Of a stretch of 38,479 nucleotides of DNA, positions 1-38,479 are shown one piece after another. Below the pieces are notes generated by a model. It saw nothing but the letters and a program-made list of their open reading frames with translations, was not told the DNA's origin and ran no database searches. The stretch covers positions 1 to 38,479 of the forward strand of contig JABDAL010000015.1 in assembly GCA_013289165.1 (NCBI GenBank). Direction: 5' to 3'. The stretch's first letter is position 1; every line of letters begins with the position of its first letter. A program made the position numbers and the translations under genes. Origin of the DNA: Bacteroidota bacterium (GTDB lineage Bacteria; Bacteroidota; Bacteroidia; JABEUT01).

Positions 1-691
1 CTTTTTTAAATGCATTTAAAAAAAGTTCATGGTTTTTAATCGGGGCAAGCCTTCCTATAATCCCAATTGCCAGGGTCTCTTTGTCAAGCTCATATTGTGC
101 ACGGAATGTTTCCCGCTTTGCATCGACATTCGTCCAGAACCTTTCCAAATCGAACCCGAGCGGAATAATGTGAAATTTTTCGGCAGGAGCTATTTTATGA
201 ATTTGCGATAACTCCTCTTTTTGTTTTTCACTTAGAGTCACTAATGCTGTACTTTTTGAAGCTAAGTATCGTTCAATATTCTTATAAACTGACGTCTGAA
301 AATTATTGAAATAGGAATGAAAAACATGCCCATGAAAAGTGTGTATGATAATGGGAACATTACACGATATGGCTGCCATTCTGCCTAAAAAGCCCGCTTT
401 AGATGCGTGGGTGTGGACTATTTGTGGCTTATACTCGCTTATTATCTTCTTTATTTTCCGGTATGCTGCAATATCATTCAATGGATTTATGGAGCGTTTC
501 ATTTCATCAATAATCAAAGGCTCTATTCCATATCCCCTCGGTATATGTTCAGAACTTGCTTCCGATTTATCTTTAACCCCACCTGCCAATAATGTTTCAT
601 ATTCCGACGGAAGAAACTTAGTAAGATAGGTTACATTAAATGTAGGTCCTCCCAAATTAAATCTGTTGATAAGCCTGAAAACTCTATACAT
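1..691 (-). CDS. GT4-family glycosyltransferase, C-terminus cut off by the window start
   Basis: Reading the minus strand from the ATG at 691 gives about 230 residues with no stop before the window edge, so the C-terminal acceptor/donor half is missing. The N-terminus (MYRVFRLINRFNLGGPTFNV) is the GT-B opening strand and glycine loop of GT4 enzymes. It is followed by IVHTHASKAGFLGR (about residues 91-104) and HTFHGH (about 117-122), typical of EPS/teichuronic-acid-type GT4 transferases, and by the start of the second Rossmann domain (IGIIGRLAPIKNHELF). Known of the family: retaining transfer from nucleotide sugars to a lipid-linked glycan on the cytoplasmic face. The gene begins 11 bp after the asnB stop on the same strand, so the two are probably co-transcribed. 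Inference: this is one edge of a surface-polysaccharide cluster extending left of the window. Sugar and acceptor cannot be told from sequence. Confidence 0.85.
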   Translation of the reverse strand, partial: MYRVFRLINRFNLGGPTFNVTYLTKFLPSEYETLLAGGVKDKSEASSEHIPRGYGIEPLIIDEMKRSINPLNDIAAYRKIKKIISEYKPQIVHTHASKAGFLGRMAAISCNVPIIIHTFHGHVFHSYFNNFQTSVYKNIERYLASKSTALVTLSEKQKEELSQIHKIAPAEKFHIIPLGFDLERFWTNVDAKRETFRAQYELDKETLAIGIIGRLAPIKNHELFLNAFKK

Positions 692-702
692 ACTATTTTA
701 TA

Positions 703-2598
703 TTATTGCATATATTTCTTATACCAATGCTGAAAAGCTATAAGGCCCCAAACCTGTGCTACTGCATCCTGGGGGCTGGAAGAATATAATTGTCTTTTAA
801 GGGCTTTTATTTGAATGGGGGCAAATATACCCTGGCCTACTATATACTCATTATTCAGCCATTCTGATTCAATGGATTCTTTCAGTTCCGCATTAAACCA
901 TTTCAGCAAGGGGACTTCAAAGCCTTGCTTCTTCCTGGTTAAAATTTCAGCAGGGAGCAAATGAGATACGGCATCTCTTAATATTCTTTTTTGCGAAGTG
1001 TTGTTGATTTTGTATTCTGCTGGAAGGGAAAATAAAAATTCCACTAAAGGATTATCTAAAAAAGGTACCCTTACTTCAAGACTGTTTGCCATGCTCATCA
1101 GGTCAGTTTTTACCAGCATATCATTTTGCAATACCAGGTTCAAATCAGTAAAAAATAAAGAATTGAAATTAGGATCCAGCAAAGAAAGGTGATTGTTTTT
1201 TCGCTCCGTAAATAATTCTATAAAGTTTTTATTTTTGGTGTTTAGTAGATCTATCGCTTTGCCTAAATTGGCAATAGAAGCCCAGCGCCAATACCTTTCC
1301 TGCAAACTTAATTTGGAACCTTCGGAAAATCGTATCACCTGCCTTATTTTGTTCCCTATGAATGTATTACGAGAGTGGGGCAATAATTTTAAAAAAGGAG
1401 AAGCAGTATTTACAAAAGTTTTGAGATATGGTTTTTGTCTTAGTGTATACTCTGCATAGTGTTTGTAATAGCCGCCCATAAGTTCATCGCTCCCATCACC
1501 CGATAGGCTGACCGTAACATGTTGTCTTACCTTCTTACATAGAATATACATGGGTATTGCTGAAGAATCGCCAAAGGGTTCACCGAAACTACCAAGGATA
1601 TTATAGAGCTCACTAAACAGGTCACTATTGCTAAGCCGGAAAGTATGGTGGGCTGTGCCCACTTTTTTGCTCACTAATTCCGCATAACGGGTTTCATCGA
1701 ATAATAATTCTTCTTTGAACCCTATAGAAAAAGACATGATATTTTTTTTATGTAGGGCTACAATCGCAGTAATGGCAGACGAATCGAGTCCTCCACTTAA
1801 AAAAGTACCTATCGGAACATCAGAAATTAATTGCCTTTTTACAGAATTTTCCAGCAGGGTGTAAAATGTTTTTACAGCATCGGAATATGTGATATTTTTG
1901 TTTTCACATCCATCAAAATAGGGTTCTTTATAATAGGATTTGAACTCTACTCTATAGTCATTTGCCTTAATTTTTGCGCATTTACCAATTGGGAATTTTT
2001 TCACTCCTTCCAACATTGTGTTAGGAGCCGGGACATAGTTTAGTTGTAAATATTCCAGAAGAGAAACCGTATCAATTTTTCTTTCAATAGGGTATTGCAA
2101 AAGGGCTTTCATTTCGGAAGCAAAAATGAATTTGTTTGCATCAGCATAATAAAAAAGCGGTTTTATGCCAAACCGGTCCCTTGCAATGAATAATGACTTT
2201 TCTATAGTATCGTATATGGCAAATGCAAAAAAACCATTTAAACGAGCCAGGAATTTTTCACCTTCATTTATGTAAAGCTGAAGCAAAACTTCCGTATCTC
2301 CACTGGTTTGAAAGGTTACTCCTTTTTGAATAAGCCCTTCACGTAGTTCTTGAAAATTGTAAATTTCTCCATTATACACCATTACATACCTTTTATCGGT
2401 ACTATAAAATGGCTGGTTAGATGCCTGGCTGGTATCAAGAATAGATAGCCGGTCATGCCCCAATAGTACATTAAACCCCCTATACGAGCCTTGATTATCG
2501 GGCCCTCTATGCTGTAATGCAAGGATTGCCGATTGGATGGAGCTGAAGTACTTTTTAGTTTCTTCCGAATTAGTAATTATTCCTGTTATTCCGCACAC
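703..2598 (-). CDS. asnB: Asparagine synthase (glutamine-hydrolysing), AsnB type
   Basis: The 631-residue protein has the class II glutamine amidotransferase domain at the N-terminus: Cys2 nucleophile, RGPD 31-34, NGEIYN 76-81, GDTE 100-103. The synthetase domain follows with the ATP PP-loop SGGLDSS at 268-274. Known reaction: aspartate + glutamine + ATP to asparagine + glutamate + AMP + PPi. The length of about 630, rather than about 550, and the following GT4 gene resemble the AsnB paralogues found in polysaccharide clusters, some of which amidate sugars or uronic acids. Amidation of a glycan is therefore an alternative that sequence cannot settle. The start codon is GTG (2596-2598), fixed because the nucleophile must be residue 2. 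It faces fahA divergently across 86 bp. Confidence 0.93.
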   Translation of the reverse strand: MCGITGIITNSEETKKYFSSIQSAILALQHRGPDNQGSYRGFNVLLGHDRLSILDTSQASNQPFYSTDKRYVMVYNGEIYNFQELREGLIQKGVTFQTSGDTEVLLQLYINEGEKFLARLNGFFAFAIYDTIEKSLFIARDRFGIKPLFYYADANKFIFASEMKALLQYPIERKIDTVSLLEYLQLNYVPAPNTMLEGVKKFPIGKCAKIKANDYRVEFKSYYKEPYFDGCENKNITYSDAVKTFYTLLENSVKRQLISDVPIGTFLSGGLDSSAITAIVALHKKNIMSFSIGFKEELLFDETRYAELVSKKVGTAHHTFRLSNSDLFSELYNILGSFGEPFGDSSAIPMYILCKKVRQHVTVSLSGDGSDELMGGYYKHYAEYTLRQKPYLKTFVNTASPFLKLLPHSRNTFIGNKIRQVIRFSEGSKLSLQERYWRWASIANLGKAIDLLNTKNKNFIELFTERKNNHLSLLDPNFNSLFFTDLNLVLQNDMLVKTDLMSMANSLEVRVPFLDNPLVEFLFSLPAEYKINNTSQKRILRDAVSHLLPAEILTRKKQGFEVPLLKWFNAELKESIESEWLNNEYIVGQGIFAPIQIKALKRQLYSSSPQDAVAQVWGLIAFQHWYKKYMQ

Positions 2599-2622
2599 AG
2601 CAGATCCCTGTTAGGTATTTGT

Positions 2623-2630
2623 CAAATGTA
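2623..2630 (-). promoter_or_regulatory. Putative asnB promoter, -7 element
   Basis: On the minus strand this is TACATTTG, a full match to the Bacteroidota TAnnTTTG -7 element, 24 bp before the asnB GTG. No TTG is seen at the -33 spacing, so the call rests on the -7 element and its position. Confidence 0.45.
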
Positions 2631-2634
2631 GTTG

Positions 2635-2666
2635 TTTGACCCGAAATAATAATAAATATACTTTTG
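2635..2666 (+). promoter_or_regulatory. Putative fahA promoter (-33 TTTG, -7 TACTTTTG)
   Basis: TTTG at 2635-2638 and TACTTTTG at 2659-2666 are separated by 20 bp, within the 17-23 bp spacing of Bacteroidota housekeeping promoters. The ATG at 2685 lies 18 bp after the -7 element, predicting a very short leader. The polymerase footprint would overlap that of the divergent asnB promoter. Confidence 0.6.
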
Positions 2667-2684
2667 CACTCTCAATAAAGCTAC

Positions 2685-3956
2685 ATGGAGACAATTGATT
2701 TTATGCTTACCTCGTGGATAGATATTCCTAAAAACTCCGATTTCCCTATCTATAATATACCGCTTGGAATAGCAAAGAACAAAGGCAGTAAGATTTTTGC
2801 TGCAACAGCTATTGGCGATTACGTATTAAACCTCTCGACTCTTCACAACTTGGGCTTTTTTAAGGATATTCCATTGCCTGCTAATATTTTTGACAGAGAG
2901 TATTTAAATGATTTCGTGGCGCTTGGAAAACCCATTTGGCATTCTGTCCGGAATCGTATTAAAGAATTATTGCAAAGTAGTAATGCTGAATTAAGGGATA
3001 ATAAACATGCCCTCACGGAAAGCCTTTATAAAATGAGTGACGTAGAATTGCTCATGCCCATTAAAATAGGTGATTACACTGATTTTTATTCTAGCAAGGA
3101 ACATGCCACTAATGTAGGCTCAATGTTTCGTGACCCTAAAAATGCCCTGCTGCCTAATTGGCTGCATTTGCCGGTAGCCTATCATGGCAGAGCTTCCTCC
3201 ATTATAGTCTCGGGACAAAATTTCCACCGCCCAAAGGGACAAGTTACGCCACCGGGAAGTGATGTGCCTACATTTTCGCCTTCAAAATCTCTGGACTTTG
3301 AACTTGAAATGGCATTTATTATTGGAAAGTCTACAGGATTAGGGCAGTATATACCCACCAAAGAAGCAGAAAATCATATCTTTGGTATGACTTTGTTTAA
3401 CGACTGGTCTGCCCGTGATATTCAGCGCTGGGAATATGTCCCACTGGGGCCATTTTTAGCAAAAAATTTTGCTTCCACCACTTCGCCCTGGATAATCAGT
3501 TTAGAGGCTCTTGAGCCATTCCGAACCAAAGCACCTGGGCAAAACCCCAAAGTCCTTCCCTATTTAAAGCATTCAAGGGATGATAGTGCTTTTGATATTA
3601 CTTTGGAAGTATGGCTGCAACCGGAAAGGGGTGAAGCAATTAAATTATGTACTTCTAATTATAAGTATCTCTATTGGACCATGGAGCAGCAATTGGCACA
3701 CCATACTGTGAATGGCTGTAATATAAATGTGGGTGATTTAATGGCATCCGGAACCATTAGCGGGCCAACACCCGATTCATTTGGCTCCCTGCTCGAACTT
3801 ACCTGGAGTGGCAAAAACCCTATACCTCTGCCCAATGGGGAGCAGAGAAAATTCCTAGAGGATGGTGACACGGTTATTTTAAAAGGTTATTGCCAAAATG
3901 AAAAGGGTAGAATAGGATTCGGAGAGGCAAGGGCTACGGTGTTACCTTCCCTATAA
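2685..3956 (+). CDS. fahA: Fumarylacetoacetase
   Basis: The 423-residue protein matches the full FAH length. It has an N-terminal SH3-like domain (about 15-120) and the FAH hydrolase domain (about 125-415). Metal and catalytic residues of the mammalian enzyme are in place: DYTDFYSS (130-137), catalytic His in SSKEHAT (H140), acidic ligands in LDFELEM (E206, E208), and NDWSARD (D240). Known reaction: fumarylacetoacetate + water to fumarate + acetoacetate, the last step of tyrosine/phenylalanine catabolism via homogentisate, in the cytoplasm. The other pathway genes (hmgA, hppD, maiA) are not in this window. It appears to be transcribed alone, from its own promoter. The groESL unit starts 140 bp later and has a candidate promoter of its own. 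Confidence 0.96.
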   Translation: METIDFMLTSWIDIPKNSDFPIYNIPLGIAKNKGSKIFAATAIGDYVLNLSTLHNLGFFKDIPLPANIFDREYLNDFVALGKPIWHSVRNRIKELLQSSNAELRDNKHALTESLYKMSDVELLMPIKIGDYTDFYSSKEHATNVGSMFRDPKNALLPNWLHLPVAYHGRASSIIVSGQNFHRPKGQVTPPGSDVPTFSPSKSLDFELEMAFIIGKSTGLGQYIPTKEAENHIFGMTLFNDWSARDIQRWEYVPLGPFLAKNFASTTSPWIISLEALEPFRTKAPGQNPKVLPYLKHSRDDSAFDITLEVWLQPERGEAIKLCTSNYKYLYWTMEQQLAHHTVNGCNINVGDLMASGTISGPTPDSFGSLLELTWSGKNPIPLPNGEQRKFLEDGDTVILKGYCQNEKGRIGFGEARATVLPSL

Positions 3957-4026
3957 TTTCTTATCTTCGCAGCCCCAAATCAAAAACCCGTGGAAATTTG
4001 ATGTCAAAATGGCATTTATAAAAGTT

Positions 4027-4041
4027 TGGCACGGGAATTGA
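4027..4041 (+). promoter_or_regulatory. Sigma-54-like -24/-12 element before groES
   Basis: TGGCAC (4027-4032), five bases, then TTGA (4038-4041) reproduces the sigma-54 consensus TGGCAC-N5-TTGC with exact spacing and a single change, C to A in the -12 box. The predicted start near 4053 leaves a leader of about 44 bases before the groES ATG. A weaker housekeeping-type element, TATCTTCG, lies at 3963-3970. No CIRCE inverted repeat is seen. Use by sigma-54 is inference. Confidence 0.4.
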
Positions 4042-4096
4042 TAGTAGAGGTTTTAGAAACTAAATTTAAATCATTAATTAACAATTCAAATAAGCT

Positions 4097-4384
4097 ATGG
4101 CAAAAAAAGTAAATTTTGTACCACAGGGCGACCGCGTATTAGTGGAGGTTGCTGAGGCAGAAGAAAAAACAGCTGGAGGGATTATTATCCCTGATTCTGC
4201 AAAAGAAAAACCCCAAAAGGGTGTAGTTGTGGCAGTAGGTCCCGGCAAAAAGAAAGATGAACCCATGACCGTAAAAGTAGGAGACAAGGTTCTCTATGGA
4301 AAGTATTCCGGCACAGAAATAACCGTTGATGGCAAGGAATACCAAATTATGCGCCAGGATGACTTACTTGGCTATTTTGAATAA
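4097..4384 (+). CDS. groES: Co-chaperonin GroES
   Basis: The 95-residue protein has the canonical Cpn10 layout: opening strand [31 protein letters not shown], the mobile loop (KTAGGIIIP) that docks on GroEL, the roof loop, then [14 protein letters not shown] and a terminal DLLGYFE. Known role: heptameric lid on the GroEL ring for ATP-driven protein folding in the cytosol. It is the first gene of the groESL operon, with 29 bp to groEL. The 140-bp upstream gap holds a sigma-54-like element and a weaker housekeeping-like element. Confidence 0.98.
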
Positions 4385-4392
4385 ACTAATAA

Positions 4393-6048
<1,656 letters not shown>

Positions 6049-6072
6049 ACTGATTATTGGTTAATGTTTCCC

Positions 6073-6110
6073 AAAGCCCCGGAGAGAAAAACTCCGGGGC
6101 TTTTTTATTT
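6073..6110 (+). terminator. Intrinsic terminator of groESL
   Basis: AAAGCCCCGGAG and CTCCGGGGCTTT form a GC-rich 12-bp stem around the 7-base loop AGAAAAA, followed by TTTTTTATTT. It lies 25 bp after the groEL stop. Confidence 0.93.
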
Positions 6111-6146
6111 TACTATTTCATTAAAATAAGAAATCTATAGAATCTC

Positions 6147-6154
6147 TATATTTG
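6147..6154 (+). promoter_or_regulatory. Putative promoter of the barrel gene, -7 element
   Basis: TATATTTG is a full TAnnTTTG match, 27 bp before the ATG at 6182. The expected -33 TTG is not evident. Confidence 0.45.
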
Positions 6155-6181
6155 TTAGATTATTAACCAACTCCATACCCT

Positions 6182-6996
6182 ATGAAAAAGATAATTCTAT
6201 TAACCCTGTGCTTCATTTCTGTAGATTTATTTAATTCGGCTTTTGCCCAGGGATTTTATGCAGCAGTTGGTGGTGGGTATGGATTCCCTGCAGCAGAACA
6301 GGAATATTTACCGAGTCAAACGAGTTCCGGTTTTACCAGTAACTCATATTCCCTCGGTTCAGGGGTAAACTTTGAAATCCTGGGAGGGTATATGTGGAAC
6401 AAAAATATGGGTGCTGAAATTGGAATATCCTACTTGTCAGGCTCATCCACTACTGCAACAGATAATGAGGCCGGCAGTCCTGTTATAACTGAAACCGAAA
6501 CAGAAAAAGGAAATATACTCCGGGCATACGTATCCAGTGTGATGAGGGCAAAATTCACCCCTACATGGTCACGGGAATAATTTTTGGAATTTCTCCCTCT
6601 GCTACGGAGGAATATAAATTAAGCGATGGAACCAACACCACTGACCAAATAACCACTTACAGTGGCGGAGGGTTGCAAGTGGGTTTTCATGGTGCCCTAG
6701 GACTCAGCTATACAGTAACTAATATGCTATCCATTTTTGGAGAAATTACTACTACTCTTCAAAATTGGGTTCCTGCCGAGGGTTTAGTAACCACTTATAA
6801 CGTTAACGGCGTGGACCAGCTTAACCAATTACCAACTTATCAAAAACAGACTAATTATGTAAGTTCAGGAAGTTTTAATAACACTTATAAACCTGGTAGT
6901 CCCGACCAGGAACCCCAGATTCATTTACCGTTTAGTTCGGTTGGAATCACTATAGGAGTAATCATTAATTTTACGGGAGGAGGAAGCAGTAAATAA
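6182..6996 (+). pseudogene. Outer-membrane beta-barrel protein, broken by a single frameshift
   Basis: Frame one (6182-6580) encodes a signal peptide ending in FAQ (about residue 23) and amphipathic strands such as GFYAAVGGGYGFPAA and VNFEILGGYMWNKNMGAEIGISYL. It stops shortly after the run of four C at 6558-6561. Another frame then continues the barrel to 6996 (GLQVGFHGALGLSYTVTNMLSIFGEITTT) and ends in a typical last strand, IGVIINF. Adding one C to the run restores ...RAKFTPYMVTGIIFG... in one frame of about 271 residues. I therefore read it as one OmpA/OMP_b-brl-like gene with a one-base deletion, or a homopolymer sequencing error. Fold class is clear; function is unknown. It stands alone between the groEL terminator and a convergent gene. 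Confidence 0.75.
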
Positions 6997-7035
6997 ATAC
7001 TCTCATAGGGCTATTTCAGTCACCTTCCTATATTT

Positions 7036-7299
7036 CTATAATGGAAGATGCTCAGCCTGTTTTTTAGCTTGTTCCACAGCCTTAAATTCTCTCAACTTTT
7101 TCCTGAAAACAAGCGGTACACTGGCAAAATAAATTGCCACTGAACTCAGGAAAGTAACCTCTATGCTTGTAAGAAAAGGGAAATTATAATGCGATTGAAT
7201 AAAGTATCCGATAGTACCTCCAATCATAAGTACGATATAGAAAAGTCCATGAAAGCTTTTCAGATTTTCCTTGTAAAATTTATATGGTATTTTCTTCAT
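7036..7299 (-). CDS. Small two-helix membrane protein of unknown function
   Basis: The 87-residue protein has a basic N-terminus (MKKIPYKFYKENLKSF), a hydrophobic helix at about 17-34 (GLFYIVLMIGGTIGYFI), a second at about 42-62 (FLTSIEVTFLSSVAIYFASV), and a charged, likely cytoplasmic tail (FRKKLREFKAVEQAKKQAEHLPL). I recognise no family. It has its own -7 element upstream and is convergent with the frameshifted barrel gene 39 bp away. Confidence 0.65.
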   Translation of the reverse strand: MKKIPYKFYKENLKSFHGLFYIVLMIGGTIGYFIQSHYNFPFLTSIEVTFLSSVAIYFASVPLVFRKKLREFKAVEQAKKQAEHLPL

Positions 7300-7317
7300 G
7301 AACTATCCTAATAAGGA

Positions 7318-7325
7318 CAAAAGTA
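7318..7325 (-). promoter_or_regulatory. Putative promoter of the two-helix protein, -7 element
   Basis: The minus strand reads TACTTTTG, a full TAnnTTTG match, 18 bp before the ATG at 7299. Confidence 0.45.
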
Positions 7326-7482
7326 TATAATATTTTAAGAATGAGGTATCATCCTATAACATTACACCCTTGCACTATTATCTAAAAGTTGAATTTTCTG
7401 TTTTTCAAAAAAAAACTTGTGCGTTTATCGCTATTTAAAAAAAAACCGTATACTTGTGCCACAATAACTAAAAATCAGTACC

Positions 7483-8133
7483 ATGAAAAACACAAAATTA
7501 TTTACACACTTTTTACTCCCTGTTGTAATATCAGGAGTATTAGCTTCTTGTAGTTCCTCAACAAAAGTGGCATCGTCCTTTGGTAAAAGAAAATATACCA
7601 GAGGGTTCTTTTTTGATCGCCCATCAAAACCTGTAACTCCTGCAAATGCAACAGCTTCTGTAGTATTGCCGAAATCAAACAAAACCACTACTGCTATTGT
7701 TACAGCACAAAACAATGTTGTAAATCCTACTTCATCAGTAACAACAAACAACACTATTTCTATAGCACCTATCAGTATTGTTAATCACCTGAAGAAATCA
7801 GCTTCTGTTCAAAAAGCAAACACAGAAAATTCTTCCAGCGTTGCTATTAAAGGCAGTGCTATTGATCCTTCTGTAAGCCACATAAGTGCTCCTGAAATGG
7901 GCAGCACCGGCAATGTAGGCGGCTACGGAGGAGGCAACTGCAAAAACTGGGTACTGTGTTTCGTACTCTGCGCTTTACTTGGAGACATTGGCATTCACCG
8001 TTTTTATATGGGATACATTTGGCAAGGTGTAGTTCAACTTCTTACTCTCGGCGGATGCGGAATCTGGACATTCATTGATTTCATCCGTATCCTTATGAAG
8101 AGTTTGAAACCAAAAGATGGCGATTATTGCTAA
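7483..8133 (+). CDS. TM2-domain lipoprotein
   Basis: The 216-residue protein starts with a lipoprotein signal peptide whose lipobox is LASC (Cys23). A long Ser/Thr/Ala/Val-rich, probably disordered linker follows (about 24-145), then a TM2 domain (about 149-205). The TM2 domain has helix one NWVLCFVLCALLGDIGIHRFYMG, the conserved G-x-H-R-F-Y-x-G turn, and helix two (VVQLLTLGGCGIWTFIDFIRIL). TM2 domains occur in many bacterial membrane proteins without a settled function. A membrane domain behind a lipobox is an odd topology: the N-terminus would be lipid-anchored while the C-terminal helices span a membrane. The gene's last 17 bases overlap the start of the DUF2752 gene. A weak -7-like element, TATACTTG, lies at 7449-7456. 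Confidence 0.85.
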   Translation: MKNTKLFTHFLLPVVISGVLASCSSSTKVASSFGKRKYTRGFFFDRPSKPVTPANATASVVLPKSNKTTTAIVTAQNNVVNPTSSVTTNNTISIAPISIVNHLKKSASVQKANTENSSSVAIKGSAIDPSVSHISAPEMGSTGNVGGYGGGNCKNWVLCFVLCALLGDIGIHRFYMGYIWQGVVQLLTLGGCGIWTFIDFIRILMKSLKPKDGDYC

Positions 8134-8464
8134 GAAGTTTCAGAAAATTTTGTTGATATCATATATCAGCGGGCTTATATTATTACCTATAACGTTAATA
8201 ATATTGCCCGCTGATTTCTTTGATAAGGGGCCTTCTATTTGCATCTCCGTATTATTATTTCACAGGCAGTGTTTTGCCTGCGGCATGAGCAGGGCCACAC
8301 AGCATCTTATCCATTTTGATTTTAAAGCTGCTTCCTCCTATAATAAACTTGCTTTTGTAGTTTTCCCTCTTCTTATATATGGCTGGGGAGAACAGGTTGT
8401 TTCTACCTACAAAAAAATAACCGGTAAAGACAAAGCAACAGTGGAAAACAAGATTAATAAATAG
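8117..8464 (+). CDS. DUF2752 membrane protein
   Basis: The 115-residue protein has a hydrophobic helix at about 12-30 and the DUF2752 signature CFACGMSRATQHL (family pattern C-x2-CG-x-[ST]RA). A second helix follows (KLAFVVFPLLIYGWG, about 83-97), then a lysine-rich tail. Function is unknown. The paired cysteines and conserved Arg suggest a metal or redox site, which is inference. The ATG lies inside the last codons of the TM2 gene in another frame (17-bp overlap), indicating translational coupling. Confidence 0.82.
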   Translation: MAIIAKKFQKILLISYISGLILLPITLIILPADFFDKGPSICISVLLFHRQCFACGMSRATQHLIHFDFKAASSYNKLAFVVFPLLIYGWGEQVVSTYKKITGKDKATVENKINK

Positions 8465-8625
8465 AGTTTTCATTACTCCCGTCATTTTTTGCAACCTTTA
8501 GACTTACCATTTTGCCAGCTCTTCAAGCTAAAATATAGCTGATAATTAAATATTATATAAAACTATTAAGGAATCCCTATCGAATTTATTAGTGGTTTTA
8601 ACAAGCCAATTGAACACTCTTCATT

Positions 8626-8654
8626 AAAAAGAAAATCCTCCTTAAAAGAGGATT
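8626..8654 (-). terminator. Intrinsic terminator of the 8689-9252 gene
   Basis: On the minus strand AATCCTC, a 7-base loop and GAGGATT form a 7-bp stem followed by TTCTTTTT, about 35 bp after the stop codon at 8689. The rest of the 224-bp gap (8465-8688) shows no gene or RNA that I can recognise. Confidence 0.7.
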
Positions 8655-8688
8655 AAAAACAATAAAACTGTCTTAAAGTTAGAGGTGC

Positions 8689-9252
8689 TTAAAAGTCACC
8701 CTTACCGCCAGATAAAGAGAACTTTTTACTAAAAATATTGTCGAGGTCAGGCAAAACACTATATGCAAAATCTTTCCATTTTGTCCCTTTGCTATTTATT
8801 GACATTTCCTCCAGCCTTTCTTTTTGTGGGCCGCTGCCCATCATGTAAGGATAGCCTGCACTAGTACTACCATTATTCTCCAAATACATATCGTGGATAA
8901 ACACGCGGTATTTACCATCCTTCACTTCAACTGTGAAGTCAGCTATCAGTTCTTTTGAACGGGAAGACTGGTAATATTGAGGAATAATATTTTTCAAATG
9001 ACCCAACAAAATATTAGTTGCTGTATCTAACTGCAAGTTTTCTACGTTGTCCGATTTAAGAAGAAGTATCCTTAGCTTTTGAGCAAGCACCTTGGCCGAC
9101 ATATTGGTCGCAGTAAAAATTTGCTCGTATTTTATGGTAATATCATCTTTATCGACATAAAAATTATGCAGGGGACGGTCGGTCGGTTGAGCCTTCAACA
9201 TTGAAGCACCAATAAGACCAGTGAGAAGCAGTACGCCAAGTAATTTTTTCAT
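8689..9252 (-). CDS. Secreted protein of unknown function, possibly DUF4468-like
   Basis: The 187-residue protein has a signal peptide (MKKLLGVLLLTGLIGASMLKAQ). It is followed by an alpha/beta region (DITIKYEQIFTATNMSAKVLAQKLRILL, later ELIADFTVEVKDGKYRVFIHDMYLEN) reminiscent of the TBP-like DUF4468 fold common in Bacteroidota: a strand, an amphipathic helix, then strands describing a periplasmic domain. That family call is tentative. It has its own -7 element and terminator, so it is monocistronic. A function cannot be given. Confidence 0.75.
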   Translation of the reverse strand: MKKLLGVLLLTGLIGASMLKAQPTDRPLHNFYVDKDDITIKYEQIFTATNMSAKVLAQKLRILLLKSDNVENLQLDTATNILLGHLKNIIPQYYQSSRSKELIADFTVEVKDGKYRVFIHDMYLENNGSTSAGYPYMMGSGPQKERLEEMSINSKGTKWKDFAYSVLPDLDNIFSKKFSLSGGKGDF

Positions 9253-9290
9253 AATTTTAATTTTGAAGTGGTGTTTAAAGTCTTGTGAGA

Positions 9291-9298
9291 CAAAAGTA
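9291..9298 (-). promoter_or_regulatory. Putative promoter of the 8689-9252 gene, -7 element
   Basis: The minus strand reads TACTTTTG, a full TAnnTTTG match, 38 bp before the ATG. No clear -33 TTG is present. Confidence 0.45.
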
Positions 9299-9367
9299 TT
9301 AATTATTTTGAAATGTTACATACCGGGAAAAATTTACATTTACATTCGGTAATACACCTCATTTTAT

Positions 9368-10372
9368 ATGCGTATCCTTGTTATTCAAACAGCATTTATT
9401 GGCGACGTAGTGCTTGCCACACCGGTGATAGAGAAGTTACATAAGCTTTATCCGGAAGCAACCATTGACTTTCTTTTACGCAAGGGCAATGAAACTCTTT
9501 TCAGCGGCCATCCCATTTTAAATGAGATAATTATATGGGATAAAAAGTCGGAGAAATTTAAAAACCTGTTAAAGATTATAAGAAAAATAGGGGGAGAAAG
9601 ATATGCCCTGATTATTAATATACACCGTTTTGCAAGCTCTGGGCTCATAGTCTTTCTTTCAGGTGCTAAAGAAACAATTGGATTTGACAAAAATCCCTTT
9701 TCTTTTTGTTATACAAAAAAAGTAAAGCATATTATTGGAGATGGGAAACATGAGGTGGAGAGGAACCTGGAACTGATTAATGAACTGCCTCGCGCTAATA
9801 ACCTACCCAACCTTATTGAAAAGCCAAGGCTCTATCCTCAGCTACAGGATTTTGAATCGGTTAAAGAATATAAAACTCTGCCTTATATCTGCATTGCTCC
9901 TTCATCAGTTTGGTTTACCAAGCAATTTCCGGCTCATAAATGGGTAGAGTTTCTCAACAGGATACAAAGTAAAAAGGTCTACCTGATTGGTTCCGAATCA
10001 GATAAAACGTTGTGCGATCAGATTATTAGAGATTCTTCTAACAAGAATGTTGTTAACCTTGCCGGTAAGCTTTCCTTTCTTCAGTCGGCAGCACTTATGC
10101 AGGATGCGCTAATGAATTATTCCAATGATTCTGCCCCCATGCATATTGCTTCATCGGTAAATGCTCATGTAACGGCAATATTTTGCTCCACCGTTCCTAC
10201 TTTTGGTTTCGGACCATTATCGGACAAATCATTCATTGTAGAAATTAAAGAAAAACTGGATTGCCGCCCCTGTGGTCTGCATGGATATAGGGCCTGCCCC
10301 CAAAAGCACTTTAAATGTGCCGAATTAATAAAACCGGAACAGCTTGTTGAAGTTATTGCCCCAAACCCCTAA
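9368..10372 (+). CDS. Glycosyltransferase family 9 (heptosyltransferase-like)
   Basis: The 334-residue protein begins with the GT9 N-terminal motif (MRILVIQTAFIGDVVLATPVIEKLHKLYPEA, with the acidic D13 of the GD motif). The C-terminal nucleotide-sugar domain follows: YICIAPSSVWFTKQFPAHKWVEF, then VVNLAGKLSFLQSAALMQDA, then NDSAPMHIASSVNAHVTAIF. Known role of the family: transfer of ADP-heptose or related sugars onto the lipopolysaccharide inner core at the cytoplasmic membrane. The late cysteine cluster (CRPCGLHGYRACPQKHFKC) is common in this family. It is monocistronic and converges on the helix-hairpin-helix gene with 9 bp between stops. The exact sugar is not determinable. Confidence 0.9.
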   Translation: MRILVIQTAFIGDVVLATPVIEKLHKLYPEATIDFLLRKGNETLFSGHPILNEIIIWDKKSEKFKNLLKIIRKIGGERYALIINIHRFASSGLIVFLSGAKETIGFDKNPFSFCYTKKVKHIIGDGKHEVERNLELINELPRANNLPNLIEKPRLYPQLQDFESVKEYKTLPYICIAPSSVWFTKQFPAHKWVEFLNRIQSKKVYLIGSESDKTLCDQIIRDSSNKNVVNLAGKLSFLQSAALMQDALMNYSNDSAPMHIASSVNAHVTAIFCSTVPTFGFGPLSDKSFIVEIKEKLDCRPCGLHGYRACPQKHFKCAELIKPEQLVEVIAPNP

Positions 10373-10381
10373 CGAGAAAAT

Positions 10382-11005
10382 TTATTTACTCCCAACTGTC
10401 AGGTAGGGAATTATTCTTGAGTATGTGCTGTCGTCTATAGCTGCCATTTTGTGAAGCTGTGTTAAAGAGGAAAATGAACCATGTTCCTCCCGGTAATTTA
10501 CAATGGCCTTTGCCAGGTAATAACGGATATAGGGATGATATGCAAGCTCTTTAATATCGGCTGTATTAATATTGATTTTATGTATTGATGCTGTATCTGC
10601 TATTACCTTGCTAATAATAGCATTCAACATTCCAGTATCCATCCCCCAAACTTCTTTTAGCTGTTTTGTACTGTAATATCCTCCAAGCTTTTTACGGTAT
10701 TTTACAAGCATGGATGCGCAATAAGAACTCATTTTGGAAAGTGTCATTAATGTGCTTGTGTCAGCAGAATTAATATCAACATGTGATGATGAATTGTTAT
10801 TTTTTGTAATAACAGAAGATATTTCTACTCCTGCTTTTCCAAGTTCAGATTTAAACGAAGAAAAATCTGCCGATGTCGTCCTTGGCGGAAAATAATCTGA
10901 AATAAACAGGTAGCTTATCAGTAATGCATTCAATAATAAAAGAACAAGGATACCATTCCTCTGTTTCTTATTAAAAGAAAAATACTCTTTCCAGGTATAT
11001 TTCAT
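10382..11005 (-). CDS. Membrane-anchored tandem helix-hairpin-helix (ComEA-like) protein
   Basis: The 207-residue protein has a basic N-terminus (MKYTWKEYFSFNKKQRNG) and one membrane helix (about 17-37). After a linker come two HhH units: VDINSADTSTLMTL...GGYYSTKQLKEVWGM (about 77-135) and ININTADIKELAYHP...GSFSSLTQLHKMAAI (about 142-200). The N-[SI]-A-[D]-x2-x-L start and the G-x-[YF]-x-[ST]-x2-Q-L centre of each match ComEA-type DNA-binding HhH domains. By family knowledge it could be the periplasmic DNA receptor of competence, but many Bacteroidota carry such proteins without proof of DNA uptake. No com genes are nearby. Confidence 0.82.
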   Translation of the reverse strand: MKYTWKEYFSFNKKQRNGILVLLLLNALLISYLFISDYFPPRTTSADFSSFKSELGKAGVEISSVITKNNNSSSHVDINSADTSTLMTLSKMSSYCASMLVKYRKKLGGYYSTKQLKEVWGMDTGMLNAIISKVIADTASIHKININTADIKELAYHPYIRYYLAKAIVNYREEHGSFSSLTQLHKMAAIDDSTYSRIIPYLTVGSK

Positions 11006-11031
11006 TAGCTATTTTTAATACGGGTAAAAAT

Positions 11032-11061
11032 AAAAAGGATTGTCATTTGACAATCCTTTTT
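11032..11061 (-). terminator. Intrinsic terminator of the 11084-11983 lipoprotein gene
   Basis: AAAAAGGATTGTC, loop ATTT, GACAATCCTTTTT form a perfect 13-bp stem with A and T flanks, so it can act on both strands. It lies 22 bp after the lipoprotein stop and just before the HhH gene start, separating the two same-strand genes. Confidence 0.88.
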
Positions 11062-11083
11062 ACCCAAAACTATTTTTATTAAC

Positions 11084-11983
11084 TTACCAAAGGTAAATCG
11101 TATATGATTTATTATCTAATGTAGCCGTAGCTTTGTCATCACAGTCCCCTATGTTGCCGAAATTGATAGTAAGTGTATTGTTATTTAAAGCCGGACGTGT
11201 AATGGAAACTATACCCGACTCAATCCAGGCACAGCCGTCGAGCCACCAGGGCTTTGCTGTTACATATAATGGGCTGGTTATGGTAAGGTTATAGGTAACA
11301 TTGTTTCTCGTTACACCGGTAGCGCTACCGCTAACCGCATAATACCATACCGAGTTAACTTCGGTGAGGACATTATCGCGGCTGGAGTTCCAGGTAGCAG
11401 TTTGCTTGGAAGGATAGGTAATAACAAGATTAGCATTAAAATTCCAGTTTTCATAACCCTGTATATTATGTCCCTCATTCGTCCAGTTGCGGTTTCCTGA
11501 AATGCCATTCACGCTGTCTTTTACAGTTCCCACATAATAGCCTCTGAAAGTCATATTTATAGTCGTGCCTGAATCAAAATAGGCAACTTTTACGTGGTTG
11601 CTTGCTGCTTTATTCCAGTAAACAATTATTTCTCCCTGCCTCCAAACTAAGTCGTTGCAGAGAACGGGGCTGGCACCGAAATTAACATACATGGTATCGG
11701 TGGTAGGATTTAATGTATCCCATGATACGGTGCAATGTTGTGAATAAATAGCCTGTGGGCTGCGTTCCGGGGCTAATCCTGATCCCCCGGTTTGCACACA
11801 AGCATCTGAAACCGTTTTGGTATCATTTGCCGCATACGATGCATTTGATTCGTCCTGGGCCGCGGTTATATCACTATCTGTGGAAGCAGGAGTAGTGGTT
11901 GAATTTTTATGGCATCCTGTGAGAACCAACCCTGCAAGGGCTATTCCCAAAGTACCGCTTACTAATAAATTTTTGGTTCTCAT
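11084..11983 (-). CDS. Lipoprotein of unknown function
   Basis: From the ATG at 11983 the 299-residue protein has a lipoprotein signal peptide with lipobox LTGC (Cys24), then a Ser/Thr/Asp-rich linker. The rest is a beta-rich domain full of aromatic and Thr/Asn residues (for example CTVSWDTLNPTTDTMYVNFG, LVITYPSKQTATWNSSRDNVLTE, ALNNNTLTINFGNIGDCDD). An upstream in-frame TTG (12034) would extend it, but that sits too close to the predicted transcript start and would bury the signal peptide, so I prefer the ATG. I recognise no family. The protein is presumably anchored to the outer membrane or exposed at the surface. Confidence 0.78.
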   Translation of the reverse strand: MRTKNLLVSGTLGIALAGLVLTGCHKNSTTTPASTDSDITAAQDESNASYAANDTKTVSDACVQTGGSGLAPERSPQAIYSQHCTVSWDTLNPTTDTMYVNFGASPVLCNDLVWRQGEIIVYWNKAASNHVKVAYFDSGTTINMTFRGYYVGTVKDSVNGISGNRNWTNEGHNIQGYENWNFNANLVITYPSKQTATWNSSRDNVLTEVNSVWYYAVSGSATGVTRNNVTYNLTITSPLYVTAKPWWLDGCAWIESGIVSITRPALNNNTLTINFGNIGDCDDKATATLDNKSYTIYLW

Positions 11984-12049
11984 GACAGTTTTATTTTTTG
12001 TTGTTTCGTTGTTTTGATTTAGTAAAGATAACAAGGTTTAATCATCCTG

Positions 12050-12057
12050 CAAATTTA
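12050..12057 (-). promoter_or_regulatory. Putative promoter of the lipoprotein gene, -7 element
   Basis: The minus strand reads TAAATTTG, a full TAnnTTTG match, 66 bp before the chosen ATG at 11983. The -33 box is not evident. Confidence 0.45.
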
Positions 12058-12088
12058 CACCCCATGTCATTCGTTCTAAGGAGTTTAT

Positions 12089-13384
12089 TTATTGTATCTT
12101 TTCTAAAACCTTTTCCATTTGCATGCCTCTTGACCCTTTTAAAAGAATAGTTGCATCCATAACCGGGTTTTCGGAAAGCCATATTATAAACTCATCTAAA
12201 GTAGCAAACAATGTGGCAGACGATTTTACATTGGAAAAATCCTTTCCTATAAGACATACTGCTTTCCAACCCTCATTTTGTTCTATTAAATCAGCTATTG
12301 ATTGATGCTCCTTTTTGCTCTCCTCACCTAATTCAAACATATCCCCCAGTATCAATATTTTGTTCGGTGCATTCAATAGAGCAAAATTTTCAATAGCTGT
12401 CTTCATGCTGCTGGGATTAGCATTATAGGCATCTGCCCATATGGTATTGCTTCCCTTTTTAATTATCTGCGAACGATTATTTACAGGTGTATACTCTTCA
12501 ATGGCATTTTTTATTTGCTCCGGGCTTGTATTAAAATATGAGGCAATGCACGCAGCGGCCAGTATGTTATAGAAATTATAAGAACCCGCCAGGTTGCTAT
12601 TTACTTCCACCTGCCTGTTTCCTATTACTATCTTTCCTTTAGCGAAAAAATTATCGCCACCCTGCATGCCTTTCACATCAGAATTTTCAGATTTACCATA
12701 GGTGTGTCTTTTTATTCCTGCAGAAAGATTCATTAATAGTTCATCATCAGAACTTACGAATAGCTCCCCTCCTATTTCTTCAATAAACCTGTACAATTCG
12801 CTTTTGGCTTTTATAACGCCTTCGTACCCGCCAAAGCCTTCCAGGTGGGCTTTCCCAATGTTTGTAATAATTCCATAACCAGGTTCTGCAATCCGGCACA
12901 GCATATCAATTTCACCCACATGATTAGCGCCCATTTCAATAACAGCCATATTATGCTCTTTAGTAAGTTTAAGCAATGTGAGTGGCACACCAATATGGTT
13001 GTTGAGGTTACCCTGTGTAAACAAAGTATTGTATTTCTTTGAAAGGACAGCGGCTGTAAGCTCTTTGGTAGTAGTTTTCCCATTACTACCTGTTATACTT
13101 AGTATAGGAAATACAAATTGTTTGCGATGATGGTTTGCCAGCTTTTGCAAGCATTGCAACACATCCGGAACCAGCACACATTTATCAGAATAATATTTTT
13201 CTTCATCAATAATAGCATAGGCACAACCACTTTTAATAGCTGCTGCTGCAAATTCATTTGCATTGAAATTAGCCCCCTTCAAAGCAAAATAAAGGCTGCC
13301 CGGTTTTATATTACGGGTATCCGTGCATACAACCGGATGCCGCTGAAACAATTTATAAAGTTCTTCTATCGCTGGGTTTTTCAT
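12089..13384 (-). CDS. murF: UDP-N-acetylmuramoyl-tripeptide--D-alanyl-D-alanine ligase
   Basis: The 431-residue protein is a Mur ligase. It has an N-terminal UDP-binding domain (DTRNIKPGSLYFALKG), the ATP P-loop GSNGKTT (99-105), the central-domain segment NHIGVPLTLL, MGANHVGEI and NIGKAHLEGFGG. The C-terminal ligase domain has WADAYNANPSSM and LGDMFELGEES, the MurF-specific signatures. Known reaction: ATP-dependent addition of D-Ala-D-Ala to the UDP-MurNAc tripeptide, the last cytoplasmic step of peptidoglycan precursor synthesis. It lies 6 bp after the 117-residue gene on the same strand, so the two form an operon outside any mur/fts cluster. Confidence 0.96.
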   Translation of the reverse strand: MKNPAIEELYKLFQRHPVVCTDTRNIKPGSLYFALKGANFNANEFAAAAIKSGCAYAIIDEEKYYSDKCVLVPDVLQCLQKLANHHRKQFVFPILSITGSNGKTTTKELTAAVLSKKYNTLFTQGNLNNHIGVPLTLLKLTKEHNMAVIEMGANHVGEIDMLCRIAEPGYGIITNIGKAHLEGFGGYEGVIKAKSELYRFIEEIGGELFVSSDDELLMNLSAGIKRHTYGKSENSDVKGMQGGDNFFAKGKIVIGNRQVEVNSNLAGSYNFYNILAAACIASYFNTSPEQIKNAIEEYTPVNNRSQIIKKGSNTIWADAYNANPSSMKTAIENFALLNAPNKILILGDMFELGEESKKEHQSIADLIEQNEGWKAVCLIGKDFSNVKSSATLFATLDEFIIWLSENPVMDATILLKGSRGMQMEKVLEKIQ

Positions 13385-13390
13385 TTTGTA

Positions 13391-13744
13391 CTATTCTTCT
13401 GTTCCTGCCATTTCGTTATCTTTAAAATAACTGATGATGGCCCTTTTCATCAGTTCCTTTTGTTCGCCCGGTTTAAGAGCAGGTGCATTGGCAATCGTTT
13501 CCCATTGCGGCCAGCCATCTGCATCTTTGCCCATATATTTATAATAGCCTGAAGGTTCTAATAATTTGCAAGTTGCAATATGCAACAAATCCATTTTTTC
13601 GTCCTTAGAAGGTTTGAAATAACCTTTGCCTAATTCCTGGATACCAATTAATAATATTATTGCTTCTATTTCTATACCCTCGCCAAAAGTCAGCTCTAGT
13701 TTTTTTACCAATTCTTTCCATTCCTGTTGTAGGGCGATATCCAT
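13391..13744 (-). CDS. Conserved small cytoplasmic protein of unknown function
   Basis: The 117-residue protein has no signal peptide or membrane segment. It is acidic and largely helical (MDIALQQEWKELVKKLELTFGEGIEIEAIILLIGIQELGKGY), with an aromatic segment YYKYMGKDADGWPQWETI and a helical tail. Its strict coupling to murF (6-bp gap, same strand) suggests a housekeeping role. I do not know the family function. A -7-like element, TATCTTTA, lies on the minus strand at 13764-13771. Confidence 0.82.
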   Translation of the reverse strand: MDIALQQEWKELVKKLELTFGEGIEIEAIILLIGIQELGKGYFKPSKDEKMDLLHIATCKLLEPSGYYKYMGKDADGWPQWETIANAPALKPGEQKELMKRAIISYFKDNEMAGTEE

Positions 13745-13799
13745 ATTATCTGGTTGATAAGTGTGTAAAGATAGCCAGATTCTTCATTAAGAGGGCTCG

Positions 13800-13807
13800 T
13801 ATCTTTG
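13800..13807 (+). promoter_or_regulatory. cvpA promoter, -7 element next to the start codon
   Basis: TATCTTTG is a full TAnnTTTG match. It ends only 6 bp before the ATG at 13814, predicting a transcript that starts at or next to the A of the ATG. An in-frame TTG at 13805 lies inside the element and so is not a start. Confidence 0.5.
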
Positions 13808-13813
13808 ACCATT

Positions 13814-14302
13814 ATGATCACTACAGATATCATTCTGTTAGTTCCACTTTTGTGGGGCACCTGTTGGGGCTTATATAAGGGCCTTATTTCACAATTAGCC
13901 TCGTTAGTCGGTATAGTTGTAGTGTTTTATTTTTCTATTAAATACTACACACCTGTTGCCAATTTAATTAATAGCCATATTGATAATAAATTGTCACAAA
14001 CCTATATTTCTATCATTGCCTTTATTATCCTCTTTGTCCTATTATTCACCGCTATTTATTTTATATCAAAACAAATCGAAAAGCTTATAAAAGTTCTTCA
14101 AATGGGCTTTTTGAACCACCTTGCAGGGGGAGTATTCGGGTTTGTAAAATGGGCGTTGATACTTAGTTTTATTATTGCCCTGATAAATAAATCCGGGGAA
14201 GAAATTAATCATCCGCTGGTTGATTTCCATAACACATGGCTCTACAACCATCTTCAAATGATTGCTCCTGCTATACTTCCTGCCTTAAGTAAAAGTGTAT
14301 AA
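13814..14302 (+). CDS. CvpA family membrane protein
   Basis: The 162-residue protein has four hydrophobic helices (about 5-20, 27-45, 67-88 and 104-122). It has the CvpA-type N-terminus ITTDIILLVPLLWGTCWGLYKGLISQLASLVGIVVVFYFS and the loop G-x-L-N-x-L-A-G-G-x-x-G (GFLNHLAGGVFGFVKW). In E. coli CvpA is an inner-membrane protein linked to colicin V production and envelope stress; in Bacteroidota its role is unknown. It is convergent with fbp, 3 bp between stops. The -7 element abuts the ATG, so the mRNA is probably leaderless. Confidence 0.88.
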   Translation: MITTDIILLVPLLWGTCWGLYKGLISQLASLVGIVVVFYFSIKYYTPVANLINSHIDNKLSQTYISIIAFIILFVLLFTAIYFISKQIEKLIKVLQMGFLNHLAGGVFGFVKWALILSFIIALINKSGEEINHPLVDFHNTWLYNHLQMIAPAILPALSKSV

Positions 14303-14305
14303 GTA

Positions 14306-15325
14306 CTATGCAATACTACCGATGGAGTGCTTAGCAAGCAATTCCTCAATCTTTTCCACCATATCCCTGGAGCCAATAAATAAAGGCGTTCTTTGGTGAA
14401 GTGTAGTGGGTTTAAGGTCCATAATGCGCTTAGAGCCGCTGGTAGCTTTTCCTCCTGCCTGTTCTAAAATAAATGCCAGTGGGTTGCACTCATATACTAG
14501 TCTCAATTTACCTTTTGGAGATGCGGATGTGGTAGGATATAAAAATACCCCACCGGTAATAAGGTTACGGTGAACATCAGCTACAGCAGAACCTATATAA
14601 CGGGAAGAAAATGGACGACTTGTAGCCATATCTTCCTCCTGGCAATATTTAATGAATTTCTTTACTCCTTCTGGAAAGTGAACATAGTTGCCCTCATTTA
14701 TGGAATAAGTTCTCCCTTTTTTAGGAATTTGCATATTGGGATGCGAAAGGCAAAACTCACCAATGGAAGGATCTAATGTAAATCCATTTACTCCTTTGCC
14801 TGTGGTATATACCATCATAGTAGATGAGCCATAAATAACATACCCAGCCGCCACCTGTTCAGTGCCAGGCTGTAAGAAATCTTCCAGTTTGCCGGGACCG
14901 GAAAGGCTAATCCGGCGATAAATTGAAAATATAGTACCTACGGAAACATTTACGTCAATATTCGATGAGCCATCCAGTGGGTCCAAAGCAACTACATATT
15001 TGGCCCCTTTCGATACCGCGTTATCAACGGTAATAATTTCTTCATTTTCCTCCGATGCAATGGCACAGCATTCACCACCCACGCTCAAAGCAGCAATAAA
15101 TTGCTCATTAGCTATAATATCCAGCTTTTTAACCTTTTCACCCTGAACATTTTGCTCCCCGGTTTCACCCAGTATGCCGGCTAAACCTGCCTTATTTACT
15201 TCCCTATTAACAATTTTAGCAGCAATGGCAATATCGCTGAGGAGCCTTGAAAGTTCTCCCTTGGCATATAAAAAATCGTCCTGTCTTTCAACGATAAATT
15301 CACCTAATGTTTGTACTTTTTCCAT
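14306..15325 (-). CDS. fbp: Fructose-1,6-bisphosphatase, class I
   Basis: The 339-residue protein has the class I FBPase signature. The metal-binding acidic pair is SEENEE (91-96), and the catalytic [10 protein letters not shown] motif spans 115-124. The sugar-phosphate region follows, with [46 protein letters not shown] near the C-terminus (its K-x-R-x-x-Y-E core). Known reaction: fructose 1,6-bisphosphate to fructose 6-phosphate + Pi, the committed step of gluconeogenesis, in the cytosol. Its promoter interlocks with that of the divergent GNAT gene. Confidence 0.97.
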
Positions 15326-15355
15326 GTTAGCAGGTCATTCAAAAATTTTGGACGG

Positions 15356-15363
15356 CAAATATA
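15356..15363 (-). promoter_or_regulatory. fbp promoter, -7 element
   Basis: The minus strand reads TATATTTG, a full TAnnTTTG match, 30 bp before the fbp ATG. It is separated by only 2 bp from the -7 element of the oppositely oriented GNAT promoter. Confidence 0.5.
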
Positions 15364-15365
15364 GG

Positions 15366-15373
15366 TATTTTTG
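15366..15373 (+). promoter_or_regulatory. GNAT-lysC promoter, -7 element
   Basis: TATTTTTG is a full TAnnTTTG match, 23 bp before the ATG at 15397. A TTTG at 15347-15350 lies upstream, but with only 15 bp spacing, shorter than usual. Confidence 0.42.
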
Positions 15374-15396
15374 GGGTTTCTGTATATTAAGCATAT

Positions 15397-15870
15397 ATGA
15401 ACTATATCATACGTAAAGCTATTAAAGGCGATGTTGCCGATATATTAAGGCTGGTAAAGGAGTTGGCAACCTATGAAAAGGAGCCAGAAGCCGTTGTTGT
15501 TACACTCCGGGAGATGGAGGAAGACGGGTTTGGACCTAATGCTATTTATCGCGCTTTTGTAGCGGAAACGGAGGGTAACATAGTAGGTATGGCACTTTAT
15601 TACACAAAGTATTCCACCTGGAAAGGGAAAGCCATTTACCTGGACGATATTATTGTAAGCGAATCCTACCGGAGGTATGGCATCGGGGGGAAATTGTTCG
15701 AAGAAGTTATAAAAGTTTGCAAAGAGATGAACGTGCGTAAAATAGACTGGCAGGTGCTCCATTGGAACGAGCCTGCTATTCAATTTTATAAAAAATACAG
15801 TACTGTTTTTAGTAAAGAATGGATGAACTGTACGCTTTATGAAGCTGAACTCAATAACCTAAAGTTATAG
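15397..15870 (+). CDS. GNAT family N-acetyltransferase, diamine-acetyltransferase-like
   Basis: The 157-residue protein shows the GNAT fold: RKAIKGDVADILRLVKELATYEKEPEAV at the N-terminus, the strand pair VGMALYYTKYSTWKGKAIYLDDIIV, then the acetyl-CoA loop ESYRRYGIGGKLFEEV (R/Q-x-x-G-x-G/A) and IQFYKKY near the end. The YYTKYSTWKG...YLDDIIV stretch is characteristic of spermidine/spermine N1-acetyltransferase relatives. An amine or thialysine is therefore a reasonable substrate class, but it is unproven. The stop codon directly abuts the aspartate kinase ATG (15868-15870 / 15871), indicating tight translational coupling. Confidence 0.88.
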   Translation: MNYIIRKAIKGDVADILRLVKELATYEKEPEAVVVTLREMEEDGFGPNAIYRAFVAETEGNIVGMALYYTKYSTWKGKAIYLDDIIVSESYRRYGIGGKLFEEVIKVCKEMNVRKIDWQVLHWNEPAIQFYKKYSTVFSKEWMNCTLYEAELNNLKL

Positions 15871-17124
15871 ATGAAGGTATTTAAGTTCGGCGGGGCATCG
15901 GTGAAAGATGCACAGGGAGTAAAACGGGTTGGTAATATACTGGAATCAACTCCCGGGCAGCTTATAGTGGTTGTTTCTGCTATGGGAAAAACTACCAATG
16001 CACTTGAGATATTGGTACCCAAACTAAATGATTTGGAGGCAGAAAAATTAATAAAAGAGATTGAAGACTATCATTATAGCATAGCCAAAGACTGTATAAC
16101 CAGGCGATGGAAAGAGCAAACTATATCTACTCTAAATAAGGTTTTTGCTGAATTACGAGAAACCGTAAAAGAATACCCTGCTGATAATTACGACGAGCGA
16201 TATGACCAACTGGTTTCTTATGGAGAATTTCTTTCGTCTCGTATTTTGGGTTCTTATCTTTCTGATGAGGGCATCCCTAATATATGGTTTAATGCATGTT
16301 CTAATATCTGGACAGATAACAATTTCAGGGAGGCCAGGGTTGATTTTACAAAATCAAAAAAGTATTTTGACCAGAATGTTCCTATTGCTTTTGAAAATGC
16401 AAACATTATAATTACAGAAGGATTTATAGGGCAATCAGGGAGCAGGAAAAAAACCACATTGGGAAGGGAGGGTTCTGACTATACTGCTGCCATTATTGCT
16501 CATTGTACCAATGCCGAATCGGTTACAATATGGAAAGATGTGCCTGGTGTAATGAACGCTGACCCCAAGAAATTTGAAGATGCTGTGAAGATTAATCAAC
16601 TCAGTTACCAGGATGCTATAGAACTTGCTTATTATGGGGCATCGGTAATACATCCTAAGACTATAAAACCATTGCAAAATAAAAATATCACACTTTTTGT
16701 AAAATCTTTTCTTTCGCCTGAAGAGGAAGGCACACGCATAGATGGAGCAATTACCAAACTTCCGGTTCCCTGCTTTATTTCTAAAACCGAGCAAGTGTTA
16801 TTATCCCTCTCGCCAAAAGATTTTTCATTTATTGCAGAAGAAAACCTAAGTTTTATATTCGACTCATTTGCCAAACACAAAGTAAAATTGAATATGATGC
16901 AGCATTCTGCTATCAACTTTTCGGTATGCTTTGATAGTGATCCACGAAAATTGCCCGGATTACTCCAATCTTTTCAAGGTAATTACAGGGTTTTATATAA
17001 TGATAATGTGGAGCTATTCACTATCCGTTATTATGACCAGGCTACCATTGATAAGGTTTCAAAAGATAGAAATATTCTGCTTGAACAACGCAGCCGGTAT
17101 ACCGTGCAATTGGTGTTGAAATAA
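15871..17124 (+). CDS. lysC: Aspartate kinase (monofunctional)
   Basis: The 417-residue protein has the KFGGASV phosphate-binding start (5-11), the catalytic-domain segment GEFLSSRILGSYL, TTLGREGSDYTAA (195-207), VTIWKDVPGVMNADP and YYGASVIHPKTIKPL. The C-terminal regulatory ACT region starts at about 300. Known reaction: aspartate + ATP to 4-phospho-aspartate, first step to lysine, threonine and methionine, usually feedback-inhibited through the ACT domains. It is monofunctional, with no homoserine dehydrogenase fused. The short leader upstream of the GNAT gene shows no lysine riboswitch. It is co-transcribed with the upstream GNAT gene. Confidence 0.95.
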   Translation: MKVFKFGGASVKDAQGVKRVGNILESTPGQLIVVVSAMGKTTNALEILVPKLNDLEAEKLIKEIEDYHYSIAKDCITRRWKEQTISTLNKVFAELRETVKEYPADNYDERYDQLVSYGEFLSSRILGSYLSDEGIPNIWFNACSNIWTDNNFREARVDFTKSKKYFDQNVPIAFENANIIITEGFIGQSGSRKKTTLGREGSDYTAAIIAHCTNAESVTIWKDVPGVMNADPKKFEDAVKINQLSYQDAIELAYYGASVIHPKTIKPLQNKNITLFVKSFLSPEEEGTRIDGAITKLPVPCFISKTEQVLLSLSPKDFSFIAEENLSFIFDSFAKHKVKLNMMQHSAINFSVCFDSDPRKLPGLLQSFQGNYRVLYNDNVELFTIRYYDQATIDKVSKDRNILLEQRSRYTVQLVLK

Positions 17125-17137
17125 AGTGGTAGATTTG
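17110..17137 (+). promoter_or_regulatory. Putative PAP2 gene promoter (-33 TTG, -7 TAGATTTG)
   Basis: TTG at 17110-17112 and TAGATTTG at 17130-17137 are separated by 17 bp. The -33 box lies within the last codons of lysC. The predicted leader of about 60 bases is A+T-rich and holds a near-palindromic AAAATATTGAATATTTT. Confidence 0.5.
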
Positions 17138-17203
17138 TAGAAAATAGCATATTCTTACAAAATATTGAATATTTTATAATTAGCATAAAAATATTTACCT
17201 CTT

Positions 17204-17974
17204 TTGAAACTCCTTTCTTTTATTCTTTTCTTACTTCTATTTCAATCTCCCCTAAAAGTTTTTTCACAATCTCAGGATTCTTTACATCCCACACGCTTCG
17301 ATAAATATTATATCTATTCGGGCATATTTGATGCCCACGACCAGGCTGTTGCTCCTTTTCATTGGAATACCACTCAATGGCTGACCTGTGGAACTATAGC
17401 CATAGTCGAATGCGGAATGATATTTGGAGGCGGAGATAAAAATTTGCAATCATATGCTCAACAACACCGTAATTCTACAACCAATTTTATCGAAGATAAT
17501 ATAGGAGACCCTTTTGGAGATGGGCTTTACCCGGGTATTATAATAGGAACTAGCTATTTGGTTGGATGTATTTCACACAATAACCATATAAAACATATGG
17601 CTATGCTTACTGCTAAATCAGTAGTTATAAGCGGGGCCACTACATTTGTTCTGCAAGCCCTCACCGGACGCCATGACCCTTATGAAGTTAATAATCCCAA
17701 AAATTGGTCCGGACCGGGAAATCTTTCATACGATTCTTATCCCTCTGAACATACAACCTTAGCATTCTCCACTGCCACTATGATTGCTCTTGAGTATCCT
17801 CGCCCAATCATTATTCCTATCGCGGCGTACAGTCTTGCTACTGTAACTGCATTAGGGCGTATTAATGGCAACTATCATTGGGGTTCTGATATATTGATGG
17901 GGGCAGCTATCGGATATTTTACTTCGAGATTAATCTTTCGTCACAATAATTGGGATAAGTGTCGCAAACTATAA
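17204..17974 (+). CDS. Exported PAP2-family phosphatase-like protein
   Basis: The 256-residue protein starts at TTG (17204), since no ATG would keep the signal peptide (MKLLSFILFLLLFQSPLKVFSQ). PAP2 motifs are seen in order: QALTGRHDP (motif 1), YPSEHT (motif 2), GRINGNYHWGSD (motif 3). Both catalytic histidines and the terminal Asp are kept, but motif 1 lacks the usual Lys and Arg (K-x6-RP reads Q-x6-DP), and motif 2 is PSEH instead of PSGH. Known of the family: phosphohydrolases for lipid phosphates such as undecaprenyl pyrophosphate or phosphatidate. The motif changes make activity uncertain. It is monocistronic. Confidence 0.87.
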   Translation: MKLLSFILFLLLFQSPLKVFSQSQDSLHPTRFDKYYIYSGIFDAHDQAVAPFHWNTTQWLTCGTIAIVECGMIFGGGDKNLQSYAQQHRNSTTNFIEDNIGDPFGDGLYPGIIIGTSYLVGCISHNNHIKHMAMLTAKSVVISGATTFVLQALTGRHDPYEVNNPKNWSGPGNLSYDSYPSEHTTLAFSTATMIALEYPRPIIIPIAAYSLATVTALGRINGNYHWGSDILMGAAIGYFTSRLIFRHNNWDKCRKL

Positions 17975-18035
17975 GCACCATAATTATAGTTGTTTATTGC
18001 TTTTCTTTTACGTTACTTTACGCTTGAAATGTCTG

Positions 18036-18043
18036 TAAATTTG
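18036..18043 (+). promoter_or_regulatory. Putative promoter of the PKS-methyltransferase operon, -7 element
   Basis: TAAATTTG is a full TAnnTTTG match, 93 bp before the PKS ATG, leaving a leader of about 85 bases. The leader includes the palindrome ATTACGTAAT at 18118-18127, 9 bp before the ATG. Confidence 0.45.
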
Positions 18044-18136
18044 TATAACTACCAACCAAATTACAATTAATGTACTCTATATTACTCTCTATCCTACCCT
18101 GTTCCTGTAAAAATAAAATTACGTAATTACAAGACA

Positions 18137-19201
18137 ATGCCTTTATTAGCAGCCATATCAAAAATTGATTTCCCCTTTAAGGTTGCGCAGGAACAAGTAA
18201 AACAATGCGCCAAAGACATATTTATATCTTCCTTTCCACAGGTAGAACGAATGTCGGGTGCTTTTGATAATACGGAAATAAAAACCCGGAATTTTTGTAA
18301 GCCTCTTGACTATTATACTAACCCACATACTTTCAGGGAACAAAATCTGGAATACATACAAACATCTTTGAAGTACTCTGTAAAAGCCATTGAAGAGTGC
18401 ATAGCTTCTGCACACATAAAAAAGGAAGAAATAACCGACATTATTTTTGTTTCCACTACGGGGCTTTCTACACCCAGCATAGATGCACTCATTATTAATA
18501 AAATGCATTTGAGCCCCACCATTCGCCGTACACCCATTTTCGGATTGGGCTGTGCAGGCGGGGTTGCCGGTTTTTCAAAAGCGAATGTGTTGGCAAAGGA
18601 AAATCCGGATGCAGTAGTACTACTTGTATCAGTGGAACTATGTTCTCTCACTTTTTTAAGAAATGACTATAGTAAGAGTAATTTTATAGGTTCCAGCCTG
18701 TTTTCCGATGGAGTAGCTGCTTGCATTATTGTGGGTGACAATCGTACTACCAAAACAAAAAATGCAATAAGCATAATGGCCTCCCAAAGCAAACTCTATT
18801 ATGATACACTGGATGTAATGGGCTGGGAATTTTGCGATGAAGGATTTAAAGTTTTATTTTCTCAGGACATCCCAACCATTATTACCAAAAACATTTATAG
18901 TGATATTTCTTCTTTTTTGGAAAAGCAACAACTCACTATTGCGGACATAAAGAATTTTATCTTTCATCCCGGAGGCAAGAAAGTACTAGCAGCCTATCAA
19001 GAGGCATTGACAGTGAACGGTGATTTTTTGAAAAACACAAGAGAAGTAATGATCAACAACGGTAATATGTCGGGGCCTACAGTTTTATATGTATTCGAAA
19101 AGTTTTTTTCCGAAGGTTTTGAAAACGGATATGGTCTAATGGTAGCAATGGGGCCTGGTTTTTCGAGTGAGATGGCGTTATTGAAGATGAACAACAAGTA
19201 A
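18137..19201 (+). CDS. Type III polyketide synthase (chalcone/stilbene synthase family)
   Basis: The 354-residue protein has the thiolase fold of type III PKSs and their complete catalytic triad: Cys139 in GLGCAGG, His277 in FHPGGKK, Asn310 in NNGNMSGPT. It also has VSTTGLSTPSID and the C-terminal GPGFSSEM loop (family GPG-x-[TS]-x-E). Known reaction: iterative decarboxylative condensation of malonyl-CoA on a CoA starter, giving pyrones, resorcinols or phloroglucinols. One base separates its stop from a membrane methyltransferase gene. That arrangement recalls bpsA-bpsB of Bacillus and srsA-srsB of Streptomyces, which make O-methylated alkylpyrones or alkylresorcinols. A lipidic phenol or pyrone is the best inference here. 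Confidence 0.94.
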   Translation: MPLLAAISKIDFPFKVAQEQVKQCAKDIFISSFPQVERMSGAFDNTEIKTRNFCKPLDYYTNPHTFREQNLEYIQTSLKYSVKAIEECIASAHIKKEEITDIIFVSTTGLSTPSIDALIINKMHLSPTIRRTPIFGLGCAGGVAGFSKANVLAKENPDAVVLLVSVELCSLTFLRNDYSKSNFIGSSLFSDGVAACIIVGDNRTTKTKNAISIMASQSKLYYDTLDVMGWEFCDEGFKVLFSQDIPTIITKNIYSDISSFLEKQQLTIADIKNFIFHPGGKKVLAAYQEALTVNGDFLKNTREVMINNGNMSGPTVLYVFEKFFSEGFENGYGLMVAMGPGFSSEMALLKMNNK

Positions 19202-19202
19202 G

Positions 19203-19694
19203 ATGGCTTTTATTCTTTTTATTTCATTTGTTATTCTTCTCCGTATAGGAGAATTGCTTCTTTCAAAACAAAATGAGAAATGGCTGCTTGAAAATAATGC
19301 CGTAGAATACGGGAAAAAACATTATCCGATTATTGTAGCTCTCCATATTTTATTCTTTGTTTCATTGATTTTTGAATATTGTGTAACACCATCCGAATCC
19401 TGCAATCCATTTTTACTCATTTTCTATTTTATCCTTATTTTCTTCAAGGTTTGGGTTATTTTATCCTTGGGAGTATTCTGGAACACAAAAATTTATCGCA
19501 TTGCCAATACACCCCCTATAAAAACCGGCCCTTATAAATATTTAAAACATCCTAATTATTTAATTGTAGTTGCTGAAATTGCTATTATTCCACTTATATT
19601 TCATTTGTATTACACAGCCCTTATTTTTAGTGTACTCAATTTGGTTGTATTATCAATTCGGGTAAGAGAAGAAAATAAGGCTTTACAAGCATGA
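19203..19694 (+). CDS. Isoprenylcysteine-methyltransferase-like membrane methyltransferase
   Basis: The 163-residue protein has about four to five hydrophobic helices and ends with the ICMT/phospholipid-methyltransferase signature GPYKYLKHPNYL (G-P-Y-x3-[RK]HP-x-Y). The late NLVVLSIRVREENKAL has the conserved R-x-x-x-E. Known family role: S-adenosylmethionine-dependent methylation at the membrane. The Bacillus BpsB (YpbQ) and Streptomyces SrsB relatives O-methylate type III PKS products. The ATG lies one base past the PKS stop, so it should be translationally coupled and act on the PKS product. The SrsC-type flavin hydroxylase found in some clusters is absent here. Confidence 0.88.
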   Translation: MAFILFISFVILLRIGELLLSKQNEKWLLENNAVEYGKKHYPIIVALHILFFVSLIFEYCVTPSESCNPFLLIFYFILIFFKVWVILSLGVFWNTKIYRIANTPPIKTGPYKYLKHPNYLIVVAEIAIIPLIFHLYYTALIFSVLNLVVLSIRVREENKALQA

Positions 19695-19751
19695 AATTGC
19701 AAAGAAATCCGGGGGAAAATAAATACATTCCTGTTAGAATAAAAATTAGGG

Positions 19752-19759
19752 TAACTTTG
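19752..19759 (+). promoter_or_regulatory. rseP promoter, -7 element
   Basis: TAACTTTG is a full TAnnTTTG match, 19 bp before the ATG at 19779. Confidence 0.5.
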
Positions 19760-19778
19760 TCACTTTTGCAATTTAACT

Positions 19779-21095
19779 ATGGGTACCCTCGTCGAAATTT
19801 CGCAGTTTCTTCTTAGTCTTTCTATCTTAATCTTATTACACGAAACAGGCCATTTTTTAGCAGCTCGTTTATTCAAGATACGTGTAGAAAAATTTTACCT
19901 CTTTTTTGACCCTTGGTTTTCTATTTTTAAATACAAAAAGGGAGACACAGAATATGGTATTGGATGGCTGCCTCTCGGAGGATATGTAAAGATTTCGGGA
20001 ATGATAGACGAATCTATGGACAAGGAACAGATGAAACTGCCTCCTGAACCATGGGAGTTTCGCTCGAAACCGGGATGGCAAAGATTAATTGTAATGATTG
20101 CGGGTGTAACTGTCAATTTGCTATTAGGTATTGTTATTTACTCCTCCCTTTCTTTTATAAATGGCACTTCCTATCTGCCCATTAAGAATATTAAATATGG
20201 ACTCTATTGCGATTCATTAGCTACGAAAATTGGCCTAAGAAGTACAGATACTATTGTCGCGGTGAATGGAAAAACGGTTACCCGTTTCGATTCGATTACC
20301 CAGGATATTATTTTTGGAAAAGCTAAATCAGTAGAAGTATTGAGGGCAGGGAAAAGAGTAAGCCTGCCCATTTCTGAAACTGATTATGCAGGAATTTTAG
20401 GTGATGCTAAAGGATTTATTGACTACCTCATTCCGTTTAGTGTAGATTCTGTGGCAGTAGGCTCCGCAGCTGAAAAAGCCGGAATAAAAAAGGGAGACCG
20501 GATTACACGCGTAGACACTGTAAATACACTTTACTATCAACCCTTCACAACAACTCTCCAAAAGTTTAAAAATAAGGACGTCTCGCTAACTATACTTTCT
20601 CCTAACGGACAAACACGTTCATCACAAGCACATATAGATGATGATGGCAAACTGGGCTTCTTTGCGAAACCTGATTCGGTAAACTATGTTCATGTAAATT
20701 ACTCATTACTGCAATCTATCCCGGTAGGTATTCATATGGCATTTGCTACAGTAAAGAATTTTGCCATCCAGCTTAACATTATTTTTACCGTTAAAGGTGC
20801 CCATAAACAAATAGGGAGCTTTATTACCATTGCTAAAGGATATGGAAAAGTGTGGGATTGGGGTCATTTTTGGCTATTTACTGCTCTTATCTCCATCATG
20901 CTTGCTTTTGTAAATATTCTACCCATTCCGGCATTGGACGGGGGGCATGTGATGTTCCTGCTCTATGAAATGATAACGGGGCGCAAGCCTAATGAAAAAG
21001 TGATGGAATATGCACAATGGGCAGGCATGCTTTTACTGCTTACCGTTATTATTTATGCTAACGGCCTTGATATAGGCAGGCTTCTCCATAAATAA
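19779..21095 (+). CDS. rseP: Site-2 protease RseP (M50 intramembrane metalloprotease)
   Basis: The 438-residue protein has HETGH (21-25) in the first membrane helix. It continues with the membrane-surface loop LPLGGYVKISGM, two PDZ-like periplasmic modules (about 125-300), and a C-terminal helix with NILPIPALDGGH (about residue 385), whose Asp completes the zinc site. Known role: intramembrane cleavage of anti-sigma factors or remnant signal peptides in regulated proteolysis at the inner membrane. It is followed after 2 bp by a secreted protein of unknown function. No dxr or bamA neighbour, common elsewhere, is present. Confidence 0.96.
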   Translation: MGTLVEISQFLLSLSILILLHETGHFLAARLFKIRVEKFYLFFDPWFSIFKYKKGDTEYGIGWLPLGGYVKISGMIDESMDKEQMKLPPEPWEFRSKPGWQRLIVMIAGVTVNLLLGIVIYSSLSFINGTSYLPIKNIKYGLYCDSLATKIGLRSTDTIVAVNGKTVTRFDSITQDIIFGKAKSVEVLRAGKRVSLPISETDYAGILGDAKGFIDYLIPFSVDSVAVGSAAEKAGIKKGDRITRVDTVNTLYYQPFTTTLQKFKNKDVSLTILSPNGQTRSSQAHIDDDGKLGFFAKPDSVNYVHVNYSLLQSIPVGIHMAFATVKNFAIQLNIIFTVKGAHKQIGSFITIAKGYGKVWDWGHFWLFTALISIMLAFVNILPIPALDGGHVMFLLYEMITGRKPNEKVMEYAQWAGMLLLLTVIIYANGLDIGRLLHK

Positions 21096-21097
21096 AG

Positions 21098-21928
21098 ATG
21101 TTTAAAACATCCCGGAAAATATTTCTTTGCCTGAGGCTACTGGTTTTCTCTGTTGCTATATATGCACAGCATAGCGGAGACACGGTAAAAAGCAAAGCCC
21201 GTACAAAACATAAAATTCTATTGGTGCCCCTTAAGACTACTATGCTTATGAGTGCAATAGACAAAGCGGTAAATACAGCTACGCATTTTAGCTATAACAA
21301 AATAACGGCAAGTTTCCGTTCGGGTATGGATATGGCATTGCTTACTGCATTTAAGGCTGACTATGCTACTATATCATTGCTACAGGAAGCGAAAAAAACA
21401 GATACTATACTCCCATACATTTATGCATCTATTGGATACAAGTACGACCTGGTTTCGGGACAGGATTCATCGGGAGAAAGCCATGCAGAATTTGATCTCA
21501 AAAAGCAAAAAACTCATTTTATTCAAAATGGACAATTACAGGTACCCATAGACTACAGCAAACGTTTTATGAATGTGGTTATAAGTAATCCACATCTCCT
21601 TTCCTATCTCAATAAAAACTATGATGCAGATGTGTTTGTTTTTGTAAATGAATTAGATATTAAAAATATTCCTAACGAGACTACAAGTGATCTTTCCCAA
21701 AGCAATTTCAGAAGAGAAGTTGTGGTACACTATTCTATTGTCAATATGCAAAAACAATATATAACTAAAGGAATATTAAACACCTATTTTCCCTTTAATG
21801 AGAATAATCCTGAAGCCATCAGCAAAAAATATTTCTCGTTAATTGCACAGTCCATGCTACTTCGATTGAATAAAGGAATTGAACGGCTCTCTTCCAAAGC
21901 TAAAAAGCCATCTGCAAATAGCAAGTAA
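21098..21928 (+). CDS. Secreted protein of unknown function, co-transcribed with rseP
   Basis: The 276-residue protein has a signal peptide (about 1-23, ending IYAQ), then a mixed alpha/beta protein: HKILLVPLKTTMLMSAIDKAV, ITASFRSGMDMALLTAFKA, NKNYDADVFVFVNELDI, REVVVHYSIVNMQKQYITKG. The ending is lysine-rich. The pattern of strands around DVFVFVNELDI and the VVHYSIVN strand looks like a periplasmic alpha/beta domain. I do not recognise the family. Only 2 bp separate it from rseP, so it belongs to the same transcript; a role in envelope stress or as a client is conjecture. Confidence 0.78.
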   Translation: MFKTSRKIFLCLRLLVFSVAIYAQHSGDTVKSKARTKHKILLVPLKTTMLMSAIDKAVNTATHFSYNKITASFRSGMDMALLTAFKADYATISLLQEAKKTDTILPYIYASIGYKYDLVSGQDSSGESHAEFDLKKQKTHFIQNGQLQVPIDYSKRFMNVVISNPHLLSYLNKNYDADVFVFVNELDIKNIPNETTSDLSQSNFRREVVVHYSIVNMQKQYITKGILNTYFPFNENNPEAISKKYFSLIAQSMLLRLNKGIERLSSKAKKPSANSK

Positions 21929-22009
21929 TGGCGTTTCAAAGCAGAGATTGTATTCCGTTATTTTTTGTGCCGAACAAATAAATGTTTGTAAGACCCATGT
22001 GTTAAGCGA

Positions 22010-22036
22010 ACCCTGCTCAAACAGAATGAGCAGGGT
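22010..22036 (+). terminator. Stem-loop, probable terminator of the rseP operon
   Basis: ACCCTGCTCA, loop AACAGAA, TGAGCAGGGT make a perfect 10-bp stem, 81 bp after the stop of the rseP partner gene. The U-tract is poor (AGTGGTATTTT), so it may be a weak terminator or a transcript-stabilising 3' stem. Confidence 0.5.
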
Positions 22037-22288
22037 AGTGGTATTTTGTCCGCACTATACTACCACATCCATAAAATCCTAATTTAACTACTTATCTGCT
22101 CATTTTCAAAGTAAAACGAACCTTCTGTGTCGAGTGAACCAAACTACTTTCAACAATAAATTAAATTCAGCTTTTTAAGGAACGGAGATGTTAATAACTC
22201 CTCTATGCTTCCCCCTATTTTACAAAAGTGCATTGAAACACAGGCAAATAAAATTTTAACCTACTATGTGTAAGTTAGATTTTCTTTC

Positions 22289-22296
22289 TATATTTG
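22289..22296 (+). promoter_or_regulatory. Promoter of the NHL-repeat gene, -7 element
   Basis: TATATTTG is a full TAnnTTTG match, 25 bp before the ATG at 22322. Confidence 0.5.
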
Positions 22297-22321
22297 CATC
22301 AAACTTTTAATCTCTACGAGT

Positions 22322-23773
22322 ATGAAAAACCTATTTACAAAAACACTTTTTACTTCAACTTCTTCCCGCGCTGGTTACAAGCGTTTAATAGTTGCGACTA
22401 CGGGGTTATTTTTCTTATCATTTACACTTTCTGCCCAAACAATTATTGGTACGGTTGCGGGAAATGATACTCTCGGAGCAGGTTATAGCGGGGACGGAGG
22501 AAAAGCCACTTCTGCCGAATTACATACTCCTAATGGGGTTGCTATTGGTTCTGCTCATACTATGTATATCGCCGATTTAAATAATAACATTGTAAGAAAA
22601 GTTACCAAAGCAGGAATTATAACTACTGTAGCGGGAAATAATTCATATGCTGCCGGCTACGGAGGCGATGGAGGACCTGCTACCGCTGCTGAATTAAACG
22701 GCCCTAGCGGAATTGCAGTAGATGCTTCCGGTAACCTCTATATAGCAGATAAAGGCAATAACATTATAAGAAAAGTAAATACTTCCGGAATAATAAGTAC
22801 CTATGCCGGGATTCCACACAATGGTGGATACAGTGGAAATGGAGGACCTGCTACCGCTGCTGAATTAGCTTCTCCGAATGGAGTGGCAGTGGATGCTTCC
22901 GGTAATCTTTATATTGCAGATTATAACAACTATGTTATCAGAAAAGTAAGCCCTTCAGGAACTATTACTACTTATGCAGGCGACAACAACCTGGGTTATA
23001 GTGGAGACGGTGGAGCTGCTACGGCTGCTGAAATGGCTTATCCTTGGGGTGTTGGATGCGATAATTCAGGAAATGTTTATGTAGCAGACAATAACAATAA
23101 TGTTATCCGTAAGGTAAGCTCTTCGGGAACCATTACCACCTGTGCCGGAAATAATAAGCTGGGACATGGTTATAGCGGAGACGGTGGAGCTGCTACTGCT
23201 GCCCAATTAAATCACCCTTCCGGAGTTTGCTTTGGAAATGGTAATATATTTATTTCTGATGCCGGTAACGAGGTTATCCGGATGGTGAAAACAGGAGATA
23301 GCAACAATATAGTTACTGTTGCCGGAAATAACGCCTTTGGAGGAGGATACAGCGGAGACGGAGGACCTGCTACCGCTGCTGAATTAAACTCTCCTTCGGG
23401 AGTTGCTTACGATACGGCGGGTTATGCAACTGTTCTCTATATTTCAGATGCTGACAATCAAGTTGTCCGTAAACTATCAGGCTTGACTACAGGTGTTTCT
23501 TCTGTATCTGCGGAACATGCACAAATAACGGTTTATCCGAACCCGTCCAACGGCATATTTACTATTGCAATGAAGAATACAAGCCTCAAGGTAAATACTG
23601 TAGAAGTATATAACATACTGGGAGAAAAAGTATATACCAGCTCACCTCAAAATCCTAATGGGGCTATCAACACTATTAACTTAAGTTCCCAACCCAATGG
23701 AATTTATTTATATAGAATTGTTGCTGATGGCGGAAATATAATAGGTGAAGGCAAGTTGGCCGTTCAACGTTAA
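22322..23773 (+). CDS. NHL-repeat protein with T9SS C-terminal sorting domain
   Basis: The 483-residue protein has an N-terminal signal peptide (ending LSAQ, about residue 39). Six NHL-type repeats of about 54 residues follow (about 40-390), each with AGN...GYSGDGGPATAAEL, a [SN]GVAVD turn, then LYIADxxNNxIRKV. They fold by family analogy into a six-bladed beta-propeller. A T9SS type A sorting domain follows from about 403 (VYPNPSNGIF, VEVYNILGEKVY, LSSQPNGIYLYRI). Known role of the sorting domain: export across the outer membrane by the PorU/PorV-dependent type IX system and surface attachment. The propeller is likely a binding platform; the ligand is unknown. It is bounded by its own promoter and terminator. 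Confidence 0.92.
   Translation: MKNLFTKTLFTSTSSRAGYKRLIVATTGLFFLSFTLSAQTIIGTVAGNDTLGAGYSGDGGKATSAELHTPNGVAIGSAHTMYIADLNNNIVRKVTKAGIITTVAGNNSYAAGYGGDGGPATAAELNGPSGIAVDASGNLYIADKGNNIIRKVNTSGIISTYAGIPHNGGYSGNGGPATAAELASPNGVAVDASGNLYIADYNNYVIRKVSPSGTITTYAGDNNLGYSGDGGAATAAEMAYPWGVGCDNSGNVYVADNNNNVIRKVSSSGTITTCAGNNKLGHGYSGDGGAATAAQLNHPSGVCFGNGNIFISDAGNEVIRMVKTGDSNNIVTVAGNNAFGGGYSGDGGPATAAELNSPSGVAYDTAGYATVLYISDADNQVVRKLSGLTTGVSSVSAEHAQITVYPNPSNGIFTIAMKNTSLKVNTVEVYNILGEKVYTSSPQNPNGAINTINLSSQPNGIYLYRIVADGGNIIGEGKLAVQR
22671..23386 (+). repeat. NHL-repeat DNA duplications within 22322-23773
   Basis: A 26-base stretch beginning GAGGACCTGCTACCGCTGCT and ending in GAATTA is identical at 22671-22696, 22842-22867 and 23361-23386, and near-identical in the other repeat units. 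The first two copies are 171 bp apart. Base-for-base identity, including wobble positions, suggests recent duplication or gene conversion. Confidence 0.75.
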
Positions 23774-23818
23774 AAGTTTTATTTACAGCCTCTTGGCTCA
23801 ACAAATAGGTTAATGTAT

Positions 23819-23848
23819 AATAAGGCAGTCCGAAATGGCTGCCTTATT
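23819..23848 (+). terminator. Terminator of the NHL-repeat gene
   Basis: AATAAGGCAG, a 10-base loop and CTGCCTTATT form a 10-bp stem followed by TATTTATG, 46 bp after the stop codon. Confidence 0.75.
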
Positions 23849-24046
23849 TATTTATGTATATCTCATTAAAAACTACTTCTATAACAAACCTTATTAGTTG
23901 TTTTACAGCAAGACTACGATACCCTTCTTATTCTGCCCCAACGATTGTTGTTTGTCTTCCGTTTAGGCTAACAAGGTTAATTAACTTTTTATTAAGATTT
24001 GCTTTTTGTCTTAAAATTTGTTGTTTTATATATAATACGCCACTCT

Positions 24047-27000
24047 ATGAAAAAAATTACTGTTCTGCTGTTTGTTTGCATTCTTTGTGGTGTTTTCACA
24101 ACAGGATATTCCCAGGTAATTTCTTATTATCAAACTGGTGAAGAATTTTCCGGGCCTTTTAAAAGCTGGAAAAATGTAAAAACCGATTTTGGCGCAAAAG
24201 GTGATGGTATAACAAACGATGCCCCTGCAATTAATGCTGCTCTACAGGCATTAAGAAATTCCTCTAAAGACAGCTTCAATGTCCTTTATTTCCCGGCAGG
24301 AACATATATCATAAATGATTCTTTATACAACCCAGGTGGCGACTATGCAGATATGGCAATCATAGGCGAAGACCCCGCTACTACTATCATTTCATGGAAA
24401 GGGCCCTCCCTTTCAACACCCGGACATTCGGGAGCTGCCATGTTTAACTTGCAAGGCTGGTACCTTAGAGTTTGCCGCCTCACTTTTGAGGGAAACAATA
24501 ATGCTTACAGGGGTATATTCAAAACAGGCTCGTTTTCCACTCATTGCGAATTTAGTGATTTAGTATTTAAAGATTTTAAAAATGCCATAGGGCTTGATTT
24601 TAGTGCGCCTAACTACGGGCAAGCCGAAAATGCCATCACTCGGTGTAAATTCATCGGCTGTGAAAGTGGCATAGCCAGTTGCGACTGGAACAGCCTCGAC
24701 CAATGGGTATGGTGGTGCTATTTCCAAGATTGCGGATTTGCCATTCAGCAATGCATAGGTTATTGTCAAATTTATGACAATGTTTTTGTGCGCTCTACTA
24801 TATGCGATATAAACTCTTCTCCTTACAAAAATGCCGTAGTAAATAACATATCCATCAATTCAAAATGCTTTTACAACGGGTATGAAAACTACCAAAGAGG
24901 AAATAAGATCTATAGCAATGTTGATTCATTTTATACAAACGCCGGAAGCAGCACTGTAATGCTTGATAATATTATTCGTGCTACAAAAGATTCGTTGGCG
25001 CCTGTGAGAACTAATACCAGTAATATGTTCATAGGAAATACTGTATCCAAAATCAATTCCAAATGGAGCGACTGGCCCATTCAACCTCAATATGATACCT
25101 GGGACCATGGTTTCGGCAGCAATTTTAACATAGGCAAACAGGTAGAAAAAGCCATTGACGGTAATCCCGCTACCAGCTTTGCAACACAAATTCAACCCTT
25201 TGGCGTTAAATGGAATTGTCCGCACGGCACTACCGGAAAAGCTATTAAATACACTGTTTCGGCTCCTCCAAGCAATAACGGAGATTCTCCGCTCAATTTT
25301 CAATTACTTGCCTCCAACAATTGGGGATTTACATGGGATACACTTGATGTTGAAACGGGGCAAACCTTTACCGGGGGCGGTAATCCTATATCCTATAGCA
25401 TTAAAAAGCCCGGTGCTTACAGCATGTATGAATTGGATGCACTCCCTAATGAATGGCCTTGGAATTGCAGCCAGTATTTTGGAGGCCGTTCTGTGGTAAA
25501 CACTGGTGCCCAAAGCGGGACCTATTGCGAGCAAATGGTATTGGCCATGTTCCCCAGGTATGTTTACCAGGACATAAAAATCCACGCCGATAGTTCCTAT
25601 GCAGCTTCCGGATGGATGAAGAGCAATGCCATTACTACCCATGCCTACATATTGGTTTTGTGGTATACCCAGTCTACTCCTCCCGGGCCAGGAGCCATAC
25701 CATTGGGATATGTAAAGAGCGATACCATAGGTATTATAACCGGGACTAATGGATGGACCTATTATTCCAAAACAGTCACAGCACCTTCCAATGCAGCAAG
25801 TGCACAGCTTTTCCTTGAAGACGACTATTTAGCAAGCAGCGCAGGTACCGTTTGGTACGATAATTTTTCATTTGTTGAGAATTTATCTCATACCAACCTG
25901 GCTCTTAACCCGGGCTTCGAAAATGGGGGTGTTAATACCTATCAGCAATGGTTTGAAGTAAGTGAACTTACTCTGCTGGATGCTTCCAATACTGATTTAA
26001 CAAAAAATCCTGCCGGTTTTGTTTCGGCTGCCGATGAAGCATGGGGACAATATTATCCTCTCGATAATTCGGTGGTAGATACCACTGCCATACCATTTCC
26101 TGATACAATAAAATTGCCTGGTACTCCGCAAAACCATAACCGTCAGATATTTGATGTACTAAAAAAGACAGGGAACGACGCCAAAGAAATACAATCGAAA
26201 ATAGATTCTGCAGCGCTTCTTCCACTGGGCAGCAAACCTGTGGTGCATATCCCATTTGGTTTCTTCAACGTGGATACCACCCTTACAATACCTGCCAATA
26301 GCGATATGCAAATAATTGGCGATGGACTGGGAACCGGTACCAATGCAACCACTAGTTTGGCATGGTCGGGTAAAACAGCAGGCCCATTAATGCTCTGCAA
26401 AGGGCCCAGCAGGCTTACTATAAAGGATTTGTTGCTAAATGTTCCTTACGCGTCATATTCAGGCCCCGAGGCCTTAACTATAGAAGGCGCGGATCAAATT
26501 GGAGGGCGTATTTTCGGCGACCAGTTTAATGCCGGTGGACCCCAATGGACACAGCCTTGCAGCATTGGCCTTTGGGCTAATCAAATTGAAAATAGCGACA
26601 TAACCATGATTTGCTTTTACCCCGGCTATGGTAACACTGCTATGGTAGAGGCCACCGGTGGCCCCATATTATCTTCGGGTGGAAACACCAACGGGCAAAT
26701 ATCATTGCTTGCCGGAGCTACAGGCGATTGCCAAAACATTTTTAATGTTACTAATGGGGGAAGAATAGATGCCGAAGGAATGTGGAACGAAGGTGACTGG
26801 GCGCGCACCAGCGGACTGGTAAATCTCAGCAACACCTCCGGAAAATTATCCATTGCCTGTATGTCCTGGAACCTGCTTTCATCAAAACTTCCCATGCTAA
26901 ACACCGATAATTTTAGCGGAACACTAACCCTATTATTGAATCATATTAACAATGAACCTCAAGCCTATATGCCCTTGCTTGGCAATGGCACCAATTGCAA

Positions 27001-27625
27001 CGTGTTCAGCGGTTATAACGATTGGGGCGCCAGCAATAAAATAGGCTCCACTACCGATTCAACCTGGCAAGATTCCACGGCACCGGGCGCCAATACTGAT
27101 TTCATTGGTAACACAGGCATCAATGGTTTGCCGTTAGATGTGGTAGTGAGCAAAGTGCATAATGTATTGCCTGATTCAACTTCCATATTGGAAGAACTCT
27201 CGCAACTGCGTGCCGTACGCACCAATCCGCCTACGGATATGGCTCCGGACCTTACCGACGTAAAACTATTCAGAGTAGCAGCTTGGGGGACACCGGGGCA
27301 TGTGGCCGCTGAATTTAATACCGTTGGAGAACAGATTACAGCTACAAAAACTATAGCACCATCCATTGCTTCCAGCAACGTTTTACTATACCCCAGTATT
27401 GTAGAGCAATCTTACACAGTTAGTTTTAACCTTTCGCAAGGCGGGTTAACAACCTTTACCGTATTTGACATTTTTGGAAGAATGGTGTCGAGAAAAGAAA
27501 TAGGAGAAATACAAGGCAATCATAAAGAGATTTTTACGGCTGATGGCTTGCAGCCGGGCAATTATTATATGCTCTTCCAATCGGGAAATACGGTAGAAAC
27601 TAAAAAGTTCGTGGTGATAAAATAG
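24047..27625 (+). CDS. Large secreted tandem beta-helix (pectate-lyase-3-like) protein with T9SS sorting domain
   Basis: I start at the ATG at 24047, which gives a clean signal peptide (MKKITVLLFVCILCGVFTTGYSQ); an upstream in-frame codon would add 16 residues before it. The 1192-residue protein opens with a pectate-lyase-superfamily signature (FGAKGDGITNDAPAINAAL near 47, then LYFPAGTYII). A carbohydrate-binding-like jelly-roll region follows (about 370-640; VNTGAQSGTYCEQMV near 480, later LALNPGFENGGVN). A second beta-helix starts with VVHIPFGFFNVDTTLTIPANSDMQIIGDG near 728. A T9SS type A domain ends it (about 1113-1192; FDIFGRMVSRKEIG, LQPGNYYMLFQSG). No lyase catalytic residues are certain, so the role (polysaccharide degradation or adhesion) is open. 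Confidence 0.9.
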   Translation: MKKITVLLFVCILCGVFTTGYSQVISYYQTGEEFSGPFKSWKNVKTDFGAKGDGITNDAPAINAALQALRNSSKDSFNVLYFPAGTYIINDSLYNPGGDYADMAIIGEDPATTIISWKGPSLSTPGHSGAAMFNLQGWYLRVCRLTFEGNNNAYRGIFKTGSFSTHCEFSDLVFKDFKNAIGLDFSAPNYGQAENAITRCKFIGCESGIASCDWNSLDQWVWWCYFQDCGFAIQQCIGYCQIYDNVFVRSTICDINSSPYKNAVVNNISINSKCFYNGYENYQRGNKIYSNVDSFYTNAGSSTVMLDNIIRATKDSLAPVRTNTSNMFIGNTVSKINSKWSDWPIQPQYDTWDHGFGSNFNIGKQVEKAIDGNPATSFATQIQPFGVKWNCPHGTTGKAIKYTVSAPPSNNGDSPLNFQLLASNNWGFTWDTLDVETGQTFTGGGNPISYSIKKPGAYSMYELDALPNEWPWNCSQYFGGRSVVNTGAQSGTYCEQMVLAMFPRYVYQDIKIHADSSYAASGWMKSNAITTHAYILVLWYTQSTPPGPGAIPLGYVKSDTIGIITGTNGWTYYSKTVTAPSNAASAQLFLEDDYLASSAGTVWYDNFSFVENLSHTNLALNPGFENGGVNTYQQWFEVSELTLLDASNTDLTKNPAGFVSAADEAWGQYYPLDNSVVDTTAIPFPDTIKLPGTPQNHNRQIFDVLKKTGNDAKEIQSKIDSAALLPLGSKPVVHIPFGFFNVDTTLTIPANSDMQIIGDGLGTGTNATTSLAWSGKTAGPLMLCKGPSRLTIKDLLLNVPYASYSGPEALTIEGADQIGGRIFGDQFNAGGPQWTQPCSIGLWANQIENSDITMICFYPGYGNTAMVEATGGPILSSGGNTNGQISLLAGATGDCQNIFNVTNGGRIDAEGMWNEGDWARTSGLVNLSNTSGKLSIACMSWNLLSSKLPMLNTDNFSGTLTLLLNHINNEPQAYMPLLGNGTNCNVFSGYNDWGASNKIGSTTDSTWQDSTAPGANTDFIGNTGINGLPLDVVVSKVHNVLPDSTSILEELSQLRAVRTNPPTDMAPDLTDVKLFRVAAWGTPGHVAAEFNTVGEQITATKTIAPSIASSNVLLYPSIVEQSYTVSFNLSQGGLTTFTVFDIFGRMVSRKEIGEIQGNHKEIFTADGLQPGNYYMLFQSGNTVETKKFVVIK

Positions 27626-27636
27626 AACCTGGTACG

Positions 27637-27667
27637 CCCTCCCTTATATTAGTTGTCCTGGGGAGGG
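27637..27667 (+). terminator. Possible hairpin between convergent genes
   Basis: CCCTCCC (27637-27643) and GGGAGGG (27661-27667) can pair around a 17-base loop just after the beta-helix gene, extending into the end of the convergent barrel gene. The following TTTAAGTT is a weak U-tract. Confidence 0.3.
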
Positions 27668-30123
27668 TTTAAGTTCGGGTCTTCCACTTCCTTTTCCTTT
27701 TTGAATTCTAATTTTCCAAATTTATATGTAAAGTTAAATCCAAATGACTGGTATGGCAATTGCCGTCCAATGAGTAGAGCAAAATTCTGCCCTGAAAGGT
27801 TGGTTGTCTGGCTAACATAATAATTAAAAGGATTTGTTGCCGTAATTGCCAGACTGGCCTTTTCATTGAAAAGCTGTTTACGAATAGCAAAATTGTAGGT
27901 AAAAAAGGCAGGATATGTTCCCTGGGCATTAATTCGTGTAGAATTGTAATTCGCAAAGGCCTCAGCACTCAATGTTTTGCTGAACTGGTATGTGGCATTC
28001 ATATTGAGGCGATAGTTAAAGCCGCTTATATTGCCACCCGTACTCAAGCCTGTGCTAATATACCGCTGGTAAAATGAAAGATTGGTACGTATATTGAATT
28101 TTTTCTTTACCGGTATCGACCCAAAAATATTGAGCCCGATATTTGTTTCATGCCCAATATTTTCAGGCACTGTTAGGGAAACATTGGTATAGGTGGAATC
28201 CCCTATTTTGTAGGCAGGGTAATAGGTTGTATAGGGTTGTATATCGTGTGTATTGTCACGATAAAACAGGGTCAAATTAATATTGCCTCCCTTATCAAGA
28301 AATTTATTGTAGCCCAGTTCTATTTTGTCGCCGATTTCGGGTTGCAGAGCAGGATTTCCGGCTGTAATATTTTGAGGATCCCCGGCATTGATAAAGGGAT
28401 TCAAACTATTGTATCCCGGCCGTTGAAGGCGGCGGGAATAGGTAAGTTTAAGTGTTTGATTATTTTTAAAAGCATGGGAAAATGCAACAGAGGGAACCCA
28501 TGTTCCGTAAGGCTGTATATTCACATTTCCCGATGTCGAATAGGTTGCATTTATATTCGTATATTCATACCGGATACCTGTCTTTACATTCAGCCATTTA
28601 AATAATTTAAAATCACTGGAAAGGTACCCCGCATATATATTGCTTTTGTACTCTAATGATGAAGATTGGGTATTGCTATAACTGTAGTCATCCGATAATG
28701 GGTCCAGCAAGTATACATTTGAAGTACTTGTTATATCTTGTAATTGGGTTTTAGCTCCGGTTTCAATCAAAATATCATCCGTCACAGGTTGGGTATAATC
28801 TACCGATATGTCTGTCTCTTTTGAGACTCCGGGATTATTAGCATACGAACTACTTACTATAGAATCATTTGCCATAGCCTGCTGGGTTTGCATATAGTAT
28901 GAATAATTGTTTGTGCTGGAAGTGGTAAGTAAAACATTCAGTTCCTGGTCTTTTTTATTGAATGTGCGTTTGTAGGCTATATCTCCGTCTACCGTTTGCT
29001 GGTGGAAATTACTGGAACCGTTTATAATATCACTCATGTCAGAAAGTATATTCCCTGACGGGCCCGTTAATATTGTTGCGCTGTTGGTTATTCCAACACT
29101 GTTATTCGAAAAATAATTATACCCAAAGTCTGCATTGATATTATCTTTCGATGAGATTTCCCAGTCAATACCCACTCCGGTTTGATACCCTTCTCTCCTA
29201 AAATTACTGGTACCATTTTGATTTAACTGCGAAGACGTTGAGCCCGTGTCCTGACCTGTCCGGTTCAAACTATTAATAGTAGTAGATGTTAACTGGGCAT
29301 TCCCGCTAACATAGGCATGTGCACCAAAGTTACCTTTCCGTCCATCAAGGTTAAAAGAACCATTTTCAAGCCTGGTGCCTCCTGACAAGGACGTGTTTCC
29401 ATGTATGCCTTCTGCCCTATTCTTTTTAAGTATAATGTTTATAATCCCTGCGGTTCCTTCTGCATCGTATTTGGCACCGGGGCTGGTAATTACCTCTATG
29501 CTTTGTATTTGGCTTGCCGGAATAGATTGCAACACATCTGCCAAATTATTTCCAAACACTGTGGAAGGTTTGCCATTAATTAAAAAACGGATGTCTGCAT
29601 TTCCTTGCAATTCCACATTGCCATCTACATCCACCTCCACTTCGGGTATTTTTTTCAGCACATCGGTAGCAACGCCCGTTTGCGAGGTCATATCCTTATC
29701 TACATTGTATACTGTTTTATCAATCTTATATTCGACCGTATTTTTATCGGTTGCTATGGTCACCTCCTTCAATTTAGCTGCCGTGCTTGCCAGTTTTATA
29801 GTGCCCAAATCCATCTTTGGATTTGCCTTGCTTATTACAATATTGCTCCATGTCCCGGTTTTGTAACCTATGAAGAAAGCAAGCAGTTTATAAGTACCTT
29901 CGGGAACATTCGTTAATTCAAACGCACCTTTTTCATCGGTGGTAATTCCGTTCACTTCTTTATTTTCACTTTGCAGAACCAGGCTCACAGATGCATATTG
30001 AACAGGTTGCCCGGTAGATGAATCAACTATTTTACCCGTGATTTTGCCATTCGCACCATTTTGTGCCTCCACACCGAAAGCAGCCAGTAACAACAGGATT
30101 AATAAAGCTGCCCTTTTTTTCAT
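27649..30123 (-). CDS. TonB-dependent-receptor-type outer-membrane barrel (OMP_b-brl_3 family)
   Basis: From the ATG at 30123 the 824-residue protein has a signal peptide (MKKRAALLILLLLAAFGVEAQ). A carboxypeptidase-regulatory-like domain follows (about 25-110; ITGKIVDSSTGQPVQYASVSL). Next is a plug-like region (VLKKIPEVEVDVDGNVELQGN, then DVLQSIPASQIQSIEVITSPGAKYDAEGTAGIINIILKK), and then a long barrel ending in FNFTYKFGKLEF. Upstream in-frame GTG (30162) and ATG (30138) would only lengthen the leader. Known of the family: SusC/TonB-receptor relatives lacking an obvious TonB box; cargo is unknown. No SusD partner is adjacent. Confidence 0.92.
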   Translation of the reverse strand: MKKRAALLILLLLAAFGVEAQNGANGKITGKIVDSSTGQPVQYASVSLVLQSENKEVNGITTDEKGAFELTNVPEGTYKLLAFFIGYKTGTWSNIVISKANPKMDLGTIKLASTAAKLKEVTIATDKNTVEYKIDKTVYNVDKDMTSQTGVATDVLKKIPEVEVDVDGNVELQGNADIRFLINGKPSTVFGNNLADVLQSIPASQIQSIEVITSPGAKYDAEGTAGIINIILKKNRAEGIHGNTSLSGGTRLENGSFNLDGRKGNFGAHAYVSGNAQLTSTTINSLNRTGQDTGSTSSQLNQNGTSNFRREGYQTGVGIDWEISSKDNINADFGYNYFSNNSVGITNSATILTGPSGNILSDMSDIINGSSNFHQQTVDGDIAYKRTFNKKDQELNVLLTTSSTNNYSYYMQTQQAMANDSIVSSSYANNPGVSKETDISVDYTQPVTDDILIETGAKTQLQDITSTSNVYLLDPLSDDYSYSNTQSSSLEYKSNIYAGYLSSDFKLFKWLNVKTGIRYEYTNINATYSTSGNVNIQPYGTWVPSVAFSHAFKNNQTLKLTYSRRLQRPGYNSLNPFINAGDPQNITAGNPALQPEIGDKIELGYNKFLDKGGNINLTLFYRDNTHDIQPYTTYYPAYKIGDSTYTNVSLTVPENIGHETNIGLNIFGSIPVKKKFNIRTNLSFYQRYISTGLSTGGNISGFNYRLNMNATYQFSKTLSAEAFANYNSTRINAQGTYPAFFTYNFAIRKQLFNEKASLAITATNPFNYYVSQTTNLSGQNFALLIGRQLPYQSFGFNFTYKFGKLEFKKEKEVEDPNLNPPQDN

Positions 30124-30189
30124 GAAAATTCCAAACATACCCACCCCAACATTCTTTTGCACCTATTTTATCTAAAATTTAAAGGGCGT

Positions 30190-30197
30190 CAAAAGTA
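30190..30197 (-). promoter_or_regulatory. Promoter of the TonB-type barrel gene, -7 element
   Basis: The minus strand reads TACTTTTG, a full TAnnTTTG match, 66 bp before the ATG at 30123. It lies in the 136-bp gap after lutB, so the barrel gene can be transcribed independently. A TTACGTAA palindrome lies at 30221-30228. Confidence 0.48.
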
Positions 30198-30259
30198 CTA
30201 TTTTTTTGAGTCAGGTACTGTTACGTAATTTTTATGAAAAATCCGATAAATATTTCGTT

Positions 30260-31648
30260 TTATATCTTCCCCTTTTTCCTATCCTTCCACATTTGGTTAA
30301 AGGACTTAGGCGCCACAATTGGTAAGGTTCTGCGTTCTCCCCAGGCGGTTTTGAAAAACCGTTTTATCATAAGGTTTTTGAAGAAGGCCCCTCCCCTCTC
30401 CATACGGCTGCGTTTGAGCATCGCTTTTCTCCAAAATCTCCATATGGTATTTTCGCTGCGGGTAGTAAATTTTTCCTCCACCGAATCTCTACGGTTTAGT
30501 AACAGCAACTTATGTATATCTATCTCCACGGGGCAAACCTCCGTGCATCTTCCACAAAGTGAGGAAGCATAACTAAGGTGTTTAAACTCTTTCATCCCAC
30601 TCATACTGGGCGTAATTACAGAACCTATGGGGCCGCTGTAGGTTGTACCATAGGCATGGCCCCCAATATTTCTATAGATGGGACAAGCATTCAAACAAGC
30701 CCCGCAACGTATACAATTAAGGGCACGGCGCTGCTCTTTGCGCGCTAATAAATTAGTGCGTCCATTATCCAATAGTACTACATACATTTCCTCAGGGCCG
30801 TCTACTTCGCCCTGCTGGCGTGGACCTGTTAGTATATTGTTATATACAGTTACCCTCTGTCCCGTGCCATGCGTGGCAAGCAGGGGCCAAAACAAATCAA
30901 CATCGGCGAGCGAGGGAATAAGCTTTTCTATTCCTGCAATGGCAATATGAATCTTCGGGAAGGCGATAGACATATAAGCATTGCCTTCGTTTTCAGATAC
31001 CGCTACTCCCCCAATATCTGCAATCAAAAAGTTGGCGCCCGTAATACCTGCGTCAGCCTGGGGGTATTTTTCCCGGAGCATTTTCCTTACATAGGCAGTA
31101 ACCTGTTGGGGAGTATAATCTATCGGAGTACCTTTCTTTTCATGGAAAAGTTTTGCCACATCTTCCTTCGACTTGTGCATGGCAGGAGTAACAATATGGT
31201 AAGGAGGCTCCCCATCCATCTGCTGGATCACTTCCCCCAAATCTGTCTCTAAACTTTCTATATGGTGCTTATCTAAAATATGGTTCACCTCTACTTCCTC
31301 GGTTACCATTGACTTTGCTTTCACCACCATTTTAGCATTTGCCTTCTTCAGAATATCCGTTATCTCCTTCATCGCATATTCTGCATCCGGAGCCCATATT
31401 ACTTTTCCCCCATTCTTTTTAACATTGGTCTCGAATTCTACCAAATACTTTTCGAGGTTTTCAATTACCTTGGTTTTTATCCCCGAGGCTTTTTTCTTGG
31501 CTGCCGGTAGATTCGAGTATTGCTGCTTGCCTACTATTACTTTTTTATCGTACTGGGAAATATTGAATAGTAACTTTCTCTTGTGTTCTGCATCAGATGC
31601 TCGCTTTTCAGTATCCTCCATAAATTTTTCCACTACTGCTGATGCCAT
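30260..31648 (-). CDS. LutB/YkgF-type iron-sulfur oxidoreductase subunit
   Basis: The 462-residue protein has the LUD domain (about 60-300; MVTEEVEVNHILDKHHIESLETDLGE, ITGANFLIADIGGVAVSENEGN). A 4Fe-4S pair follows: Cys312-x2-Cys315-x2-Cys318-x3-Cys322-Pro, and Cys365-x2-Cys368-x3-Cys372-Pro. Known of the family: LutB is a subunit of the LutABC L-lactate dehydrogenase complex. Here lutA and lutC are absent from the neighbourhood; the gene instead follows rpiB by 9 bp. It may serve a different 2-hydroxyacid or get partners from elsewhere in the genome. The second cluster lacks a fourth spaced Cys at the usual x2 position, as is common in this family. Confidence 0.92.
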   Translation of the reverse strand: MASAVVEKFMEDTEKRASDAEHKRKLLFNISQYDKKVIVGKQQYSNLPAAKKKASGIKTKVIENLEKYLVEFETNVKKNGGKVIWAPDAEYAMKEITDILKKANAKMVVKAKSMVTEEVEVNHILDKHHIESLETDLGEVIQQMDGEPPYHIVTPAMHKSKEDVAKLFHEKKGTPIDYTPQQVTAYVRKMLREKYPQADAGITGANFLIADIGGVAVSENEGNAYMSIAFPKIHIAIAGIEKLIPSLADVDLFWPLLATHGTGQRVTVYNNILTGPRQQGEVDGPEEMYVVLLDNGRTNLLARKEQRRALNCIRCGACLNACPIYRNIGGHAYGTTYSGPIGSVITPSMSGMKEFKHLSYASSLCGRCTEVCPVEIDIHKLLLLNRRDSVEEKFTTRSENTIWRFWRKAMLKRSRMERGGAFFKNLMIKRFFKTAWGERRTLPIVAPKSFNQMWKDRKKGKI

Positions 31649-31657
31649 ATATATACT

Positions 31658-32086
31658 TTACTCGTCTATTTTTTTAACTCTTCCTGTATGCCTGCCTCCT
31701 TCAAAGTCTGTAGTAAAAAATACATCCACACATTTTTCTGCCTCTTTCTCATCCATAAAGCGGGCTGGTAAGGCAATAATGTTGGCATCGTTATGCTGGC
31801 GGGCTAATTTGGCAACCTCCTCATTCCAGCAGAGAGCTGAACGCACACCATGGTGCCTATTGGCTGCCATATTGACTCCGTTCCCGCTTCCGCATATAAG
31901 TACCCCCCTATCTGCTTCATTTGTTTCAACAGCCTTGGCAACCGGGTGGGCATAGTCAGGGTAATCGGCACGTTCTTCTGAATACGTCCCGAAATCTTTG
32001 ACATCAAAACCCTTATTCTGTAAATATACCTTAAGTGCCTCTTTAAGTGTAAAACCCACATGGTCACTGCCAATTGCTACCTTCAT
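31658..32086 (-). CDS. rpiB: Ribose-5-phosphate isomerase B
   Basis: The 142-residue protein matches RpiB end to end: MKVAIGSDHVGFTLKEAL at the N-terminus, ADYPDYAHPVAKAV, the catalytic Cys loop VLICGSGNGVNMAANRHHGVRSALCW, and ARQHNDANIIALPARF. Known reaction: interconversion of ribose 5-phosphate and ribulose 5-phosphate (some relatives use allose 6-phosphate). It is the first gene of a unit with lutB, 9 bp apart, and faces the long A+T-rich gap. Confidence 0.96.
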   Translation of the reverse strand: MKVAIGSDHVGFTLKEALKVYLQNKGFDVKDFGTYSEERADYPDYAHPVAKAVETNEADRGVLICGSGNGVNMAANRHHGVRSALCWNEEVAKLARQHNDANIIALPARFMDEKEAEKCVDVFFTTDFEGGRHTGRVKKIDE

Positions 32087-32112
32087 TATATATTAATGCT
32101 CTAATTGGAAAG

Positions 32113-32146
32113 CAAAGTTACATCTCCATTTTTTAATAAACGCAAA
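32113..32146 (-). promoter_or_regulatory. rpiB-lutB promoter (-33 TTTG, -7 TAACTTTG)
   Basis: On the minus strand TTTG (32143-32146) is followed after 22 bp by TAACTTTG (32113-32120), a full TAnnTTTG match, 26 bp before the rpiB ATG. Confidence 0.6.
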
Positions 32147-32182
32147 AAAAGAGAGCTTTCTGCATCTTTTATCAACTTTTAA

Positions 32183-32561
32183 TGTTAATAAGCACATTTT
32201 CTTTGTTATGTTTTTGTTCGTTTCTTTCTCTTATTGTCAATATCCCGTGACTTTGACAAAATTCTATTTACTTATCACCAATTATATTTTTTAATGAGTC
32301 CGCCATTAACATTTTTTCTCCTTTTTACACCTTCTTACTTACGAACAATTCGCATTGTTAATTCTATATTAACACTATGTTAATTAACTTGTATTTATCT
32401 ATCTTTCAATAACTTTAAGTCTAACTACATTTCATAATTTTGTTAATTCAAGTACACATTCTTTTCAACAATCGCAAATTCAAACATCTTATTAACCTAT
32501 TAACATACCTATACTATAACAACAATAGATTTTAAAAAAAGTATATGTTAATACTGTTAAT
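32183..32561. repeat. Array of nine TGTTAAT/ATTAACA 7-mers
   Basis: Plus-strand TGTTAAT occurs at 32183, 32356, 32378, 32441, 32546 and 32555. ATTAACA occurs at 32305, 32368 and 32499. Two further 6-mers ATTAAC lie at 32383 and 32491. Copies at 32356, 32368 and 32378 are about one helical turn apart and alternate in orientation, including the perfect palindrome GTTAATTAAC at 32379-32388. It could be a multi-site operator or origin-like iterons; the function is unknown. Confidence 0.6.
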
Positions 32562-32594
32562 GAATATGGAAAAAGCGATTATGGAAAAGATGAG

Positions 32595-32602
32595 TAATTT
32601 TG
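32595..32602 (+). promoter_or_regulatory. Promoter of the MORN-repeat operon, -7 element
   Basis: TAATTTTG is a full TAnnTTTG match, 52 bp before the ATG at 32655, and lies 33 bp after the last repeat of the 7-mer array. Confidence 0.45.
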
Positions 32603-32654
32603 TACCGTAAGATTTTAAAGATAAACTTTACGTGCTACAGACTGTCCATAGAAA

Positions 32655-34196
32655 ATGAAATTAAGTAAAAAAAATATATTAAAAGCGGTGATACTGTTTT
32701 GTACAGTAATCTGTTTGCCTTTGGTTTCCATTGCACAAGAAACCAAAGAAGGTTACAATAAATTGTATTATCCCAATGGGAAGATAGCCAGCGAAGGAAC
32801 TATCCGGAATGGGAAACCGGACGGCTACTGGAAAAATTATTATGAAAATGGTAAATTGAAATCCGAAGGAAACCGGAAAGATTTTAAGCTGGACAGTTTA
32901 TGGAAATTTTATACGGAGAAAGGATTACTTTATTTGATATATACTTACCAGGGAGGAAAGAAAACAGGCTTGAAGTATACCTACAAACCTTTATTGAAAG
33001 ATAGTTCAAAAGGGATGCTTGCATCAAAGGAGAATTATGTGAGTGATACTTTGCAGGGAGAAGCCTATTATTATGATGGGGGAAAATTATTTCAGATGAA
33101 GTTTTTTAAGGATGGGCTTGCCGAAGGAAAATCTTTGCAGTTTAATAAGGATTCATTAATTACCAGTATTATTATTTATAAAGGTGGATTCATCAAGAAG
33201 ATTATCAGGATAAACCAACTTAATACCGAAGGCCGTAAAGAAGGCTTATGGCAAACCTTTTTTGCTGATGGAACCGTTAAGTGGGAAGGCACTTATATTG
33301 ATGGTAAGCGGGAAGGTTATTTTAAAACATACAATGAAAAGGGTGAACTGCTCACAGTGGAAAAATATATAAATGATGTATTGCAATTAAATCCGCCGGA
33401 GTTGGCAAAGCTCGATATTAGGTCTGTTTATTATTCTAATGGAGTGGTTCAATCATCCGGCCCATATAAAGATGGTGTTCCTTTTGGTATGCACCGGATG
33501 TATGATACAACCGGGAAACCTGAAAAAGCTGATGTGTATGATAGCGGGAGAATTGTTGCTTCCGGTCCCATTGATGTAGCTGATGAACAGGAAGGACCCT
33601 GGAAAGAGTATTACGACAATGGACAGCTAAAGGCGGAAGGTGTTTATGCAAGTGGAGTGAAGGTTGGTGAATGGAAATATTATTTCAGGGACGGAAAGAA
33701 ATTTGAGTATGGGAAATATGATAAAAAAGGAAAACAGACCGGCAATTGGATGTGGTATTTTGAAGATGGAAATGTTCGCCGCGAAAGTAGCTTCAGCCAG
33801 GGACAGGAGGATGGGGATTTTATAGAATATAATGACTCGGGACAGGTAATTACTAAAGGGGAATATGCAGATGGCTTGAAAGAGGGAAAATGGGTTTACC
33901 AGCTGGGTAACTTCAAAAGTGTGGGTAAGTATACAGATGATTTGGAAGACAGCGTTTGGACCGAGTATTATGTTGATAATGGGAAAATGCGTTTTACCGG
34001 AAAGTATAACCAGGGCAGGCCCGATGGCGTACATATATGGTACTATAGTGATGGGAAAAAAGAATTGGAAGGGGTATATAACCTTGGCTTGAAACAAGAT
34101 AAGTGGAAGTATTATGATGAAGACGGAGTCTTGTTTCTCACTATTACATTCCGTGATGATGTGGAAACAAAATATGATGCTGTAAAGGCTCCGTAA
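32655..34196 (+). CDS. Secreted MORN_2-repeat protein (YwqK-like)
   Basis: The 513-residue protein has a signal peptide (ending LVSIAQ, about residue 28). Many repeats of about 23 residues follow, of the form YYxNGKLKxEGxYxxGxKxGxWKxY, for example YYPNGKIASEGTIRNGKPDGYWKNYYENGKL... and EYYDNGQLKAEGVYASGVKVGEWKYY. These are MORN_2 repeats. Databases often label such proteins 'YwqK antitoxin', but nothing here supports a toxin-antitoxin role. The aromatic/Gly hairpins suggest a periplasmic or surface beta-ribbon. Two bases separate it from the next gene. Confidence 0.9.
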   Translation: MKLSKKNILKAVILFCTVICLPLVSIAQETKEGYNKLYYPNGKIASEGTIRNGKPDGYWKNYYENGKLKSEGNRKDFKLDSLWKFYTEKGLLYLIYTYQGGKKTGLKYTYKPLLKDSSKGMLASKENYVSDTLQGEAYYYDGGKLFQMKFFKDGLAEGKSLQFNKDSLITSIIIYKGGFIKKIIRINQLNTEGRKEGLWQTFFADGTVKWEGTYIDGKREGYFKTYNEKGELLTVEKYINDVLQLNPPELAKLDIRSVYYSNGVVQSSGPYKDGVPFGMHRMYDTTGKPEKADVYDSGRIVASGPIDVADEQEGPWKEYYDNGQLKAEGVYASGVKVGEWKYYFRDGKKFEYGKYDKKGKQTGNWMWYFEDGNVRRESSFSQGQEDGDFIEYNDSGQVITKGEYADGLKEGKWVYQLGNFKSVGKYTDDLEDSVWTEYYVDNGKMRFTGKYNQGRPDGVHIWYYSDGKKELEGVYNLGLKQDKWKYYDEDGVLFLTITFRDDVETKYDAVKAP

Positions 34197-34198
34197 GT

Positions 34199-34657
34199 AT
34201 GGCAGGCACTTTCTCTGCAAAGATTTATATTATCGGAGTAAATCCGTATGTACTTCTTCCGAAAGAAATTTTAGAAAGTATTTTTAAAGACGCCAAAAAG
34301 AACAGGGGACCTATTCCTGTAAAAGGGAAAATAAACAACCATGAGTTTATTCAAACCCTCGTAAAGTATAGTGGCAAATGGCGCTTATATTTGAATACAC
34401 CTATGCGTCAGGCGACAGGCTTGGTTGTTGGCGATACTGCCGATTTTCAACTGGAATATGACCCACAGGAGAGAATAGTTCCCATGCATCCCTTGTTGCA
34501 GAACGCATTAAGCAAAAATAAAAAAGCTAAAAGTAATTTTGAAAAACTACCTTTCTACCGCCAAAAGGAAATAAAGAGGTATTTAGGATTTTTGAAAAGT
34601 GAAGAATCTCTCCGGCGAAATATTGATAAGGTTATGGAGATGCTGACGAGTGAATAG
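34199..34657 (+). CDS. DUF1905 plus YdeI/OmdA-type protein
   Basis: The 152-residue protein combines a DUF1905-like beta-barrel domain (about 5-95; FSAKIYIIGVNPYVLLPKEIL, PVKGKINNHEFIQTLVKYSGKWRLYLNTPMRQATGLVVGDTADFQLEYD) with a C-terminal helical OmdA/YdeI segment (about 115-150; FEKLPFYRQKEIKRYLGFLKSEESLRRNIDKVMEML). Proteins of this type are linked to bacteriocin protection or OmpD in annotations; the biochemical role is unknown. It is cytoplasmic, co-transcribed with the MORN gene (2-bp gap). Confidence 0.88.
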   Translation: MAGTFSAKIYIIGVNPYVLLPKEILESIFKDAKKNRGPIPVKGKINNHEFIQTLVKYSGKWRLYLNTPMRQATGLVVGDTADFQLEYDPQERIVPMHPLLQNALSKNKKAKSNFEKLPFYRQKEIKRYLGFLKSEESLRRNIDKVMEMLTSE

Positions 34658-34685
34658 ATAACTAATGCTTGCAGATATACTTTCA

Positions 34686-34713
34686 TTGTGTCATTCTAAT
34701 TTCCTTAGTTTTG
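34686..34713 (+). promoter_or_regulatory. marC promoter (-33 TTG, -7 TAGTTTTG)
   Basis: TTG (34686-34688) and TAGTTTTG (34706-34713) are 17 bp apart, and the ATG follows 15 bp after the -7 element. The element also rules out the earlier in-frame TTG at 34669 as a start. Confidence 0.62.
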
Positions 34714-34728
34714 TATCAAATTAGCATT

Positions 34729-35301
34729 ATGCAATTTGATTTGCGTGAAATAGGTAGTGCTACCATGATACTCTTTGCCGTCATTGATGTTCTCGGTACC
34801 TTACCGGTTATTATTGATTTGGAAAATCGTTTAGGCGATATACATGAACTGAAGGCAACACTTATTTCGGGTGCTATCATGTTTGGGTTTCTTTTCCTTG
34901 GGCAAAGTATATTATCTCTTTTGGGTTTGGATATACGTTCATTTGCTATCGCAGGTGCTATTGTCATTTTTTTTCTCGGCATTGAAATGGTGCTCGGTAT
35001 TAAACTTACGAAAGATGATACTTCTGAAGCAGCTCTGGTCGTGCCTGTGGCATTCCCTTTAATTGCCGGTACAGGAACGCTTACTACCCTGCTTTCTATA
35101 CGTGCAGAATTTAAATTGGAGAATATAATACTGGCTATTTTAATTAACCTTGTAATAGTATATTTGGTCATCCGGAATACAAAGCATCTGGCACGTTTAC
35201 TTGGTCCGGGTAGCATTGTAATTCTCCGTAAAGTTTTTGGTATTACCTTGCTTGCCATTGCCGTTAAATTATTCACCACTAATCTTGGACTCATCCATTA
35301 A
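34729..35301 (+). CDS. MarC family integral membrane protein
   Basis: From the ATG at 34729 the 190-residue protein has six membrane helices and MarC features: LFAVIDVLGTLPVIIDL, LFLGQSILSLLGLDIRSFAIAGAIVIFFLGIEM, and VVPVAFPLIAGTGTLTTLL. An earlier in-frame TTG (34669) would add 20 hydrophobic residues but precedes the promoter. Known of the family: once named for multiple antibiotic resistance, with no proven transport function. It is followed after 2 bp by the VIT1/CCC1 gene. Confidence 0.93.
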   Translation: MQFDLREIGSATMILFAVIDVLGTLPVIIDLENRLGDIHELKATLISGAIMFGFLFLGQSILSLLGLDIRSFAIAGAIVIFFLGIEMVLGIKLTKDDTSEAALVVPVAFPLIAGTGTLTTLLSIRAEFKLENIILAILINLVIVYLVIRNTKHLARLLGPGSIVILRKVFGITLLAIAVKLFTTNLGLIH

Positions 35302-35303
35302 TC

Positions 35304-35993
35304 ATGCATCAGGAAAAGCATTTAAAACAACCCGGTTTTCTTAGAGACATCGTAATTGGTTTGTCCGACGGAATTACTGTGCCCTTTGCACTCACTGCCG
35401 GTATCAGCGGAGCGGTTCAAAGTAACCACATCATTATTACGGCAGGCATTGCTGAAATTTGTGCCGGTGCCATTGCCATGGGCTTAGGCGGCTACTTAGC
35501 CGGAAAAACGGAAGAAGAACACTACTATAATGAGTTAGACAGGGAATACAATGAAGTGAAAAACTTACCCGATGTAGAAAAGGAAGAAGTGAAGGAGGTG
35601 TTTGCCCGCTATGGCCTGTCAAAAGAAATCCAGGATAAAGTGGCAGATGAATTGGCAAAAGATGAAAAGCAGTGGGTGGAATTTATGATGCGCTATGAGT
35701 TAGGATTGGAAGAACCGGAAAAAGGCCGATCATCCACCAGTGCGCGAAATATCGCACTCTCATATATAGCGGGAGGCTCTATTCCTCTGTTGGGATATGT
35801 ATTCACTCCTACTGCAGGAGAAGGGTTGAGAGATTCTTCCATTATTACCATTCTTTGTCTCCTGATCTTTGGATATTTTAAAAGCAAACTTACGGGACAA
35901 AATCCTTTTACCGGGGCACTTAAAACAACTGGAATTGGTATACTGGCTGCTGCATCTGCATTTGCTATTGCATACTGGTTTAACCACAGATAG
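35304..35993 (+). CDS. VIT1/CCC1 family iron/manganese transporter
   Basis: The 229-residue protein has the family start FLRDIVIGLSDGITVPFALTAGISGA (helix one with the conserved Asp), and a second helix ITAGIAEICAGAIAMGLGGYLAGKTEEEHY. A charged cytoplasmic helical domain follows (about 75-140; EREYNEVKNLPDVEKEEVKEVFARYGL), then three C-terminal helices. Known role of the family: Fe2+/Mn2+ export or sequestration. It is probably co-transcribed with marC (2-bp gap), and kynA follows 12 bp after its stop. Confidence 0.92.
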   Translation: MHQEKHLKQPGFLRDIVIGLSDGITVPFALTAGISGAVQSNHIIITAGIAEICAGAIAMGLGGYLAGKTEEEHYYNELDREYNEVKNLPDVEKEEVKEVFARYGLSKEIQDKVADELAKDEKQWVEFMMRYELGLEEPEKGRSSTSARNIALSYIAGGSIPLLGYVFTPTAGEGLRDSSIITILCLLIFGYFKSKLTGQNPFTGALKTTGIGILAAASAFAIAYWFNHR

Positions 35994-36005
35994 AACTCGG
36001 AATAG

Positions 36006-36965
36006 ATGGAGATAAATAAAGATATAAAGGACAAGTTGGAGCTTTTACACGAGAAGTATAAGGCAACAGGGCAGGATATGAATGCTTACTTGGATGGCTT
36101 GCTTTATATGGACTATTTAAAATACTGGGATTATATTCATACCGATACCCTCCTATCCCTTCAAAATCTACGTACCAATTTCCCCGATGAGAAGATTTTT
36201 ATCATTTATCACCAAATAACGGAATTATTTTTCCGGTTATGTCTTCATGAATATGAGCAAATATCTGATAGTAAGGAAGTTAATTCTGAATATTTAATTC
36301 AAAAGCTTAAAAGAATAGTTCATTATTTCGATGGGCTGAATACTACCTATGGTATAATGATAGAGGGTATGGAGAAGGAGCAGTTCTTGAAGTTTCGTAT
36401 GGCTTTATTACCTGCCAGTGGATTCCAATCTGCTCAATACCGTATGATAGAACTTTACTCTACCGATTTAGTGAATCTCTTAAATCATGAGTATGCCGAC
36501 AAGAATCCTGGAGTAAAGGATTTATCTCCTGAAGAAATGTTCGAACACATTTATTGGAAAACAGGTGCAACTGAATTAGCGACAGGTAAAAGGACTCTTA
36601 CCCTAAAGCAATTTGAAGAAAAATATAGTGCCCAGTTTATGGAGCTTTCGAAAAAATGTAAAGAAGGAAACCTGTATGCTAAATACATATCACTTCCCAA
36701 AAATGAGAAAGAGAATAAAGAGCTCATTAATTTAATGCGTGCTCTTGATACTAATATTAATGTAAACTGGTGCCTGCAACATTATAAATCTGCTGTGCGA
36801 TACCTTCAGGGTGACCCTGAAATAATTGCTGCAACAGGTGGGACTAATTGGCAAAAATATCTCCCTCCCCGCTTTCAAAAAATTATCTTCTTCCCTGAAT
36901 TATGGAATGAAATGGAAAAGGAAGAATGGGGGAAATCCTGGGTTGAGCATGCCCTAAAAGGGTAG
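36006..36965 (+). CDS. kynA: Tryptophan 2,3-dioxygenase
   Basis: The 319-residue, all-helical protein carries TDO signatures: YMDYLKYWDYIHTDTLLSLQ, FIIYHQITELFFRLCLHE (with H69), FLKFRMALLPASGFQSAQYR, the heme-ligand histidine in NWCLQHYKSAVRYL (H259), and the substrate-site TGGTNWQKYLPP. Known reaction: heme-dependent oxidation of tryptophan to N-formylkynurenine, the first step of the kynurenine route. The distal kyn genes are not in the window. It is the last gene of a plus-strand run; its stop lies 1 bp before the first parS-like site. Confidence 0.93.
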   Translation: MEINKDIKDKLELLHEKYKATGQDMNAYLDGLLYMDYLKYWDYIHTDTLLSLQNLRTNFPDEKIFIIYHQITELFFRLCLHEYEQISDSKEVNSEYLIQKLKRIVHYFDGLNTTYGIMIEGMEKEQFLKFRMALLPASGFQSAQYRMIELYSTDLVNLLNHEYADKNPGVKDLSPEEMFEHIYWKTGATELATGKRTLTLKQFEEKYSAQFMELSKKCKEGNLYAKYISLPKNEKENKELINLMRALDTNINVNWCLQHYKSAVRYLQGDPEIIAATGGTNWQKYLPPRFQKIIFFPELWNEMEKEEWGKSWVEHALKG

Positions 36966-36966
36966 T

Positions 36967-36982
36967 TGTTTCACGTGGAACA
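36967..36982. other. parS-like site 1
   Basis: TGTTTCACGTGGAACA combines the left half of the Bacillus consensus (TGTTTCACGTGAAACA) with the right half of the Pseudomonas form (TGTTCCACGTGGAACC). It begins one base after the kynA stop. ParB/Spo0J binding is by homology to known parS sites. Confidence 0.75.
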
Positions 36983-37006
36983 TTCTGAAAGGAGACAGAG
37001 GTGTAA

Positions 37007-37022
37007 TGTTCCACGTGGAACT
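37007..37022. other. parS-like site 2
   Basis: TGTTCCACGTGGAACT holds a perfect 14-bp palindrome GTTCCACGTGGAAC and overlaps two bases of the mnmG stop codon. Its centre is 40 bp from site 1. With the flanking ATT/AAT, the two sites also form a 17-base inverted repeat (36968-36984 with 37005-37021, one T/C difference) around a 20-base loop. Confidence 0.78.
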
Positions 37023-38479
37023 ATCTTCCAATATGAACCATTAAAATGGAAATATCCGAAGGGTTTACTCCACTAATCCTCGATGCCTGCCCTAATGTTT
37101 TTGGCCTGAATTTGGATAATTTTTCCCGGGCTTCTATAGATAAAGAATTCAATTTATGGTAGTCAAAATTGTCATGTAGAATTAAATCATCCAGGCGGGA
37201 AACTTTGTCAGCCGTTTCCTGTTCCTTGATAATATATCCTGTATACTTCATTTGAATTTCGGCTTGTTCTATTGTCTCCTCCTCATACAATTCCAAGTGC
37301 GATTTTATAGTTTCAGAGCAATCTGCCAATCCACTTATAGTAGCATCAGGTCTTGATAAAATAGAATAGGCCTTCGTTTTTTGGCTAATTTCCATAGACT
37401 TGATTTCACTCAAAAATGGATTCACCTCTTCGGGTGAAATTGTAGTATCCTTAAAATATTTTATAAGCTCTTTGCTGTTTTTTATTTTCTCATTCACCCG
37501 GTCAAAACGTTCTTTTGATGCCAAACCAATTTCGTAGCTCATAGGGGTTAAACGGATGTCAGCATTATCCTGGCGGAGCAAAATTCTAAATTCCGCTCTC
37601 GAGGTAAACATCCTGTAAGGTTCTTCTGTACCTTTCGTTATAAGGTCATCAATTAGTACCCCAATATATGCTTGTGAGCGGGAAAGAATAAAAGGTTTCT
37701 TATTATAGACCTTTAAATGGGCGTTAATCCCAGCCATAATTCCCTGACAAGCAGCCTCTTCATAGCCTGTTGTGCCATTAATTTGCCCTGCAAAATAGAG
37801 GTTTTCAACCCGGCGTGTTTCCAATGTATTAGAGAGCTGATCGGGCGGGAAGTAATCATATTCTATAGCATACCCCGGCCGGAACATTTTAACGTGCTCT
37901 AATCCAATAATTCGTTTCAAAGCTGCGTATTGAACGTCTTCAGACAACGATGTGGAGAACCCGTTGAGGTAAACTTCCACCGTATCCCATCCTTCAGGTT
38001 CCACAAAAAGTTGGTGGCGTTCTTTATCGGCAAAACGATTTATCTTGTCTTCAATAGAGGGGCAATACCTCGGTCCTACTCCTTGTATTCTTCCTGCAAA
38101 CATGGGGGACTTTTCAAAACCCGTTTTTAATATTTCGTGAACCTCATCACTTGTATATGCGAGGTAACAGCTTCTTTGTTTTTTGAGTGGTTCAATTTCC
38201 TGCAGGTAAGAAAACTTTCCGGGCTTTTCATCTCCCTTCTGTTCTTCCAGTCTTGAATAATCTATCGAGCGGCCGTCAATACGCGGAGGGGTCCCGGTTT
38301 TCATTCTTCCACTCGTAAAGCCAAGTTGGATGAGCTGTTCTGTTATTCCTGTAGCAGCCCTCTCCCCTGCCCTGCCGCCTCCAAAATGTTTTTCCCCTAT
38401 ATGAATAAGTCCATTCAAAAAAGTGCCATTGGTAAGCACTACCGACTTGCATTTTATTTCCATCCCCAAGCCTGTAAGT
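37021..38479 (-). CDS. mnmG: tRNA uridine-5-carboxymethylaminomethyl(34) synthesis enzyme MnmG, N-terminus cut off by the window end
   Basis: The frame stays open to the window edge, giving about 485 C-terminal residues of a protein usually about 620 long. The part seen holds [16 protein letters not shown] of the FAD domain, [60 protein letters not shown], and the C-terminal helical domain ending in [19 protein letters not shown]. Known role: with MnmE, FAD-dependent installation of the cmnm5 group at wobble U34 of several tRNAs. The missing segment holds the N-terminal FAD-binding motif. mnmG (gidA) is classically placed near the chromosomal origin. Confidence 0.96.

Follow-up and report, generated by a model that had tools for sequence, protein, structure and literature searches.

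Intergenic array of repeated 7-mers

The AT-rich gap between the divergently transcribed rpiB gene and a gene encoding a MORN-repeat protein in a draft Bacteroidota genome contains nine copies of the 7-mer TGTTAAT/ATTAACA, which raises the question of whether this array is a chance cluster, an operator of the flanking genes, a set of iterons or an origin of replication. The gap is very probably the chromosomal oriC of the lineage, with the 7-mers forming the core of DnaA boxes whose consensus would be TTATNAACA instead of TTATNCACA. The relevant features of the window (the whole stretch of 38,479 nucleotides that was analysed) are as follows.

31658-32086, - strand: rpiB (PF02502), left neighbour
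32087-32654, no strand: proposed oriC, 568 bp of AT-rich sequence (GC 0.26) separating the divergent rpiB and MORN genes; orthologous gaps show a skew step after strand correction
32183-32191, + strand: box 1, TGTTAATAA (= TTATTAACA on the - strand); kept in six of seven congeners, TGTTTATAA in G007
32303-32311, - strand: box 2, core ATTAACA at 32305; GTTAACA or ATTAACA aligned in 7/7 congeners
32356-32362, + strand: box 3, TGTTAAT; retained in close congeners G002 and G005
32368-32374, - strand: box 4, ATTAACA, 12 bp from box 3; TAACA/GAACA variants there in 7/7 congeners
32378-32384, + strand: box 5, TGTTAAT, 10 bp from box 4; TGTTAAT or TGTTCAT in 7/7 congeners
32441-32447, + strand: box 6, TGTTAAT; TGTTNA in 7/7 congeners
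32497-32505, - strand: box 7, core ATTAACA at 32499, adjoining the AT-rich element; TTAACA or CTAACA in 7/7 congeners
32508-32537, no strand: AT-rich block CCTATACTATAACAACAATAGATTTTAAAA, candidate duplex-unwinding element, conserved in the genus
32517-32528: 3-nt periodic run TAACAACAATAG inside the AT-rich block
32546-32552, + strand: box 8, TGTTAAT; no conservation across the genus
32555-32561, + strand: box 9, TGTTAAT; TGTTCAT in G002, otherwise weakly conserved
32655-34196, + strand: MORN-repeat protein gene (PF07661), right neighbour; in several relatives nadA lies between the gap and this gene
37021-38469, - strand: mnmG/gidA, running off the window

An exact search returned all nine copies at the positions given by the initial annotation of this DNA, and the two additional ATTAAC 6-mers that it had mentioned are likewise present, as ATTAACT after 32378 and as ATTAACC after 32490. 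Its expectation of less than one copy was borne out by Markov models of order 1 and order 2 built from the gap itself, which predict means of 0.40 and 0.57 copies, respectively, in 568 bp; none of 20,000 simulated gaps reached nine copies, and the simulation maximum was five. Only scattered single copies had been noticed outside the array, and indeed the rest of the 38.5-kb window contains seven, at a density never exceeding one copy per 400 bp. Genome-wide, pairs of the 7-mer in the same orientation and at most 20 bp apart occur seven times in the 2.2-Mb draft, two of them in the gap, and five places have close inverted pairs, the rpiB/MORN gap being one of them. The genome-wide count of single TTATNAACA sites is not informative (178 matches versus 249 for a reversed control).

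A similar density of the 7-mer in other long intergenic regions, which the initial annotation had named as an observation that would speak against the array, was not found. Other AT-rich, ORF-free gaps of at least 300 bp at related loci (n = 52) contain 50 core motifs versus 39.7 expected (ratio 1.26), whereas AT-rich rpiB gaps (n = 64), chosen without regard to the motif, contain 349 versus 76.3 expected (ratio 4.58). Thus, a dense cluster of a conserved, non-palindromic 9-mer resembling the DnaA box is present at this gap, and the other gaps are not enriched. Chance clustering in AT-rich intergenic DNA would be favoured by the base composition of the 7-mer itself and of the gap (74% A+T), but its probability is negligible in view of the simulations, the difference between these two ratios, and the conserved register of the boxes among congeners.

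Conservation of the array and its neighbours

Orthologous gaps in relatives were located via rpiB. Seven congeners, whose RpiB is 72-82% identical, retain the array mostly in the same register: their boxes lie at about +95, +220, +275 to +297, +355 and +415 relative to the start of rpiB, whereas the intervening sequence has diverged. The gene to the right of the gap is not constant: nadA lies there, or between the gap and the MORN gene, in congeners G003, G004, G006 and G008, and is absent from that place in the genome of the window (G000), G002 and G005, and a response-regulator gene lies to the right in G227. All of these genomes have the array despite the changing right-hand gene, indicating that it is not part of one right-hand operon.

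The initial annotation had offered as one alternative a complex operator through which rpiB-lutB and the MORN operon would be controlled. The location in a divergent promoter region, the spacing of some sites by one helical turn, and the presence of the motif upstream of HU and purH genes as well are all features that an operator might have. However, the persistence of the array beside a MORN gene, nadA or a response-regulator gene, depending on the genome, disfavours this explanation, which also does not predict the skew step of origin polarity that is found on both gene strands and is limited to array loci (see below); it is largely refuted and is considered very improbable. Iterons in the plasmid sense are likewise not indicated, as no Rep gene was seen near the gap (its neighbours are rpiB, lutB, the MORN gene and mnmG) and the sites lie at irregular intervals on both strands rather than as regular direct repeats. 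The mnmG (gidA) gene is a classical origin-proximal marker, and it is at most four ORFs from the gap in G030, G200, G222 and G054, making five genomes with mnmG nearby when that of the window is included.

Replication-strand asymmetry

A GC-skew minimum, which the initial annotation had proposed to look for on the chromosome, falls at the gap in the raw skew of the window, but this minimum is partly attributable to divergent transcription, which alone would yield a minimum at the gap. Raw skew was therefore rejected as sole evidence, and third-codon-position GC skew, written on the top strand, was calculated for the genes of each strand separately. At 50 array loci (rpiB gap of at least 300 bp with at least four core motifs, picked by motif and not by skew), the right-minus-left difference was +0.125 for genes on the + strand (37 of 46 loci positive, p = 2.9e-6) and +0.114 for genes on the - strand (27 of 37 positive, p = 1.3e-4). 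No skew step was found at 46 control loci where rpiB lacks the gap and the motif (-0.005 for + genes, p = 0.57; -0.022 for - genes, p = 0.51). A change from negative to positive skew is the polarity of an origin of replication.

The same change is seen over longer distances. In a sister genus (G060:C1, 786 kb, 20 sampled places), mean skew is -0.096 to the left of the gap and +0.086 to the right, with the sign flipping between 20 kb before and 20 kb after it; in another family (G128:C1, 1.84 Mb), the values are -0.074 and +0.112, and the change falls within about 20-40 kb of the gap. The 74-kb contig of congener G008 has the same sign pattern, and in the species of the window, for which the 38-kb window alone was used, + genes give -0.140 to the left and +0.127 to the right; whole-chromosome skew cannot be drawn for this species because the draft is 70% complete and in 116 contigs. 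Single 20-kb loci are noisy, and the local strand-corrected skew gives no clear step in congener G005, nor in G051 and G013. The closed genome of a relative, G050, was set aside as a proof by skew: no array is close to its rpiB, and its sampled skew changes sign more than once.

Consensus of the boxes

The 65 orthologous rpiB-upstream gaps of at least 300 bp across Bacteroidia were subjected to a de novo k-mer count with no preset motif. The top 7-mer was ATTAACA/TGTTAAT (177 observed versus 29 expected, present in 57 of the 65 gaps), TATTAACA, TATCAACA and TATGAACA were among the top 8-mers, and the 9-mers TTATTAACA, TTATCAACA, TTATGAACA and TTATAAACA were enriched 5- to 19-fold. Since all four of these 9-mers are enriched, position 5 is free, as it is in TTATNCACA. 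The pooled consensus is TTATNAACA, in which positions 1 to 4 are A or T, mostly T, A, and T, and positions 5 to 9 are any base, A (then C), A, C, and A (then G or C).

The DnaA box of E. coli is TTATNCACA (PMC5742627). The initial annotation had described one copy of the repeat as differing from the DnaA box at a single position, and this holds for the consensus: TTATNAACA agrees with TTATNCACA at eight of nine positions, including the free fifth, and differs by the change of C6 to A. The orthologous rpiB gaps contain 98 matches to TTATNAACA versus 21 to TTATNCACA, and a cluster of canonical boxes is absent from the 568-bp gap of the window, in which there is no AT.CACA core. One- or two-base variants of the box that are specific to a lineage have likewise been described in H. 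pylori (TCATTCACA), Caulobacter (TGATCCACA) and actinobacteria (TTGTCCACA), but these, like all the 9-mer variants tabulated in PMC4285127 (Table 1), keep CACA at positions 6-9, whereas TTATNAACA differs by changing position 6. The proposal that the array resembles a replication origin with DnaA-like boxes is thus upheld by its conservation, by the skew step at 50 loci with null controls, and by this consensus. The ArcA-type sites of E. coli (GTTAATTAA-like) resemble the repeat in their letters but, unlike the present array, are direct repeats of fixed spacing in promoters with no link to origins.

The motif at other loci

A direct pair of TTATNAACA sites (TTATTAACAAAACACCCCATTTATCAACA), about 20 bp apart from start to start, was found upstream of the HU gene and is conserved in several families; it lies at G000:C58:11396-11424 in the genome of the window, and downstream of fmt in many genomes. 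A DnaA-regulated HU promoter is a possibility. A similar pair is located upstream of purH in one genome (G030:C6:30055-30082). The dnaA promoter was searched as a second site of the motif, and none was found there; two copies of TGTTAAT are present 160-190 bp downstream of the dnaA stop codon (G000:C8:34413-34439) in the genome of the window, but not in congeners.

The occurrence of the same motif pair upstream of the HU gene makes it possible that a protein other than DnaA binds at both places. The gap would still be the origin, but the protein recognizing TTATNAACA there and at certain promoters would be a regulator or a nucleoid protein, and DnaA would use degenerate sites. Such a protein would account for the conserved pair at HU in several families and the one at purH; on the other hand, the identity of the consensus with the DnaA box at all but one position, its free position in the same place, and the fact that canonical boxes are not the abundant motif of these gaps argue against it. 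DnaA is a known transcription regulator, and the promoter sites are therefore compatible with DnaA boxes. We regard another binding protein as unlikely, and DnaA as the probable ligand of the array.

AT-rich element and predicted initiation

The AT-richest 50 bp of the gap (32512-32561, AT 0.84) are at its right end, and in 27 of 51 related loci the AT-richest 60 bp likewise fall in the last (right-hand) fifth of the gap. In a DnaA-trio, 3'-[G/A]A[T/A]-5' triplets follow a GC cluster and extend away from a DnaA box. Runs of at least four [TC]A[AG] triplets on the + strand, which is that of the right-hand gene, were found in 16 of 51 gaps, most of them towards the right end, against 4.0 expected; the run at 32517-32528 in the window is of this periodic kind. 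They resemble a DnaA-trio, but their polarity relative to the adjacent conserved box 7 is opposite to that in B. subtilis; the runs may be part of the leader of the right-hand gene instead.

If the gap is an origin, DnaA would assemble cooperatively on boxes 1-7, which occur on either strand and some of which are spaced by one helical turn; the AT-rich block at about 32508-32540, at the right end, would melt; and helicase would be loaded at this block, after which forks would depart both ways.

Comparison with known origins

The origins of E. coli and B. subtilis (PMC5742627, PMC4285127) similarly contain about nine non-palindromic 9-bp sites in both orientations by an AT-rich element; position 5 of the box is free in both cases, and mnmG/gidA is nearby as in origins of the E. 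coli type. The gap differs from them in carrying A rather than C at position 6 of the box, in the lack of a clear DnaA-trio of the usual polarity beside a box, and in not being adjacent to dnaA, which is on another contig (G000:C8); a long distance between oriC and dnaA is common in Bacteroidetes (PMC4755523). By function the gap would be classified as oriC-like, departing from that class only in lacking canonical boxes, with putative binding by DnaA. The place of the origin beside rpiB is already known as a prediction: Ori-Finder placed the origin adjacent to rpiB, and likewise away from dnaA, in six of seven Tenacibaculum chromosomes (PMC9864904). That paper presents a tool prediction, with no description of a box motif in the text consulted, whereas the present analysis shows the motif, the strand asymmetry and the conservation of the motif in many families.

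The origins of Bacteroidota are poorly studied, and tools of the Ori-Finder type default to the E. coli box and to dnaA as a marker, both of which fail here. The motif TTATNAACA and its place in the rpiB gap make origin annotation possible in draft genomes of many uncultured Bacteroidota.

DnaA protein and box type

The N-terminus of the DnaA recognition helix is GGKDHATVLHA in the genome of the window versus GGRDHTTVLHA in E. coli (alignment to the domain IV structure 1j1v), so that domain IV carries the changes Arg432 to Lys and Thr435 to Ala. The recognition helix reads the TnCACA part of the box, and the substitution T435M is defective in box binding (PMC5742627). Residues 435 and 438-439 have been proposed as determinants of species specificity, which box variants are proposed to follow in epsilonproteobacteria (PMC5043019). 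The change of C6 to A in the box may accordingly be matched by that of Thr435 to Ala (and Arg432 to Lys) in the protein.

Every typed genome with the array in the rpiB gap encodes GGKDHATVLHA. The same helix is encoded by G025, G131 and G213, which have no array at rpiB, implying that the origin is elsewhere in these genomes or has changed. In four genomes with Ser or Thr at position 435 (G050, G105, G263 and G168), rpiB has neither the long gap nor the cores; in G031 (GGKDHST) the gap is present, with one AT.AACA core versus 1.0 expected and three AT.CACA cores versus 0.3. Family f53, whose rpiB gaps fall outside the gap comparison, has RDHAT, i.e. Ala435 with Arg432. Close direct pairs of canonical TTATNCACA were found in 3 of 19 Ala-type and 10 of 15 Ser/Thr-type genomes (Fisher p = 0.004), counts that ignore shared ancestry and type labels that come from a limited sample.

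We lean slightly towards the view that part of the Bacteroidia has switched initiator specificity, DnaA with Lys432/Ala435 reading TTATNAACA and Ser/Thr435 lineages keeping TTATNCACA, both the origin boxes and those upstream of HU having changed along with the protein. Neither the box variant TTATNAACA nor its covariation with DnaA seems to have been described in the literature searched, which excluded most subscription journals and the DoriC tables; a search for TTATTAACA as a DnaA box returned no match except an unrelated paper on Mycoplasma hominis. If binding by DnaA is confirmed, this would be a natural pair of protein change and site change in the most conserved initiator-origin recognition of bacteria, testable by two point mutations and short oligonucleotides (TTATTAACA versus TTATCCACA).

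Clusters of canonical boxes were noted upstream of nadA in G050 (G050:C1:11561-12411) and G142 (G142:C1:2665940), both of which have GG-RDHST with Ser435, and are candidate origins there. Since many Ala-type genomes have nadA beside the variant array as well, canonical and variant sites are suggested to occupy the same ancestral place. Five canonical TTATNCACA boxes are also present within 170 bp of intergenic sequence in the closed genome G216 (G216:C1:1941001-1941168), a candidate origin or DnaA-titrating site.
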